A DNA stretch of 64,000 nucleotides, taken from positions 1 through 64,000 of the forward strand of contig WTFU01000054.1 of NCBI GenBank assembly GCA_011523945.1. Direction: 5' to 3'. The notes under the pieces were generated by a model, which was not told where the DNA came from, ran no database searches, and saw only the letters and a program-made list of their open reading frames with translations. Position numbers and translations under genes: made by a program. The stretch is from Mariniblastus sp. (lineage in GTDB: Bacteria; Planctomycetota; Planctomycetia; Pirellulales; Pirellulaceae). Positions 1 to 64,000 of the stretch are shown here, in pieces (positions within the stretch are counted from its first letter, which is position 1; every line of letters begins with the position of its first letter).

Positions 1-331
1 CTTCGATCGACTTCGCAATGTCCTGGACCGGTCGCACCATCGCCTTCAGCGCCTTCTTTACACCTAGCCCCGGCACCGAGCAGAATAATTCAAAAAACTG
101 ACGCTCAATTTGGCTATTAAATCCAATCAATCGCGGCGTCATCCGACCGCCTTTTTGCAGGTTGCCGTCAATATATTGAATCGTGTAGAGATCCACTTTT
201 TCGCCAACGCTCAATTGGAGATGTCTACGGGTGAAATCAGGAACCGCAACTTCATATTCAAAGGGCTCAATGCCAATTGAAACTGTTGTTTCCTGCAACG
301 CCAGAAGTTGGCCGGTCAATTTGGTAATCAA
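1..331 (-). CDS. ruvA: Holliday junction branch migration protein RuvA (partial, cut by window edge)
   Basis: Reverse-strand translation from a TTG start reads (M)ITKLTGQLLALQETTVSIGIEPFEYEVAVPDFTRR..., typical RuvA N-terminus; directly downstream of ruvC. Not in the ORF track because it is open at the edge. Confidence 0.85.
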   Translation of the reverse strand, partial: MITKLTGQLLALQETTVSIGIEPFEYEVAVPDFTRRHLQLSVGEKVDLYTIQYIDGNLQKGGRMTPRLIGFNSQIERQFFELFCSVPGLGVKKALKAMVRPVQDIAKSIE

Positions 332-355
332 GAGATCGCTTTCATAACAAAAATT

Positions 356-865
356 TTAATTTAAGGTGGCTGTACGCAACGACAAAAAATAATGGCAGAG
401 CGCAATTGCTAACGCATCAGCAACATCAGCAGGCTCGGGAATCTCACGTAGATTTAGTTGTCGTGCAACAGCATGCTGAACCTGAACTTTCGGAGCACGT
501 CCGTTCCCGGTAAGCACTTTCTTTATTTGCGTCGCAGCATAACCGTGTAGCGGCAATTTATTTTGCCCAACGGCTAAACTGATCACTCCACGCGCATGCC
601 CCATAATGATTGCTGTCTGAGGGCGTTCATAATGACTATACAAATCCTCTAATCCTGCGCAGTCAGGTTTAAGGGATTCGATCACGTCCGTAATCCCCTG
701 ATGAATACTATTCAATCGGGCAGGGAAACTATCGGTACGTTTGCTACGAATTACACCGGCTTCCACAACAGATATTTCTTTGTCGCGAATTGAGATCACT
801 CCGTAACCGGTGATATTCAATCCCGGATCAATTCCGAGAACGCGTATTTCTTGAGAGCCCGTCAT
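356..865 (-). CDS. ruvC: Crossover junction endodeoxyribonuclease RuvC
   Basis: VLGIDPGLNITGYGVI, GLEDLYSHYERPQTAIIMGHARGVI, DVADALAIALCHY motifs of RuvC. Confidence 0.95.
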   Translation of the reverse strand: MTGSQEIRVLGIDPGLNITGYGVISIRDKEISVVEAGVIRSKRTDSFPARLNSIHQGITDVIESLKPDCAGLEDLYSHYERPQTAIIMGHARGVISLAVGQNKLPLHGYAATQIKKVLTGNGRAPKVQVQHAVARQLNLREIPEPADVADALAIALCHYFLSLRTATLN

Positions 866-868
866 TGG

Positions 869-1360
869 TTACACCGTCTTTGACAAAAGCACGATACACT
901 CCGCCATAATCACTTCATGAAGTCCGACGGTTCCCACTCCCTCACCGGTCTTCGCTTTTACTCCGACTTGTTCCGGATTGATCTCCAAAATTTCTGCGAT
1001 TCGATCGGCAATTTTTCTTTTAACGGGAGACATCTTTGGTTTCTGAGCAAAGATGATGCAATCCAGATTGTTGATTTGAAAACCGGCACTGGCCACCTTG
1101 GCAAATGCGGCTTTCAACATTTCGCCTGAATCCTTCATCTTATTTTCAGGATCAGTATCGGGAAACAATTCGCCAATGTCTCCCAAAGCTGCAGCGCCAA
1201 GAATCGCATCGGTCACCGCATGGAGAAGTACATCAGCGTCGCTGTGTCCCTCAAGAGAATGACTGTGTTCAATATCGATCCCACCAATTCGCAAGGGTCC
1301 GCCGGGTTTCAAGCGATGCGTATCGTGCCCAATTCCGATTCGAAGGGTATCTTGATTCAC
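869..1360 (-). CDS. ispF: 2-C-methyl-D-erythritol 2,4-cyclodiphosphate synthase
   Basis: RIGIGHDTHRL, LEGHSDADVLLHAVTDAILGAAALGDIGELFPD, KAKTGEGVGTVG: IspF signatures. Confidence 0.96.
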   Translation of the reverse strand: MNQDTLRIGIGHDTHRLKPGGPLRIGGIDIEHSHSLEGHSDADVLLHAVTDAILGAAALGDIGELFPDTDPENKMKDSGEMLKAAFAKVASAGFQINNLDCIIFAQKPKMSPVKRKIADRIAEILEINPEQVGVKAKTGEGVGTVGLHEVIMAECIVLLSKTV

Positions 1361-1631
1361 GCTGGTAATCCTTCAGTTATGTGTCGATGATAAAAATGTA
1401 CCCCGCCGAAGAACAAACGAAAACCTCAATCTAATATCATGAAACCTGAATAGGTTGATTGTTATTTCAAAAGGAGAAAATAGACCATTCCTTGTTCGAA
1501 CGAATATTGCTGGCGGCCAGCCTGACCTCCCATTCATTTGCGAAAAATTGTCTTTCGTTTTCAAATAGACGGCCCCCGCGACAGTTTTTAGTCGTCTTTT
1601 GGTTGCCGACAAACCGTTTTATAATCCGGTG

Positions 1632-2648
1632 ATGCCAACCATCGAAATTAAAAACTTGTCAAAAACCTATCGGGTCTATCAAAAACAGGAGGGTTTAATC
1701 GCCTCGATTCGCGGTCTTTTTCACCGAGAATATCGTGAAGTCCACGCAGTCAATGATATCAATCTCACGGTCGAAGAAGGGGAGTTCGTTGCTTTCCTTG
1801 GCCCCAATGGGGCGGGAAAAACGACTACGCTTAAATTATTATCGGGAGTAATCAATCCCGACCAGGGTTCAGTGAAAGTATTGGGCCACGTTCCGTGGGA
1901 GAGGGAAAACGAATATCGTCGTAAATTCGCTTTAGTGATGGGGCAAAAAAATCAATTGTGGTGGGACTTACCTGCCATGGAATCCTTCCGCCTCAATCAA
2001 CACATCTACGGTGTTCCCAAAGATGAATTCGAACGGACCCGTGACGAGCTGTGCGAAATGCTCAGCGTCGCAAACTTACTCGGGCGTCCCGTTCGAGAGC
2101 TATCACTCGGCGAACGAATGAAAATGGAATTAATCGCCGCATTAATTCACAAACCAGATGTTCTTTTTTTAGATGAACCGACAATTGGGCTGGATGTTGT
2201 CGCCCAGCACAAGATTCAAGAGTTTTTAAAAGCGTATCAACAAGAACAAAACAACACGATCTTGCTTACCAGTCACTACATGAAAGACATCGAAGCACTG
2301 TGTAAGCGCGTCGTGATTATCGCAAATGGTTCTATCTACCACGACGGTTCTCTCGAAGATATCGTCGATCAGTTTAGTGGAGACAAAATAGTCACGCTGC
2401 AACTTCACGATGACCGTTCACTCGAAGCGATCTCAAAAATCCCCAATCTGATCGAAATAGATGCACCAAAAATTAAGTTCCGAGTGGATCGAGATGGGGT
2501 AGGGCGGGTGCTTAGCCAGATACTTGCCGATCATGCGGTTGATGACATCGTTGTCGAAGACCCACCTCTCGAAGAGGTAATTTCAAATGTATTTTCACAA
2601 GCGGAAGAAAAAGGTCGACGCGAGGTAGAACCACTTCAAGACTCATAA
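1632..2648 (+). CDS. ABC transporter ATP-binding protein (ABC-2 exporter type)
   Basis: Walker A GPNGAGKTT, signature LSLGERMKMEL, Walker B VLFLDEPT. ATG at 1632 is a likelier start than the 1599 track start. Confidence 0.93.
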   Translation: MPTIEIKNLSKTYRVYQKQEGLIASIRGLFHREYREVHAVNDINLTVEEGEFVAFLGPNGAGKTTTLKLLSGVINPDQGSVKVLGHVPWERENEYRRKFALVMGQKNQLWWDLPAMESFRLNQHIYGVPKDEFERTRDELCEMLSVANLLGRPVRELSLGERMKMELIAALIHKPDVLFLDEPTIGLDVVAQHKIQEFLKAYQQEQNNTILLTSHYMKDIEALCKRVVIIANGSIYHDGSLEDIVDQFSGDKIVTLQLHDDRSLEAISKIPNLIEIDAPKIKFRVDRDGVGRVLSQILADHAVDDIVVEDPPLEEVISNVFSQAEEKGRREVEPLQDS

Positions 2649-2781
2649 CAACAATCGCTGACTTCTGGCGACAGATTGCTCACAAAGCATGTTTGCTGAT
2701 CGATGGGCGAACGCAAAACTGCACCTAACTCTTACTCCCTTTTTCGCTTAACTCATACGACATAAATTCAATACCGCACGC

Positions 2782-3642
2782 ATGCTTGAATCTGCAGTAA
2801 TCTGGTGGACGTTTCTCAAAATCTCGATTAACGAGCGTTTGATTTACCGCGCAGACTTTATGCTCGGCACCCTCATGCGTTTCCTTCCGACACTCACGCA
2901 AATCTTCCTGTGGTGGGCGATCTACGATGTCATCTCCAATCAAGACACGGTTGATTCAGCAGCAGGGCCGGATGGCAATATCGCCGGTTACAAATATGGA
3001 GACATGGTTGCTTATTACTTACTGGTCATCATCAGTCGCGCTTTTTCGAGCATGCCGGGGCTAACCGGTGGGATTGCCAATCAAATTCGCAATGGAGAAG
3101 TCAAAAAGTTTTTGATCCAACCAGTGGATATGCAAGGCTGCTTATTAATCCAGCGGATCGCTCATAAGCTGGTTTATTATTTAATTGCAACTTTGCCCTT
3201 TGCTTTAGTCTTTTTCTTGTGCCGTGACTTTTTCATTGAAGGGTGGCCGCCGCCCAATGTGCTTGCCGTCTTTTTTGCATCACTGGTGCTTTCTTTCCTT
3301 CTTGGCTTTTACCTCGAATGCTGTATTGGCCTGGTTGGTTTTTGGTTTTTAGAAGTCACGTCTCTGACTTTCATCTATATGCTGATGAACTTTTTACTCT
3401 CGGGACACATGTTTCCTTTGGAACTATTACCGGCAGAACCGTTTAATATCCGACAACTGGTCGAGTACCTTCCATTCAAATATCTGGCCTATTTCCCAGC
3501 CGCCGTTTTTCTTGGGAAAATAGAGGGCCCAGAATTGTATCGTGGTCTGTTGGCGGAGATTGGATGGGTTCTATTCTTTATCGTACTCTCAAGAATTCTA
3601 TGGCACCGTGGCATCAAGCGTTACAGCGGCTACGGCGGTTAG
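2782..3642 (+). CDS. ABC-2 family transporter permease
   Basis: Six-TM-like hydrophobic protein downstream of the ATPase; GGIANQIRNGEVKKFLIQPVD resembles ABC-2 permeases. Confidence 0.85.
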   Translation: MLESAVIWWTFLKISINERLIYRADFMLGTLMRFLPTLTQIFLWWAIYDVISNQDTVDSAAGPDGNIAGYKYGDMVAYYLLVIISRAFSSMPGLTGGIANQIRNGEVKKFLIQPVDMQGCLLIQRIAHKLVYYLIATLPFALVFFLCRDFFIEGWPPPNVLAVFFASLVLSFLLGFYLECCIGLVGFWFLEVTSLTFIYMLMNFLLSGHMFPLELLPAEPFNIRQLVEYLPFKYLAYFPAAVFLGKIEGPELYRGLLAEIGWVLFFIVLSRILWHRGIKRYSGYGG

Positions 3643-3737
3643 GTCAAACAACAACATCGAAGTCAACTGATTCATTTCACATCCTAAACCGCTGATCAAT
3701 AAAACAAATTCCGAATTAAAACTAATCATAATCAACA

Positions 3738-4586
3738 GTGCACCCCTCTTACCTAAAAGTATTTTTGACCTTCGCAAGAAATTCGCTGGTGCGAGACATG
3801 TCGTTCCGTTTGAATTTCATCTTGCAATGTCTTTCGTCGATGGCGTGGGCCGTGATGAATTGGGGACTCTTTAAAATCATTTACCGACATACCGGCGAAA
3901 TTGGATTAGACTCCGGCTGGCATGAGCATGAATTCTTCATCTTTCTCGGCACTATCTGGATCATCAACAGTTTGATTCAGACTTTATTCATGGCGAACGC
4001 TGCAGAATTCAGCGAACTCATTCGGACTGGCAATCTTGACTTTGCATTACTCAAGCCAATTGATACGCAATTCCTCATTTCCTTTCCAAGAATCAACTGG
4101 TCTCAATTGCCTAATGGAATTCTCGGAGCCATGTTAATCGCACATTCACTAAGTGAATTAATGAATGAACGAGAGATCTATTTTTCTGTTTTCAGCATCC
4201 CTGCATTTCTCTTTTTTATTGGCTGTGGTGCGGTGGTGATGTATAGCGTCATGATCTGCCTCGCTTCAACCAGCATTTGGTTTGGCAGGAATCAAAACCT
4301 TTACAACTTTTGGTTTTACATCACTAATTTCTATCGCTACCCGATGGAGATCTATCAGCGAAGTGGTGTTGGCATGGCGCTCTGGGGGACCTTCACCTTC
4401 GTCGTCCCAATCTTGGTTGTTTCCAATATTCCAGCTCGGATATTGGCTCAACCCCTTGGAACACCCTGGAAATCATGGGAATGGGGCTTGGCCGCCTACG
4501 CTATTATCGGTTCTATCTGGAGCCTGATGGCAAGCCGTTGGGTATTTAAACTGGCTCTAAAGAGTTATCGCAGCGCCAGTAGCTAG
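3738..4586 (+). CDS. ABC-2 family transporter permease
   Basis: Hydrophobic; ELIRTGNLDFALLKPIDTQFLISFPRI matches the '(I)RxGxLDxxLxKPId' pattern of ABC-2 permeases; third gene of an exporter operon. Confidence 0.85.
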   Translation: MHPSYLKVFLTFARNSLVRDMSFRLNFILQCLSSMAWAVMNWGLFKIIYRHTGEIGLDSGWHEHEFFIFLGTIWIINSLIQTLFMANAAEFSELIRTGNLDFALLKPIDTQFLISFPRINWSQLPNGILGAMLIAHSLSELMNEREIYFSVFSIPAFLFFIGCGAVVMYSVMICLASTSIWFGRNQNLYNFWFYITNFYRYPMEIYQRSGVGMALWGTFTFVVPILVVSNIPARILAQPLGTPWKSWEWGLAAYAIIGSIWSLMASRWVFKLALKSYRSASS

Positions 4587-5062
4587 GTCCTCCGCCGCCA
4601 ACGAGCTCATGCGACAACGTTTTATTGGACACTCAGAGGTCAGCTTGCACCGATTAGGATCGGTCTGCCAAATTCACAAAGGCTTCGGATTATATCAACT
4701 GCCACAATGATTCAGTTCTTGTTAGTAAATCAATCCGCCGTCTGTGCCGAATAACGCGGCAACCGATCATTTCTCAATCTTATTTGACCGCAATGCCGAA
4801 GAACAAAGGGGTTCTTTGTTCGGATTTGCATGAATCTACTTTTAAATGGTACGGCCGTTTCCCAAATCCAGCACTGACCGGCGGATTCACGCAAAAATAT
4901 GGAAATTTATGGGTTTCGGTTGATGAGAATCGACCGCCGACCGTTTAACCAAGTTATACTTGGGACAATAAATCGCCCCGGTTAAGAAGACTGGGCAAGA
5001 TACAACCTAGAGATAGACCCCCAAAATTGATTGGCATTGCCAACTAATGGAGCTGTAACCAC

Positions 5063-6202
5063 ATGTCAAATCTTATTCCGATGGACGAAGCCGCAAGCAT
5101 GCTTGGTATGACTGTAGAGCAGCTGAATGAACTTCGTTCAAACAACGAAATTTTCGGATATAAAGACGGCGCAAATTGGAAGTTCAAGCAAGCAGAGCTG
5201 GAGCGAGTTGCCGGGGAATTAAATATTACTCTGAAGCCAGCTAATGCTCCTTACGAAGAGGATTCATCCGTCGAGCTAGATTTGCCGGCAAGCGAGTTAA
5301 GTGGCTCCATCAAGCTCGAAGAAAGTGGTGAGGTTTTGGATGACGAACTGTCTTTCGGCAGTAGCAGTCTCAGCCTTGCTTCGGAGAGCAGTAAAAGTGC
5401 AGGTGATTCAGCTAACCTTCTCGATGATGATCCCGAGAAAGCAGATAGCCCCTCCGACACAGGAAAGATGCTGGGAGCCGGTAACGAAGATGACCTACTT
5501 CTCTCCGAAGATGATCTCTTCTCTGATGAGCTTTCACTCGCCGACAGCACGTCTTTCGAAGAAAGTGCTGAATTAGATAGCGACTTTGAAGAGAGCGATT
5601 TGATTCTCGACGATAGCGATTCAAATTCTGAAATCATGCTCGACTCCAGCGCTAGTGGAATTGGCTTAGGTGACGAACCACTGGAACTTGGCGGGTCCGA
5701 CATTGACTCGCTTGAGCTACCTGAAGACGATGACATGATCGTCCTCGACAGTGCTGCTGACTCAGAAGCTGCCACCATGATGCAGGAAGACGACTTCAAC
5801 CTGACGCCACTAGAAGCATCGATGGACGAAGACGATTCAAGTGGATCGCAAGTCATTGCACTGGAAGACTCAGAAATTTATGCTGAAGATTCGTCTTCTT
5901 CAGGCCTAGAAGACAGCGAAGCATTCCCAGCGCAACCAATGATGGTTGATGACGGCGGGTTTGACAGTGGAATGCAGTACCCTGACGGAGGCATGATGCC
6001 TGCAGCCGTTGGTCCAGCTGCCCTCCCGGAAGCTCCGTATACAATCTGGCAAGTTCTCAGCCTTGGTTTAGTTGCCTTCTTACTTGTAACGGGCGGCATG
6101 ATTGCCTACGGCCTGATTCAAAACCTCGGGCTTCCGAATGACGAAGTCGTTAATGGAAGCGTTATGAACTTCTTCCTCGGTTTGGTTGGCCAAAACGGCT
6201 AG
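5063..6202 (+). CDS. Excisionase/MerR-like HTH protein with acidic Ser/Asp-rich centre and C-terminal TM helix
   Basis: N-terminus MSNLIPMDEAASMLGMTVEQLNELRSNNEIFGYKDGANWKFKQAELERV is HTH_17-like; ~250 aa acidic low-complexity segment; TM helix VLSLGLVAFLLVTGGMIAYGLI near the C-terminus. Confidence 0.75.
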   Translation: MSNLIPMDEAASMLGMTVEQLNELRSNNEIFGYKDGANWKFKQAELERVAGELNITLKPANAPYEEDSSVELDLPASELSGSIKLEESGEVLDDELSFGSSSLSLASESSKSAGDSANLLDDDPEKADSPSDTGKMLGAGNEDDLLLSEDDLFSDELSLADSTSFEESAELDSDFEESDLILDDSDSNSEIMLDSSASGIGLGDEPLELGGSDIDSLELPEDDDMIVLDSAADSEAATMMQEDDFNLTPLEASMDEDDSSGSQVIALEDSEIYAEDSSSSGLEDSEAFPAQPMMVDDGGFDSGMQYPDGGMMPAAVGPAALPEAPYTIWQVLSLGLVAFLLVTGGMIAYGLIQNLGLPNDEVVNGSVMNFFLGLVGQNG

Positions 6203-6241
6203 ACAGTTTGAGTCCATATCGTGGGCTCTCATCGATCATTT

Positions 6242-6273
6242 AAAAAACCCCCGGCTAATTCCGGGGGTTTTTT
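6242..6273 (+). terminator. Rho-independent terminator downstream of the HTH gene
   Basis: AAAAAACCCCCGGCTAATTCCGGGGGTTTTTT, near-perfect GC stem plus T-run. Confidence 0.92.
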
Positions 6274-6425
6274 CATGAGGTATTCGTAAAACGCATCCCT
6301 TCGTTTTCACCAGTCGTTGTAAGACTCCGTTTTGTCGCCACAAAGGGCTGCCGGTCGTTGTCCAACAGCAGCATCAATAGTACGATTTTGTCTATTAAAG
6401 CCCCAGTCGAAACGAGTCGCTCCCC

Positions 6426-7400
6426 ATGAGCCAAATGTCTGAATTGATGCGTAAGTCGATCGACTACGCCGGACTATTTCCCCCTGCATCTCTCCCCTTA
6501 GACGATGTCGTCAACAACTACCACCAATACGTCAATTCTGCAGAGCAGTCGATGTTGGGGCGGCTAATTATTCCCGCATCGCGACTCAGCGAATTCAGCG
6601 CACTCCGACGATCTCAAATAAGTGTTCTCCCATCGCAAACTCGTCCCTGGCGGATCAGTGCCCTGTTGCCACCCATTGGAAGCCCCAATGCAGAGAATAG
6701 ATTCCAAAAATTTGATGAAGCTATAGAACTCATTCAAAACTTTAATGCGCCAGGCAACCAGAGAAATACTGCAAATGACATCGCCGATGCGATTGAAGTC
6801 AAAACGCCTGACCTGGAAATCATGGAAGCGACCATTGATCGACTCCCATTTGGTATTCAATCATTTCTGGAGCTTCCACACGCCGACGATCCCGTCAGCT
6901 TGGTCCAGCGACTAAAAAGTGACACGTCGAAAAAAGACCTAAATGCAAAAATTCGCACCGGTGGCACAACTCCTAGTTTAATCCCTTCGCCCGAAGAAGT
7001 AGCTCGATTCATTTGGAATTGCACGCAATCGGATGTGTCGTTTAAAGCGACCGCGGGGCTTCACCATCCCATTCGCAACGATTACCGGTTAACCTATGAA
7101 ACAGATTCGCAAACCGCAACGATGTTCGGTTTCCTAAACGTCTTTTACGCCGCGTTGATGAGCTGGGAACACGCACTTGATATCTCTGAGCTAACGAAAA
7201 TTTTATCCGCAAAAGACCCATCGCTATTCGGAGCAAATGAGAACGAAATTTTCTGGGGAGACTTTAAGGTTCAAGCCGAGCGAATTAAGTCGCTGCGGCT
7301 CCAATCTATAATCTCCTTCGGCTCGTGTTCATTCCTAGAGCCGACGACCGAACTTCAAGACATGCCCGGGCAGAGCCGACAGTCTCTCTTCCCAGCTTAA
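6426..7400 (+). CDS. Uncharacterised conserved protein, probably co-transcribed with fumarylacetoacetase
   Basis: 324 aa ORF, 43 bp upstream of fahA; motifs AKIRTGG and FKATAGLHHPIR look like a conserved active-site-like pattern. Confidence 0.7.
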   Translation: MSQMSELMRKSIDYAGLFPPASLPLDDVVNNYHQYVNSAEQSMLGRLIIPASRLSEFSALRRSQISVLPSQTRPWRISALLPPIGSPNAENRFQKFDEAIELIQNFNAPGNQRNTANDIADAIEVKTPDLEIMEATIDRLPFGIQSFLELPHADDPVSLVQRLKSDTSKKDLNAKIRTGGTTPSLIPSPEEVARFIWNCTQSDVSFKATAGLHHPIRNDYRLTYETDSQTATMFGFLNVFYAALMSWEHALDISELTKILSAKDPSLFGANENEIFWGDFKVQAERIKSLRLQSIISFGSCSFLEPTTELQDMPGQSRQSLFPA

Positions 7401-7443
7401 TACCAAACCGATTTGCCTCGCCTTAAAGAAAGAGCAAACTTCT

Positions 7444-8790
7444 ATGTACGCCCTCAATGCAACTCACTCCCCTGATTTGGTTTCCTGGGTTGAAAGCGCT
7501 AATCAACCCGAAACTGATTTTCCAATTCAAAATTTACCGTATTGCGTATTTAAGACGCCTGGCAACCCTGCGTCGATCGGAATTGGAATCGGAGACCAAA
7601 TCCTCAACTTGCGAGCGTGTGGTGAGTCCGGATTACTGAATCCCCGGTTTGCTTCAGTCAGCAAGCAACCGACACTCAACCAACTAATGGCTCTTCCTCC
7701 CACTGAGCAAAGCCAGTTGCGCGGAAGGATTGTTGAGTTACTGAGCGAGGGTTCTCCTGACGCTGATAAAATTGCGAATACTGCACTGGTTCCGCAGTCG
7801 GACGTGGAATTCTTAATGCCTTGCAATATTGGTGACTATTCCGACTTTTACGCCTCTGTTTACCACGCTACCAACGTGGGCAGCATGTTCCGGCCTGACA
7901 ATCCATTACTCCCCAATTACAAGCATATTCCAATTGGTTATCACGGTCGAGCGTCAAGCATTGTCGTTAGCGGTACCCCTATTCGTCGCCCAGTTGGTCA
8001 ACTTACTCCCACCGAACCGGGGGCTGCCCCGACGCGAGACGCCTGTAAATTATTTGACTACGAACTGGAGGTTGGCTGCCTCGTTGGCCAAGGAAACCAA
8101 CTTGGTGAATCTGTTTCGATCGACAATGCAGAATCTCACATGTTTGGGCTGACACTGCTCAATGATTGGTCGGCTCGCGACATTCAAAAATGGGAATACC
8201 AACCGCTTGGTCCTTTTTTGGCTAAATCATTCGCGAGCACGATATCTCCGTGGATCGTGACCATGGAAGCACTCGCGCCTTTCCGATGCCCCGAGTTTAA
8301 GAGAGACGCTGAAGATCCGCGGCCGCTCAATTACCTTGCAAGTGATTCCAATTCGAAATTTGGAGGAATTGACCTTCAACTTGAGGTCTACCTTCTAACC
8401 GAACAAATGCAACAACAGGGATTCAAACCTCAGCTTCTCACACGGGGTAGCTTCACCAATTTGTACTGGACTTTTGCTCAAATGCTGACCCATCACAGCA
8501 GCAACGGTTGTAATCTACGTCCCGGAGACATGCTGGGTAGCGGGACAGTCAGCGGACAGACGCGCGACTCCCGAGGATGCATGCTTGAATTAACGTGGGA
8601 CGGCGATCAACAAAATGCACTTCCGGGAAGTCAGAGAACTCCAATTAAATTTCCAACCGGTGAAGAACGGAAATTCCTGGCTGACGGCGACAGTGTGATT
8701 TTCCGTGGATTTTGTGAGACGAGTGACCATCGGCGAATTGGATTTGGAACTTGCATGGGACAGGTTTTACCTGCCAGCCAGTCAAACTAA
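7444..8790 (+). CDS. fahA: Fumarylacetoacetase
   Basis: IGDYSDFYASVYHATNVGSMFRPDNPLLPNYKHIPIGYHGRASSIVVSGTPIRRP, LLNDWSARDIQKWEYQPLGPFLAKSF, GDMLGSGTVSG. Confidence 0.96.
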   Translation: MYALNATHSPDLVSWVESANQPETDFPIQNLPYCVFKTPGNPASIGIGIGDQILNLRACGESGLLNPRFASVSKQPTLNQLMALPPTEQSQLRGRIVELLSEGSPDADKIANTALVPQSDVEFLMPCNIGDYSDFYASVYHATNVGSMFRPDNPLLPNYKHIPIGYHGRASSIVVSGTPIRRPVGQLTPTEPGAAPTRDACKLFDYELEVGCLVGQGNQLGESVSIDNAESHMFGLTLLNDWSARDIQKWEYQPLGPFLAKSFASTISPWIVTMEALAPFRCPEFKRDAEDPRPLNYLASDSNSKFGGIDLQLEVYLLTEQMQQQGFKPQLLTRGSFTNLYWTFAQMLTHHSSNGCNLRPGDMLGSGTVSGQTRDSRGCMLELTWDGDQQNALPGSQRTPIKFPTGEERKFLADGDSVIFRGFCETSDHRRIGFGTCMGQVLPASQSN

Positions 8791-9263
8791 CCCATTCAAT
8801 AAGTGAATTTAAGAATCGTCCAAAACCATTTCAACATGACTGGCAATCTCTCAGTTGAGAAACAACCTACAACGAATCACTCTATTCCGAAGCAACTGGA
8901 CTGGCACCCCTTCATAACATCCAAAGTAGGTCGTTTGACCGCGTTAATCTGGAAAATCAACTGGTTGCTTCACACCAAACTCACGGGGGCAGGGTTTGTG
9001 GTAAAACAGAAAATTAGAACGCCTTAAGCGTCTAGGCGGACATCCATGATCAGTGTGACAAATTGACCATAACTGCATTTTGTGAAGTGCGTGATGTAGA
9101 GCTTCGAATCCTCGGTTATTATATTGATGTGACCGTTTTTCACAATCAAACCTAGGTTTGAATCATCTTTACTGGGAACACCAACAGTATTTCAGTTGGA
9201 AAGAATTCGTTCTTTTTAAGCAATGAACAACTTGAAAAGACTGACGACACAATCGGTTATCGC

Positions 9264-10340
9264 GTGAATAAATTGAATAAAAATATTATCCTAAAATCGT
9301 TAGCGGTTCTTTTCATTTCGCTCCAAGCGGGGTGCTATGAGGACGATAAAATCAGGGTTAACACAGTGCCCAAAGGGCGTTCGGGACTAACCAAGCTGCG
9401 ACAGGATCCCCAGTCTTTCATAAATCCGGCTTCAGCAACCGCAAATCAATCGACTCGAATGGTAGTCGCGATTTTTCAAAACCCCGAGGCTACTTGGTTT
9501 TTTAAGGTGTCCGGACCGTCAGAGCAAGTTACGGCTACCGAAGCGTCGTGGAAAACATTTTTTGAGACGATTTCTTTTGAAGGCAATAAACCTTCCTGGA
9601 AAATACCAAGCGACTGGGCGACGGGGGCTGAAAAGCCAATGCGCTATGCGACGCTCAAAATTGGCTCTTTTTCGCCTCCTCTGGAAATGGCAATTTCAAG
9701 CTTAGGTCCCAATCAGGATTTGCTCCTTAACGCTAACCGCTGGCTTGGCCAAATCGGACTTCCACCAACCAGCTCTGAGAATTTGAATGCAACCATCGAA
9801 CCCGTCAGTAATGGAAACTCCGATTACTACTTATTTGACAAAACAGGACGTGGTTCCGGCAAGATGACGCCCCCGTTTGCCGGAGGACCACCCATTGCTC
9901 AACCGCCCGCGTCAGCCCCAGCCCCAAGCGTTAAGTTTGAAACTCCAGCAGGATGGAATACAGGGCAAACGAACTCAATGGTAAAGGTCAGACTAACCAA
10001 AGAAACGGATGGAAAAAAAGCTCAAATTTCCGTAATTGAAATGCCTGCATCTGCGAACGAATGGGAGCCCAATGTCAAACGTTGGCAGCAACAAGTTGGT
10101 CTTGGCGGCCTCTCAGAGACTGAACTCAGTGCTCGTGTTTCGGAAATCAGCATCGACGGTGTCGAAGGCCAGATTGTCGATCTCATCGATATGAATTCCG
10201 ATTCGGACGATGGCACAATCGCTGCTATGATCAAGCTTGGAGATTCAGCTTGGTTCCTAAAATTATCCGGAAACAAAGACTTGGTCGATGCGAATCGCGA
10301 AGCATTCAAGTCGTTCCTCAACACCCTCAAGTTAAAATAA
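9264..10340 (+). CDS. Putative lipoprotein of unknown function
   Basis: Signal peptide with lipobox LQAGC near the N-terminus; located 50 bp upstream of the CcsBA gene. Confidence 0.7.
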   Translation: MNKLNKNIILKSLAVLFISLQAGCYEDDKIRVNTVPKGRSGLTKLRQDPQSFINPASATANQSTRMVVAIFQNPEATWFFKVSGPSEQVTATEASWKTFFETISFEGNKPSWKIPSDWATGAEKPMRYATLKIGSFSPPLEMAISSLGPNQDLLLNANRWLGQIGLPPTSSENLNATIEPVSNGNSDYYLFDKTGRGSGKMTPPFAGGPPIAQPPASAPAPSVKFETPAGWNTGQTNSMVKVRLTKETDGKKAQISVIEMPASANEWEPNVKRWQQQVGLGGLSETELSARVSEISIDGVEGQIVDLIDMNSDSDDGTIAAMIKLGDSAWFLKLSGNKDLVDANREAFKSFLNTLKLK

Positions 10341-10389
10341 TTTTTAAAATTCAGTTTTCAAAAACTTGGATCAGAAATAGAGCGTCCCC

Positions 10390-13300
10390 ATGGCTACGAA
10401 TTCCGTCAGCAGCAAGGCATCCGCCGCAACCCAATCGATATCTTTTATCGACATCGCCAAAGCAGTCATCATGCCGCTGGCCTCATTGAAACTGACAGTG
10501 TTTCTGTTGGTTCTTGCAGTGTTTATTACGTTTGTGGCAACCTTGGATCAGACGCGAAGCGATGTTTACGTTGTCAAGATGAAACACTTCAACAACCTTT
10601 TCGTCGACGTACCGTTTCAAACGTTCTTTGTACCTCGTTGGTTCCCCAACCATCAAAACATTCCCGGCAGCTTTTATCTTCCCAGTGGGCTGACCGTACT
10701 CGTTCTTATGTTGATGAACCTTTCGGCAGCGCACATTCTTCGATTTCGACTGCAAGCGAAAGGGAAACAACTGCTGATTGGAATGCTGGCTACAGCTTTC
10801 GCCGCATTCTTGACCTGGGCTATTATTTTCAGCCGCCAGGGTAGCGATGGCCTACAGAATAGTCCGCCGCTTTCTTGGCAACAGCTTTGGATCTCGATGC
10901 AGATGGGAATCTTACTGCTAGGACTTGGATGTATTTATGCGTGCGTCCAGCTGGAAAAACCTCGCAAGATTGAGCGAATTCTGTTAGGCATTTCTTCCGT
11001 TACGCTGATCGGCGTTTTTGGAGGCACAATGTTACTGGGTGAAGATGCATTCATCGGCGATTCTGCAATGCGCATTTTATGGCAACTTATCCAGGCCACC
11101 GTCGCAGCGTTAGTGGCTTACGCAGCTTGTGTCATTCTGTTTCGACGCAAAGCCGGAATTGTCCTCCTTCACCTTGGCGTTGCTGGATTGATGCTCAATG
11201 AGATCTACGTTACGACGACGAATGAAGAACAACGAATGTCGATTGTCGAGGGGCAGACCATGAGCCATGCGTTGGATATACGGGCAACCGAGATGGCAAT
11301 TATCGACGTCTCAGATCCTGAGTTCGACAGCATCACTGCCATTCCCGGCAAACTGCTTGAAAGGCAAGAATTGATCGTTTCTGAGGAACTCCCCTTTGAC
11401 GTAAAATGCCTTCAGTACTTTCCCAACTCTGACATTACACGAATCAACTCCGGCGACCCCATCAGCAATGCGGGAATCGGTTTGGAATGGGCGGCAACAC
11501 CAATCCCCGTATCAACAGGAACAGACTCTGACCAATCGGTCGACTTTGCGTCCGCCTACGTCGAGTTAATCAAGGATGGAAAATCTCTTGGCATCTACTT
11601 GATTACCCAACTTCAAGATGCGAGCCGGAACAATTCAGTAACGGTGGGCGACAAAACCTACCAGATAGCGTTGCGATTTAAAACCGAGTACAAGCCCTAC
11701 GCGATCACTCTCGACGACGCCCAGCGTGAAAACTATATCGGGACAAATACACCTCGGTTTTTCGGATCAGAGATCCAGTTGGAAGATTTCGAGTCAGGAG
11801 TTTCGAGTGAACAGCTTATCTGGATGAACAACCCCCTTCGTTATTCCGGTGAAACATTTTATCAAAGCAGTATGAGCGAACTCCCCAACGGGGAGCAAAT
11901 CTCTATTCTTCAGATTGTAAAAAACAATGGCTGGATGATTCCATACGTCTGCTGCATGTTCTCGGTTGTTGGCCTGATGGCACAATTCGGCAGTTCGCTC
12001 CTTGGATTTTTAGAAAAAAGCCGAAAATCTCCCCAGTCGACAAAAACAGCGGAACTCACAAACGAGACTTCTCCTGCCGAAAGTAACACGGGGCGTTTCT
12101 CTGCCTATAACACGGGAAAACGAAAATGGGTCATTCCGATTGCCTTCTGTCTACTGATGGCAGGGTGGACGCTTAAAGAGGGATCCTCCGACTCAAAAAA
12201 GGCTGTTGTGGAAGATATGAGGCTCGATCGATTTGGTGAAATTCCAATCACAATTAATGGCCGTGTTCAACCTCTCGATTCCTTCGCCCGCAACACGGCC
12301 AGGCAGTTAAGTAAACGAGAGGCAGTTGCAGATGGGAAAAATAAAAACCAACCGGCAATCCGCTGGCTGGCAGACAATCTATTCGAGGCGGATGGATTTG
12401 ATCAGTATCGCGTTTTTCGAATTGAAGATTTAAGCATCATCAACGCGCTAAGCCTTCCCTCGACGTTAGCCGAATCACGAGCAAGAAAGTTCAAGTACAC
12501 ACTTGAGGAAATATTAGCCGCAGACGGCGAGCTCAAGAAACTACTTCCTAATCGAGAAGTAAGAGATGAGGAATGGACCGTTTTCCAAAAACGGCTTTTA
12601 AGTGTCAGGGATGCACTGCAAAAGGTGTACGGGTTAAAACTGATGCTCGGTCCTGTGGAAACTCGCGATTTAAACGAACTAACCATACTTGAAGCTCTTG
12701 AAGAAGCAGACCGGGATATTCAGTCTCCCTTGATTCCTTTAACGATTCCTACCTCAGATCCTGACCTCCCCTGGACTTCTTTTTATTCCAGTCGCACGAG
12801 GGCGTGGTTAGCTGAACTCGCAGTGAAACTTAACTGCGAGACCACAACGGAATTGAGTAAGGCAATTGTGGCTAAGGAGATTGTTCCAATCATTAAGCCT
12901 CGCGTAATTCGAGCAGCTAATATTGGCTTTCTTCTGGAAGACCCTGTAATCCGTCAGCAACTTGGAGCAGCCTTTGGGACTACCGATAGAGAGCAAATTG
13001 CAAAATCGCTTCTGGACAATTGGGATCAAATCCCCGCTGCTATTCGGGAGTCAATTGAAGACAATGACAGTCCATTAATTGATTCGTTACTTACACAAAA
13101 CATCGAATTTGCCGAAAAGGACCTGGCAGATAAAATTACAACCTTAAATAACGGCAAGACTGAGATTCAACAAGAGAACGACGAGTTCTTTGAACTTCTG
13201 TCGAAGCTTCGCCCAGCCTATCTCGCACAGGACTCAGCCACCTTTAACACCGCTGTCGAAGACTATTTGGCAAAAATTGAAGCGATGCAGCCCACCGGCT

Positions 13301-14283
13301 ATAGCAGTTCAAAATTTAGCGTCGAAAAAACTTACAATAGTTACTCACCGTTTTATTTTGCGACCGCAATCTACCTACTGGCATTCATAACAGCTTGTTT
13401 TGGCTGGATTGGACTGCACCAACTCTGGAATCGCGTATCCAGTTCGTTGATCATCCTGGGGCTCGGCTGGCAGGTCACAGGTTTAGTTTTCCGTGTCATC
13501 ATTTCCGGTCGACCGCCGGTTACCAACCTCTATTCATCCGCATTATTTGTTTCAATGGGATTGGTCATATTAATGTTGATTGTAGAGCGAATCACCAAAC
13601 TTGGAATTGGCAATGTCGTTGCCTCACTCGGTGCATTACTGGCATTGATTTGGGCTTGGACAATGACCATTGTTGACGGTGATACTTTTACTGTTATGGT
13701 TGCAGTTCTGGACACTCAGTTCTGGCTCTCCACCCATGTAATTTGCATTTCACTCGGATACAGCGCAACTTTTGCCGCCGGACTATTGGGATTCGCATAC
13801 CTAATTGGCCTACTGGTTACCCCCGCATTCGCCACAGTTCAACGACGTCGCTCCTTCGTCAACTTGATTTACGGGATCGTCTGTTTTGGGCTGTTTTGCA
13901 GCTTCTTCGGAACCGTATTAGGCGGTCTCTGGGGAGACGATTCATGGGGAAGGTTCTGGGGCTGGGACCCGAAAGAAAATGGAGCGCTCATGATTGTTCT
14001 GTGGAATGCAGTTGTGCTTCACGCTCGGTGGGGCGGTCTGGTAAAAGATCGTGGAATCGCTGCGTTGGCGGTACTCGGCAATGTGATTGTTCTTTGGTCC
14101 TGGAAGGGCGTCAATTCCATGGGAGTCGGACTTCACGCCTACGCTGGAACTGAAGATGACACCATACAGAAGATCATCATGGTTGCAGTCGCCCACGTGT
14201 TCGTTGCGGCTTTTGTATTCATTCCGGTAAAATTCTGGATGAGCTACGCTCGTGAAGCTGACGACAAGAAAATCCTCGGGTAA
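10390..14283 (+). CDS. Fused cytochrome c biogenesis protein CcsB(ResB)/CcsA
   Basis: N-terminal ResB-like TM block (LKLTVFLLVLAVFITFVATLDQT), C-terminal CcsA TM block with WWD-type motif WGRFWGWDPKENGALMIVLWNAVVLHARWGG; 1297 aa single ORF. Confidence 0.9.
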   Translation: MATNSVSSKASAATQSISFIDIAKAVIMPLASLKLTVFLLVLAVFITFVATLDQTRSDVYVVKMKHFNNLFVDVPFQTFFVPRWFPNHQNIPGSFYLPSGLTVLVLMLMNLSAAHILRFRLQAKGKQLLIGMLATAFAAFLTWAIIFSRQGSDGLQNSPPLSWQQLWISMQMGILLLGLGCIYACVQLEKPRKIERILLGISSVTLIGVFGGTMLLGEDAFIGDSAMRILWQLIQATVAALVAYAACVILFRRKAGIVLLHLGVAGLMLNEIYVTTTNEEQRMSIVEGQTMSHALDIRATEMAIIDVSDPEFDSITAIPGKLLERQELIVSEELPFDVKCLQYFPNSDITRINSGDPISNAGIGLEWAATPIPVSTGTDSDQSVDFASAYVELIKDGKSLGIYLITQLQDASRNNSVTVGDKTYQIALRFKTEYKPYAITLDDAQRENYIGTNTPRFFGSEIQLEDFESGVSSEQLIWMNNPLRYSGETFYQSSMSELPNGEQISILQIVKNNGWMIPYVCCMFSVVGLMAQFGSSLLGFLEKSRKSPQSTKTAELTNETSPAESNTGRFSAYNTGKRKWVIPIAFCLLMAGWTLKEGSSDSKKAVVEDMRLDRFGEIPITINGRVQPLDSFARNTARQLSKREAVADGKNKNQPAIRWLADNLFEADGFDQYRVFRIEDLSIINALSLPSTLAESRARKFKYTLEEILAADGELKKLLPNREVRDEEWTVFQKRLLSVRDALQKVYGLKLMLGPVETRDLNELTILEALEEADRDIQSPLIPLTIPTSDPDLPWTSFYSSRTRAWLAELAVKLNCETTTELSKAIVAKEIVPIIKPRVIRAANIGFLLEDPVIRQQLGAAFGTTDREQIAKSLLDNWDQIPAAIRESIEDNDSPLIDSLLTQNIEFAEKDLADKITTLNNGKTEIQQENDEFFELLSKLRPAYLAQDSATFNTAVEDYLAKIEAMQPTGYSSSKFSVEKTYNSYSPFYFATAIYLLAFITACFGWIGLHQLWNRVSSSLIILGLGWQVTGLVFRVIISGRPPVTNLYSSALFVSMGLVILMLIVERITKLGIGNVVASLGALLALIWAWTMTIVDGDTFTVMVAVLDTQFWLSTHVICISLGYSATFAAGLLGFAYLIGLLVTPAFATVQRRRSFVNLIYGIVCFGLFCSFFGTVLGGLWGDDSWGRFWGWDPKENGALMIVLWNAVVLHARWGGLVKDRGIAALAVLGNVIVLWSWKGVNSMGVGLHAYAGTEDDTIQKIIMVAVAHVFVAAFVFIPVKFWMSYAREADDKKILG

Positions 14284-14315
14284 TTAACCCGCCCTAACCG
14301 TTGGGAGTTTGAGAC

Positions 14316-15386
14316 TTACTGCTCCACCTCGGCACCGTAGTCACTCCATGCCTTGTTGATTGCACCTGCAATGTCGAGATTACGGGTGTAAGTGAACAAG
14401 TACTCTCCATCGATCGGACGTGGAGCAGATTCAGCATTGGGATAAAGACTAGCTTGCCAGCGAGCTAAAAGCCCTCCCTCGAATTCACATTCGACCAACT
14501 GAATCGATGCTGACTCGACAGCCCCTTGCGATACCGAAGGCGCTAAACTAACTCGCTCAAACCAACCTCGCAAAGACACGTTTGAAATACTTGCTTGGGG
14601 TTGGGAAAGAATCTCACCTTGAAATAACGCATCAGCGCCAAGCGTAGCTGGAAGGTCAACAAAACTATTCTTTAACAACCAGCAGGGAATTGACGAGCCG
14701 TGGGTGTCCAAATGAAATCCAAGGCCATCCGCATTTTTCCGACTGATTTCTAACTCAACCAAATCGCCGTCTCTAATGCCCCCAACCTCCTGCCCCGTTT
14801 TAAAAGTTGCTGCTGCAAAAGCGTCGGGATTTACTGCCACCGACTTACCAAATTCAATCCGTAGTTCGGATAAAACAATCTGCTCTCCAAGCCGGACATC
14901 AGGACTCATTTGATACGAGTTTGTTCTCGCAAACAACCGATCCGCCTCAACCGCTAATTGTTTCTTGATGACAAGATCCTGCTCAAACTCGATCAACAAT
15001 CGCTTCTTGACCGAGCGTTTTCGGACGATATTCCGACGAACGTTTTCGATAAATAATGCGATTCCTTTGTCGGAAACTCCTGTGACTTTATTAGGAATCA
15101 CAACGCGATCAAATTGTTTTCCAAATTCCACTCTCGTTTCAACGGTTTCCAAAATTGGCTCACCGTCAACATCTAGAAACTCCACACCTCGCAAAATGAC
15201 AGTGTACGGCCCCGGAGTTTCCACCGAATCAATTCGAGTTGTAAGTCCTAGATTCGCCTGTATTTCGCGCTCCCACGTTACCGCGGTTTGCGGGTGAAAG
15301 ATCCAATAGCCGACCGACGCAGTGGGAAATGCGCACAGAATCAGGAATAGAATTCGGCACACAGCTCTTCGCTGATTGTCGCTCAT
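14316..15386 (-). CDS. Hypothetical membrane-anchored protein
   Basis: 356 aa ORF with N-terminal TM helix; no family recognised with certainty (weak AsmA-like impression). Confidence 0.6.
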   Translation of the reverse strand: MSDNQRRAVCRILFLILCAFPTASVGYWIFHPQTAVTWEREIQANLGLTTRIDSVETPGPYTVILRGVEFLDVDGEPILETVETRVEFGKQFDRVVIPNKVTGVSDKGIALFIENVRRNIVRKRSVKKRLLIEFEQDLVIKKQLAVEADRLFARTNSYQMSPDVRLGEQIVLSELRIEFGKSVAVNPDAFAAATFKTGQEVGGIRDGDLVELEISRKNADGLGFHLDTHGSSIPCWLLKNSFVDLPATLGADALFQGEILSQPQASISNVSLRGWFERVSLAPSVSQGAVESASIQLVECEFEGGLLARWQASLYPNAESAPRPIDGEYLFTYTRNLDIAGAINKAWSDYGAEVEQ

Positions 15387-15553
15387 TTTCCTGACTTCCT
15401 TGCCAGCTAATAACTAGTTGAATAAAGACGACCTACGTGAACAACGATCCGATCGACCGTGAATTCAGAACGGGAACGGATTCCCAGTAACAGTTGAAAC
15501 CATCTATCTTTACAATCTTGATGGTTTTCACTGAAAACACCAATAACGATTTG

Positions 15554-16693
15554 TCACTTTTCCCCAGCCATTTCATGAAAAAGATCCCATCTCGCCTTCA
15601 TTTCCTCAATGCTATCACCACCGAACTTGTCTATTAGCGCCGCCGCAATCTCAAATGCAACCACGCCCTCAATAATGATGCTGGCAGCCGACAAAGCGCA
15701 GACGTCACTTCGCTCGTAGCTCGCCTTACTCGGCTGCTTGGTTTCCATATCAATCGACTCAAGCGGCGTTTGAAGGGTGCTGATCGGCTTTTTAGCGGCC
15801 CGAATGACGAGAGGTTGGCCATTGGTCATTCCCGCTTCCAGCCCTCCCGCATTATTGGTCGGCCTAACATATCCTAAATTTGCGGTCGATTTCTCATCCG
15901 ACTCGTATTGAATGCCATCGTGAACTTGGCTGCCCGGTAGCCCAGCGGCCTCAAAGCCCATTCCAATTTCAACACCTTTGATTGCCTGAACGGCCATCAC
16001 CGCTTGAGCAAGCTTCCCATCGAGTTTTCGATCCCACTGCGCATGAGTACCAAGCCCAAATGGCAACCCCTCAACAACAACTTCGATAACACCACCAAGT
16101 GTGTCCCCCGCCTTTTTTGTTTCATCAATCAAAGTCTTAGCCTCACCATCAAGATCAGGATTGAGCGAATAAATCTCACTCTCATTCCGCCAGGCTTTTC
16201 TCTGAGCAAGGGTTCCTTCTTTCCCCGGAATTTTCAATCCACCAAGCTGCACGACATAGCCAAGTGTTTGAATTCCAAACGACTCCAATAGTTGCTGACA
16301 CAGTGCTCCAGCCGCAACTCGCACGCAGGTTTCCCGCGCACTGGCACGCTCCAAAATCCCCCTCATCGAACTTAAATACTTTAATGATCCGCTCAAATCA
16401 CCATGCCCGGGGCGGGGACGAGGTAATTCCTTAAGACGCTCTAGTTTATAATCATTGTTAGGCACCTTAAGCGTAATTGGGGCGCCCAACGTAATGTTAT
16501 TCCAAACCCCGGTTAGAACGTCGACATGATCCTGCTCAAGCGTTTGACGTTTGCCACGGCCATAACCGCCCTGTCGCATAACCAGTAATTCATCGATTTT
16601 ATCGGTGTTTATTTCAAATCCAGCAGGAAATCCATCAATTAGCGCCAGCAGGCACTTCCCATGGGATTCACCGGCAGTCCAGTATCGAAGCAT
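15554..16693 (-). CDS. aroC: Chorismate synthase
   Basis: TAGESHGKCLLALIDGFPAG, RQGGYGRGKRQ, RPRPGHGDLSGSLKY, AGGLEAGMTNGQPLVIRAA. Confidence 0.97.
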   Translation of the reverse strand: MLRYWTAGESHGKCLLALIDGFPAGFEINTDKIDELLVMRQGGYGRGKRQTLEQDHVDVLTGVWNNITLGAPITLKVPNNDYKLERLKELPRPRPGHGDLSGSLKYLSSMRGILERASARETCVRVAAGALCQQLLESFGIQTLGYVVQLGGLKIPGKEGTLAQRKAWRNESEIYSLNPDLDGEAKTLIDETKKAGDTLGGVIEVVVEGLPFGLGTHAQWDRKLDGKLAQAVMAVQAIKGVEIGMGFEAAGLPGSQVHDGIQYESDEKSTANLGYVRPTNNAGGLEAGMTNGQPLVIRAAKKPISTLQTPLESIDMETKQPSKASYERSDVCALSAASIIIEGVVAFEIAAALIDKFGGDSIEEMKARWDLFHEMAGEK

Positions 16694-16848
16694 GATCTTG
16701 TTTGCGTTTCTGAGAAGGGAAAAAATATCACTCGAATCTCACGATTCATGAGCCTCTTCTATTCTAAACCAATCGCGTGTGGTTGGCAGCAGGGATTACA
16801 ATCGTTCGAATAGGACCGCTGTCACGAACATCTACACCAAGCCAACAA

Positions 16849-17802
16849 ATGCAGTTTATTCAAAAACATTGGTTTTTAGCTTCCCTCCTTCTCTTGATGG
16901 CGATGGGTTTCCAGTTAGCCAGACCTTTCGAATCGCTCGCAGAAATTGAATGGCTGAAATGGTCGGTTGTCTCAGTAACCATGTTTTTGATGGCCTGGCC
17001 ATTGGAATTTGGAAAACTGCAACAGTCGTTATCGCGTCCCCTTGCACCACTGCTGGGAACCGCATTCAATTTAATCCTCATTCCGTTGTTCGTCTGGCCC
17101 TTGGCCGCACTAGCTGGCACGGAACTAGGGCCGGGCATCATTATTACTGCCGCTACCCCAAGCACGCTCGCATCCGCAGCCGTACTAACCCGTTATGCGG
17201 GTGGAGACGATGGTGTAGCCGTAATGGTTACCATCCTCACCAATGCAACGTGCTTCTTCGTGATGCCATTCTGGATCTTCTTGCAAACCGGTGATCAAAT
17301 TGAATCTGCCCAACTCGTAGGCACCATCTACAAGTTGTTTTTTTACGTCGTGGTTCCTATCGCTCTGGCTCAGCTAGCCCGCCGCCATCGCCCGTCAGCG
17401 GTCTGGGCCACCCACGCAAAACCACTACTCAGCAAACTTGCGCTCATCGGCGTCCTCGTAATGGTTTTTCTTGGCGCGGTAAAAATGGGGCTTCGATTCG
17501 ATAATCAAGCGGATTTGCCGATTTCGATTCGAGCACTTTTGACAACCGCGATCATCCTAGTTTCCGTCCATGTGACCGTTTTTTGGCTGGGTATATTCAT
17601 TGCCAAAATAATCGGGCTTCCCCGCCCAAAACAAATAGCGGTTGGCTTTTCAGGCAGCCAAAAGACACTCATGATCGGGCTCTCGACGGCTGTCAATCTC
17701 GGATTCAACATCATTCCCATCGTGATGTATCACTCCCTACAGCTGATCGTAGACGCCGTTTTCGCAGAAAGACTCAAAGGAGAAGAATCGGCAAGCCCAT
17801 GA
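16849..17802 (+). CDS. Bile acid:sodium symporter-like (SBF-like) transporter
   Basis: Polytopic protein with TPSTLASAAVLTRYAGGDDGVAVMVTILTN and GFSGSQKTLMIGL, typical of the SBF-like family; ATG at 16849 preferred. Confidence 0.8.
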   Translation: MQFIQKHWFLASLLLLMAMGFQLARPFESLAEIEWLKWSVVSVTMFLMAWPLEFGKLQQSLSRPLAPLLGTAFNLILIPLFVWPLAALAGTELGPGIIITAATPSTLASAAVLTRYAGGDDGVAVMVTILTNATCFFVMPFWIFLQTGDQIESAQLVGTIYKLFFYVVVPIALAQLARRHRPSAVWATHAKPLLSKLALIGVLVMVFLGAVKMGLRFDNQADLPISIRALLTTAIILVSVHVTVFWLGIFIAKIIGLPRPKQIAVGFSGSQKTLMIGLSTAVNLGFNIIPIVMYHSLQLIVDAVFAERLKGEESASP

Positions 17803-18057
17803 ATTTCTTACATCGACTCAATCTCAATCCCCTCGGCTTGTCCTTATTTTTCCCGATTGATATATTTTCACTGTCCTAATAGGTCAAAAAAAATATGTCA
17901 CGCAACACCCCCCATAACAATCGTCGCTCAACCGCCACTGCTGTGGAATCGCTGTTCGAGTCTTAGCCGGCGAGCCAGTTGCACCGTCGTTGACCACCCC
18001 TCGCACTCCGAACCCACCCTTCGGTTTCGTAATGCACCTTCTAACAAGGCAAACAAA

Positions 18058-19131
18058 ATGCGCGAAATGCTCGATGAAAAATTAAAGCGATATGAAGAAC
18101 TCGAACAACAGCTAAGCGACCCGGAAGTCCAATCCAATTCCTCCAAAATGGCTGCCGTGGCCCGCGAACATGGCTCACTCGCCAAACTCGCGACGAGATA
18201 CCGACGGTTCACAAACCTGCTCACTGAGATCGAAGAACTGCGGGAGATGGCGAATTCCAGCGATCTCGAGGAACGAGAAATGGCTGAAGAAGAACTCAAG
18301 ACCACACTCGAAACTCGCGAAGTCTATTGGGATGAACTGTTAGAAATGACAATTGGCGGGGAAGACGCCAACCGCTCCCGTTGCGTGATGGAAATCCGAG
18401 CGGGAACGGGCGGTGATGAGGCCGCGCTGTTCGCACGCAATCTTTACGAAATGTACAGCAAGCACTGTGAAGTAAAGGGGTGGAAATTTTCAGCTCTTGA
18501 ATCGAGCACAACCGAACTGGGCGGCTTTAAAGAAGTTACAATTTCTATCGAAGGGGAGGGGTGCTATCGAGAACTGCAGTATGAAAGCGGAGGGCACCGT
18601 GTTCAACGTGTCCCCGACACCGAAACAAAGGGACGTGTTCACACCTCAGCTGCTACGGTCGCTGTACTCCCAGAACCCGAAGATGTTGAAATTGAATTAA
18701 AGCCAGAGGACTACACCGTTGAAAGATATGCTGCCAGTAGTGGACCCGGTGGCCAGCACGTCAATAAAACCGCCTCCGCAGTTAGAATTACGCACCACGA
18801 AACGGGGGTCGTCGTCAAGTGTTTTGAAGAGCGCTCCCAACACAAAAATCTTGCGAAAGGGATGCGTATTTTGAAATCAAAACTATACGACCATCTCCAA
18901 CAGCAGGAAAATCAACAACGCGCTGATCAACGTAAAAGTCTTGTCGGATCGGGAGATCGTAGTCAGCGGATCCGTACTTACAATTTCCCCGAAAACAGAG
19001 TGAGTGACCACAGAATTAATTTAACGCTCTACAAACTTGATCAGATCATCGCCGGTTCTGTGCAATTCTTGACGGACGCTCTGATCGATCACGATCGCCA
19101 AACCCTGCGATCATCGATGTCCTTGGAATAA
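18058..19131 (+). CDS. prfA: Peptide chain release factor 1
   Basis: [27 protein letters not shown] motif [26 protein letters not shown] extends upstream to 17857 but ATG at 18058 fits the family. Confidence 0.95.
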
Positions 19132-19184
19132 TTGCGGAGGGCGAACTGTCGCAACGGCAATCACATTTTTCAAATGAAATACGC

Positions 19185-20075
19185 ATGCCCGAAACACCTG
19201 AACAAACGTGGAACATTAAACAGCTACTCGACTGGACGACCGATTTTTTCTCAAAATCGACGATTGGCAACGCACGACTGGAGGCGGAAGTTTTATTGGC
19301 CGAAGCGCTAGACTGCCAGAGAATCGAACTCTACACCCGTTTCGATGAACAACCTCCCGCCGAACAATTGACCGAATTCCGGGCCTGGGTCAAACGACGG
19401 GCAGCGGGGGAACCTGTCGCCTATCTTGCTGGACACCGCGAATTCTACTCTCTCCGCTTTCAAGTCGATTCTAATGTGCTCATTCCGCGACCAGAAACCG
19501 AACATCTCGTTGTCGCCGCCGTAGAATTCACCAAGAGCCTAACATGCGACCCGATTCGAATCATTGACGTGGGCACCGGTAGCGGTTGTATCGCCGTGAC
19601 GCTGGCTACTCTAATCGAAAATTGCAAAATTGCTGCCACCGACATCTCCGAACCCGCACTCGAAATTGCCAAATCGAATGCAACTAACCATGGAGTCGAT
19701 CCAAAAATCCACTTCTTTACAGGTGATCTCTTAGACGCGTTGCCGGCAGGGAGCAAACCAGTCCACCTAATTGTCAGCAACCCTCCTTATATTGGTGAAC
19801 GCGAAATATCGACAGTGGACGATCAGGTCAAAAATCATGAACCGGATATTGCACTTTTTTCAGGACCTGATGGAACTGAAATCATCCAGCGGCTAGTCGA
19901 CGACGCCGCTCAGTTCCTGCTCCCCAATGGCGCTTTGATGTTTGAGACCAGCCCGATCATTATGGATCGCTGCGTTAATTTTGTGAAAAACAACCCCGCC
20001 TATTCGGGCGTGCGGGTTATTAAAGATTACAGCGGACATGACAGAATAGTCGTGGCCACCAAAACCGACGATTAA
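19185..20075 (+). CDS. prmC: Peptide chain release factor N(5)-glutamine methyltransferase
   Basis: VDVGTGSGCIAVTLA-type SAM motif, NPPYI motif, 53 bp downstream of prfA. Confidence 0.94.
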   Translation: MPETPEQTWNIKQLLDWTTDFFSKSTIGNARLEAEVLLAEALDCQRIELYTRFDEQPPAEQLTEFRAWVKRRAAGEPVAYLAGHREFYSLRFQVDSNVLIPRPETEHLVVAAVEFTKSLTCDPIRIIDVGTGSGCIAVTLATLIENCKIAATDISEPALEIAKSNATNHGVDPKIHFFTGDLLDALPAGSKPVHLIVSNPPYIGEREISTVDDQVKNHEPDIALFSGPDGTEIIQRLVDDAAQFLLPNGALMFETSPIIMDRCVNFVKNNPAYSGVRVIKDYSGHDRIVVATKTDD

Positions 20076-20150
20076 AACATAACGCAGCATAAGACGGTCA
20101 ACGCAGTCGATCCCTCCCGCGTTGAAATCATATGCCAACACCTACAACGT

Positions 20151-21101
20151 TCAGGCGCGCGGATGGTACTGCTGATGCACTTTCTTCAACCGCGACTGGT
20201 CGACGTGTGTGTATATTTGCGTTGTCGCAATACTCGCATGCCCCAGCATTTCCTGGACCTGCCGCAAATCTGCCCCCCCCGCAAGCAGGTGTGTCGCAAA
20301 ACTATGCCTCAACGTGTGAGGACTAATGGAAACAGAAACGTCCGCGAGCAAGGCATATTTCTTGACCAATTCCCAAACAGCCTCCCGTCTTAATCGACGA
20401 CCGCCACGAGAAAGAAATAACCAATCCACCTCGTTAGACCGAACAGCTTCTAAACGCGGGCGCTGCTTGTCTAAATAATCGGTCACTGCTTCAATTGCCG
20501 CATCACCCAGAGGCACCATCCGCTGCTTATTACCTTTTCCCTCACACTTACAGTACCGCTCATCCAGATGCAAATCACGAAGTCGCAAATTGGATACTTC
20601 TGAAGCTCGACACCCTGTGGCATACAACATCTCCAACAGAGCGCGGTCACGGAAATAATAAATCTCGATCCGTCGTGGCCCCTTCAGAAATCGCTCGACC
20701 TCTCTTGGCGACAATACTGATGGAACTCGCTGCCATAATTTCTGACTGCCTAACAGCTCGACTTTGTTATCGACTAACAATCCTTCGAGCTGAAGATAAC
20801 GAAAGAACATCTTGACTGCTACGATGTGTCTGGCAATCGACGCCGGTGCCAATTGCTGGGTATTTAAGAAACCCACAAAATCAGATAGCTCCGTAATCGT
20901 CAAATCAGCTACCTTGCGACCCTCAAGCCAGCCAATGAACCGCCGCAAATCCCTGGAATAAGCCGCCACCGTATTTTCTGACAAATGGCATTCAGTTCTC
21001 AGATAGAGCGTGAAAGCTTCTGCGTGACGGATCGTGGCATTAACACCAGAATCCGTTTTCTTGATCAATCGTCGAAGTTTACCCTTTTTTAGTTTTTTCA
21101 T
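20151..21101 (-). CDS. xerC: Tyrosine recombinase XerC/XerD
   Basis: LLEMLYATGCRASEVSNLRLRDL, HTLRHSFATHLLAGGADLRQVQEMLGHASIATTQIYTHV (R-H-R-H-Y). XerC versus XerD not resolvable by eye. Likely start MKKLKKGK at 21101. Confidence 0.92.
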   Translation of the reverse strand: MKKLKKGKLRRLIKKTDSGVNATIRHAEAFTLYLRTECHLSENTVAAYSRDLRRFIGWLEGRKVADLTITELSDFVGFLNTQQLAPASIARHIVAVKMFFRYLQLEGLLVDNKVELLGSQKLWQRVPSVLSPREVERFLKGPRRIEIYYFRDRALLEMLYATGCRASEVSNLRLRDLHLDERYCKCEGKGNKQRMVPLGDAAIEAVTDYLDKQRPRLEAVRSNEVDWLFLSRGGRRLRREAVWELVKKYALLADVSVSISPHTLRHSFATHLLAGGADLRQVQEMLGHASIATTQIYTHVDQSRLKKVHQQYHPRA

Positions 21102-21108
21102 TTCACAA

Positions 21109-21152
21109 ACAAAAAAAAAAGCCGAACACACCTAGAGGTATCTTCGGCTTTA
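21109..21152 (-). terminator. Rho-independent terminator after the ExbB/D operon (minus strand)
   Basis: Minus strand AAAGCCGAAGATACCTCTAGGTGTGTTCGGCTTTTTTTTTT. Confidence 0.85.
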
Positions 21153-21274
21153 CATTTAACAAAAATCGGAGTGAAATAAAAAAGAGCGATTTTGCGGAGG
21201 CATAGGTTACCCAAACAAAATAACCGATCATCCGGCAAAGACTTACGGAAAAACCTGATTACCCCACATCAAAA

Positions 21275-21763
21275 TCAATTTGCAACATCTTTGAATTTGA
21301 CTTTTTTGATAAGCGGCTTCACTTTTCCATCAGGCAATGCTCGCCCGGAGACCGCGCCGATCGCTTTCACCGTATATGAATACTTCAAATTATAATCGAT
21401 ATCAAACTCGACTTCCGTTTCGGAATTCTGTTCGGGATTCCCTTCAGCTGCCAAACGCTCCTCCACGATATTCGTAAGATCGGGGAACATTGTCGCTTCT
21501 CGAAGCGTTTCGCTGTCATCAACGATGATGCTCGAAATATTTCCATTTTCACCGGCTTCGAGTCGTACTGTGATTAAGTCGGGAAGTTCTTCGTCTAGCG
21601 AATCAGCAGATTCGGAAGCAAGTGGCATCTTGATGTTGAAGTCGCCTTCCATCGCCACCACTTTGAATGTCATGATAAAGAAAACAAGCAACTGAAACAC
21701 GATGTCAATCATCGCGGTCATATTGATCTTGATTTCTTCCGGTTCCGAAACTGACATCTTCAT
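21275..21763 (-). CDS. ExbD/TolR-family biopolymer transport protein (copy 2)
   Basis: EEIKINMTAMIDIVFQLLVFFIMTFKV, ExbD N-terminal TM with Asp. Confidence 0.9.
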   Translation of the reverse strand: MKMSVSEPEEIKINMTAMIDIVFQLLVFFIMTFKVVAMEGDFNIKMPLASESADSLDEELPDLITVRLEAGENGNISSIIVDDSETLREATMFPDLTNIVEERLAAEGNPEQNSETEVEFDIDYNLKYSYTVKAIGAVSGRALPDGKVKPLIKKVKFKDVAN

Positions 21764-21780
21764 AGACGAACTCTACATGA

Positions 21781-22221
21781 TTACTTTTGATTTTTAACGC
21801 GAAGACTAAAGCTCTGCAGTTCAGATTCCTGGCACTTTGCCATTAACTCCTGAACCACCCCCGTTGGAGTATCTTCGTGCGAACGAATGATTACGGCGAT
21901 ATCGCCAGGATCACGAATACCTTCTCTCGCGGCCGCATCAACCTGACGGGACAACAGTGGATTCAGCAAGTCAATTCCATTCTTTTGACCCTCGAAGACC
22001 ACTACACCATTCGGCTCCAGATTCAAAATAATCTGGTAATCCGGGCGAACCTCGGGTGGGACAGCAAGCACACTGCTTGGCAGCAAAATCTCGTCAGCTC
22101 GATCTACCTCTGAAAAGTTAATCAGAAGCATGAAAAACGCGATCAGCTGAAAAGTCATATCGATCATAGGCGTTAAATCGCCTTCGAGAATCTCAGTACT
22201 TTTTTTCTTAAATAATCTCAT
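21781..22221 (-). CDS. ExbD/TolR-family biopolymer transport protein (copy 1)
   Basis: ILEGDLTPMIDMTFQLIAFFMLLINF, ExbD signature. Confidence 0.9.
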   Translation of the reverse strand: MRLFKKKSTEILEGDLTPMIDMTFQLIAFFMLLINFSEVDRADEILLPSSVLAVPPEVRPDYQIILNLEPNGVVVFEGQKNGIDLLNPLLSRQVDAAAREGIRDPGDIAVIIRSHEDTPTGVVQELMAKCQESELQSFSLRVKNQK

Positions 22222-22253
22222 GGCACCACCGAAAAAATAGAAAAGGAATCAGC

Positions 22254-23087
22254 CTAGTCTTTTTTCTTTCCAACTTTTTCGAATCGGCCCATCAAATTTT
22301 CACTTGTGATTCCAACCTCAAGCACAAGTCGCTGAACCCGGTTTCGCAAAATATTGTAGGCAGCGATCGCCGGAATCGCGATCGCCAATCCAATCAGAGT
22401 AGTCAACAAAGCAGTCGAGATACCCTCGGCAAGCTTGTTAGGATCCGGAGTACCACCACCGTTCGCAATCACATAGAAAGAGTTAATCATTCCATGAACC
22501 GTTCCAAAAAGGCCGATCATCGGGCTAATGGTTCCAATCAAAGCTAGGTAACTCAAACGGTGATCCAGTTTCATATTCTCATCGGCACCAACTTCTTGCA
22601 TTGCAGCCACCGAAGCCGAATAACTACTCGAAAGCTTTGCTAGGCCAGCGGAGAGTACATTTCCAAGAAACGACTCATCAGTTTTGGCTAATTCATAGGC
22701 CTCTTGATATTGCTTCTCTTCAAGATGTGCCTCAAATCCGTCAATTAAATGTTGAGGACAGACATACTCTCGTCTGGCAGACAACAAGTTCATAATGAAC
22801 AAGGCGACCAAAATAAATGAGAGTGAGAGGAAAACAAGGATGTAGGTCCAACCCAACGAATCCGTCAACCACTCCAAGAGCGACTCCTCTGCCGGAGCTG
22901 GTGTGGCTGCGGCAGCCGCAGGCGCCTCGGCGGCTGGCTCGGCCGCTTCCTGACCAATCACCTGAGGCGACGAAACGGAAAATAGCGGTTGAAACGCGAA
23001 TACCGAAAATACGATCGAAAAAAGTAGTACCTGAGGCGTCCAAACCAGGACACCACGATTGGCTTTCGACCCCTTAATAAACTGCAT
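22254..23087 (-). CDS. MotA/TolQ/ExbB proton channel family protein
   Basis: LSYLALIGTISPMIGLFGTVHGMINSF and GISTALLTTLIGLAIAIPAIAAYN; Ala/Pro-rich periplasmic N-terminal extension. Confidence 0.93.
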   Translation of the reverse strand: MQFIKGSKANRGVLVWTPQVLLFSIVFSVFAFQPLFSVSSPQVIGQEAAEPAAEAPAAAAATPAPAEESLLEWLTDSLGWTYILVFLSLSFILVALFIMNLLSARREYVCPQHLIDGFEAHLEEKQYQEAYELAKTDESFLGNVLSAGLAKLSSSYSASVAAMQEVGADENMKLDHRLSYLALIGTISPMIGLFGTVHGMINSFYVIANGGGTPDPNKLAEGISTALLTTLIGLAIAIPAIAAYNILRNRVQRLVLEVGITSENLMGRFEKVGKKKD

Positions 23088-23191
23088 AGCGTCCTATCTC
23101 CAAAAATCATGTCAATGAATGGTCTGATGTGATAACTTCGTTCTGCTAAGTATATCACACAAAACGAGCCAAGCCCTCGCCAATTGGGGCT

Positions 23192-24256
23192 TTATAATTT
23201 TCCCGCCCAATAAGAATTACGATAACGAGACTTCAGCGTGTCTCGCGCCATCGCCGCTCGATCGGTTTCCTCCAATTGAGCCCAAATCTTAGACAAATGA
23301 AACAAAGCCTCCGCGTGAAGCTCGGCTTCGGTTGCAAACAAAAGGTCGGTGTGAAGATAGGCTGTCCTTGCCTCCTTCCAATTGGAGTTCTTTTGATGAA
23401 CAGCACCTAAAGCGTTGTAAAGATGGGCAAACAACAATTTGTTGTCGGAGTTTTCCGTTGCAATCATCTCGTTAAGCTGAGAAAGGCTGGCAGCAGGATC
23501 TCCCGCAAGTCCGGCAACGCGGGCTTTTTCACATTTGGCAAGCAATTTGTACAGCTGCGTTACGTCATCATTAGAGTTGTTATTGAGTATCGAATCGAAC
23601 GCCGCATTGGCATCAGCGGCGTTATCTATGGTTAAGATTCCCAACTGAAGCGTGCCGCTAAGTTGATACTTTGGCCAAGAACATTGACTTAACTTGGCGA
23701 ACTGTCCGATCGCTAAATCTGTTCGATCAATTGCAAAATATAATTTTCCTAGCTGCTCGATCGCTGGATACAGATGCCAACTGGTCGGGTGCTCTTGGAT
23801 AAACTTCGCCACGACTCCCCCAGCCTCTTGAGGAGTGGTACCACCGCCCCGCAATGAGCTCTGGGCCATTGAAAAGGCTCGAATAAAGTCGACCTCTGCT
23901 TTCATTTGCGGAGTTAACTTCGTCACATCAATTTTCCCGAGCGACTCAATTGCATCAGAGAATCTTCCAGTCTCCATTTGATCTCTGGCCCGATTAATAT
24001 CGCTAGGCTCCCTAGAAAACGACACCCGAGCGATTTCGCTACAGGGTACAAGTTTATCCGCAACCGTCACGCCATCAGGAGATATCTCAGTAATCTTCCC
24101 ACTGATCTTCGAAGTACCACCCGTCGCCTTAAATCGATAAACCCCATCTTGAGCAACCAGTCGCTGGCTATCAGCAAGATTTACCGTCCCGGCAAACAAG
24201 GACACAATCAGGATGACTTTAATTCGACTAACGATCATCTTTTGAATTTGTTTCAT
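23192..24256 (-). CDS. TPR-like secreted/membrane protein of the ExbB/D operon
   Basis: Signal peptide then helical repeat character; same strand, about 100 bp upstream of exbB. Confidence 0.65.
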   Translation of the reverse strand: MKQIQKMIVSRIKVILIVSLFAGTVNLADSQRLVAQDGVYRFKATGGTSKISGKITEISPDGVTVADKLVPCSEIARVSFSREPSDINRARDQMETGRFSDAIESLGKIDVTKLTPQMKAEVDFIRAFSMAQSSLRGGGTTPQEAGGVVAKFIQEHPTSWHLYPAIEQLGKLYFAIDRTDLAIGQFAKLSQCSWPKYQLSGTLQLGILTIDNAADANAAFDSILNNNSNDDVTQLYKLLAKCEKARVAGLAGDPAASLSQLNEMIATENSDNKLLFAHLYNALGAVHQKNSNWKEARTAYLHTDLLFATEAELHAEALFHLSKIWAQLEETDRAAMARDTLKSRYRNSYWAGKL

Positions 24257-24325
24257 TGAAAAACTCTGACCTCGAATTTCTTAGTTTTTTTACCCACGGG
24301 AGCCGCAGGTCACTCTTCAAAAATA

Positions 24326-27300
24326 CTAGTTAATGTTCTGCTGAACCCTTGCTTCCAGTTCTGAAAACTTCTGTTTCCACAATTCGCTACCGCTAAATGT
24401 TTCGTCTCGTTTTCTTTCCTTGGCAATCTCGCTTCCTGCCGCCTTAATGGCAGCTTGATTCCCAGCGAGGATCCCATACTCAAGTCGACATTCAACAACA
24501 TGATAAAGGGCATTGTAAAAAGTGCTGCGAAACTTTTCATTACTACGAGTCGCCAGGGCAATTTTCTCCCATCCCCAAACACGCTTTTGTGTGCGTTTGG
24601 TCTTAGGGTTCTTATAAGGATCTCGCCCCTTCACTGCTTCAATGTATCGCTTTTGATTCTTCCCAACCTTGGCCCACATTTGCAACGTTTCTGCAGAATC
24701 AATTTGGACATTCAATGAATTCGGAGAAGCTTTCAGTATTTCTAAGAACTCATTCATAGCCGATTCAAAGTTACCACTACGCCGCGAAGCCAGCGCTCGC
24801 TGGCGCTTCAACTCTGCGACCATCACCGCTTCCTTTGGGTCGCCGGCAAAACCCATTTGCTCAGCTCGCGTCAGAGCGACTTGAGCCTCTTTTGCCATCG
24901 CCTTAGAAGAGTCTTCCAGACCTGACTTAGCTAAAGAATCCGCCACCGAAAGCAGGGTAGAGCCCGCCCATAAAATAGTCTTGGAATCATTGGATTCGGA
25001 TTGAATGCCGCTTAAAAAACCCGACATCGAATCAGCGAATTTCTGTTTCTTTTCAGGTTCTTTCAGCAACTGAAACTGTTCTTTTAGTTGAATCGCAATA
25101 AGTTGATAAATTGCCGCAACGCGCGCCGCATCGTTTGGGTCATTACTCCCTTTAATGTCAGCCTTCATCGCATCAATTATTCCACGGGATTTATCGATCC
25201 ATTGCTGCTGATCGTCCGACTCCTTCATTGCAGCAAGATATGCCTTGATCGCAGTTTTATAGACCTCACGTCGATAAATTTCACCAGTTTCCGTACCCGT
25301 AATCGCAGGATGCTGTTGCTTTAGAAGATCCAAAGGTGCGATCTCTTTTGACTCAAGCCGCTCAATCGCTTTGTCAACTTCTCCCGACTTTAATCTCGCA
25401 TCGACCAGCAGCAAAGCTCCAAGGGCAACTTCATAGTTAAGCTCATCAAACATAGTTTGATTAACACCACTAGCCATCAACTGCGTGGCTTCTTCCATCA
25501 ACACTTTAAGTTGCTGAGGATCTGCCCCGGCCTCTCTTGCCTTTGCTTTGTAGTCAAACCAAAGTCGTTGGCCCAATTTGATACTCATGATCGGCTGGTA
25601 CACAGCATCTTTGGGGATCTGGTTAAAATATTCTCTTGCCCTGTCAAAATCTTTATCATTTAAAGCCAAACGCGTCATTGTACTGGCAGCAACGCCCGCC
25701 TCCATTGCCCCCGGCCAGCGTCGCAAAACTGCATCGCATGCAGCGTTAAGCCGCGATCGCTCAAACTCTTTATCACTCTCAGCGGCCTTGTCCAGTAAAA
25801 TCGAATAGCTTTGAATCAACAACGTCATCGCGGAACGAGTACCGTCGACATTCGGATACTTCTTCAGTAGAAACTCGCCAATTAACGCTGATTCGATATA
25901 CCGCTGCGTCGCAAAGTAGCAATAGCACTGAAGATAACGCACGTTATTGATATCAGCTCGCAACGTTTCCTCATCCGCTAACTGCAAGGCCAGGTCAAAC
26001 ATCCCTAGCGCCTCACCGCATTGTTGCAAAGCTGCCTCGGTTGCTTCCTTGTATTCCGCCTCCAGTTCAACCTTTTCGACACCGGTAGCCGCCGCGGCTT
26101 TCTTTCTAGCTGAACTTGCCTCAGCCACGTACGACTCCAGATCAGTTACAAAATCTTTTCCCTTCTGCCGAGCATCATCAAATGAGCCGGGCGGGCCTGT
26201 CTCTCCTTCGCTAACTTCGGAGAAATTAACATCCCACTCCGCCAGCAACTCTTTCGCACGGTCACGATAGGGACTTGCAACACGAGCCACATTTCGGAGA
26301 ACTTTGGCCGCCGCTCGATCAACTCGGTTTGAATCACTCGTTGCCCTGGGACCACCAGCAGCCTTTACTTCTTTTGCTTTTTCGTGTTTCGCAATCGAGT
26401 ACTCCAACTGCACACGCAACCATTCCTGCTGTCGAACTTCAACTTTATTTAATGAATTAACCGCTGGCTCGAGAATTTCAATGACCTGCTTATAAGGATA
26501 CTTTTTCGATGCCGCCCAACAATCAGCGGCCAAAAGAAACGCTTCCAGTTTGATGGGCTTAAGAACACTGTTGTCACCCAAAATAAACACTTCACTAAGC
26601 AAGTCTAACGCTTTCTTATTTTCACCGAGCTTGTAGCAACAACGTGCGGCATAAACACAAGATTTCAGGCCGGCAATAAATTTGGGATATGCTTCCCACA
26701 CTTTTTCGTATTCGTCACGTGCTTCGCCCAGAAGCTTCTTCTGTTCGTCGTCATTTTCCAAATAGGTGTCGGCAAGTTGTTCGGTCACCTTGGGAATACT
26801 CACGCGCACCTGAGTGTAGGTCGCCTGAAACTGATCTCGACGGCGAAGCGTCGTTGGATCCTCAGGATCAATCTGGATAGCATCCTCACTCTGTGGATCA
26901 ATCAATCGGCGGACTTGTTTCCTCGCTTTTTGGTAACTCGCCAATGCACCTTTTAGATTCTCCCTTGCCTTCCCGAACAAGACTTCACGTTCGGCAGAAG
27001 TTAGACGATCTGATTCCGACTGTTTTAAATAGATATTGGAACGCCGATAAAGAAGATTTCCCTGGTAATGTAATGTCTTTGCGGAAACTTCGAGAGATTG
27101 GTTATTAGCCGCATAATTCGTCAACAATTGCTGTGCTTGATCCAAGCGCGACTCGACCGAAGCAAGATCTCGCATCCGGGCAGTGCTTCCAATTAAAGTC
27201 TGCGCCATTTCAAACGGTAACGCATCTTTAAATTCCTTGGAGACAGCCTTGCTACCTTTTAACCCCTCCAGATAGTCAATCGCAACATCGTAATAACCAT

Positions 27301-27424
27301 TATCCCGCAGGGCGTCTAGAAATGCTTGAGCAGGCTCATCCGCACGCCCCGCTGAACTAAAGAATCCCGCCGAAATTACGACAATTAACGCAATGCTCTT
27401 CATAGGTAACGCAATGCTCTTCAC
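24326..27424 (-). CDS. Large TPR-repeat secreted protein of the ExbB/D operon
   Basis: 1032 aa, signal peptide, many helix-turn-helix repeats such as FIAGLKSCVYAARCCYKLGENKKALDLLSEVF. Confidence 0.75.
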   Translation of the reverse strand: MKSIALPMKSIALIVVISAGFFSSAGRADEPAQAFLDALRDNGYYDVAIDYLEGLKGSKAVSKEFKDALPFEMAQTLIGSTARMRDLASVESRLDQAQQLLTNYAANNQSLEVSAKTLHYQGNLLYRRSNIYLKQSESDRLTSAEREVLFGKARENLKGALASYQKARKQVRRLIDPQSEDAIQIDPEDPTTLRRRDQFQATYTQVRVSIPKVTEQLADTYLENDDEQKKLLGEARDEYEKVWEAYPKFIAGLKSCVYAARCCYKLGENKKALDLLSEVFILGDNSVLKPIKLEAFLLAADCWAASKKYPYKQVIEILEPAVNSLNKVEVRQQEWLRVQLEYSIAKHEKAKEVKAAGGPRATSDSNRVDRAAAKVLRNVARVASPYRDRAKELLAEWDVNFSEVSEGETGPPGSFDDARQKGKDFVTDLESYVAEASSARKKAAAATGVEKVELEAEYKEATEAALQQCGEALGMFDLALQLADEETLRADINNVRYLQCYCYFATQRYIESALIGEFLLKKYPNVDGTRSAMTLLIQSYSILLDKAAESDKEFERSRLNAACDAVLRRWPGAMEAGVAASTMTRLALNDKDFDRAREYFNQIPKDAVYQPIMSIKLGQRLWFDYKAKAREAGADPQQLKVLMEEATQLMASGVNQTMFDELNYEVALGALLLVDARLKSGEVDKAIERLESKEIAPLDLLKQQHPAITGTETGEIYRREVYKTAIKAYLAAMKESDDQQQWIDKSRGIIDAMKADIKGSNDPNDAARVAAIYQLIAIQLKEQFQLLKEPEKKQKFADSMSGFLSGIQSESNDSKTILWAGSTLLSVADSLAKSGLEDSSKAMAKEAQVALTRAEQMGFAGDPKEAVMVAELKRQRALASRRSGNFESAMNEFLEILKASPNSLNVQIDSAETLQMWAKVGKNQKRYIEAVKGRDPYKNPKTKRTQKRVWGWEKIALATRSNEKFRSTFYNALYHVVECRLEYGILAGNQAAIKAAGSEIAKERKRDETFSGSELWKQKFSELEARVQQNIN
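27387..27424 (-). repeat. In-frame 21-bp tandem duplication covering the start codon of the large TPR gene
   Basis: TAACGCAATGCTCTTCA occurs at 27387-27403 and 27408-27424; encodes MKSIALP-MKSIALI. Confidence 0.95.
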
Positions 27425-27843
27425 AGCCCGAAATCCTTAAATTAGTTGGCTATAATTTAACCAGTTACAGGAAACACTTGGAAACACCTAACGAATCCCC
27501 CATACCAGCCGACGGGATCTCTAGTTTCCACTACTTGGCGTCTCGAAACAATCATACGATGTTGCCATTCGACGAACAACAAGAAAGCACGTCGCAACAA
27601 CCGGAGTCGTTACCAAGCACCGCCTCGCTTCCTCCCACCCCTAATCGTCGACAATTCACGCGCGAAATCAAACAATTCGGTAGTCAGAATTAAATTTTTT
27701 AGACAATGCTGATCTAAAGATTGGGGTCGCTACGGGTTTATCGCTCGTAAACATCGCCGATGAACCGCACCCTTTCGTTTACCAAAATCAACATCTAATC
27801 CGCATCCACCTTCTCGGACCATGATTTTTTGCAATAATTCATT

Positions 27844-29439
27844 TTGATTGAATCGCTAAACTGCGACAATCATGACCGAATCCTTAGATATTGTAAAACT
27901 CTTACCCAACAAGGCAAATCGATGAGATTCGACCGATCCTCCGACGAGGACACACAATTGGCTCGCCCCGATTCGATCGTTCCGCCAATCGATAAAACCT
28001 CCAAGGCGATTCGGACAAGGCTTTTAATGCTTTTCTCCATGTTGATTTTGATCATTATTGCAATGAACGAAGCGGGAAAGCCTGAACGTTGGGAATGGAT
28101 GGGATTTGACCAACCGCCAACTTCAGTCAAGACCATTGAATTAGGAAACGAAGCAAATTCACCTGATGCAAAGGTCGAATTCAGAAACAACGCCAAGACC
28201 GAAGCCACTGCTCCCGATCAATCCGAACTCGCCAAGAGCTCAGATCTGAAAAAATCGAATTCAACCTTTTCAGTCGCCCCTACGGCAATCCAGTCCAGTT
28301 CTGTCGTCGTGGGAACCTATCAGGGAGACTACCCGACTGCCGCAGTTCAATTTTGGGAAGAATTATTCCGCAAACTTTCTCCCGATTCACAAACTTGTTT
28401 CTTACGTCTAATTTCTCGAATTCGAAATGGGATCGCAACTCCCGAGGATCAACAAGCGGAAACAAAACGAATCGTTCAATTAATTAAACAAGAGCACGAT
28501 TTCTTCGAGCAGTCTCTGTTTGACCAACTCGCCGTTGCAATCGACGGAACCTCCGAAAAGATCAACCTCCTCGATCAACTGAATGAATCACAGAAAATAT
28601 GGTCCGATAAAATTTTTCCCGCGCTGTCTGAATCCTCTTCGGGCAGAGACACGACGCTAACCCAACAAAATGCAATCATTCGATTGCAATCAGTAATTGA
28701 CGAGATACTCCTCCGGCAAGTTCAAGACCACACTTCACTTGGCTGGACAGGTGACTCGGGTAGCTGGATTCGGATGTGGGAGAAAGTCATTTCGCCCACG
28801 GCGACCGACGCGGACTTAGCCAGTGCTACTCCCGTGAATCGAATCGAACTTATGGGGCAACCCGACATTTACCGTGGAAAGCCAATCGCTATCGAAGGCT
28901 GGGTTCGATCAGCACGGAAAAAGAGACTTCCCTCCGACACGGCGCTGGGAATCGATCATTATTACATCCTATGGGTCCGGCCGCGAGAATCCAAACTTGG
29001 ACCGTATTGTGTTTACTCTCAGAATATCCCAGCAAACTTCCCCGAACTCACCAATGAGTTCATTGAGGTCAATCAATTGGTGAAAGTCGAGGGCTATTTC
29101 TTTAAAATTCGAAACTATATCGCTGCCGATTCCTCGGTTCAGGAATGCCCGGTTGTGATTACCCCCGATCTAAGTATCGTGACGTCAGCACCAATGCCGC
29201 TGATTGACAAGTGGCAACCGTCACCAACAACCTTGATTACGGCATTTATTGCGATCCCGCTCGGAGCAACGTTTATCGCTTGGTTCGCATTTCAAACCTC
29301 GCGAACAAGGCGACAGTCGCTCGGGAAATCGACAAAAAAACGCATCGACGAATCGCTAAACGCTTTAACTGAAAGCCCAGAAGTTCAAACCGACCGGGAA
29401 AAAATCATGGCACTCTACGAAACGAATCCCGATGACTGA
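27844..29439 (+). CDS. Hypothetical membrane protein (paralogue A)
   Basis: N-terminal TM, C-terminal [25 protein letters not shown]...VEGYFFKIRNY segment shared with the next gene. Confidence 0.7.
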   Translation: MIESLNCDNHDRILRYCKTLTQQGKSMRFDRSSDEDTQLARPDSIVPPIDKTSKAIRTRLLMLFSMLILIIIAMNEAGKPERWEWMGFDQPPTSVKTIELGNEANSPDAKVEFRNNAKTEATAPDQSELAKSSDLKKSNSTFSVAPTAIQSSSVVVGTYQGDYPTAAVQFWEELFRKLSPDSQTCFLRLISRIRNGIATPEDQQAETKRIVQLIKQEHDFFEQSLFDQLAVAIDGTSEKINLLDQLNESQKIWSDKIFPALSESSSGRDTTLTQQNAIIRLQSVIDEILLRQVQDHTSLGWTGDSGSWIRMWEKVISPTATDADLASATPVNRIELMGQPDIYRGKPIAIEGWVRSARKKRLPSDTALGIDHYYILWVRPRESKLGPYCVYSQNIPANFPELTNEFIEVNQLVKVEGYFFKIRNYIAADSSVQECPVVITPDLSIVTSAPMPLIDKWQPSPTTLITAFIAIPLGATFIAWFAFQTSRTRRQSLGKSTKKRIDESLNALTESPEVQTDREKIMALYETNPDD

Positions 29440-30844
29440 ACCCAAGTTCACAACACTCAGAACCAGAGCCCCTCGGACGCCTTTATGGAGCACTCTCTGG
29501 CTATTACTGGCGATTCCGCTGACTGCCTTTGCAAAACAAGACCACAATGAAACGCCACTTGAACTGTCTGGCTATTCACTTAGCGAGTCTTATCAAGTTG
29601 AAGATGACCAACCCATTAACTTCGAGTCGCCTATTTTGAAGCAACTCGTGTACCGCATAAGGAACACGTCTCCTCGGAGTCGTGCCAAATATAGCAAGTT
29701 CTCCGAGGCTACAACTTGGCGAGACATGCTATCTCAAACAGAAGATTTTCGATTTTGGACTTTCGATCGTCCAGCACGTTTAACCAAAATTGAAAAACAC
29801 GCATTCAAGCAGGTCACGTCGGATGATGAAATCAAAGGCGTTTATATCTGTCATTGCGAATCAATGCCACATGTAAATGACGAAAGTACGGCGCCTCCTC
29901 AAAAATTGATCGTCCTATCTCGCACCGCCCCCAAAGCACTTCCTGTAAACACAGACATCGATCAACCCATTCGTATTTCGGGATTTCTCTATTCGCGAGT
30001 TCTTGAGGCCGACGGCCCGCGGCTCGTATTCATCGCTGACCGAATTCAATGGTACCCGCAGGAAAAAACAGATAAGATTTCGGCTAATCAAGTCGAACTC
30101 TCTCAGCTCGGTTTTGACTTAGCGTTGATCGATTCAATCCGGCAGAACAATGCCCGGCCACTGATTGGTCAAGACGCCGAAGCTTTCTTTCAAATGCTTG
30201 CCGCACTGAATCGCTTCACAGGCACTCCGGCTGATCTTTTCAAAGAACCAACCGAGGCCCTTAGTTTCAGCGACATTTTTTCTGGCTCACCTGAGCACTT
30301 TGGCGACGCAGTCCACCTTCAAGGGGTTATTCGGTCCTGTTCTAACGTGAGCATTCCACATCAGGATATTCAGGATCGCCTGGAGATATCACAGTACTAC
30401 CAACTCATGATTTTTCCTGATTTAGGTGGAGCAAAAATCATCATTCGAGGAAAAGACGGGAGTGAACTCGATTATCAACGGTTTCCTATCACGGTCTGTT
30501 GCACTGAACTCCCAAAAGGGATGACTGCTCAAGACGTCGAAAGAAAACAATGCACCGTTGATGGTTACTTCTTTCGATTTTGGAAATACCAATCCGCCCG
30601 AACCGATTCCGCCGAATCCTCTGGTCAGTTAAGCCCTTTGGTAATTGCCAAACAGCCTGTTTTGGTCGGAACAACAAGCAACGTGCTCGACCGAGGGCTA
30701 CTTTTTTTCGTTCTCGGAATAGTGGCGCTAATCATTTTCCTCATTACCTATTTTCGATTTGTTGATCGAAATCAAAAACCAACGGTGGAGAACATTCTTG
30801 AAAACCTGCCGGAAAAGATTGACATTTCTGGTATCGATGGCTGA
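29432..30844 (+). CDS. Hypothetical membrane protein (paralogue B)
   Basis: 8-nt overlap with paralogue A (ATGACTGA); shares the GSPEHFGDAVHLQGVIRS...VDGYFFRFWKY pattern; signal peptide and C-terminal TM. Confidence 0.7.
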   Translation: MTEPKFTTLRTRAPRTPLWSTLWLLLAIPLTAFAKQDHNETPLELSGYSLSESYQVEDDQPINFESPILKQLVYRIRNTSPRSRAKYSKFSEATTWRDMLSQTEDFRFWTFDRPARLTKIEKHAFKQVTSDDEIKGVYICHCESMPHVNDESTAPPQKLIVLSRTAPKALPVNTDIDQPIRISGFLYSRVLEADGPRLVFIADRIQWYPQEKTDKISANQVELSQLGFDLALIDSIRQNNARPLIGQDAEAFFQMLAALNRFTGTPADLFKEPTEALSFSDIFSGSPEHFGDAVHLQGVIRSCSNVSIPHQDIQDRLEISQYYQLMIFPDLGGAKIIIRGKDGSELDYQRFPITVCCTELPKGMTAQDVERKQCTVDGYFFRFWKYQSARTDSAESSGQLSPLVIAKQPVLVGTTSNVLDRGLLFFVLGIVALIIFLITYFRFVDRNQKPTVENILENLPEKIDISGIDG

Positions 30845-31018
30845 TCGCTACTTTCGCTCAATTTAATCCACAAATTTCGAGCATCAATACGAGCAAACCG
30901 CGGCTCTCCCCTTGAAAGAGACGTTATCAACAATCAAAATTCACCGCTGATTGTCCGCCACACTATCGGGGTAAAACATTCATTGGACCACCCATGCATT
31001 TTTGGGGGTGGAGAATCT

Positions 31019-31037
31019 ATCAATTTGATAAATTGAT
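31019..31037. promoter_or_regulatory. Perfect inverted repeat upstream of mdh (candidate operator)
   Basis: ATCAATTT-GAT-AAATTGAT, 8-bp arms, about 120 bp before the mdh start. Confidence 0.4.
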
Positions 31038-31157
31038 TGCATGTGCTTCCTAGAGACATGGGAATTAATTACTTGGTCAACTTAAACTTAAACAGGCCCA
31101 ACTTACCTCAAAACATTCACCGCAAATCATTCGCCACTCAATTCAAGGAAAAATTAA

Positions 31158-32135
31158 ATGAAAAGTCCGGTTCGAGTTACCGTCACAGGCGCTGCAGGCC
31201 AGATTAGTTACGGCTTGCTGTTTCGTATTGCTGCCGGTGAAATGCTAGGGCCTGACCAACCGGTCATACTGCAGTTACTTGAAATCACACCCGCCATGAA
31301 TGCACTCCAAGGTGTCGTCATGGAACTTGATGACTGTGCCTTTCCACTCCTTCACGGGATTGTCGCAACCGATGATCCCAACGTCGGTTTTGCCGATGCC
31401 GACTACGCACTTCTCGTCGGAGCCATGCCTCGACGAAAGGGAATGGAAAGAAAAGATCTTCTGACAGCAAACTCCAAGATTTTCTCGGAACAAGGGAAAG
31501 CGATCAACGATCACGCCAAGAAAGACATTAAAGTCTTGGTCGTTGGGAACCCGGCAAATACGAATGCGTTGATCACAATGGCAAACGCTCCTTCGATCAA
31601 GCATGGGAATATTACGGCTATGACCCGCCTCGATCACAATCGCGCTTTAAGCCAACTTGCCTCGAAAACTGGCAAGCACTCCACCGACATTAAAAAACTG
31701 ACTATCTGGGGAAACCACTCATCCACACAATATCCCGATATTAGCCACGCTACTATCTCTGGCGAGTCTGCTGCCCAGCAAATCGAACAAGATTGGTACC
31801 GTGAGACGTTTATCCCAACTGTACAAAAACGAGGCGCAGCAATCATCGAAGCCCGCGGCGCCTCAAGTGCAGCGTCCGCCGCCAATGCGGCGATCGACCA
31901 TATCCGAACCTGGGAATCCGGCACTGACGAGGGGGACTGGGTAAGCATGGCCATTCCGAGTGATGGAAGTTACGGAATCGATGAGGGCGTAATTTATTCA
32001 TTCCCTTGCACCTGCAGCAACGGCGAATACCAAATCGTACAAAATCTCGACATCGACGAGTTTAGCCGTGAAAAAATGGATGCCACGCTGGCTGAACTCA
32101 AAGAAGAACGTGATGAAGTTAAAGATTTGCTTTAA
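31158..32135 (+). CDS. mdh: Malate dehydrogenase
   Basis: [70 protein letters not shown]. Confidence 0.97.
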
Positions 32136-32184
32136 AGCAAAAACCAATTCAGCACGTTGAAGTCCAATTTTAAAAACCCACCAA

Positions 32185-32225
32185 GAGCCAACCATGATGG
32201 TAAAGATCATGGCTGGCTTTTTTTA
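32185..32225 (+). terminator. Rho-independent terminator downstream of mdh
   Basis: GAGCCAACCATGATGGTAAAGATCATGGCTGGCTTTTTTT, 12-bp stem with one mismatch plus T-run. Confidence 0.88.
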
Positions 32226-32419
32226 ATCGACAGATCACTTGTTTTGCTAGCTCAAAAAACCTGCAATCATAAATTCAAAATCGCGTGCACATCTCTCAAT
32301 CTAAAACACTCCGCCCTCGCTTTTGCAGCGTATGCAGTTGACTTTCAATTCCAAGTTATTTACAAACTGAAACCTTGGAAAGCACGAAAACTCGTCAGTC
32401 AAGGAAATTCGACAGACGC

Positions 32420-33157
32420 ATGAATAGAATCAAAATCAGCCCCTTGGCCTCCGTTAGTGCCGACGATATCTCGACTAAAGATTCGACCCTAAACTCGCTC
32501 GACCAGTTCGATAAAATAACCAATCGTTCTGATCAGTATTCTCTGTTTGTGCCGCTCCATTACGAAAAAAATTACGCTTACCCACTCATTGTGTGGCTTC
32601 ACTCTGACGGATCTCAATCTACCGAAATCCAGCAAATCATGCCGCATGCGAGCGTCCGGAATTTTGTTGGGATAGCACCGCAATCTCCTATTGGAAATTT
32701 TGAGGCTGGATATTTTTGGGAACAAGAAATCGACACCATCGACTTGGCTCACGATTCAATTCTCGCCGCCATCGACGCAGCGTCGATGCGATACAACATC
32801 GCTTCTAATCGGATTTTCATTGGAGGCGCAGGTACAGGTGGAACTATGGCCTTTCGAATTGCGTTCGAAAGGCCCGAACTGTTCGCTGGAGTAATTTCCA
32901 TGAACGGCCCACTTCCAGAACGTGAGAAACCACTGGGCTGTTGGTCAGAAAGTCGACAATTACCGGTGTTTTGGGCACATGGCCGTAACAATAAAGAATT
33001 CGAGCAAAGCCAATTGTGCCAGCAACTTCGTTTACTTCACATTGCAGGTTTTTCAGTCACACTGCGACAGTATCCCACGGAGACCTGTACCAATGAAAAA
33101 ACGCTATCGGATATGAATCGTTGGATCATGGAAACCATCGACTCGACGGTTAGCTAA
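32420..33157 (+). CDS. Alpha/beta-hydrolase fold (phospholipase/carboxylesterase-like) protein, probably catalytically inactive
   Basis: IFIGGAGTGGTMAFRIAFERPELFAGVISMNG aligns by eye to the esterase nucleophile-elbow region but lacks Ser; downstream FWAHGRNNKEF and YPTETCTNEKTLSDMNRWI correspond to the HGxxD and H regions. Confidence 0.7.
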   Translation: MNRIKISPLASVSADDISTKDSTLNSLDQFDKITNRSDQYSLFVPLHYEKNYAYPLIVWLHSDGSQSTEIQQIMPHASVRNFVGIAPQSPIGNFEAGYFWEQEIDTIDLAHDSILAAIDAASMRYNIASNRIFIGGAGTGGTMAFRIAFERPELFAGVISMNGPLPEREKPLGCWSESRQLPVFWAHGRNNKEFEQSQLCQQLRLLHIAGFSVTLRQYPTETCTNEKTLSDMNRWIMETIDSTVS

Positions 33158-33416
33158 ATCCATCGCACCACTGTTCCGTTGCCAGCAATGCTGCATCTGT
33201 TCATTGAACTTATCTTGCAACGTCTTTCGCGCTGATCAGACATTAAAAACCATGGTTCTCCATGGCTTATTGCTCTTGAGGCACTAGTTGAGCGTAGTAA
33301 AAGCTGCCTTGACTCTCTCGCTCGATTTCAGCTAAAAGTCGCATCTGCTGTTGCCTAGGAATTGCGTTTCTAGCAATGCAGTTTTGCACAAATTATTACC
33401 TATCGATCGAACGTCC

Positions 33417-33941
33417 ATGCAATTGAACCGCAGACGAGTAGTACCTGAGGTTGACCAACCCCAGCTTACAGATATCGGACAGTTAACCCACGACATTCTG
33501 GACCGCTATCGACTTCAAATGGCAGACCAAAACATTTTACTCGAAACGGATTTCGATTCCGTAGAAGCATCGATCGCCACGTCAAAAATTCAATCCATTG
33601 TGACCGCATTGATTGAGAACGCACTTGAGCCGATGAGTCATGGTGGCGAAATCTCCGTAACATTAATTGATGGAAAGTACCAATGGGAACTTGAGGTAGC
33701 CGATTCGTTTGGCATGGCTTTCAGCAACGCAGACCCGCTCCGTCGGAATTCCGACGAACATCTCCCCACGATTATTCCATTCCCTGAATCGCAACAACTA
33801 CGAGACGCTCACCTCACCGCCATTTCTCTGGGCGCCCAAATTGAGACCTGGAACTGTCCGCAAGGTGGAACCGCACGCGTCCTCACGGTACCGCGTCAAC
33901 ATAAAAACCAAAAACCGGAAATGCAATTCTCAACTTTTTAA
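33417..33941 (+). CDS. Stand-alone histidine-kinase-like (GHKL) ATPase domain protein
   Basis: DIGQLTHDILDRYRLQMADQNILLETDFDSVEASIATSKIQSIVTALIENALEPMSHGGEISVTL matches the linker and N-box region of HK catalytic domains; no phosphoacceptor domain. Confidence 0.65.
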   Translation: MQLNRRRVVPEVDQPQLTDIGQLTHDILDRYRLQMADQNILLETDFDSVEASIATSKIQSIVTALIENALEPMSHGGEISVTLIDGKYQWELEVADSFGMAFSNADPLRRNSDEHLPTIIPFPESQQLRDAHLTAISLGAQIETWNCPQGGTARVLTVPRQHKNQKPEMQFSTF

Positions 33942-33992
33942 AACAACACATTCAAGGCGTTCTTGAGTCACCTCTTACACACTGACAATCTG

Positions 33993-35510
33993 ATGGATAG
34001 CCAGCCAATAACATTCGAAAACGTAATCAGATTTGCCAGGCAGCGGCGCATCCGTGCATTGTTTGTTGGCGTTACTATGCTTGCCGTGCTTGCCGTGCTT
34101 CAAGTCCAACAACAAACTAGCGACTCCCGTTTATGCGAACTTTATCCGAATGCCAAATTGAGCGAAGGGGAATTGTATCGTCTCGAAGTAGCTCTAATCC
34201 AAGAAGACCTCGACGAATTCGAAACAAGTACCGAGGGCAAACTGCTCGTCCCGACCAGCAAACGACTGGAATATATGAAAGCGATTGCACGACAGGACGC
34301 AGAACCAATTGACTATCGGAAACTAGAAGGCACTGAAGACGCTACCCCAAGCATTTTCCTTCCAAAATCCGCGCGTGATGCAATCACACTGGAAACCAGA
34401 AAAAAGAAAATTGAAAAAAATATCCTGAGATTGCCGTATATCGTTGAGGCAATCTTTGAAATGGACCAACCATCTGGATTTACGACATTTCAAAAACAAC
34501 AACTTCGAGCATCCATTTCACTTGCTACGAAAGACACCGTGCCGTTAACCGAGGAACACGTAAAAACAATCAAGGCGATCATTCAGGTTGCTGCTGGAGT
34601 CGAGTTAAATGACATTGTCATGATCGACCTTAATACCGGGCTAATTCACGACGAGCCTCCATCAAAATTAACTGACAAAAATATCTGCAATGTTGCCTCT
34701 GACATCTCCAAAACAAAACGCACCTGCGAGAATCGCATCAGTGAAGCACTTACCATGTATCCCGAGATTAAGGCAACCGTAGACATTTCCGTCGAACCTG
34801 CCACAGCTAATCTAGCTCTGAAACAAAAAAGAGAAATGAAACCAACGCAGGTATCGAAAACAGGCTCGCCTTCATTTCTTTTGGCCGGAGCCAACGCTGC
34901 CGTCAAACTTGACACAGCACCTTACCAGATTCCAGAGGCGGACCAACAAGAAATTGAATCTCCAAGGAACATGACCAAGCTCGTTTCAATTTCCATCGAT
35001 GTTCCGGAACAGTTAGTAAATGACTGTATCCAGGCGTCACACTCGACTTTAAGTAAAAATGATCAGGAAACTTTAGCCTTGAACCAAGAAGTGTTCAGCT
35101 CGCAATTTAAGAATCTAAAATCTGAAATATCTAAAAAAATTGAATCGACTCTCATGGCTATACCAGATCTAAAATGCGACGACTCAATTGCATTTAATCT
35201 AATTCCAGCAACGAAGACTGCCGCAGTACCACTGGATTTGCGGCTAAAACAAATCGCTGCGGAAAACTGGCCTTCCGGCATTGTCTTACTCGTCGGCCTG
35301 TTCCTTTTGGTTTCGATTTCCCGTGGTACCGACCCTCTTCCGAATGACACAAATCTTCAATTCTCAAGCCGCAACAGACAATCAGGCACGAACTCTGCAA
35401 TTGACGCAACCCCTTCCTCAGACTCAGAAGCGCGATTGACTCAACTCATTGAAAAAGATCCAGATGCCGCGGCAAGAGTCATTGAGTCATGGATCCGTGA
35501 CGCGGCTTAA
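33993..35510 (+). CDS. FliF-like MS-ring protein (divergent)
   Basis: N-terminal TM; LYPNAKLSEGELYRLEVALIQEDLDEF..LLVPTSKRLEYMKAIARQD and RASISLATKDTVPLTEEHVKTIKAIIQVAAGVELNDIVMIDLNTGLI resemble FliF; second TM; C-terminal LIEKDPDAAARVIESWIRDAA resembles the FliG-binding tail. Confidence 0.75.
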   Translation: MDSQPITFENVIRFARQRRIRALFVGVTMLAVLAVLQVQQQTSDSRLCELYPNAKLSEGELYRLEVALIQEDLDEFETSTEGKLLVPTSKRLEYMKAIARQDAEPIDYRKLEGTEDATPSIFLPKSARDAITLETRKKKIEKNILRLPYIVEAIFEMDQPSGFTTFQKQQLRASISLATKDTVPLTEEHVKTIKAIIQVAAGVELNDIVMIDLNTGLIHDEPPSKLTDKNICNVASDISKTKRTCENRISEALTMYPEIKATVDISVEPATANLALKQKREMKPTQVSKTGSPSFLLAGANAAVKLDTAPYQIPEADQQEIESPRNMTKLVSISIDVPEQLVNDCIQASHSTLSKNDQETLALNQEVFSSQFKNLKSEISKKIESTLMAIPDLKCDDSIAFNLIPATKTAAVPLDLRLKQIAAENWPSGIVLLVGLFLLVSISRGTDPLPNDTNLQFSSRNRQSGTNSAIDATPSSDSEARLTQLIEKDPDAAARVIESWIRDAA

Positions 35511-35754
35511 AACGCCAGCTAGAAGTATCAACACTTGATTCATTGAATTATTCGAAAACGAAGAAATCTCGACCAGGTTTGATCAATGCTAGCGTCAATT
35601 GACCTTGCAAGCTACGAGAAATTCAGCGAAAAGTCCTGCCCTTGTTCCTCGGGGAAACTGAACGACTCCCAATCGATCATTTTTTTTTTCACGAAAAGTA
35701 AAAGCAAAATTTTACAGCGGCCCTTAATCGTTATCGTCCTACAAGGCGTCTGAG

Positions 35755-36636
35755 ATGAGACAAATTTTCAATTTTAATAAGACAATTTTGTCCCTCGGCA
35801 AATCCGCAAAACGATGCAGCCTGTTTGCCTGCATAACATTTGTTGTGTCCACTTGCTTACTGCCCAACAACTGCATTTTTGCTCAAACGAACTTTCAAGA
35901 TGGTGCTGCAAAGATTCCAGTTGAAGTTAAAGACCGCAAGTTGGAAATGGAATTTCCGGAGTTCGATGACGAGCAATGGGATGGGAGGAAGACAAGTTAC
36001 GACAATAGCCTCCCGAAACCTCTCCCGGCGAAGCCCCCGATTGGCACACCAGAGCAAGATACCCCGCAACAACCCTCAAGTAATATTGGAGCTTCCCCAA
36101 CAACGCCACTTTCGAGCTTCAGCTCCACATTTGCAAACCTAGAACCTTGGCTCGGAAAACTAAAACAACTTACCGGCTCCTCCGACATCGGGAGGATGGT
36201 AGGCAGCCTGGCCCTCGTTCTCGGTCTTTACTTCGGATTCGTTTGGGTCATGCGAAAACTAAGTCCGTCCGGCAGTCAGAACCTACCGCGAGAAGTTCTT
36301 GAGCTAGTTGGGCAAATCCCATTTGGCCCCAAGCGAAACTTACAATTAATTCGCTTGGGTAGCAAACTCTTGTTAATTATCAATAGTGCAGAAGGCTCTC
36401 AGGCCATTGGAGAAATTACCGACCCAAATGAGGTTGAGTACTTAGTTTCCTTATGCGGAGGCCGCCGCCATCCGTTCGAACCAAAAATGAGACCGGCCCC
36501 CGCCCCCACACCTGTTCCCGCCACTGCTCCCCCTCAACCATCTCAGTCACAAGCTCAGCAACAAAACAATCTCGCGAGCATTCTGCGAACTCTTGACTTA
36601 TCTGCTCATTCCAATAACTCAGTTTTCGAAGCCTAA
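35755..36636 (+). CDS. fliO: FliO-like flagellar biosynthetic protein
   Basis: MVGSLALVLGLYFGFVWVMRKL...LPREVLELVGQIPFGPKRNLQLIRLGSKLLLI; located upstream of fliP. Confidence 0.8.
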   Translation: MRQIFNFNKTILSLGKSAKRCSLFACITFVVSTCLLPNNCIFAQTNFQDGAAKIPVEVKDRKLEMEFPEFDDEQWDGRKTSYDNSLPKPLPAKPPIGTPEQDTPQQPSSNIGASPTTPLSSFSSTFANLEPWLGKLKQLTGSSDIGRMVGSLALVLGLYFGFVWVMRKLSPSGSQNLPREVLELVGQIPFGPKRNLQLIRLGSKLLLIINSAEGSQAIGEITDPNEVEYLVSLCGGRRHPFEPKMRPAPAPTPVPATAPPQPSQSQAQQQNNLASILRTLDLSAHSNNSVFEA

Positions 36637-36662
36637 CCAGCAGTCTATTTTTAGTTTTTAAA

Positions 36663-37652
36663 TTGCACACTTTTCGTTCCAAATTAACATCAGCGCATGC
36701 GTTACTTCGGTACTGCGCGTTGGCTTTGTTTAGCATTGGCCTATTGGTCGGCAACCAAACAGCCGCGGCGCAGTTGTCGAGCCCAGATTCGCTCGATGAA
36801 CAAAACTCACAAACCGCCAGTTCTTCAGATCAGCTGCCCAGTGAAGTTAGAAGTCAACTTGGGTTAGCAATTCCGCCTGGCTCCCCGACAACGTCACTGG
36901 GCGCTTCCCCTGACCACGCAGCTTCTTCCCTTCAGCCATCGGTCACATCTTTTCTATCATCACCGACCGACCAGCTAACATCTCCCCAGGGTTTAACCTC
37001 CTCCATAAAAGTTGCCTTAATCTTGGCAACCTTGAGTCTGGCTCCAGCGATTGTCCTGATGACAACCTGCTACGTGAGAGTCATCGTGGTTTTAACCTTG
37101 CTCAAGCAAGCATTTGGGGCTCAACAATTACCTCCGACACAAGTTTTGACAGCTCTCTCACTGTTCGTGACGTTGCTAATCATGACACCCGTTTGGCAGG
37201 AAGTAAAAAATGAAGCAATTGACCCCTATACACAAACGGAAAATGGAATCAGTTGGGAGGAGGCATGGACCCGCGGAATTGCCCCCGTGAAAACATTCAT
37301 GGCCAAACAGATTGAAGCTGCGGGAAATGCAGAATCGATTGCGGTATTTTACAAATACGTCCCCGAATACTCCGAAGCGGCACCAACTAGCGCACAGGAG
37401 GTTCCAATCAATGTCCTGTTACCCGCATTCATGGTGAGTGAACTTAAGGTAGCGTTCTTACTTGGTTTTCAAATCTTTCTTCCATTTTTAGTTCTTGATC
37501 TAGTTGTCTCATCCGTCACTGTCTCGACGGGAATGCTAATGTTGCCTCCGACAATGGTTAGCTTTCCTTTAAAACTCATACTGTTTGTGTTGGTGGATGG
37601 CTGGAATCTTGTGGTGGGAATGTTACTTCAAAGCTTCCTTCCCATCACCTGA
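36663..37652 (+). CDS. fliP: Flagellar biosynthetic protein FliP
   Basis: LATLSLAPAIVLMTTCYVRVIVVLTLLKQAFGAQQLPPTQVLTALSLFVTLLIMTPVW; ELKVAFLLGFQIFLPFLVLDLVVSSVTVSTGMLMLPPTMVSFPLKLILFVLVDGWNL. Confidence 0.95.
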   Translation: MHTFRSKLTSAHALLRYCALALFSIGLLVGNQTAAAQLSSPDSLDEQNSQTASSSDQLPSEVRSQLGLAIPPGSPTTSLGASPDHAASSLQPSVTSFLSSPTDQLTSPQGLTSSIKVALILATLSLAPAIVLMTTCYVRVIVVLTLLKQAFGAQQLPPTQVLTALSLFVTLLIMTPVWQEVKNEAIDPYTQTENGISWEEAWTRGIAPVKTFMAKQIEAAGNAESIAVFYKYVPEYSEAAPTSAQEVPINVLLPAFMVSELKVAFLLGFQIFLPFLVLDLVVSSVTVSTGMLMLPPTMVSFPLKLILFVLVDGWNLVVGMLLQSFLPIT

Positions 37653-37736
37653 CTGAAAACGCTTTAACAACACCGTTGCCCGAGACTTTCCCTCGAGCCT
37701 CACTTTTCAAATTACGCGATCTTACTGGATCACAAG

Positions 37737-38282
37737 ATGAACCCCGAAGATGCAATCGACTTCAGTCGCGAAGCCATGAAAACGTGCATGTTAGTTGGAG
37801 GCCCAATTCTCGTGACTAGCTTACTCGTTGGCTTGATCATCGGCGTTATTCAAACCATGACCCAGGTTCAGGATCAAACGGTTTCGTTTGTTCCCAAAAT
37901 CCTCATTTTGATTGCCGTAATTGGACTCTGCCTACCCTGGCTGACTGAACGCATGACCGATTTCGCTCGAATGTCATTTGAAAAGCCAATGACTCAATGG
38001 GCAAGTTCTCCCCCACCGACACTCTTCGCCAGTGCCTCCGAAGTAGAAACTAAATCAGATTCAACCGATGCAATTTCGGAACCCATCGCGACAACGCGGG
38101 CTTCCAACATAAAGCCTGACAATTCTATCTTTTCTCTCATCGGTCAGTTTCAAAAAATTGAGCAATCGATGGAGCAACCGACCCAACGCGACCCTGACAG
38201 TCAATCGGAAGCATCTAACAATCCGTTCCTACTTCCTCATTATCGCGTCTCCAAAGCACCCCGGACTGAAAAAGGCGGGTAA
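37737..38282 (+). CDS. fliQ: Flagellar biosynthetic protein FliQ with C-terminal extension
   Basis: AMKTCMLVGGPILVTSLLVGLIIGVIQTMTQVQDQTVSFVPKILIL is FliQ; additional ~90 aa disordered tail. Confidence 0.92.
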   Translation: MNPEDAIDFSREAMKTCMLVGGPILVTSLLVGLIIGVIQTMTQVQDQTVSFVPKILILIAVIGLCLPWLTERMTDFARMSFEKPMTQWASSPPPTLFASASEVETKSDSTDAISEPIATTRASNIKPDNSIFSLIGQFQKIEQSMEQPTQRDPDSQSEASNNPFLLPHYRVSKAPRTEKGG

Positions 38283-38284
38283 CA

Positions 38285-39061
38285 ATGGATTCAGCATTGA
38301 TCTTTTTTCTTGTATTCTCAAGGGTTACGGCATTGGTGATGACGGCACCAATTTTTGGCAGCCGATCTGTGCCGTTAAAAATTCGATTGGGAACTGCCGT
38401 GCTTTTGAGCTTGACTGCATTTCCATTAATTACACTTCCCGAATTCGAACCATCCAATCTTGAGAGCCTTTTTTCGGCAATCTTTAGCGAAGTTGTCATT
38501 GGCTCACTTTTAGGATTGGGGGTAATGATAATGTTTTCAGCCGCTCAATTTGCCGGAACCGTTATCGGGCAAATGGCAGGAATTCAAATCTCCAATACAC
38601 TTGATCCGCAAACTGGCGAAAACTCATCCACCATCAGCCAGTTGTTTGCCATTCTTTCACTAGCTGCATTTGCCCTCGCTGGTGGCCCCGAATTAGTTAT
38701 TTCTGCGCTTCTTGATACATTTATTCATCTCCCACTTGGAACCGAATTAGCCCCTAATCGAATAAGCGAAATTTTAGTCAGCCTCTTGCAACAGAGTTTC
38801 ATCTTAACACTTCGCGGCGTCGCTCCGGCAGTTGCCGCAATGCTAATTGCGACCATCATAATTGGGTTCGTCAGCCGAACTTACCCGCAAATGAACCTGC
38901 TTGGCATGGGACTCAGTTCCAATCTTATCGTGATGCTTCTCGCGGTTTTTTTGACCCTAGGCGGTAGCGTGTGGTTATTCGTAGACGATTTGGATCACTT
39001 CGTTTCAATGATCACAGATTCCATGCAATCGTCGATCAAAGAGGTCGCAAAGAATGAGTGA
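38285..39061 (+). CDS. fliR: Flagellar biosynthetic protein FliR
   Basis: FFLVFSRVTALVMTAPIFGSRSVPLKIRLGTAVLLS, ...FAGTVIGQMAGIQISNTLDPQTGENSSTISQL. Confidence 0.93.
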   Translation: MDSALIFFLVFSRVTALVMTAPIFGSRSVPLKIRLGTAVLLSLTAFPLITLPEFEPSNLESLFSAIFSEVVIGSLLGLGVMIMFSAAQFAGTVIGQMAGIQISNTLDPQTGENSSTISQLFAILSLAAFALAGGPELVISALLDTFIHLPLGTELAPNRISEILVSLLQQSFILTLRGVAPAVAAMLIATIIIGFVSRTYPQMNLLGMGLSSNLIVMLLAVFLTLGGSVWLFVDDLDHFVSMITDSMQSSIKEVAKNE

Positions 39062-39806
39062 ATCCATGGAAGACCGCATTCACCAGGCAACTCCAAGCCG
39101 ACGGCAACAAGCCCGACAGAATGGCGATATTGTCAAGAGTCATGAAATGGCTGCCGCCGTCCAAATGCTTGGTGCCATTGCAATTACCTACTATCTGCTT
39201 GGAGGTATCAGCAACTGGATTCGCAACTGGACCGCTGAAATTTGGACATTAGCCTCGGGCAACTTAAACATGTCCAATCAGGAATTCACCGAACAGATTC
39301 AACTCACTATCCTCGGTGCCGTTACTCACCTCGCACCTCTGCTGTGCCTACTCGTTGTCGTAGGAGTGGTTTCCCACTGGATTCAATCTGGCCCACTCTT
39401 ATTGCCTGGACGAGTTTCCCCCGATCCAACGCGACTGGCATCTGGTGCATGGAGAAACATTTTCTCATTTAGTGGATTCTTTACCATCATCACTGGGATT
39501 CCTAAAACGATCGTCGCAGGAATCGCAGGAGGAACAAGTATTTGGATTCAACAAGCAAGTTTTTTTCAGTTGGCGAACCTACCAATTGACTTAATGGCTA
39601 CCAAACTGCTGGGCCTCGTACTCGGTGTTTCACTACACGTTGCAATTACTCTCTTGTTTGCATCGACATTAGACTTCTTCATGAAATTTGTCAGTCATGA
39701 AAATCGTCTCAAAATGACCGACCAACAACTACGCGACGAAATGAGAATGCAAAACGGCGATCCTCAGATTCACCGGCGGCGTCAAGAATTGAGCCGATTA
39801 AGATAA
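39054..39806 (+). CDS. flhB: FlhB-like export protein lacking the C-terminal autocleavage domain
   Basis: Starts EDRIHQATPSRRQQARQNGDIVKSHEM (FlhB EKTExPTPKRxxxAR-like), TM block, then KMTDQQLRDEMRMQNGDPQIHRRRQELSRLR and stop; 8-nt overlap with fliR. Confidence 0.9.
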   Translation: MSESMEDRIHQATPSRRQQARQNGDIVKSHEMAAAVQMLGAIAITYYLLGGISNWIRNWTAEIWTLASGNLNMSNQEFTEQIQLTILGAVTHLAPLLCLLVVVGVVSHWIQSGPLLLPGRVSPDPTRLASGAWRNIFSFSGFFTIITGIPKTIVAGIAGGTSIWIQQASFFQLANLPIDLMATKLLGLVLGVSLHVAITLLFASTLDFFMKFVSHENRLKMTDQQLRDEMRMQNGDPQIHRRRQELSRLR

Positions 39807-39849
39807 CCGCTTTTGGATGATTCACTCTAGCGAAAGAGGCAACCGTCCC

Positions 39850-41010
39850 TCAGCCCGTCGCGCTTTCAAATGGATCTGAATAACCAAATTCATCCATGTA
39901 GCGATGCCAATTGTTATCAATTTCAAGTTCGAGCGAAGACTCAAGCGTAAAAGGGTTCTTTTTATGGTGCTTTTTGCGCTCGAAATACTCTATCAGCGAC
40001 GGCTCTAGTTCCGCAAACCCATCCATCTCAAGTTGGTCGTAAACTCGTTCCATTTCGCCGATCGGCTCAGAGATGAGATTTTCAAAGTTAACCTCAACTA
40101 ATTGGTTTTTTGGAATCGAATCACGTTGATTAAAGTAGGCCGAATACATCAGATCTTTACACTCAAAAATGTAGTTTTTGAGCCATGTATCATCGTATCT
40201 TGGAATCTGAAATCCTTGAAGCGAATCCAAAAGCTTCCATAGCCTCATCGTCGAAGGCACAAGTTTGTGCGGGTGACGCGCCATGTGAACAAACTTCGCC
40301 CCGGGAAACCAGTCGGCCAACTGCGACAGACGTCCGGTGTGAGGAGGTGACTTCAGAACCAACTGCGAGTCGTACCTGACCGTAAGTGCCTTTAGGAAAT
40401 AATCCATGGCCACGTGCAATCGCTCCTGCACCTCGTAATCCGCATCAGAAAGTTTGAGATTTAGGTGCTCTCGATTCGGTTGATTCGGAAACGCAATCCT
40501 ACGGTAAGGCGTTGGAGCTCCATAAGCACACAATGCAAAATCATCTTCTTGAGGAGACCCGACTCCCATCGACATATTGTCCATCGGTCGTTGCCGAGGC
40601 ATCAATAATTTCAAAAAGGGATAAAAAAAGAAGCGTGAAGCAAGAAAATGATTGGGAATAAATGCATCAAAATTCGTTGGAAAGGCCAATCGCGAATCCA
40701 AAGACATCAACTCATGCATCAACGTCGTGCCGGAACGCCAATGCCCAATAATAAAAACGGGGGGCTTTTTGAGTTGAGCAGACTCAATCACACTTCCGTG
40801 CGTAACATCTTGGACCTGAGCGAGGATTGAATTCATCACGGCGCATCCACCGCCGAGAGCAAACATTGGATACTTGAACGGATGGATCTTAAAACGGTTC
40901 TCTCTCATTAACCGCAGATAATCACCCAAACGCATCCCGTTCCAAAACCTGGGGGCCCACGGCGGATACCAATTAGGTTTCGGTTTTGATTTTGTAGATG
41001 TATTTGACAT
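39850..41010 (-). CDS. Sulfotransferase family protein
   Basis: PAPS-loop-like FIIGHWRSGTTLMHELMSLD; KSPPHTGRLSQLADWFPGAKFVHMARHP. Confidence 0.88.
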   Translation of the reverse strand: MSNTSTKSKPKPNWYPPWAPRFWNGMRLGDYLRLMRENRFKIHPFKYPMFALGGGCAVMNSILAQVQDVTHGSVIESAQLKKPPVFIIGHWRSGTTLMHELMSLDSRLAFPTNFDAFIPNHFLASRFFFYPFLKLLMPRQRPMDNMSMGVGSPQEDDFALCAYGAPTPYRRIAFPNQPNREHLNLKLSDADYEVQERLHVAMDYFLKALTVRYDSQLVLKSPPHTGRLSQLADWFPGAKFVHMARHPHKLVPSTMRLWKLLDSLQGFQIPRYDDTWLKNYIFECKDLMYSAYFNQRDSIPKNQLVEVNFENLISEPIGEMERVYDQLEMDGFAELEPSLIEYFERKKHHKKNPFTLESSLELEIDNNWHRYMDEFGYSDPFESATG

Positions 41011-41101
41011 GGTGGCGCCGTGCTATCCCTTTCACCAGACTCTCGTCGCAGCCTACTCGATCTCTCAGAAAAGTAAAACGCATCAACAAACATCGCCCTC
41101 G

Positions 41102-42991
41102 TCAAGCCGCTTCACCCAACTCGTCTTCGATCTCGTTAACCGGCGTGATTTTACCCTTGGGAGTCGTTAGATCAAACAGCCCGAAAATTTCATTTCGGGA
41201 CAAACCTCGCTTGGCAGGGGTATCACCGTCTGACAATATCTTCCGAAATAGCTCTCGCTTCTCTTCCAATATCTGATGAATTCGCTGCTCGATTGTACCC
41301 GCCATAATCATTCTGGTGATCGTCACACTGCCCGCGGCTCCAATTCGATGAGCTCGATTGATCGCCTGATCTTCGATTGCCGGATTCCACCAGCGATCGA
41401 ATAAAAATACGTAACGACAAAATTGCAGATTTAAACCGACCGCTCCTGCGCCGTAGCTCATCAGGAGAACTTTGCGATCTGGATTCTCCTTAAATTCCTT
41501 TAAAATTGGATCACGTTGTTTCGATGGAATACGTCCATGATATTCCAGTGGTCTGTGCACCGTCAGTTGTTTTCCAATCACCTCAAGAGAATCGACCCAC
41601 TGACTAAATACAATTGCCTTCTGACCGCTCGCCGCCACCTCTTCCATATCCGCTTTGAGGCGTTCAATTTTACTACTCATTCCCGTGGCAGGATCAAAGT
41701 TACATATTTGCTTTAATCGAAGAACCAACTCGAAAACGTGCTTAATTGTTAACTCATCTCCCATGTCGTTGAGCCGCAGGACTCCGTCCTTTTCAGCGCC
41801 GTCGTAGCTTATCTGCTGCTCCGGCGAAAGGTCCAGTTCCGCATCGCGCATCAATCGCGGGGGCATATCTTTCATGACCAAATCTTTTGTCCGGCGAAGT
41901 ATCAAGTCCTTCACCCGCACACGCATCTCTCGCGCCGTCATTCCGCTCGACACAGCTCCCTTCGCTGCAAATTCGCAAATTCCGACGAGATCCTCGACAC
42001 CGTTTTCGATCGGGGTTCCCGTTAGTGCCCAACTTCTTTTTCGATTAATTCGATGCACAACCTCACTTGTCGCATTTGCCTTATTCTTGATGCGCTGAGC
42101 TTCATCAAGAATCACCAAATCGAATTCATTCTCCGGAGCCGTAACCAAAGCCTCGTCCCGTGTCAAAAGTTCATAATTAGCGAGCTTGACCATTGCCGAC
42201 TCAGTTTTCCAATGCCAGGCACGTTGATGCTGATTTCCTTTAATTGCTGCGACGGTAATTTCAGGCGCCCACGATTTAAATTCTCGCTGCCAATTGGTCA
42301 CCAGTGGCTTTGGGCAAATGATCAAGACGCTCTTAATGAATCCGGCACGAAGCAACATCCGAACCGTGGCAATCGTCTGCATTGTCTTACCGAGTCCCAT
42401 TTCGTCAGCTAAAATTGCGCTGTTGCGGGGAAACAGGAAGGCAATACCCGCATACTGAAATGGAAAGGGCTCAAACGGAAATTCCATCGTCTTACCGTCG
42501 AGGAGATTCTCTAACGGCGGTTGCAAAAGATAAAACAATCGATCTTCCAACTTGATTACATCCGCAGGAGGTTTCATGCGGGTTCGCGTGGTTACCTTTT
42601 TTTCTTTCGCCTTCGAATCAGCTTTACTCTTCTCGCCTACGGGTTCCGCCGATGGCTCCGGCGCGTAGGGGTCAAACAGATTAGCAGCGATGGCAGATCG
42701 ATTCGCCCGTTTCGCCGGTCCAGTCTCGGAAAAGTAATAACTGGTTGTTTTAATCCGCCGCCCTTTGAATCGAGCGGAAACGACAGGCGGCTTAACCGGC
42801 GACTCGGCTTCCCAACTGCTTAAAAGATCAGGCAACTGTGCTTCGATGGCCCGATTCCAAGAATTCGTATCCAAAACAACTGGCTCTATTTTTGGCACAC
42901 CCGCATCCTGTCGAATCAATTGATTCGGCGGTTTGTCCGTAGAGGAACCCCGATGGTTTAGCGATTCGGTTAATTTAAAATACTGATCCAT
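41102..42991 (-). CDS. SNF2-family DEAD/DEAH-box helicase
   Basis: ILADEMGLGKTMQTIA, DLVILDEAQRIKN, LTGTPIENG, GAVGLNLQFCRYVFLFDRWWNPAIEDQAINRAHRIG. Confidence 0.95.
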   Translation of the reverse strand: MDQYFKLTESLNHRGSSTDKPPNQLIRQDAGVPKIEPVVLDTNSWNRAIEAQLPDLLSSWEAESPVKPPVVSARFKGRRIKTTSYYFSETGPAKRANRSAIAANLFDPYAPEPSAEPVGEKSKADSKAKEKKVTTRTRMKPPADVIKLEDRLFYLLQPPLENLLDGKTMEFPFEPFPFQYAGIAFLFPRNSAILADEMGLGKTMQTIATVRMLLRAGFIKSVLIICPKPLVTNWQREFKSWAPEITVAAIKGNQHQRAWHWKTESAMVKLANYELLTRDEALVTAPENEFDLVILDEAQRIKNKANATSEVVHRINRKRSWALTGTPIENGVEDLVGICEFAAKGAVSSGMTAREMRVRVKDLILRRTKDLVMKDMPPRLMRDAELDLSPEQQISYDGAEKDGVLRLNDMGDELTIKHVFELVLRLKQICNFDPATGMSSKIERLKADMEEVAASGQKAIVFSQWVDSLEVIGKQLTVHRPLEYHGRIPSKQRDPILKEFKENPDRKVLLMSYGAGAVGLNLQFCRYVFLFDRWWNPAIEDQAINRAHRIGAAGSVTITRMIMAGTIEQRIHQILEEKRELFRKILSDGDTPAKRGLSRNEIFGLFDLTTPKGKITPVNEIEDELGEAA

Positions 42992-43025
42992 CGAGACCGC
43001 TTCTTAAGTTTTGAAAGAGACCATT

Positions 43026-43559
43026 TCACGCCGCGCGAAGCACGGAGTGAGCCTCCTCAATTGCCTGCCGAATTCTTTCGAATGGCTCATCCAGTGGTAG
43101 CCGACTTGCAAATTCGTGCACGCCTTGTGAGATCGCAGTCGCCTCGGTGCCGCGATGATTGACGCAGAAAACGGACTGTCCCGAGAGGTCAAAATGTTCC
43201 AATCCTGACCCATCAAATTCTGTTTCAGAATCCACGGGCTCGGCAAACACCAAAGGATCATCGATCAACTCAGTTAGCGGCAGCATTTCCGAACAGTCGG
43301 TAATAAAGACCGATGGCCGATTTTTAGCCTTATCAATTAAAGCCATTCCTATCTGATCAGAAAACAGAAATCCACAATAGGTTTCACCGTACATGATTTG
43401 CTGAGCACGATTGGTAGCCACGGGCGCCGTACAATGAAACTCAATCGGTCTTCCAATTCTTGAAACAACCAATAGACCGCCGCAATGCCCAAGTGAAGGC
43501 AATTCAACAACGGTCATAAAACCGAATGATTGAAGTGGATGGTTAGTCGCTTGGGTCAA
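43026..43559 (-). CDS. Conserved hypothetical protein upstream of the SNF2 helicase
   Basis: 177 aa ORF, same strand, 34 bp upstream of the helicase; no domain recognised. Confidence 0.7.
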   Translation of the reverse strand: MTQATNHPLQSFGFMTVVELPSLGHCGGLLVVSRIGRPIEFHCTAPVATNRAQQIMYGETYCGFLFSDQIGMALIDKAKNRPSVFITDCSEMLPLTELIDDPLVFAEPVDSETEFDGSGLEHFDLSGQSVFCVNHRGTEATAISQGVHEFASRLPLDEPFERIRQAIEEAHSVLRAA

Positions 43560-43963
43560 AAGCTCTGTCCTTATGAATTATCAAAATTCATGATGCAACA
43601 GTAAATTTCGGCAGAAATTCGAGGCATACAGAATTTGTTTTTTTGTCAACAACCAAAATATTTTTTTTTCGAAAAATAGCTGCTCTCATACCTTTGGTCG
43701 GCGCGCGAACGCTCAAGTGACATCGGCGGAAACAGGTTTTTCACTTTAGATTACCAACGTCTTACCGAGGGCTTACTCCAAACCGAATTAAAGGCACACA
43801 TAGATTCTCTTAACAACCCAATGAAAAACTTTTCGGGTCAGTCCATTTTTTCCCTCAAGTGGCTTTTCAAAAGGATGAATCCTGAAGCAAAAGCTCGACA
43901 CTTTCCATGGCGCGGTTTATACTGTTTAGGTATTCATAAAAAACTTCCCGGAGTGTTGATCAT

Positions 43964-44425
43964 ATGCCTCACGATTCACAAGATATTTCCCCAGTTTTCC
44001 GGATTGACGTTGCTCAAAGTGCTAGCGATTCTGCGGCCCCTCATTCGGGAGCTGGGCAGAGTGATATTGCCGCGATCCTGCAACAGCTTGTGGCAGGTCA
44101 GGACCGTCAAAATGAACTGATGGAAGAAATGATCGACCAAATGCACGCGAGCCAACGACAACGCTCAAATGAGTTGTCTCAATGGAAAGAAGCAAATCCG
44201 TTGCTTGCTCGACGCTGCCGAGCTGCAGCCGAGGCATTATCTCAAGTGCAAACAGAATTTCTGCAAACTCTGACCATCGACGTCAACGATAACCATGAAG
44301 AAATGATGGACAGCGAATTCGTATTGAACGAATTTGTGGATCGCTACGGGCCACGTCTAGCCCATCTCAACGGAGTCTTACAACTGCTTTCCCAGTTGAG
44401 CCTTCACCCCGGCGATAACCACTAA
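43964..44425 (+). CDS. Hypothetical coiled-coil protein
   Basis: 153 aa; plausible RBS (CCCGGAG) before ATG; followed by a terminator; preferred over overlapping ORF 43821-44120. Confidence 0.7.
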   Translation: MPHDSQDISPVFRIDVAQSASDSAAPHSGAGQSDIAAILQQLVAGQDRQNELMEEMIDQMHASQRQRSNELSQWKEANPLLARRCRAAAEALSQVQTEFLQTLTIDVNDNHEEMMDSEFVLNEFVDRYGPRLAHLNGVLQLLSQLSLHPGDNH

Positions 44426-44465
44426 AAAACAACTACCTACAGGTAGCACACTTCACAGCAAAACA

Positions 44466-44498
44466 TGCCTCTACCAGACTGGTTGAGGCTTTTTTTAT
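44466..44498 (+). terminator. Rho-independent terminator
   Basis: GCCTCTACCAGACTGGTTGAGGCTTTTTTT, 40 bp after the 43964-44425 gene. Confidence 0.85.
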
Positions 44499-44626
44499 AA
44501 GTAAGAAAACTGGCAACCTCAATATTTAAAAGACCTGGCTAGACCACTCTTTGAGGATGCCCCATTTGCTGTAGATCGAAGAGAACAGGGAATAAACCAG
44601 CTTTTACATTTTTTAAGCCGAGAATT

Positions 44627-45496
44627 TTGATGCACGGCGAAATAGTCCACACCATCACTTCTGATTTTGTTAGGCTCCATGGGTTTTACCGCGAATCCAA
44701 GGAAACGCTTGTCACTAATTCCGAGACAGGCGCGATAAGCGCCGCTATTTTGACACATGGCCTCGGAGGTAACTTTTATTCTTCGAGGCTTCTCTTCCAT
44801 CTGGCTGAAGTGCTTGAGTCGATTGGTGTCCATGTTGTAATCGCCAACACGCGAGGGCATGACATGATCAACTCCTCTACATGGGCTGGGAAAACAAGAT
44901 CAGTGGGCGCGGCTTTCGAAGACGTCGCCGACGCCAAAATGGACATCAGTGCATGGGCAGACTTTCTGGCAAAACGGGGCCATGCCAACATCGCCGCAGT
45001 CGGGCACTCACTCGGTGCCATTAAGTCAATTTACTCTCAGGCATTCGCGCCGCATCCCAACATTAAAAACATTATCGCGTTATCGGCGACAAGGCTCAGC
45101 TATGCCAAACTAAGCGATTCCCCTCGTGGCGAACTGTTTCGAGATACAATTAAAAAATGCGAATCGCTGGTCGAACAAAATCAAGGCCACAACCCAATTC
45201 AAGTACCTTTCCCGTTCCCTACGTGGATGAGCCCTCAGGGTTACCTGGATAAATATGGGCCGGCGGAGTCTTTCAACTGGCTTAATTTTATCGATCGAAT
45301 CGAGATACCAACGCTGATGCTGTTCGGCGAGAGAGAACTTAACGAAAACGTTGCTTTCGAAGGCCTCCGCGACGACCTCGCTCTATTAACTGCTGGTTGG
45401 AATTCTTTAACCATCCAGGAAATCGAGGAGGCCGACCACTTCTATACCTCTAGATTTAATGAGGTAGGAGAAAATATCCTCCGCTGGTTGGCATAA
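44627..45496 (+). CDS. Alpha/beta hydrolase
   Basis: THGLGGNFYSSR, nucleophile elbow AAVGHSLGAIKSI, LMLFGERE, EADHFYTSR: intact Ser/Asp/His pattern. Confidence 0.85.
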   Translation: MMHGEIVHTITSDFVRLHGFYRESKETLVTNSETGAISAAILTHGLGGNFYSSRLLFHLAEVLESIGVHVVIANTRGHDMINSSTWAGKTRSVGAAFEDVADAKMDISAWADFLAKRGHANIAAVGHSLGAIKSIYSQAFAPHPNIKNIIALSATRLSYAKLSDSPRGELFRDTIKKCESLVEQNQGHNPIQVPFPFPTWMSPQGYLDKYGPAESFNWLNFIDRIEIPTLMLFGERELNENVAFEGLRDDLALLTAGWNSLTIQEIEEADHFYTSRFNEVGENILRWLA

Positions 45497-45552
45497 GTAA
45501 CGACGAAAAATGATTCCCCAAAAGGGCAGGGCGCTTACCGTGCTGACCGGCT

Positions 45553-45843
45553 TTAGCGAGATGCCTCTTCATCAGCTAAATCATCACTCGGAAATTCATC
45601 TACTTCGGGAACGTTTTGCCTCAATCGGACGATGGTGGTCACCCAGCAAGACAAAATAACAAAGGGCATCCCCATCATAAACAGGATGCTCATTGCATAC
45701 GCTGCTGCAGAACCATCGGCGTGAAGGCCATCTTTACAGGTGGGACAAGCAAGTAAACTACTCGAGAACACCAACTGAAGGAGCACGACCTGAAAACTAC
45801 AGGCGACCAGCTTAAAGAATTGTTTAGGGTTAACGTCGATCAT
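45553..45843 (-). CDS. Small membrane protein with CPTC motif at the end of the oxidase operon
   Basis: 96 aa, signal/TM segment, LLACPTCKDGLHADGSAAAYAMSILFMMGMPFVILSCWVT; downstream of the DUF420 gene. Confidence 0.65.
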   Translation of the reverse strand: MIDVNPKQFFKLVACSFQVVLLQLVFSSSLLACPTCKDGLHADGSAAAYAMSILFMMGMPFVILSCWVTTIVRLRQNVPEVDEFPSDDLADEEASR

Positions 45844-45850
45844 TATTTCG

Positions 45851-46417
45851 CTACTGTCCGTAATAAGGTTGCAGCATGAGGTAGCAAATCGGCCCCGTCA
45901 ATGCGACATACAGCCAAGCTGGAAACACGATTTTTGCCATTTTACGGTGTTTGTCAAACTGATTGGTGAATCCAAAAATCCAGGTTTGCAATATAAACGG
46001 AAGGCTCAATGCTGCCAAAACGATGTGACTGATCAATAAAATGAAATACAAAGTCCTTGCAAACCCTTCACCGCCAAACTTTGTTTCTTCATTAGTAAAA
46101 TGGTAGGCGACATAGCAAAGCAAAAACAATGCTGAACAGACCATCGCCGCTGAAATCGACAATCGATGCAACTGGATTTTCCGCTGTTTAACAAAGACTA
46201 ACGCCAATATTAAAAACAGCGCAACGAGGCAATTCAAGCCGGCATGCACCGTCGGCAGAAAATCTAAAGTCACTCCCTCGGGCAACGGAATTTTCGTCGG
46301 TCCTCTCATGAGGCCAACCAATCCCCAAACCGCGACTGTTACAATCCAGCTGACAATCGTTAACTTTTTACCCAGTACAGGGTTGGGTTCAAGCTTAAAA
46401 AACTCTTCTCCGCTCAT
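45851..46417 (-). CDS. DUF420 family membrane protein (CtaM-like)
   Basis: Polytopic; LPTVHAGLNCLVALFLILALVFVKQRKIQLHRLSISAAMVCSALFLLCYVAYH pattern of DUF420; 4-nt overlap with the SCO gene. Confidence 0.85.
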   Translation of the reverse strand: MSGEEFFKLEPNPVLGKKLTIVSWIVTVAVWGLVGLMRGPTKIPLPEGVTLDFLPTVHAGLNCLVALFLILALVFVKQRKIQLHRLSISAAMVCSALFLLCYVAYHFTNEETKFGGEGFARTLYFILLISHIVLAALSLPFILQTWIFGFTNQFDKHRKMAKIVFPAWLYVALTGPICYLMLQPYYGQ

Positions 46418-47691
46418 TTTTGTCCCTCGGACTTCGTTGTTTCTTTCGTTTCACCACCGCGCGGATTGGGCTGATCTTCACCTTCCAGCACTTTGACCAG
46501 CTTTATCATCTCCAACTCGTCAGCCGCATTTTCCCAATCAAACTTCCCACGAACTTGCCCCCATCGGTCGACAACATACAAAAGTGATGAGTGATGCTCG
46601 CCCCCCGAATCCGCCTTGAAATACTCACTTCCAATTCTCTTGATTAACACGGGACTTCCGGTCAAAAACAACCAATTTTCCGGGTCCGCTTCTAGAGTAT
46701 CGGCAAATTCCCTAAGATGCTCCACCGTGTCGCGAGTCGGATCAGTCGTAATGCTGACAATCCGTGGGCAATCATCTCCAAGCCGTTTTTGCAAATTACG
46801 CAGGTACTGATTCTGAGCCTTACACACGCCGGGGCAGTTGCTAAAGAAGAAGTTCGCAATCCAAACCTCGCCAGTCAAATCCCGAGAGAAAAACTTTTCG
46901 CCGGACCGTTCGGTAAGAAAAAAGTCACGAACCCAGCGGATATCATTCAGCTCTTCCCGCTCAACTCCTGCCAAAACGTTTCTCGTGTCAATTTTCTTTC
47001 CTAACGGAGGTTTCGTTTCGGCTGCAACTTCTTTTGCAACCTTGACAAACCGCTTCATATCGTAAGGTTGATCCCACTTGAACCGATCGCGATAGCGTCC
47101 CCATTTATCAACCAGCAGTATATTGTCCGTATGCGTTTCTGGATTCACCGGAACATTAAACATGTTCTCACCGATCTCTACTAATTGATAGTTCTGTCCG
47201 GTTAGAAACGCCCAACGCTCTGGAGTTGCACTAAACCCTTCTGCATATTTATTCAAAACTTCAGGCGTATCGTTTTTAGGATCGACGGTCAGTGTTAGAA
47301 AACGAATATCAGTACCTTTTAGAGCCGAATTCACTCGGTCTATTTCTTTATTCAAATCCATGCAAAACGTTGGACAACTCGCAAAAAAGAAACTGACCAC
47401 GTAGGCCTGACCCGCTAGGTCAGCTGAGTCAAATTTATTTCCCTCCTGATCAATCAGCTCGAAACGACCAACACTTGGCAAGTGTTCCCATGGAACCGTC
47501 ACAAACGCTCTACCATTACTGTCTAACTGAAGATTGGTGCCATCGTTTTCATCTTTGTCGATAGACGCCACTCGAGGTCGTTCAACGGGACGGCGATCAA
47601 CCGACCGCAAGTAGATCACTACCGCGGCAGACACTACTACTAATATCCACAAAAATACTCGAACTCGTGCAAACATATTTCTCTTCGCCAC
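46414..47691 (-). CDS. Tandem SCO1/SenC-domain copper chaperone
   Basis: Two SCO domains: FFFASCPTFCMDLNKEI...ETHTDNILLVDKWG and FFFSNCPGVCKAQNQYL...EHHSSLLYVVDRWG, each with CxxxC and distal His. Confidence 0.92.
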   Translation of the reverse strand: MAKRNMFARVRVFLWILVVVSAAVVIYLRSVDRRPVERPRVASIDKDENDGTNLQLDSNGRAFVTVPWEHLPSVGRFELIDQEGNKFDSADLAGQAYVVSFFFASCPTFCMDLNKEIDRVNSALKGTDIRFLTLTVDPKNDTPEVLNKYAEGFSATPERWAFLTGQNYQLVEIGENMFNVPVNPETHTDNILLVDKWGRYRDRFKWDQPYDMKRFVKVAKEVAAETKPPLGKKIDTRNVLAGVEREELNDIRWVRDFFLTERSGEKFFSRDLTGEVWIANFFFSNCPGVCKAQNQYLRNLQKRLGDDCPRIVSITTDPTRDTVEHLREFADTLEADPENWLFLTGSPVLIKRIGSEYFKADSGGEHHSSLLYVVDRWGQVRGKFDWENAADELEMIKLVKVLEGEDQPNPRGGETKETTKSEGQK

Positions 47692-47703
47692 TAAAGTGCG
47701 CCT

Positions 47704-48108
47704 TTATCTAATCTCGGCTTTCGCAGGATTGACGACAATCGTGTCACTGACAACGGGCTTGGGGGCATTCTCACGGCGATCTTTTGAGTAGGTCAAATAT
47801 CGATAGCCAACATCCGGAACCAACAACAAAACCAGCAAAACACCCATGAACAAAGCTGGTATCGTGAGCACATACTTCCACGCCCGCTCCCACCACAGGT
47901 GCATAAAAAATAAAATCACCAACAATGCTTTCGCAATTGAAACCAGCATCATTGCCGACCAACCAACAACCCTGTTCTCCATTAAGTAGGAGTTAGCGAC
48001 CCAAAATGAAATCCCGGTTAACGCACAAAGCATTAGAAATACAAACAAAAAGACTTTCGTGTTTGAATTTCCGGTTGCGTCTCGATTGATGGAATCTATT
48101 TCATTCAT
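47704..48108 (-). CDS. Cytochrome c oxidase subunit IV (prokaryotic, CoxD-like)
   Basis: MNEIDS start; three TM helices, VLISIAKALLVILFFMHLWWERAWK-type motif; adjacent to coxC. Confidence 0.85.
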   Translation of the reverse strand: MNEIDSINRDATGNSNTKVFLFVFLMLCALTGISFWVANSYLMENRVVGWSAMMLVSIAKALLVILFFMHLWWERAWKYVLTIPALFMGVLLVLLLVPDVGYRYLTYSKDRRENAPKPVVSDTIVVNPAKAEIR

Positions 48109-48112
48109 GAAA

Positions 48113-49387
48113 TCAAAATAAGTAAAGCAAAGGAAACAAGAAGATCCAAACGATGTCGACGAAATGCCAGTACAAACCGACATTCTCCATTAAACCAGCC
48201 CGTGAACGATCCAACCGCAACATCAACAAAACCATAAAAGCGACCAGCCCTCCCAAGACATGTAACGCATGGAAACCAGTCATCAGGAAATAGGTGTTCG
48301 CCCAAGTATTACCACTCGGAATGACCATCGGAAGCCTCAGATGAAAATGCTCGTTCAGCCCCTCATGAAGTCCATTGAACCGCTCATAAGCGCTAACCCG
48401 ATTTTCTAACGGAGTTAGTAAATCAACCAACTCGGTTGCCTTGGTCGCTGCCGTCTTCGATGCCTCGGTGGCTGCAGATAACTCACTCTCGATATCCGTC
48501 TTCCTCGCATCGTCCTGTTCAGCCTTGAGCTGTTCCGACAATACATCAATTCGCTCCTGCATCTCGCGGACGTCCTGCTCCACAGCCTCCTGCTGCCCCA
48601 TCAATTCAGCGATTTGATTTTTCACATCAGCATTTTCGCTCGCCAGATAAGATTCGACCCGTGGGTTGGAATTGCGGGGATTAATTTGATGAGCCAAGCT
48701 TTCAAGCGCCAGCTCTCTCATCATTGGATTCTCAGCTTCCCCAACCGTCCTTTGAGTCCACTGAACCAGGCCAGCTCGAATCAAGACAAGCGTATCCAAT
48801 ACATCATGATCGTGGGGTTCAGCCGATTCAGATACCAAAGCTGTTTTTTCCTTCTCAAGGCTCAAGATTTCAGCATCTAAATTCGACTTTACAGCAGAAA
48901 GATAATTCAAGTCAGCGCGATCATAAAGCAAACTTCGAGGAGTACCGGGGTGAATTCCGTGCTCAAACTTGGAATTATATTCATACGCCTTGATCCCGAG
49001 AAAAACGCACCCGAGAACAAAAGTACCAAACAACCAGGCCTTCGCTTTCCCTGCCTTGTTTTGCTTGGCAGCCTCCATCCCAAAGACAATCGTCACACTG
49101 GAACAAATCAAAACAAACGTGTTGACAGCGCCTAGCCATTCAAGAACTCGAACATCCCCGGGCGTCGGCCACGAGCCCTCAGGAGCCCCAAAACGAAGAA
49201 CAATGTAAGTGCCAATTAAGGCCGTGAAAAACATAATTTCCGTGGACAAAAACAGCCAAACCGCAAGCTTGCCTTTGGGAACTGGCACCGCTGGCTGATA
49301 CTTCAGTTCAATATGTCCGTGCGACCCCCCATCCAATCCACCGTTGGCAGCGTCTGTTTCGTTGGACGAGTTCGCTTTTGAATTCAT
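48113..49387 (-). CDS. Cytochrome c oxidase subunit III with large coiled-coil insertion
   Basis: [26 protein letters not shown] and [23 protein letters not shown]...[22 protein letters not shown]; ~200 aa helical insert in between. Confidence 0.92.
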
Positions 49388-49454
49388 TTTTCTTCTAAAA
49401 TCTTGGAGCTAATAAATACAAACTCGACGTGTGTTAAGAAAATAATCGAAACGC

Positions 49455-50375
49455 CTAAGTCAAACACGCGAGAATCAAAACCAGCATGTAAGCCGGCAGA
49501 TAAAGTAACGAAGCACGCAACAACTTCCTCGCTACCTGGTCATTACGATCGAGACGAAATGCCCAAGCAGCTTTTAAATAATAAACTCCTATAAACAAGG
49601 AGGCGAGTGCGAAAACCCACGCATGAATAGGCGTCCTCAAACTCAAGATTGGAAGCAAGCTAACAAGAATCAACAGCACCGCTGTGACCACGGATTTTAG
49701 ACCTGCAACTCGACCGGTGGGTTCGGTGACCGTAATCATCTTCAACCCCCCCTGGCGGTATTGATCACGATACATCCAGGCAATTGCCATAAAGTGAGGG
49801 AATTGCCAGAGAACTAAGACTCCAAAGAACGCCCAACACACCAATCCGACCGTTTCGGTGGCAGCCAACGATCCCATGATGATCGGCATCGCCCCTGCAA
49901 TGGCACCGATCTCCGTGTTAAGCGGTGTCCTTAATTTGAGAGGAGTGTAAATAGCTACATAAAGCACCCAGTTGGCAATACCACAAACCGCCGTCTGCCA
50001 ATTTACCATCCCGTAGAGGAATGCGACTCCAACCCCAAAAGTTACCGCGACAAACATTGCCACTTCCGTCGACGACAATCGCTGCGAAGGAAGTGGACGT
50101 GACGCAGTTCTGGGCATCAAAAAATCGGTGTAGCGTTCGAGGTACATATTCATCGCGTTACCACTCGAAGCAATCATCAACATCCCAACAAGCGCACCGA
50201 ACATTGTTCCGACGCCCATTGCCTCACCCGCGGCATGCGCTGCCAACAAGGCGGCAACGGCAAAAGTAATTAGCACCATTACCGAAATTCGCAATTTCGT
50301 CAGCGCCACATAGGTTTGCAACCTCGTGGTCTCCTTGGCTGTCGTAATTTCTGGATTCGTTGACATTGCTGACAT
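49455..50375 (-). CDS. ctaB: Protoheme IX farnesyltransferase (haem o synthase)
   Basis: ASSGNAMNMYLERYTDFLMPRTASRPLPSQRLS is the NxxxDxxxD-like motif of haem o synthase; sits in the cox cluster. Confidence 0.93.
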   Translation of the reverse strand: MSAMSTNPEITTAKETTRLQTYVALTKLRISVMVLITFAVAALLAAHAAGEAMGVGTMFGALVGMLMIASSGNAMNMYLERYTDFLMPRTASRPLPSQRLSSTEVAMFVAVTFGVGVAFLYGMVNWQTAVCGIANWVLYVAIYTPLKLRTPLNTEIGAIAGAMPIIMGSLAATETVGLVCWAFFGVLVLWQFPHFMAIAWMYRDQYRQGGLKMITVTEPTGRVAGLKSVVTAVLLILVSLLPILSLRTPIHAWVFALASLFIGVYYLKAAWAFRLDRNDQVARKLLRASLLYLPAYMLVLILACLT

Positions 50376-50431
50376 GCGAGCTAACTCGTCTTTTTAGAGT
50401 TTTATAGGAATGGAGTGCGAACCAAGTTCAC

Positions 50432-52171
50432 TCAACTCGTTTTTGTTTGTGGGAAAAAATCTGAGTCTGCCTCCGGGTGACTGTATTCGTAAGGTCCCCG
50501 GCGAACCACAGGCTGGACGTCAAAGTTTCCGTGCGGCGGCGGACTTACCGTTGTCCATTCCAGCGTATTTGAATTCCAGGGATTTCGGCCGGCTTTGACA
50601 CCGAAAAACATACTGCCAAAAAAGTTCACCACGAAAATCAGCTGAGTCAGCCCCATTCCGATCGCACAGATTGTCATAAACTGATTGAGCGGCAACAAGT
50701 CCTTTAATCCCTCGTAAATGTAAGGATCAGCCACACGCCTCGGCATCCGACTTAAAAAATGCATTGGAAAAAATGTGCCATTCAAGAAAACAAAGGTAAG
50801 GAAGAAATGAATCTTGCCTAACCTTTCATTCATCATCCGGCCAAACATCTTTGGAAACCAAAAATAGATTGCGCCCAAGACGCCCAGAACACTACTGGCA
50901 AACAAAACATAGTGAAGGTGAGCCACGATGTAGTAAGTGTCATGAATAACGATATCCACTGGGGGCGCTGACATGACAATCCCAGACAGCCCACCGATCA
51001 CAAACATAGCAACAAAACCGACACAAAATAACATCGGTGTCGTCAGTTGCAGTTTTCCACCCCATAAGGTTCCAATCCAGTTAAAAACCTTGATCCCACT
51101 CGGCAACGCAATCAACATGGTCGAAACCATAAAACTCATTGCCAAAGTATGATTCATGCCGGAGATGAACATATGATGCCCCCAGACAATAAAACCAAGT
51201 CCGGCAATGGCAGTGATCGAGTAAACCATCGGGCGGTAACCAAATAGCGGCTTTCTAGAAAAGCAGGAAATTATGTCTGAAACCATACCCATCGCTGGCA
51301 AAATCATGATGTAGACCGCTGGATGCGAGTAGAACCAAAACAGGTGCTGCCACAGCAGAACTTGTCCGCCACCGCTGGTTGCTACCCCATTATTCACAGC
51401 GATGTTCTCAGGAAGAAAAAAGCCCGTCATTAACAATCGGTCGGACAACTGCATGAGAAGTGCAGCCGTCAAAACCGGCAAGGCGAAGGCTTGCATAATT
51501 GCCGTAATGAACATCCCCCAGACCGTCATTGGCATTCGGAACATCGTCATCCCGGGTGCCCGCATTTGTATGATCGTCGTCAGGTAATTGATCGATCCCA
51601 TCATCGATGAAACCCCGACAAACACCATCGCCAGCAGCCACAACGACTGCGCATCCCCCTGAAAAACACTCAGTGGAGGATAGGAGGTCCAACCGGCGGA
51701 AGCTCCATACTCGGGCATAAAGAAGCTAAGAATAATGCACGCAAACGCGGGCCACATGAACCAATAACTCAGCATGTTCAACCGAGGAAATGCCATATCC
51801 TCCGCACCGACCATCAATGGAATCAGGTAGTTCCCAAACGCGCCTGCGAGAATGGGGATGATCACAAAAAAGATCATGATCGTCGCATGCATAGTAAACA
51901 ACATATTGTAGAAACCGGGCGACATCTGCCCGCCCGACTCAGCAAACAACATGTGACCAAAAATCGGCATGTCCGACCAGGGCCACGCCAGTTGCCAGCG
52001 AACAGCTAAAGCTAAGAACCCGCCGACAAAAAACCAGATCAATGATGAGAAAAGAAACTGCAGACCGATGACCTTATGATCCGTTGCAAAAACGTAGGTC
52101 CAGACAAACCGGGAGACAACATTCCCCTTGTGATCTGGTGTAATCGAATTTTCAACAGAAACTTCCGCCAT
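50432..52171 (-). CDS. ctaD: Cytochrome c oxidase subunit I (haem-copper oxidase, type A2 motif)
   Basis: TTDHK-like ATDHKVIGLQF, QHLFWFYSHPAVYIMILPAMG, GFIVWGHHMF, VDIVIHDTYYIVAHLHYVL. Confidence 0.97.
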   Translation of the reverse strand: MAEVSVENSITPDHKGNVVSRFVWTYVFATDHKVIGLQFLFSSLIWFFVGGFLALAVRWQLAWPWSDMPIFGHMLFAESGGQMSPGFYNMLFTMHATIMIFFVIIPILAGAFGNYLIPLMVGAEDMAFPRLNMLSYWFMWPAFACIILSFFMPEYGASAGWTSYPPLSVFQGDAQSLWLLAMVFVGVSSMMGSINYLTTIIQMRAPGMTMFRMPMTVWGMFITAIMQAFALPVLTAALLMQLSDRLLMTGFFLPENIAVNNGVATSGGGQVLLWQHLFWFYSHPAVYIMILPAMGMVSDIISCFSRKPLFGYRPMVYSITAIAGLGFIVWGHHMFISGMNHTLAMSFMVSTMLIALPSGIKVFNWIGTLWGGKLQLTTPMLFCVGFVAMFVIGGLSGIVMSAPPVDIVIHDTYYIVAHLHYVLFASSVLGVLGAIYFWFPKMFGRMMNERLGKIHFFLTFVFLNGTFFPMHFLSRMPRRVADPYIYEGLKDLLPLNQFMTICAIGMGLTQLIFVVNFFGSMFFGVKAGRNPWNSNTLEWTTVSPPPHGNFDVQPVVRRGPYEYSHPEADSDFFPQTKTS

Positions 52172-52200
52172 TTACAGATCCAACCCAATCATAATCTACT

Positions 52201-53094
52201 TTAATTTTCAAATCCCAAATCGGCCTGAGCAGCAAGCAACCGCTCCGCCGAATGCAAACTTCTTGAACCTCTCAGCAAAGCAGCAGGCTCCACCGCTTTT
52301 TTAAATTCTGGCGAGTAAGCCGATTTTTGCTCAGCAATCCAAGCATCGAACTGAGCCCGCGAAACAAAATTTAAATCTGCTTTCATCATGTAATGCCCCC
52401 AGCCGCATAACTCGGTGCACATAATCTCAATCTCTTTTTCCTCACGGGCATTGAACCAAACGAACTGAGTCATCCCCGGCACGATGTCCTGTTTCAACCT
52501 GAGCTCAGGAACATAGAAGCTATGAATAACGTCGCGACTCTCCATCTGCAGAACAATCTCTTCACCCGCCGGAAGAACAAGAAGGTTTTCTACAAAAATA
52601 TCATCCTCAGTTTCAACGACACCGTCATCACCTGCATAGTAGAACTCCCATCCAAACCGCTTGGCCTTTACCATGACCATCGGTGGCTTGAATGAAGAGA
52701 CTCCGTTGACCGTTACAGTAGGACGCTCCATTTTATTTTCAGCCCAGGACTTCATTTGGAAAAAGGCGAGGAACACGAGAATCAAAGCCGGAATCACCGT
52801 CCACGTAATTTCCAATTTCGTGTTGTGAGTGATGTAAAGAGCTTTTGAATCAGAATCCCCGCGATCGCTGAATCGCCAAAGTGCCCAACCAATAGTGAAC
52901 ACGGTTCCTGCAAGTATGAACGCCGCCAGCAGATGGATCCCGTTAAACAGCTGATCAATCGTATCTCCGGCTTGACTCAGCGATTTAGGCAACCAAGCCG
53001 ACTCCAGCGGCGCAACGCCGTACATCGCCATCAAAATGGACGCAATTCCCAGCACAGGAACCAACAGAAATAAAACGCTCCAGAAACGATTCAT
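52201..53094 (-). CDS. coxB: Cytochrome c oxidase subunit II
   Basis: CuA motif MCTELCGWGHYMM and VIHSFYVPELRLKQDIVPG; two N-terminal TM helices. Confidence 0.95.
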   Translation of the reverse strand: MNRFWSVLFLLVPVLGIASILMAMYGVAPLESAWLPKSLSQAGDTIDQLFNGIHLLAAFILAGTVFTIGWALWRFSDRGDSDSKALYITHNTKLEITWTVIPALILVFLAFFQMKSWAENKMERPTVTVNGVSSFKPPMVMVKAKRFGWEFYYAGDDGVVETEDDIFVENLLVLPAGEEIVLQMESRDVIHSFYVPELRLKQDIVPGMTQFVWFNAREEKEIEIMCTELCGWGHYMMKADLNFVSRAQFDAWIAEQKSAYSPEFKKAVEPAALLRGSRSLHSAERLLAAQADLGFEN

Positions 53095-54377
53095 TATCTC
53101 ATCACCTGCTTTTCATTGACAGGTTTTGACAAACCATTCTTGTTAGCGTCCTGATAGGGCATCGCCCGCACATATGCGACTACCGCCCAGATTTCATCTG
53201 ATGTCATCGCCGTCGATGCCGGCATCGGAGTTCCCTCAATGCCGTTTCGCAATCGCAAATACAAGTCATTCGGGTGATCGCCACCGCGATAATAGTGGCG
53301 CGTCAAGTTTCTTGGCTTAACCGGACGAGGTGGGAGCGCACCGACCTCCGTAAAATCTGAATAACTTTCTGGATTTTGCGGATCGACCTCGGCCGATTTA
53401 ATCCAATCGTTCGTCCAGTCATCAAAATTATTCAACTGGCCGTCACCAATTCCAGTGTCTCCATGGCACTGCATACAATTCCCTTTGGCAAAAAACAGCT
53501 CTCTCCCTCGCTGGACAAAATCCTTGTGACCTTCGTGGTTGATATCAAACTCAGGAGGCGCTGGATCAATCTTGGTAACCTTTCGCTCGGTTCTCAGCCA
53601 GCGGTCAATGATTCGCTCCTGCAGGCCTTCCCCGATCACCGTATACATTTGATCTTCAAACTCTTCGATATCGTCGTCCGAAGGCTCCTTACCCTCGGGC
53701 TTATCTATCAAAGAGAGATCAATCAACGGCTCCCCATCCAGGACGGCCAACTCGCCTAAAAGGAAGCGCTCAAACTGACCTCGCATGGTCAGGTACTTGA
53801 CATACTCAACTAACGCCTGGATTTGGTCTTTCGGCAAAGTCCTGAAGGAAGGCATAGCTGACCCGGGAATTCCGTTAACTAAAATCTCCGTTAGGTCGTG
53901 ATCGGTAGGAGGTGAACGCAGAGGCGTCGATTTGAATTTAAATTTTCCCAGCCGAAAATCGCGTGGATAAGGCTCAAGAGATGCTGCAGTGTCACCGGCG
54001 CCGTTTCCTGTAATTCCGTGGCAGTGAGCACAGTGCTCACGATACAACCCCGACGCCGACTCTCGCTTATCGACTCGTGTTGGCCCCGCCGCCATTTTTA
54101 GATTCTCAATTGAAATAATATCGTGTGCAGGATCTTCATCACCAAGAAAGAACGGAAACTTCGGATCATCCGGCGTCCCAAACAAAGCCGTCATGATGGT
54201 ACCAATTTCCGTTTTATACTCCTCCGGAAAGTGCTCGCCTTCGGCAAGATGAGTTTTTTCCTGTTTCACCCACTCCACCGAATTAAACCGAAAGACCGGT
54301 GGTTCCGATCTCTCACATCCGGTCATTCCCAGCAATGCCGTACTTATGATTACAAGATGGAAAAACAGTCGAAACAC
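53094..54377 (-). CDS. Dihaem c-type cytochrome lipoprotein
   Basis: CAHCH and CMQCH haem motifs; lipobox LGMTGC; 1-nt overlap with coxB. Confidence 0.92.
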   Translation of the reverse strand: MFRLFFHLVIISTALLGMTGCERSEPPVFRFNSVEWVKQEKTHLAEGEHFPEEYKTEIGTIMTALFGTPDDPKFPFFLGDEDPAHDIISIENLKMAAGPTRVDKRESASGLYREHCAHCHGITGNGAGDTAASLEPYPRDFRLGKFKFKSTPLRSPPTDHDLTEILVNGIPGSAMPSFRTLPKDQIQALVEYVKYLTMRGQFERFLLGELAVLDGEPLIDLSLIDKPEGKEPSDDDIEEFEDQMYTVIGEGLQERIIDRWLRTERKVTKIDPAPPEFDINHEGHKDFVQRGRELFFAKGNCMQCHGDTGIGDGQLNNFDDWTNDWIKSAEVDPQNPESYSDFTEVGALPPRPVKPRNLTRHYYRGGDHPNDLYLRLRNGIEGTPMPASTAMTSDEIWAVVAYVRAMPYQDANKNGLSKPVNEKQVMR

Positions 54378-54575
54378 AAAATCCCCAATCCTTTGAGATT
54401 GGCCTGGAAGTTTTAAGAAAGGTTCCGCAAATTTAGCGGTCGAACACTACTGTATTTTGTCTGATTTTAGAAATTTGTCGACCGGACAAATTGTCACAGA
54501 TCCACTATAAGACCCGTTCTCAGCCTATTTCTTTAACCTTAGCCGCTCGATTCGCGCAAAACAGGGATCGACCGC

Positions 54576-54731
54576 CTAGTCCCACTCCATTCTTTTAATT
54601 TCGCTATCGAGAGTTTCGGCGTTTTTTTGATCAAAAGTCAACGCAGGTGCCACCGTACGCTGATAACAACCAACAAAACTACTCATTAAAACGATCAGAA
54701 CGATCAGATACCACGAATTGCGAAGCAACAT
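54576..54731 (-). CDS. Small (51 aa) predicted lipoprotein, not in the ORF track
   Basis: Manual translation: MLLRNSWYLIVLIVLMSSFVGCYQRTVAPALTFDQKNAETLDSEIKRMEWD*; lipobox SFVGC, AAGGGA-like RBS upstream. Confidence 0.65.
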   Translation of the reverse strand: MLLRNSWYLIVLIVLMSSFVGCYQRTVAPALTFDQKNAETLDSEIKRMEWD

Positions 54732-54811
54732 CAAATGTCCATTCCCTTAAAAAATTGACCGTTTCGAAAAACCATCCCAAACTGGAGGGCGTGATAGATT
54801 GAGACCTTAAC

Positions 54812-54848
54812 AAAAACACCCCTTTGCCGAATTGAGACAAAAGGGTGT
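54812..54848 (-). terminator. Rho-independent terminator downstream of the cupredoxin gene (minus strand)
   Basis: Minus strand ACACCCTTTTGTCTCAATTCGGCAAAGGGGTGTTTTTG. Confidence 0.8.
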
Positions 54849-54963
54849 AGATTCAACTCCATTCAAACTCAAATCTGATCCGGCAACCGCCCCATAAACT
54901 GAGCGGCCCAAAGACCGTTCCTCAAGAGATTTCGCAACAAATCGGCCGTTTTGACCATTGGAA

Positions 54964-55800
54964 CTATTTCGTCAACGCTTCGCCTGGCAACGAAAGTGTG
55001 CCGAGATCGAGGGTTTCACCCGCTTTAATTGTCGCTTCGATTGTACCGCGCCGATCCGGTTCGTAACCCTTTACCTCAATGGTCTTCAGGTAGCCTCCCT
55101 TTTTATGCCAAAACTGAAACTTCCAGTCGCCTGCAGGAATGTTCTCGATCTTAAACTTTCCGTCTTTGTCAGAAATAGAGACGTACGGGTTGTCACGAAT
55201 GAGAATGATCGCATCCATCCACTGATGAATGTCACATTTAACTTCACCCGGAATCTTATCGCTCTCTTCGCCGAGAACAATTTCAGACGCCGCATTTTTT
55301 ACTATGTTGACATTATGTTCATGCTCCATCGTAGCGATACGGCAGTTATGACCAACGTTATCACTGTTCTTGAGAATTAAAGTTTGTCCGGGTCTAGCGA
55401 AACTAGCCTTAGGAACAAACCGACACTTGACGTTATCCAAAGTCAATTTGACTTCTTTTTGTGCGTCATAAGACGGATGATAAGTGTCAGGAGTATCCGC
55501 TCCCCGCCCTGTGTACATCATCACGTAGACGTCGCGTAATTGATTTTTGTCGTTGACCACAACCCCGTCATCCAGCGGAATCTTTCCGTCTACCAAGCAA
55601 ACCGCTCTATCAGGATTATCCTTGACATCTTCCGGCTGGTTTTCGGGCACTTCCCCTGAAATTACAATCTGACCGGTTAGATTCCCCCAGCCGTCCTGTG
55701 CCAATGCCACAGAACTCATCGAAACGCAAAAAACAAAAAACAGTGTGCAGCAGAAAACTCGCTTCATTATCGATTCCTGAATGTGGATTAGGACTTTCAT
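54964..55800 (-). CDS. Secreted cupredoxin-like protein with C-terminal carboxypeptidase-regulatory-like domain
   Basis: Signal peptide; GHNCR...KCDIHQWM copper-ligand-like pattern; VSISDKDGKFKIENIPAGDWKFQFWH regulatory-like domain. Start may be internal (MKRVFCC). Confidence 0.78.
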   Translation of the reverse strand: MKVLIHIQESIMKRVFCCTLFFVFCVSMSSVALAQDGWGNLTGQIVISGEVPENQPEDVKDNPDRAVCLVDGKIPLDDGVVVNDKNQLRDVYVMMYTGRGADTPDTYHPSYDAQKEVKLTLDNVKCRFVPKASFARPGQTLILKNSDNVGHNCRIATMEHEHNVNIVKNAASEIVLGEESDKIPGEVKCDIHQWMDAIILIRDNPYVSISDKDGKFKIENIPAGDWKFQFWHKKGGYLKTIEVKGYEPDRRGTIEATIKAGETLDLGTLSLPGEALTK

Positions 55801-55976
55801 TTAACATTAAGACGCTTTAGGTACCGGCCCTATTGTAACAAATTTGCCCATTGATTTCATGAACTCGGCCGGAAGTCCATTGTTGCCCCTGTCATTCGGC
55901 TTTCAATCCCTTAAAATCGTTCTCCAGTTAAATGACGCCTGTTTGAAGTCCACCATTTCAAGAAAATCGCTACATC

Positions 55977-57278
55977 ATGAAAGTTCTCGTTGTTGGTAAC
56001 GGAGGGCGTGAACACGCCATCGCGTGGAAAATATCACAAAGCCCTCGGGCAGATCGTGTATTCGTTGCCCCAGGTAATGCCGGTACTGCAAAAGATGTGG
56101 AAAACATCGAAATTGCGGCCGACAACATCACCGAGTTGGTCGCTTTTGCCAAGCAAAACGAAGTTGGACTAACCGTGGTCGGTCCCGAAATTCCGCTTTG
56201 CAATGGAATCGTGGACGCTTTTGAGCATGCCGGTCTAAAAGTCTTTGGCCCCTCGCGTGCCGCCGCCCAACTCGAAGGCAGTAAAGTATTTTGCAAAAAC
56301 GTTCTCCGGGCGGCAGACGTACCGACCGCCGATTTTCAGGAATTTCACAGTGCCGAACCGGCCGAGCGATTCATCAATGAGCGATACAGCGAAACACCTG
56401 ACGACTGCCCCGTCGTCATCAAGGCCGACGGATTGGCCGCTGGTAAAGGTGCCATCGTTTGTAGCACTCGGGATGAAGCCCTCGAGGCGATCGACATTAT
56501 CGCACGGCAAAAACAATTTGGTGATGCCGGCAATAAAATGATTATCGAAGACCGGCTTCAAGGAATAGAAGCCAGTATCCTCGCCATTACTGACGGTCAA
56601 ACGATCCTCACACTCCCGCCCGCCGAGGATCATAAACGTGCTCACGACGGAGACACCGGCCCCAACACAGGAGGTATGGGCGCCTACTGCCCGACCCCGT
56701 CGATTGACGACAAAACGCTTCGCTGGGTCGAGTCGAACGTATTGGTTCAAACCGTACACGTCATGAAACGAAAACGAAACCCATTCCGAGGCATTTTGTA
56801 CGCCGGCATGATGATGACGCCGCAAGGGCCGAAAGTTCTCGAATACAACGTTCGATTCGGTGACCCCGAGTGCCAACCCTTGCTGATGCGCCTCAAAACT
56901 GACTTCCTCGACCTACTCGAGGCAACCGTCGATCGTAGACTAAGCGAAATTGGAGCACTGCAATGGGATGAACGCCCCAGCGTTTGCGTCGTAATGGCTT
57001 CCGAAGGCTATCCCGGGAAATATGAAAAAGGGAAAATCATACGCGGTCTCGAAGAAGCCGCTGCTATCGAAGATGTCAAAGTCTTCCATGCCGGCACCCG
57101 CTTGGACGACGCACAAAACGTAGTTACCAACGGTGGTAGAGTCCTCGGCGTTACCGCTCTTGGAGACTCCGTCGCCACTGCAAAACTCCAAGCTTACAAG
57201 GCAATTAAATGCATTCGCTGGGATGGAGCTTGGTGTCGAAAAGATATTTCAGATAAAGCGATCACCCTCAGTCGTTAA
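55977..57278 (+). CDS. purD: Phosphoribosylamine--glycine ligase
   Basis: MKVLVVGNGGREHAIAWKI, DGLAAGKGAIVC, EYNVRFGDPECQ. Confidence 0.97.
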   Translation: MKVLVVGNGGREHAIAWKISQSPRADRVFVAPGNAGTAKDVENIEIAADNITELVAFAKQNEVGLTVVGPEIPLCNGIVDAFEHAGLKVFGPSRAAAQLEGSKVFCKNVLRAADVPTADFQEFHSAEPAERFINERYSETPDDCPVVIKADGLAAGKGAIVCSTRDEALEAIDIIARQKQFGDAGNKMIIEDRLQGIEASILAITDGQTILTLPPAEDHKRAHDGDTGPNTGGMGAYCPTPSIDDKTLRWVESNVLVQTVHVMKRKRNPFRGILYAGMMMTPQGPKVLEYNVRFGDPECQPLLMRLKTDFLDLLEATVDRRLSEIGALQWDERPSVCVVMASEGYPGKYEKGKIIRGLEEAAAIEDVKVFHAGTRLDDAQNVVTNGGRVLGVTALGDSVATAKLQAYKAIKCIRWDGAWCRKDISDKAITLSR

Positions 57279-57388
57279 GCGATCGCTCTCGACGATCGGC
57301 AGAACCATTGCCAGCGTTTTGCCGGCTGGCAATGAAAACCAACCTCAACGACCATTTTAGATCGCTGCCATAATTGAGTTTCTCGCGG

Positions 57389-57976
57389 TTAACATAAGTC
57401 GACGCGATTTAGCCACCCACGAGCAAACCGCTCCTGAGTCGAATCTCGATTCATCACATCAAGATAATGAGAAGCCTGCATTAAATTGAGAATTTTCAAC
57501 AAGTAGTCGGGGCGTCCTTTCTCCAATTCGAGAAACGCCCCAAGAGTCGCTAATGTTCGATCGCCAAATTTCCCGTCGACCTCAATATCAGCATAGTCTT
57601 TCTCATTCCGATTGAGACGATTTAACCCAACCTGAAGATAGCGTACGGATCGACCAACTCCCTGATTCACCCCCGTATCAAACACCTTGTTGGCAATGTG
57701 CTGATCAGGGATCTCATCCCCACGAATCGGCATCCAATACCTTACGCGAAACAGTTCCTTTGCCAACAAACTGAGCTCTAAATTCTCATTGATCACCGCC
57801 TTGAAATCTTGAGGATTCTCGCGCTTAAGTCGATCCACCAACGCCCACCCCTCCCAATCGGGATTGAACTTTCGCGATACACCACGATGGGTTTCACCAC
57901 CGCGGTCGACTGGGTCGTTAACGTATCCACCCTCGCGCAACTCGGTCTCGCCGTACGCAATATCAAAATCAGCCAT
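57389..57976 (-). CDS. Glycoside hydrolase family 108-like lysozyme/N-acetylmuramidase
   Basis: EGGYVNDPVDRGGETHRGVSRKF catalytic-Glu region, VFDTGVNQGVGRSVRYLQ, VDGKFGDRTL. Confidence 0.85.
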   Translation of the reverse strand: MADFDIAYGETELREGGYVNDPVDRGGETHRGVSRKFNPDWEGWALVDRLKRENPQDFKAVINENLELSLLAKELFRVRYWMPIRGDEIPDQHIANKVFDTGVNQGVGRSVRYLQVGLNRLNRNEKDYADIEVDGKFGDRTLATLGAFLELEKGRPDYLLKILNLMQASHYLDVMNRDSTQERFARGWLNRVDLC

Positions 57977-58056
57977 TAATTCCCCCAAACTTTTCGAGCA
58001 GGCTTAAGGCAAACCCAAACCACCAATACTATGAAAACGAAGCCGAATGCTACAAA

Positions 58057-58692
58057 TCAATCGTCCCCATCCAGTAAATCGTCCGCGTAACCGGGGGGAA
58101 AAGGATCATAATTAGTCCTCTCATCCAACCTCAGCCGTTCATCAGAATTCTTATTTTCATCTGCAACGCCTCGGTCCAACCCAAATTCTTCCAGCCAGTC
58201 AATTTCATCGAGCTGCTCGATCTGCAGCTTCTTCTCTTCAATTGACTCATTCGCTATTTCCTCCGTCGACTCACCAGTTATTTGGTCGAACCATTGGTCG
58301 CTATCAACTGGAGTTGATTTTCGTCGAAGAGCCGCCTTATGAAGCCGATGGTCACTGGAAACAACTGTCAACTTCTTGGGGGTGGAATTCTTTTGAATCA
58401 ATATCTCAATCAGCGTGTCGGCGTCTTCATAGCCAAGCGCATAGATGATGGTCAATCCGCTCTCGGTTTGTGTCGACCGAGACTCTCCGGAGGGTAAACG
58501 CGTTGCATCAAAAACGAGGGCAGTCCGTTGCTTGATCGACTTAGGCAAACTGACCTCCAATTCTCCCACTAATCGATTTCTTCCACGCTGCAACGAAGCA
58601 GGTGTGCGTGACCTGCCTTCCAGTCCGCACTGAAAAACCAGATTGTAACCGTCGATTAGAATCAGATAGTCGTTTACCAATCTAAATCCCAC
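58057..58692 (-). CDS. YacP-like NYN-domain putative RNase
   Basis: LILIDGYNLVFQCG, LVFDATRLP, YEDADTLIEILIQ, LTVVSSDHRLHKAALRR. Confidence 0.85.
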   Translation of the reverse strand: MGFRLVNDYLILIDGYNLVFQCGLEGRSRTPASLQRGRNRLVGELEVSLPKSIKQRTALVFDATRLPSGESRSTQTESGLTIIYALGYEDADTLIEILIQKNSTPKKLTVVSSDHRLHKAALRRKSTPVDSDQWFDQITGESTEEIANESIEEKKLQIEQLDEIDWLEEFGLDRGVADENKNSDERLRLDERTNYDPFPPGYADDLLDGDD

Positions 58693-58715
58693 TTACCAGC
58701 CAAAGTGTGTGCGCA

Positions 58716-58747
58716 TAAAAAAAGCGGCCATCGAAAGATTAGCCGCT
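58716..58747 (-). terminator. Rho-independent terminator downstream of the PEP-CTERM gene
   Basis: Minus strand AGCGGCTAATCTTTCGATGGCCGCTTTTTTTATG. Confidence 0.8.
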
Positions 58748-58769
58748 TGCTGTACGAATCAGAGACGCT

Positions 58770-59522
58770 CTAGCTCTTTCGTCGTCGAGCCAAACCCGCA
58801 AAGCCGAAAAGGCCTAAAACCAGTAAACTGCTAGGCTCAGGAACTGCGTTAAAAGTAACCACGTCTGCGAAAGTCGACCCAACAACCAAGTCATCCACCA
58901 CAATGGTCTCGTTTACCGAAGAATTAGATTCACGGAGATAAAAACCCTCAACGTTGTTGGTGTCGTTAGTTGTTGTAACGATCGAAGTGTCTGTGTCTTG
59001 GGACGCATCAATCCAAAGATTAGCGAGACCTGAGTCTCTGTCGTAACCGATAATTGCTCGATAAACTGTGTCGTAACTTAAAGTTGACCCCCAGCTTGCC
59101 TGAGCAGTCGATGTGTGGCTGATTCCGACCAAAAATCCGTTAGCATCTGCGGTGTTGACGTCCATTCTCGCCGTGAAGTCCGAGGTTCCATTCCCGAAAT
59201 GAGCGAAATACTCAAAGTCGGTTCCGCCAGGATTGTTCGCTGACACCGAAAAGTCAAAGCCAGCAAAAACGGTTCCCGTGGTGATTGTGGTTCCAAGCAA
59301 GCGATTGACATCTTCACTCTGTGAATCGGTTAGAATTACCTTCCCACCCGACACCTGAATCTGCCCTTCTGTACCGCTGTGTCTCGTCCAGTCTGAGGAA
59401 ACAGTGGTCAAAGAACCATCCGAGTAATCAAAGCCCTCTGAAAAGTAAACGTCCGCCCTAACAAAGCCAGACAGTGCAACAAATGCAACCACGGCGGCAG
59501 AAACAAATAATCTGTTATTCAT
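58770..59522 (-). CDS. PEP-CTERM sorting-domain exported protein
   Basis: C-terminus VPEPSSLLVLGLFGFAGLARRRKS; start MNNRLFVSAAVVAFVALSGFVRA at 59522. Confidence 0.93.
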   Translation of the reverse strand: MNNRLFVSAAVVAFVALSGFVRADVYFSEGFDYSDGSLTTVSSDWTRHSGTEGQIQVSGGKVILTDSQSEDVNRLLGTTITTGTVFAGFDFSVSANNPGGTDFEYFAHFGNGTSDFTARMDVNTADANGFLVGISHTSTAQASWGSTLSYDTVYRAIIGYDRDSGLANLWIDASQDTDTSIVTTTNDTNNVEGFYLRESNSSVNETIVVDDLVVGSTFADVVTFNAVPEPSSLLVLGLFGFAGLARRRKS

Positions 59523-59820
59523 CGAAAAATCCAGATAAAAATCTTCAAAATTGCATAAAATCCATGTTGTTGGGGAACAGTCTAATCCCATCAAATTTAG
59601 ATTTCAAGGACTAAACCTCCTAATCTCTAAATTTTAACAAAAGGTAACAACCAGAAAATCTCCATCTAAAATCCGACCAAAGGGAAGAATAATCCCCTTA
59701 AAGCGAACTAAGGTTTTGCAATGAAAACAGGTTTTCCAATCTCGATTATTCGAGGATAGAGCCAACCTTAAAGTTGTCTTACAATTCGAGCCAATCGAAG
59801 TAATAAGAGAACAATCGAGG

Positions 59821-61317
59821 ATGGCCACTTTTGGATTTGGCCCTGAGAATTGTCAGCTGAAGCCATTTAAGGAATGCAAATTGAGCGTCCAATCTCTGAG
59901 CAACGCACGAACGAAAACCGTCGCAACGGTAGGTCCGGCATCTATCTCACCGGATATTTTAAAAAAACTCCTCCATGCGGGCGTCGACGTCTTTCGAATT
60001 AACATGGCTCACGGCTCTCGGGAATCCCATGAATTGGCGGTCGCAAACATCAGATCCGCCTCGGAAACGACAGGACTTCCTGCCGGAATCCTCGTTGATC
60101 TGGCCGGCCCAAAAATTCGCTTGGGGCAACTAACTCAAAATCCACTGGTGCTCAACAACGGGGATGAAATCAAGTTCGTGCGCGGGACACAATCCAAATC
60201 GGATGACGAGCTTACATGTATCTACGAACCGCTGATTGACGAGGTCAAAATTGGTGACGCCATCGTGTTGGCAGATGGCCTAGCTCGCTTGTCAGTGATT
60301 ACCAAAGAAAAAGACCATTTGGTGTGCCGAGTGAACGATGGCGGGGCGATTCGCTCGAGACAAGGGGTGAATCTTCCAGGCACTAATTTAAGCGTGCCCG
60401 CGCTTGGTCCCGTTGATCGAGACAACGCAAAATGGGCGGCAGGACAGGGCGTTGAATTTGTGAGTCTCAGCTTTGTCCGCAACGCCGACGAAATCAAGGA
60501 ACTCCAGAACCTCTTAGCGTCCGAGAATAGCGAGGCGATGGTGATCGCAAAAATAGAAAAAAGAGAAGCGCTCGACGCACTCGATGCGATCGTCGAAGCG
60601 ACCGACGGTGTCATGGTCGCAAGAGGTGACTTGGGTGTTGAAATTGATATTGAAAAAACTCCAGCTGCGCAAAAACGAATCATTAAAACTTGCCTCCGCT
60701 TTCGCAAACCAGTGATCGTCGCCACCCAAATGCTCGAAAGTATGCACGCCTCGAAACAACCAACGCGGGCCGAAGTAACCGATGTCGCCAATGCCATTCA
60801 CGATGGCGCTGATGCCTGTATGCTCTCCGGCGAAACAGCCATTGGAGAATACCCGGTAGAATCGGTTCAAATGATGAACAAGATCATGACCGAAACGGAA
60901 AAATCGCTATCTCAGCAACGGGCCCGTATGAGGAGCGAAGACTATGCGTCGGCCTGGGACGTTTCCGATGCGGTCATTTTTGGCGCGGCTCACGTTGCCA
61001 AAAGAATTCATGCGAAAATCGTTGTGATTGCGAGCCGCAACTCAGAAATCGCACTCCTAAAATCTAAACAGCGCGATCTAATTCCCACGATTTGCATCAC
61101 CGACCACCCCAATTGCTACCGAAGGATGTCTCTTTTTTGGGGCGTTACGCCGGTACTCAGCTCATCGCCACTTCAACAAGACGAACTCCTCAGTTTTGTC
61201 AATCAATGGGCAGCGTCCAATGAAGACTTAAAATCGGGAGATCATTTCGTCGTTGTTACGGACACAGATCTCCTACCCGGCGTACACGATTCGGTACTCG
61301 TCGCCCAGATCGATTAA
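59821..61317 (+). CDS. pyk: Pyruvate kinase
   Basis: ARTKTVATVGPAS, FRINMAHGS, VARGDLGVEIDIEKTPAAQKRII, ATQMLESM, TRAEVTDVANAIHDGADACMLSGETAIGEYP. Confidence 0.97.
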   Translation: MATFGFGPENCQLKPFKECKLSVQSLSNARTKTVATVGPASISPDILKKLLHAGVDVFRINMAHGSRESHELAVANIRSASETTGLPAGILVDLAGPKIRLGQLTQNPLVLNNGDEIKFVRGTQSKSDDELTCIYEPLIDEVKIGDAIVLADGLARLSVITKEKDHLVCRVNDGGAIRSRQGVNLPGTNLSVPALGPVDRDNAKWAAGQGVEFVSLSFVRNADEIKELQNLLASENSEAMVIAKIEKREALDALDAIVEATDGVMVARGDLGVEIDIEKTPAAQKRIIKTCLRFRKPVIVATQMLESMHASKQPTRAEVTDVANAIHDGADACMLSGETAIGEYPVESVQMMNKIMTETEKSLSQQRARMRSEDYASAWDVSDAVIFGAAHVAKRIHAKIVVIASRNSEIALLKSKQRDLIPTICITDHPNCYRRMSLFWGVTPVLSSSPLQQDELLSFVNQWAASNEDLKSGDHFVVVTDTDLLPGVHDSVLVAQID

Positions 61318-61822
61318 ATTCCATCATCGCATGGTCTAAAATAAGGCATTCCCAATTGGCTTACCGTCTGAGCAACCATTCTGGATTAAAAAACCTTCGC
61401 GTCTTTTCAAATGGAACGCGATAACGCTAAAAAAAAATTGGCGGGTGCCGCGTTCTGAGTCAGCCCCAAAGTCCATCGTTCTAAATGGGATTGCCTTAGA
61501 TCCAAAGCGTCAGGTCATTGAGACCTTTTCATCTACGCCATCGATTTCGAGTGAGTTCGCCTTATCTGACTTGAAATTTCGGGATTGGTTGTCAAGTGAC
61601 TGGCCAGTCCGATGTTAATCGCAAGCAGCAGCGGAACTCTTCATCTTAATTTTCGCAATTGCCATGCCAATCAGAAACAATCGCTAAATCCGAAAATCGC
61701 TCAAGCAAATCCCAATCACGACGCGACTTGCGTTAAAAAAATTTCACTGCGCATGTAGCTCGTATACAATCTCAAGCCACTGTGAGAAAACTGCTCCCCG
61801 ACGCGACCGACCGGCGTTAGGG

Positions 61823-62260
61823 CTAAGCAGCCTTGAGGGATTGCAACAAACTAACGGTGATCGCTTTAAATACCAACTTCTGTTTGTCGTAATCTCGATC
61901 CTCTGCTTGAGTCCAAAACAACAGGCACCTCTCCTCTGTTTTTACAATTTTCAATTCCGCACGAATTAAAAAGTCGAGACAATAAAACAAAGTTTCAATA
62001 CCACGCTCAAATGCTTCGTCGTCAGCGATCTCGCAAGGTGAAATCTCAATGTCTTCATAAGTTTGTTGCAAAGAGTCGATGGCCTCCTTGAGCACCGAAT
62101 CTATGTCGGTTTCGCGAGGATAAAGATGAACCGACCACGTTGTACTACCGTCTGGCGTCTCCAAGGTTATGACTTGCGGCGATCCGGAAACGTCATCAAT
62201 TAGCTTCCAATTCTCTGGGTACAAAAACTCAAGCCCCAGTTTGTCGTACTTTGCTGTCAT
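61823..62260 (-). CDS. Conserved hypothetical protein
   Basis: 145 aa ORF, YDKLGLEFLYPENWKLIDD...; PsbP/DUF1795-like impression only. Confidence 0.65.
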   Translation of the reverse strand: MTAKYDKLGLEFLYPENWKLIDDVSGSPQVITLETPDGSTTWSVHLYPRETDIDSVLKEAIDSLQQTYEDIEISPCEIADDEAFERGIETLFYCLDFLIRAELKIVKTEERCLLFWTQAEDRDYDKQKLVFKAITVSLLQSLKAA

Positions 62261-62515
62261 CTATCAAAAACTCTCCCAATCCATCACAAACAAATTTGAC
62301 GCCGGAAAACCCCGTATTGCTTCCCATGAGAAACCAATCACACAGCCAACACCCGCCTCCCCGCTAGCAGCCCTGTGATAGCTTGGCGAGGCTAATCCTT
62401 CACATGTTTGACTTTACGCGTCGAATCGAATAATCACAACCGCCCGAATGTTCCGATATGGTAAACAAACCGCAATTTTTGTAGAGTCCGCACTCGCTCG
62501 GGCAACGCTTATTAA

Positions 62516-63505
62516 TTGCGAAAACAAAAGTACTTGAAAGAGCCTCCATTGCGGCACACGATTCCAGATCAACGAATATCAAAAGGATGGCGAATCCTCG
62601 CGCTCGGTCTCGGAATCGGAATCCTTTCTTTTCAGATGGGCTGTTCTACCCTGACCGGATTAACCAATCACTCGACACAGTTCTCGCTAAACGATAACGC
62701 CCTGGAAGCGAGACAGCTAACTCGAAATGGAAACCTAGCTTGCCAAACAGGCGAACTTCGCAATGCCGAGCTCAACCAACGCGAGGCCATTAAAAAAAAT
62801 CCGTTCGACCCATGGCCCCGTGAGCGTCTGGCTCAAACACTTAAAAAGAGTGGCCAGACAGAAGAAGCAATCAAGGAGATGAGTGAGGCAGTTAAAATAT
62901 CTGACGGCGATCCACGTCTCGTTGTTGAGTTGGGCAACCTATACCTCGACAACGGAGATATCCACACGGCTAAAAACAAAGCTCAAATAGCACTGGAAGC
63001 AGAACACCGCTGCGGACCCGCACTCTTACTTTTAGGTCGAATTGCAATTGCAGAACAAGACTACACCGACGCGCTGCATCTGTTTCAGCGAGCAGCCGCA
63101 TGCTCTCCACCACCTCCCGGAATTCGGCTGAAAATTGCAGAAGCTTACCAGCTCGATAAAAAGTGGCGGCTGGCCAACAATACGATTGACAGTATTTTGC
63201 TGGATTATCCGGTGGAGAACTATCCAGAAAACCTAGTGATCGCTAAAGCTGAAGGTTTGATCGAAATGAACCAACCTTCTGCTGCTGAAAACTTTCTTCT
63301 CGAGCGACAAGCGAGTGAAAATTTCACACCAACCATGGTCTATCTTTTAGCGGCTGCCCAGAAGAGGATGCAGTCCTATAGCGACGCTCGAAATACGCTT
63401 GCTTCGGGCGCAAAAGCGTTTCCGAATTACCGGGCTCAATTTCTGGAAATTCGCAGTCAAATCGAGATTCCCGCGGTCAACGAGCGAGTCGCGCAACGAA
63501 AATAG
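62516..63505 (+). CDS. TPR-repeat lipoprotein
   Basis: Lipobox SFQMGCSTL; TPR units such as GQTEEAIKEMSEAVKISDGDPRLVVELGNLYLDNGDIHTAKNKA. Confidence 0.8.
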   Translation: MRKQKYLKEPPLRHTIPDQRISKGWRILALGLGIGILSFQMGCSTLTGLTNHSTQFSLNDNALEARQLTRNGNLACQTGELRNAELNQREAIKKNPFDPWPRERLAQTLKKSGQTEEAIKEMSEAVKISDGDPRLVVELGNLYLDNGDIHTAKNKAQIALEAEHRCGPALLLLGRIAIAEQDYTDALHLFQRAAACSPPPPGIRLKIAEAYQLDKKWRLANNTIDSILLDYPVENYPENLVIAKAEGLIEMNQPSAAENFLLERQASENFTPTMVYLLAAAQKRMQSYSDARNTLASGAKAFPNYRAQFLEIRSQIEIPAVNERVAQRK

Positions 63506-63738
63506 CGATTCTGCCAATCAGAATTGCATCGCAGTGCTCAATTTCTTCCCCCAAAAGAACCGCACACTGCCCCCACAATCGGTTTAATTGATAACTTGAT
63601 ACCCGATTGGGGTCGCTCCGCCGTTTCTAGGCGAGGAATTCTTGTAGGAAGCGCAAAAACACAAGTTTGCGACTTATGTTTCAATAGTTCCACATACTAC
63701 CTCACTGAATTCCAACCCAATTGCCCGCGGAGCACGTT

Positions 63739-63993
63739 ATGTCATTCGAAAAAACCACTGTTACCAACGAAACGAATAACACAAATTTTGTGGATCGCCG
63801 ATCGGCGAGAAAACAAGACAATGCAGGTGGCTTTGAGCGACGCCAGTTTGCGGATGGACATCAGGGACTTTCTCCCGAAGCAGCCGAATTGGGCATCGCA
63901 ATCGATCAGTACAAATTAACCAACAGTCGCCGTTACATTACCCACGAAGAGATGATTCAAGTCATCAAGTCAATCGGTTACGTCAAATCCTAA
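63739..63993 (+). CDS. Small hypothetical protein
   Basis: 84 aa from ATG at 63739; LTNSRRYITHEEMIQVIKSIGYVK C-terminus looks like a conserved planctomycete small protein. Confidence 0.6.
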   Translation: MSFEKTTVTNETNNTNFVDRRSARKQDNAGGFERRQFADGHQGLSPEAAELGIAIDQYKLTNSRRYITHEEMIQVIKSIGYVKS

Positions 63994-64000
63994 TTCGGAT

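Follow-up and report, generated by a model that had tools for sequence, protein, structure and literature searches.

A ring protein and a flagellar export gate, encoded side by side and stripped of nearly every other flagellar gene, raise a simple question: are they one part of a flagellar gene set dispersed over the genome, or a reduced, type III-like complex that no longer serves a flagellum? We addressed this question for such a cluster in a 64,000-nucleotide stretch of Mariniblastus sp. DNA, hereafter the window.

Gene Content and Flanks of the Cluster

Seven collinear genes had been proposed at positions 33417–39806 by a sequence-only reading, which took them for an MS-ring-like protein plus an export gate, and all seven ORFs are indeed present there, on the plus strand. 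They encode a degenerate histidine-kinase fragment, FliF, FliO, FliP, FliQ, FliR, and a shortened FlhB, in the following setting:

31158–32135, plus strand: gene of the malate/lactate dehydrogenase (MDH) family, upstream flank (conserved neighborhood, not part of the machine)
32375–33157, plus strand: esterase, upstream flank
33417–33941, plus strand: HATPase_c-like histidine-kinase remnant, 174 aa (Pfam/NCBIfam), without HisKA and without GTGLGL box
33993–35510, plus strand: FliF-type MS-ring protein (Pfam, AlphaFold model, PDB match); ORF open from TTG 33963
35584–35609, plus strand: conserved noncoding block AATGCTAGCGTCAATTGACCTTGCA, 5' of fliO, probably regulatory
35755–36636, plus strand: FliO (Pfam/NCBIfam)
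36663–37652, plus strand: FliP, flagellar type (above the TIGR01103 cut-off, below the SctR cut-off)
37737–38282, plus strand: FliQ with a C-terminal extension of ~95 aa (Pfam/NCBIfam)
38285–39061, plus strand: FliR, the most constrained gene of the cluster (dN/dS 0.03–0.05)
39054–39806, plus strand: FlhB, 250 aa, reduced to its transmembrane domain (stops short of the NPTH autocleavage/switch domain)
39850–41010, minus strand: sulfotransferase, downstream flank, which adjoins flhB in full flagellar operons too

FliO (2.6e-6, above cut-off), FliQ (5e-26), and FliR (9e-50) were recognized by Pfam/NCBIfam profiles, and FliP, at 224 bits with Pfam, scored 226.2 with the fliP model TIGR01103 (cut-off 217) as against 166.5 with the SctR model TIGR01102, under its cut-off of 208.6; for FliQ, FliR, and FlhB as well, flagellar models outscored Sct models. 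The C-terminal extension of FliQ is common to most of the genus Mariniblastus. FliF matches its profile weakly (YscJ_FliF, 5e-4, Pfam), and its AlphaFold model, with a mean pLDDT of only 65, finds its best PDB match in the FliF/MS-ring structure 9a67 (E 5e-19) and also matches the SctJ proteins EscJ and PrgK; orthologues of this FliF occur in full flagellar operons. The likely start codon of FliF is ATG 33993 (conserved "MD"), in preference to TTG 33963, and the protein retains a C-terminal helix, DPDAAARVIESWIRDAA, the counterpart of the FliG-binding end of FliF.

The first gene, initially read as ATPase-like, is instead the leftover of the operon's histidine kinase, from which the HisKA phospho-acceptor domain and the C-terminal GTGLGL box are gone; as an independent ATPase, it is ruled out. 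Its dN/dS is 0.11–0.26. The truncation of FlhB noticed in the same reading is confirmed: the match (5e-42) covers profile positions 2–237 of 335, the stop codon lies 43 bp from the convergent sulfotransferase gene, and a look through the genome for a stand-alone FlhB-C domain found none. NPTH was present in FlhB of 12/12 full-flagellum controls and absent from every complete rod-less or reduced FlhB examined. The window holds no FlhA, FliI, or FliG and, among the matches listed, no rod gene, all as previously described; neither rod or hook genes nor a secretin lie within the cluster. The order's full flagellar operons have the same chromosomal neighbors, and the window cluster is what remains of the order's native flagellar operon after a collapse in place, its flanks unchanged (MDH–esterase … sulfotransferase).

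A Separate Canonical Flagellum in the Same Genome

A genome-wide check for flagellar genes, as advocated in the sequence-only reading, recovered FlhA, FliI, FliG, hook, and flagellin outside the window, within a complete and separate canonical set (contigs C22 and C108). This set has its own FliF, FliO, FliP, FliQ, FliR, FlhB (with NPTH), and FlhA, from which the FliF, gate, and FlhB of the window are very divergent, so that the window copies are not the genome's only gate, and the earlier reading is not refuted on the ground that it had named. The genome also encodes FliD, rod, MotAB, and FliH; FliI occurs once, in the canonical cluster of C108, and the six rod/hook matches, taken together, fit one canonical set.

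FlhA is missing from the window, as had been noted, but the complex need not do without one, for a second FlhA (FlhA2) lies on contig C3, followed by a FliA-type sigma-28 (TIGR02479) and FlgM (PF04316), both above cut-off. All five proteins of the FliPQR–FlhBA core are therefore encoded: FliP, FliQ, FliR, and the transmembrane part of FlhB in the window, and FlhA2 on C3. The linkage of FlhA, sigma-28, and FlgM recurs in 6/6 loci of the related, flagellum-less family f8 and in 15/18 Mariniblastus loci, and in the alignment, FlhA of the reduced systems retains its cytoplasmic loop and its entire cytosolic domain. FlgM is an anti-sigma factor that is normally exported by flagellar gates. A second FliG is located on contig C130 and also found in six named relatives, where, as in the window genome, it adjoins a secretin gene whose tie to the gate is only putative. 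The sampled f8 genomes lack FliG and, along with it, the C-terminal helix of FliF, while Mariniblastus retains the helix and the window genome the second FliG.

Distribution and Evolution

The reduced cluster is found, syntenic and with the same flanks, in 15 Mariniblastus and 15 f8 genomes. Among the sampled f8 genomes, FlhA is present in 35/35 and FliP in 32/35, and FliG, FliI, and rod protein in none of the 35 searched. Across the order, 109 of 197 genomes display the full pattern, 25 have gate, FlhA, FliG, and FliI without rod, and 35 have gate and FlhA only; a single order thus offers a graded series from full flagella, through rod-less systems with C-ring and ATPase, to ring and gate only. 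Both FlhA types co-occur in the window genome and about eight other Mariniblastus genomes, the second type alone in about 14; in most of the genus, and throughout f8, the reduced set occurs unaccompanied by the canonical one, whereas single-contig f1 genomes carry both sets. In some Mariniblastus genomes, FliF, the kinase remnant, and FlhA persist, but no gate genes adjoin FliF. Of the two options between which the earlier reading had hesitated, a reduced, non-flagellar complex finds support, given that flagellum-less clades keep the cluster, rather than a dispersed flagellar regulon.

In the phylogeny, the cluster falls among the flagellar operons of its own order, and according to the gate tree, the reduction arose at least three times, the reduced genomes of family f3 grouping for instance with a full-flagellum f3 genome. 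Mariniblastus, f8, and genome G169 are united with a support of 100 (LG+F+R4) on long branches, and this union may reflect long-branch attraction.

Proposed Function and Alternative Explanations

That a ring protein and an export gate were retained when motor, ATPase, rod, hook, and switch domain were lost in these marine Planctomycetes suggests that the export gate has a second job, unrelated to swimming. From gene content, synteny, conservation, selection, missing parts, and the FlhA–sigma-28–FlgM linkage, all read in the sequences themselves, the cluster is probably a non-flagellar offshoot of the flagellar type III system, reduced and without ATPase, the order's operon having collapsed in place, and its most likely job is the control of sigma-28 via FlgM because FlhA is encoded with sigma-28 and FlgM. 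Beyond this, we infer joint assembly of the cluster proteins and FlhA, an export activity of the complex, and FlgM as one of its substrates. The native operon would have lost its rod, hook, C-ring, ATPase, and regulator genes while retaining its membrane parts (FliF ring, FliO assembly factor, FliPQR pore, and FlhB transmembrane collar), which, with the separately encoded FlhA, would make up an export gate driven by proton motive force, independent of an ATPase and set inside an MS-like ring. Because the switch domain of FlhB, and hence the hook-to-filament specificity switch, is lost, this gate would be single-mode, and it is predicted to control sigma-28 by export (or binding) of FlgM, and perhaps to handle a few small proteins too.

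In Salmonella, flagellar export is known to proceed without the ATPase (PMC4230889). In the same bacterium, the non-cleavable FlhB variant N269A is deficient for late substrates, including FlgM (PMC7911332), so the known route of FlgM export might be closed to a gate that has no FlhB-C. Also weighing against the proposal are the lack of a clear sigma-28 promoter ahead of the window cluster, the Mariniblastus genomes that have no gate genes beside FliF, and the long branches behind the grouping of Mariniblastus with f8. A bolder version of the proposal, possible though doubtful, is that the stripped gate acts as a signaling device, in which FliF ring, FliPQR–FlhB(TM), and FlhA would export FlgM with neither ATPase nor switch, the membrane state (e.g., proton motive force) setting sigma-28 activity. 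If so, the flagellum's export checkpoint would have outlived the flagellum, similar reduced gates having been reached independently in several lineages.

A rather unlikely alternative is that the complex serves as a membrane scaffold or conduit instead of exporting FlgM, in the way proposed for the FliPQR–FlhBA "CORE" in nanotubes, or like the inner-membrane "hat" that has been linked to the flagellar T3SS core. The retained parts are this core plus FliF; the hat is still seen in several flagellar mutants, and in Campylobacter its appearance is normal when FlhB-C is missing (PMC9380563), and nanotube involvement has been proposed for the same export apparatus (PMC9380563; PMC7064499). However, neither function has a sequence signature, the hat survives a fliF mutant when FliF is retained here, and the conserved sigma-28/FlgM linkage would be left unexplained.

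It is very unlikely that these genes are the last traces of a lost flagellum, about to disappear, even if kinase and FlhB are both truncated, the kinase is degenerate as well, FliF evolves fast (dN/dS up to 0.32), and the gate is missing beside FliF in some relatives. ORFs, order, and flanks are kept across two families, independent reductions retain the same kind of membrane parts, and a FliF broken into two ORFs occurs in a single genome (G223, whose assembly is 71% complete). With dN/dS of 0.05–0.09 for FlhB and 0.09–0.15 for FliP besides the still lower values of FliR, all well below 1, the cluster is not in decay and is kept under strong selection; it is this conservation that largely refutes the decay scenario.

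Less plausible again is a spare or alternative gate cooperating with the canonical flagellum in the Mariniblastus genomes that have one: the coexistence of both FlhA types would fit, but a canonical set is missing from most Mariniblastus genomes and throughout f8, and FliF, gate, and FlhB are far diverged from the canonical versions. Little is left in favor of an ordinary flagellar locus split over the genome, whose genes would build the organism's flagellum, in spite of the flagellar-type FliP, the FliG-binding helix of FliF, and the flagellin, FliD, hook, rod, MotAB, and FliG/H/I genes found elsewhere, as the canonical set's own gate refutes it as the sole gate, as about 14 Mariniblastus genomes have the second FlhA type only, and as the sampled f8 genomes, devoid of rod, FliG, and FliI, keep the gate genes nonetheless. 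Least credible is a non-flagellar type III secretion system of the injectisome line (SctRSTUV), for which shared core folds, the SctJ matches of the FliF model, and the secretin gene beside the second FliG are outweighed by a FliP above threshold for the flagellar model and below it for the SctR model, the better flagellar scores of FliQ, FliR, and FlhB, the absence of an ATPase, the presence of FliO, and the grouping with the order's flagellar operons; no injectisome was seen in a search that was not exhaustive.

Comparison with Known Systems

The closest known system to this putative ATPase-less gate is the flagellar export apparatus with its MS ring, which shares the same proteins and gene order (fliF … fliO-P-Q-R-flhB), a flagellar-type FliP, a complete FlhA, sigma-28, and FlgM. 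The window set, by contrast, lacks its own ATPase, rod, hook, and filament, and has an FlhB without NPTH domain and a mere kinase fragment; the f8 sets additionally lack FliG and the FliG-binding helix on FliF. Chlamydiae likewise are non-flagellated bacteria with few retained flagellar membrane parts, namely FliI–FlhA–FliF in Chlamydia pneumoniae (PMC2830194) and a chlamydial FliO-containing operon (PMC12248157); however, they keep the ATPase and FlhA/FliF beside a full injectisome, when here the ATPase is gone and the whole FliOPQR–FlhB pore is kept. The myxococcal ("Myxo") secretin-less NF-T3SS (Abby and Rocha 2012; PMC3459982) is also a reduced, syntenic, and long-conserved type III system without rod/hook or secretin, thought to act at the inner membrane, but it belongs to the NF-T3SS (Sct) line, whereas the window gate is of flagellar type and comes from the order's own flagellar operon. 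The CORE/hat is similarly a core complex with a proposed role beyond flagella (PMC9380563), in bacteria that also have flagellar genes, whereas whole clades here have the core and FliF without a flagellum. Lysobacter enzymogenes (PMC7277350) is non-flagellated and reportedly uses flagellar T3SS homologues in a new role, twitching control; this is a single strain outside Planctomycetes, compared here by role.

We found no paper on reduced flagellar gates in Planctomycetes in the open-access literature, which is no proof of absence. From an evolutionary perspective, the order provides a natural experiment on the flagellar export core alone, the FlhB switch site being gone from all rod-less systems examined, and a testable system to ask how type III systems got reduced and repurposed toward new functions and whether the FliPQR–FlhBA core has a flagella-independent function, the link with FlgM designating a first candidate substrate.

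Regulatory Sequences

A scan for sigma-28 promoters (TAAA-N15-GCCGATAA) gave no consistent result and no clear site upstream of the window cluster, and the conserved flgM leader has no reliable Rfam match. A good site precedes the kinase remnant of genome G208, and the window has a degenerate site homologous to it. Separately, an element GCTAGCA-N6-8-GTCGATA upstream of flgM, suggestive only, is common to many members of the genus, with one occurrence in the sequence of the window genome that was examined.

Window genes and a second flagellar set

The sequence-only reading had noted seven collinear genes in the window, and these proved to be real and correctly placed:

33417-39806, forward strand: kinase remnant, fliF, fliO, fliP, fliQ, fliR and flhB, the last ending before the NPTH switch domain
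37737-38282, within the cluster: fliQ
33304-33338, 5' of the kinase remnant: promoter-like block TGCCTTGACTCTCTCGCT ... TTTCAGCTAAAAGT, conserved in seven Mariniblastus genomes

Profile searches leave no doubt about the identity of FliO, FliP, FliQ, FliR and the N-terminal two thirds of FlhB, whereas FliF matched only weakly in sequence. The structure predicted for FliF from a 20-sequence alignment is of modest confidence (mean pLDDT 65.5), but in the PDB it is closest to FliF/MS-ring structures (E 5e-19 to 1e-7), with injectisome ring proteins ranking next. FliP, FliQ, FliR and FlhB all score best with flagellar rather than Sct models; among these four, only FliP reaches the flagellar cut-off, and its score is too low for the SctR equivalog cut-off. 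The first gene had been taken for an ATPase-like protein and is instead a remnant of the operon's histidine kinase: relatives carry HisKA and HATPase_c, while neither the HisKA part nor the GTGLGL box is left in the window protein. FliQ bears a C-terminal extension of ~95 aa, present in most of the genus and absent from f8, a related family without a flagellum; its ORFs in the genus mostly span 162-232 aa, and about 95-100 aa in three genomes (G199, G200, G201).

A search of the window's own assembly (208 contigs, 92% complete) returned two copies each of FliP, FlhA, FlhB and FliF, with further flagellar genes on two contigs:

Contig C108: flagellin, FliD, FliS, FlgE, full FlhB with NPTH, FliR, FliQ, FliI, FliH, FliG, FliF, FlgBC, MotAB
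Contig C22: FliN, FliO, FliP, FlhA

By gene content, these two contigs encode an ordinary flagellum, own gate included, from which the window set and a second FlhA on contig C3 are separate. The earlier reading had reasoned that a full flagellar set elsewhere, with the window genes as the only gate copies, would make this an ordinary split locus; a full set does exist elsewhere, but because it has its own gate, the window genes are not the only copies.

Origin and distribution of the reduced gate

Orthologues of the window FliF are located, in relatives, in full flagellar operons of the following order:

MDH - esterase - histidine kinase - flgC - fliF - fliG - fliH ... flgE ... fliN - fliO - P - Q - R - flhB - sulfotransferase

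Compared with this operon, the window has identical outer neighbours and lacks the middle genes. We searched 197 genomes of the order, mostly MAGs, for FliP, FliG, FlhA, FliI and rod proteins: 109 show the full pattern, 35 have the gate and FlhA only (32 of them f8), and 25, across nine families, have the gate, FlhA, FliG and FliI but lack rod proteins. Within f8, FlhA was found in 35/35 genomes, and FliG, FliI and rod proteins in 0/35, an agreement on the basis of which gaps in draft assemblies are rejected as the explanation. The rod-less class includes a single-contig genome (G005), and its FliG/FliI-bearing systems represent an intermediate with C-ring and ATPase, without axial structure. 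In the stretches examined for such systems (L053, L101, L103, L115-L122), FliF, FliH and FliN are seen where the fetched sequence permits, and FlhB is without NPTH. No published description of reduced flagellar gates in Planctomycetes was found in the open-access library searched.

Three reduced groups stand out in the FliP-Q-R-FlhB tree, where re-rooting has made the support labels approximate. Those of f3 cluster with a full-flagellum genome from the same family (97), those of f1 g8 make up another clade (100), and Mariniblastus is united with f8 and the survey genome G169 in a third (100). By this topology there were at least three separate reductions, all leaving a similar set of gate genes. 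The third clade spans families and its branches are long, so that it could reflect common descent, transfer or branch attraction.

Conservation and altered components

The contiguous FliF-O-P-Q-R-FlhB cluster occurs in 15 genomes of the window's genus, window counted, and FliF in 26/28; in f8, the reduced cluster is present in 15/15 loci of sufficient length, with identical flanks where the contig permits. Between closely related members of the genus, pairwise dN/dS is 0.03-0.05 for FliR, 0.05-0.09 for FlhB, 0.09-0.15 for FliP, 0.12-0.18 for FliO and 0.15-0.32 for FliF, as compared with 0.02-0.06 for the neighbouring dehydrogenase. Judged by these patterns, the reduced cluster is a conserved state, and decay is rejected. 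Separately, five Mariniblastus genomes (L142, L143, L147, L148, L150) have FliF with no gate genes beside it and keep the second FlhA; the kinase remnant lies in the fetched stretch of four of them.

NPTH is found in the FlhB of 12/12 full-flagellum operons and in the canonical copy of the window's assembly, and is absent from every complete FlhB of rod-less or reduced systems examined, lost through point changes or because the protein has been shortened to some 230-285 aa (upstream starts make a few ORFs longer in high-GC genomes). In f8, where FliG is missing, the C-terminal FliG-binding helix of FliF is lost too; Mariniblastus FliF retains this helix, and a second FliG lies on contig C130 of the window's assembly. 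The flagellar FlhA loop and cytosolic domain are tied to energy coupling and substrate docking, and in alignment the FlhA of reduced systems retains both the RFxLDxxPGxQMAIDxDL loop (with variants) and a complete cytosolic domain. Taken together, the FlhB, FliF and FlhA patterns point to a new function through three independent signatures. In f3 reduced clusters, FliF ORFs of ~635 aa (L091 8865-10763, G002; L092 2846-4762, G081) also matched the FliG profile, which suggests a FliF-FliG fusion.

Linkage to FlgM and proposed mechanism

In the window's assembly, downstream of the second FlhA come a FliA/WhiG-type sigma factor and, ~1.1 kb on, a small protein passing the FlgM Pfam cut-off. FlgM is the anti-sigma-28 factor that flagella export after hook completion. 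The FlhA-sigma28-FlgM trio is found in 6/6 f8 and 15/18 Mariniblastus loci (in two of the remaining three, the stretch ends early or sigma-28 was not found); FlgM was not found beside sigma-28 in three full-flagellum controls, nor in reduced genomes from other genera of f1 (G122, G138, G161, G177). Bacteria for which these searches showed no other flagellar output thus keep a sigma factor, its inhibitor and the inhibitor's usual exit gate. Upstream of flgM2, the linked FlgM gene, lies a non-coding leader of about 300-385 nt (L008 12969-13353), most of it 80-98% invariant across four Mariniblastus genomes that show many synonymous differences in their genes; it has no Rfam family, and the leaders share the element GCTAGCA-N6-8-GTCGATA.

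Of the steps in a proposed mechanism for the reduced gate, the genomes themselves show gene content, synteny, selection, co-loss and linkage. For its assembly, we infer that FliF would form an inner-membrane ring and that FliP, assisted by FliO, would build a pore with FliQ, FliR and the FlhB transmembrane domain. As for export, FlhA would supply proton coupling and substrate docking, and a gate without FlhB-C would have a single mode only. In Salmonella, export is established to proceed independently of FliHI when proton motive force or substrate supply is raised (PMC4230889). FlhB-TM belongs to the gate proper, and the early/late switch is under the control of FlhB-C (PMC7064499; PMC7911332). 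The putative substrate would be FlgM, the only candidate with genetic linkage. Against this proposal, Salmonella with non-cleavable FlhB is deficient in late substrates, FlgM among them (PMC7911332), so that export rules must have changed if FlgM leaves via the reduced gate.

As for the second FliG, it is the final gene of an operon-like run (L079 9716-19899, contig C130) with a secretin (PF00263), a 329-aa protein without assigned identity and PilM-like genes. It would be odd for FliG to be functionally tied to a secretin operon; six named relatives share the gene order of this run over the extent that their contigs cover.

Follow-up and report, generated by a model that had tools for sequence, protein, structure and literature searches.

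The C-terminal domain of FlhB has hitherto been studied for its role in type III export mainly with laboratory mutants. In Salmonella, sigma-28 is the export chaperone of FlgM. The CORE complex reported for bacterial nanotubes is made of export-gate membrane proteins, in a set similar to FliOPQR-FlhB-FlhA.

The 383-aa FlhB of Salmonella is cleaved between N269 and P270, and in strains without the rod-hook genes and Flk, FlhB with a stop at 258 (stop-258) or with a deletion of residues 270 to 383 gives export of a FlgM reporter (PMC13344023). The deletion of residues 270 to 383 abolishes export of an early substrate, a hook-protein reporter; such FlhB_N-only gates function poorly unless overexpressed, and loss of Flk is still needed (PMC13344023). 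Planctomycetes are listed as flagellated taxa, and not among the carriers of nonflagellar type III secretion systems (T3SS) (PMC3459982). The motor proteins that remain after loss of the filament have been discussed in general terms, with Planctomycetes and FlhB unnamed (PMC12199754), and nanotubes are mentioned in PMC9380563. The searchable literature, outside of which most subscription papers lie, holds no description of a gate that naturally has FlhB_N only, nor of a planctomycete system of this kind, an absence that is weak evidence.

The window analyzed here, a stretch of 64,000 nucleotides from a Mariniblastus species, encodes an FlhB without this domain, which the comparisons below indicate is a real, conserved, and nonartefactual feature. 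The same domain has been removed in nature, seemingly by parallel events in several lineages that accompanied the loss of rod and hook, and the gate is kept with FlhA, sigma-28, and FlgM despite that loss. Two questions thereby become testable: the job of an export gate in a cell that has no flagellum, and whether the FlhB C-terminal domain (FlhB_C) is required for anything besides early substrates and switching.

RESULTS

The window FlhB stops at the cytoplasmic linker

The window carries the second export-gate cluster of its genome, in the order FliF-FliO-FliP-FliQ-FliR-FlhB_N (Table 1), with an 8-bp overlap between the end of fliR and the start of flhB_N. A promoter scan upstream of the gate genes retrieved nothing convincing as a classical sigma-28 promoter. 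The sulfotransferase-like gene adjoins flhB in flagellated and nonflagellated relatives alike and is not taken as part of the gate, and the HATPase_c-like gene keeps its position upstream of fliF in many relatives.

Table 1. Genes of the export-gate cluster in the window and their immediate neighbors
Feature	Position	Strand	Matches and remarks
Small HATPase_c-like protein	33351..33941	+	PF02518, weak (E 0.011); conserved gene order
Divergent FliF (MS-ring protein)	33963..35510	+	PF01514, 20 bits, below cut-off; Foldseek match to FliF 9a67
FliO	35755..36636	+	PF04347, E 2.6e-6
FliP	36663..37652	+	PF00813, E 1.8e-66; TIGR01103, 226 bits, above cut-off
FliQ with C-terminal extension	37737..38282	+	PF01313, E 5.4e-26
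FliR	38285..39061	+	PF01311, E 8.9e-50
FlhB_N	39054..39806	+	ATG start, TAA stop, 250 aa; transmembrane part plus the first portion of the cytoplasmic linker, without autocleavage/switch domain
Sulfotransferase-like gene	39850..41010	-	PF13469, E 1.7e-30; syntenic marker

A reading of the window from its sequence only had described an FlhB homologue that ends before the autocleavage domain, and its extent, identity, and end point are all borne out. The product matches PF01312 (Bac_export_2) with an E value of 4.7e-42, limited to profile positions 2 to 237 of 335. A profile built from relatives gives PDB matches to FlhB and SpaS, and the end of the window protein aligns with residues ~250 to 251 of the 383-aa FlhB chain 36hu_K1; the stop thus falls ~19 residues ahead of the autocleavage site. 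The predicted model of FlhB_N (mean pLDDT of 73.9, built from 16 sequences) has a sole credible PDB match, 6s3l_K, which is the FlhB of the FliPQR-FlhB complex (E 1.5e-3, probability 1.00). Sequence and model together indicate that the N-terminal transmembrane (TM) domain of the FlhB/SctU export-switch family, the part that wraps around FliPQR, is present.

The cytoplasmic NPTH autocleavage domain is absent from the open reading frame, from the DNA downstream, and from all readable orthologues of the genus. A tblastn search with the genome's own FlhB_C found no hidden or frameshifted FlhB_C downstream of the open reading frame, the matches being the linker itself, at 39708 to 39803, and a single one at chance level. 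This agrees with the earlier observation that the 43 bp before the convergent gene leave no space for the missing domain. That no NPTH was to be seen holds for the open reading frame and the downstream DNA, but not for the genome, which carries the motif in a full-length FlhB on another contig. A genome search for a stand-alone FlhB_C or FlhX, which the sequence-only reading had proposed as a check, returned nothing at E values up to 10.

The model of the FliF of this cluster has low overall confidence (pLDDT of 63); in Foldseek it retrieves FliF 9a67 with an E value of 9.4e-18, together with many MS-ring structures. The C-terminal motif DPxxAAxxIxxW is invariant among the aligned members of the genus (D499, P500, A503, A504, I507, and W510) and resembles the end of FliF that binds FliG. 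The rest of the protein diverges, with only 22 to 36% identity shared by distant members.

The same genome encodes a second, complete flagellum

The window genome (5.4 Mb in 208 contigs) encodes two FlhB proteins above the family cut-off, FlhB_N of the window and a 354-aa full-length FlhB with NPTH on contig C108. The cluster around the latter is canonical and also holds flgB, flgC, fliE-fliJ, fliQ, and fliR; its gene names were read from translations, and FliI and FliG were confirmed by profile searches. FlhA and FliP are also each present twice: contig C22 has one copy of each, beside FliL-, FliM-, FliN-, and FliO-like genes, and the second copies are split between contig C3 (FlhA) and the window (FliP). 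This NPTH-type flagellar system (window genome, C108 and C22; L005 and L040) occurs in 9 of 28 members of the genus. It was probably gained after the ancestral flagellum, and possibly after the latter had been lost.

Conservation and selection within Mariniblastus

The sample of the genus (Mariniblastus, Pirellulaceae) comprises 28 genomes, including that of the window. All 28 encode a window-type FlhB, and an alignment of these close relatives, again a check suggested from the sequence alone, shows the truncation at the linker in 27/27 genomes with a readable C terminus; G010, where a contig end cuts the gene, is left out of this count. The truncation is also seen in independently deposited assemblies (L238 to L257). 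Rod and hook genes, FliM/N, FliI and flagellin above their cut-offs, and full-length FlhB are found in the same nine genomes, and TIGR01026 (FliI/SctN ATPase) exceeds its cut-off only in these flagellated members. The other 19 keep the gate without rod, hook, flagellin, FliM/N, FliI, full-length FlhB, or any FlhB_C, where the absences allow for incomplete assemblies and one genome (G024) has a single subthreshold flagellin match. Among the components that define a bacterial flagellum, the gate has FliF, FliOPQR, FlhA, sigma-28, and FlgM, and the 19 rod-less genomes have no rod/hook, filament, FliM/N, or FliI of their own.

The dN/dS ratios of FlhB_N, from 0.04 to 0.09 in the close clade and from 0.08 to 0.10 in three rod-less pairs, indicate that it is under purifying selection; G027/G023, a very close pair with few changes, gives 0.42, and dS is saturated for three pairs. 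FlhB_N and FliF diverge faster than their neighbors, and the frame of FlhB_N is intact in every readable genome. The conserved truncation, the purifying selection, and the conserved gate operon support the earlier suggestion of a natural FlhB_N-only gate.

Partners of the gate elsewhere in the genome

The FlhA of the gate (FlhA2), sigma-28, and FlgM are encoded on contig C3. Eighteen loci have the order FlhA2, FliA/WhiG sigma factor, and FlgM; rod-less species contribute 12 of these, and FlhA is detected in 26 of the 28 genomes of the genus. The sigma factor (265 bits to TIGR02479 in the window genome) shows at least 88% identity throughout the genus, and FlgM (40 bits to PF04316) has an invariant N terminus, MQIR, and a conserved C-terminal half. 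At the level of genes, both members of the FlgM/sigma-28 checkpoint are thus present, with a link to the gate. A shared motif, AACGTTC(G/A)AG (L039 at 8838 and 11358; L164 at 13383), precedes flhA2, the sigma-28 gene, and flgM, but only in genomes closely related to that of the window.

A second FliG (FliG2) is encoded in 24/28 genomes of the genus; FliG_C matches are found in 25/28, with G010 carrying only the canonical FliG. Throughout the genus, a T2SS-like operon ends with FliG2, which is preceded by a GspD-type secretin and a putative lipoprotein (L169:9716-15379, contig C130 in the window genome); the secretin lies on a contig other than that of the gate cluster, which itself has none. 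By BLAST, FliG2 is nearest to a second FliG family that is also present in flagellated relatives, and it is for this reason not accepted as a certain component of the gate system. In most cases outside the genus, FliG has no secretin next to it. Two different FliGs are found in flagellated relatives (L296 to L301 and L312; L308, L309, and L314), one in the flagellar cluster and the second, more FliG-like, encoded elsewhere.

Ancestry of the locus and loss of FlhB_C across Pirellulales

Flagellated members of other Pirellulales families have the gene order FlgE...FliN-FliO-FliP-FliQ-FliR-FlhB, and in several of these, a sulfotransferase gene and then FlhA and sigma-28 lie beyond FlhB, which has NPTE. 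These neighbors are those of the window gate or of FlhA2. In the FliP tree, which has long branches, the window gate groups with the flagellated Pirellulales clusters (98/92), and the NPTH flagellum of Mariniblastus falls with G035 in a separate clade (100/96); support in a single-gene FlhB tree is too weak for use. Because of the gene order and the FliP tree, the window locus is read as the ancestral, vertically inherited Pirellulales flagellar cluster, stripped down. A recent duplication of the C108 flagellum is rejected as the source of the window gate because of the FliP tree and synteny. The FlhB of flagellated Pirellulales mostly has NPTE, not NPTH, both in other families (L006 to L023) and in named strains of Rhodopirellula, Aporhodopirellula, and Rubripirellula (L268, L273 to L275, and L285).

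Outside the genus, all 19 genomes with a rod encode a full-length FlhB, with NPTE in 17 and NPTH in 2 (G035 and G045); G035 has a truncated second copy in addition. FlhB_C is degenerate or absent in 11 of the 13 rod-less genomes. FlhB is truncated in seven of them (G031, G032, G038, G041, G043, G049, and G056), and in four the C-domain lacks an intact motif, which reads SPTE in G028 and NQAE in G053 and is more degenerate in G029 and G054. In G036, the end of the C-domain is present and the motif falls in an assembly gap. The one clear exception is G034, which keeps an intact NPTE FlhB, so that the link between rod and FlhB_C is not absolute. Several rod-less genomes (G028, G034, G049, G053, and G054) look like intermediate stages because FliI and FliN are retained in them.

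Under parsimony, the FliP tree requires nine changes of FlhB_C state. The association of FlhB_C with the rod is represented by 3 independent pairs on well-supported branches and 10 on the best tree, numbers at which the statistical test lacks power. Parallel loss of FlhB_C is likely, and the number of losses is uncertain because only three independent pairs lie on well-supported branches. Across the order, decay of FlhB_C appears to follow loss of the flagellum.

DISCUSSION

The window locus is, with little room for doubt, a conserved gate that stems from the ancestral Pirellulales flagellum, is under selection in species without a flagellum, and has lost the FlhB switch domain. As the missing domain serves to dock early (rod/hook) subunits and to keep the gate in early mode, its loss would fix the gate in late mode, and by analogy with the laboratory mutants, a gate permanently in late-substrate mode is the reading that we slightly favor. 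Sigma-28 would then bring FlgM, which would dock on FlhA and leave through the gate, and FlgM export would let the gate set the activity of a sigma-28 regulon unrelated to flagella. FlgM is a tentative choice for the main cargo, and another late-type substrate might be exported likewise. The gate would be powered by the proton motive force, since no dedicated FliI was found in the rod-less members of the genus, and the natural FlhB_N would have had to adapt to assembly without the C-domain, since the laboratory mutants needed overexpression. The best explanation overall, for which we see an even chance, is a late-locked gate without a switch, kept for FlgM/sigma-28 or another late-type cargo. 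A wider proposal, possible but somewhat doubtful, is that Pirellulales gates repeatedly and in parallel became rod-less, switchless, late-locked FlgM exporters signaling for a nonflagellar sigma-28 regulon, in Mariniblastus also without an ATPase.

The gate could instead be kept as a general secretion or membrane-remodeling core like that of nanotubes, with a nonflagellar cargo unrelated to FlgM. The FliOPQR-FlhB-FlhA retained here without a flagellum comes close to the CORE set, and the rod-less members have neither FliI nor rod or hook, but FliF, sigma-28, and FlgM are kept as well, for which a plain CORE has no obvious need, and we consider this function unlikely. To a similar extent improbable is a role of the gate proteins as scaffold or regulator of another envelope machine, such as the one encoded by the FliG2 operon. 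The place of FliG2 at the end of an operon with a GspD-type secretin in Mariniblastus would fit such a role, as would the putative FliG-binding tail of FliF, invariant in an otherwise divergent protein, and there is a precedent in Lysobacter, where flagellar export genes affect twitching without a flagellum (PMC7277350). However, FliG2 is nearest to the second FliG that flagellated relatives also have, and its adjacency to the secretin may be incidental because outside the genus FliG is mostly not next to one.

A functionless, decaying relic of the lost flagellum would account for the faster divergence of FlhB_N and FliF and for the loss of the other flagellar genes, but the selection data make it very unlikely, given that every readable genome has intact frames, that dN/dS is low in rod-less pairs (the few changes of the one very close pair aside), and that the linked sigma factor is held at its high identity. 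That FlhB_C comes in trans from the full-length NPTH FlhB of the second flagellum on C108 or from a stand-alone protein hardly deserves credence; this is not a general answer because 19 species of the genus have the gate but no FlhB_C, and the search of the window genome for a free-standing domain was empty. The earlier alternative of a domain encoded separately elsewhere is unsupported on the same grounds. Least credible of these explanations is an error in sequencing or assembly, or a nonsense mutation of recent date; error is ruled out because many independent assemblies share the same end point, down to ~30% identity.

With flagellar FlhB (TIGR00328/PF01312), the window protein shares the N-terminal TM domain, the operon place after FliR, and the model match to 6s3l, but it has no autocleavage/switch domain and scores 125 bits, below the TIGR00328 cut-off of 349. 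The nanotube CORE has a similar membrane-protein set, whereas the system described here also keeps the MS-ring protein, sigma-28, and FlgM. Nonflagellar T3SS and injectisomes, including the Myxococcales systems (PMC3459982), likewise have a flagellum-derived gate, no motility parts, and conserved gene order. Unlike these, the gate described here keeps FlgM and sigma-28, its FliP groups with flagellated Pirellulales, and its cluster has neither secretin nor switch domain; the SctN ATPase and the SctU autocleavage domain of an injectisome are absent from the genomes of the genus that lack a flagellum.

Nonflagellated Lysobacter enzymogenes has also kept and reused flagellar export genes, but there export of a test flagellin needs FlhB and FliI (PMC7277350), whereas here only FlhB_N is present and the rod-less members of the genus have no FliI above the cut-off. 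In the Salmonella deletion and stop-258 mutants (PMC13344023), the corresponding piece of FlhB is missing, rod and hook are absent, and FlgM and sigma-28 are present; the window FlhB ends slightly earlier than stop-258, at the equivalent of ~250. Those mutants are defective laboratory strains, whereas in Mariniblastus the same truncation is the fixed natural state of the genus.
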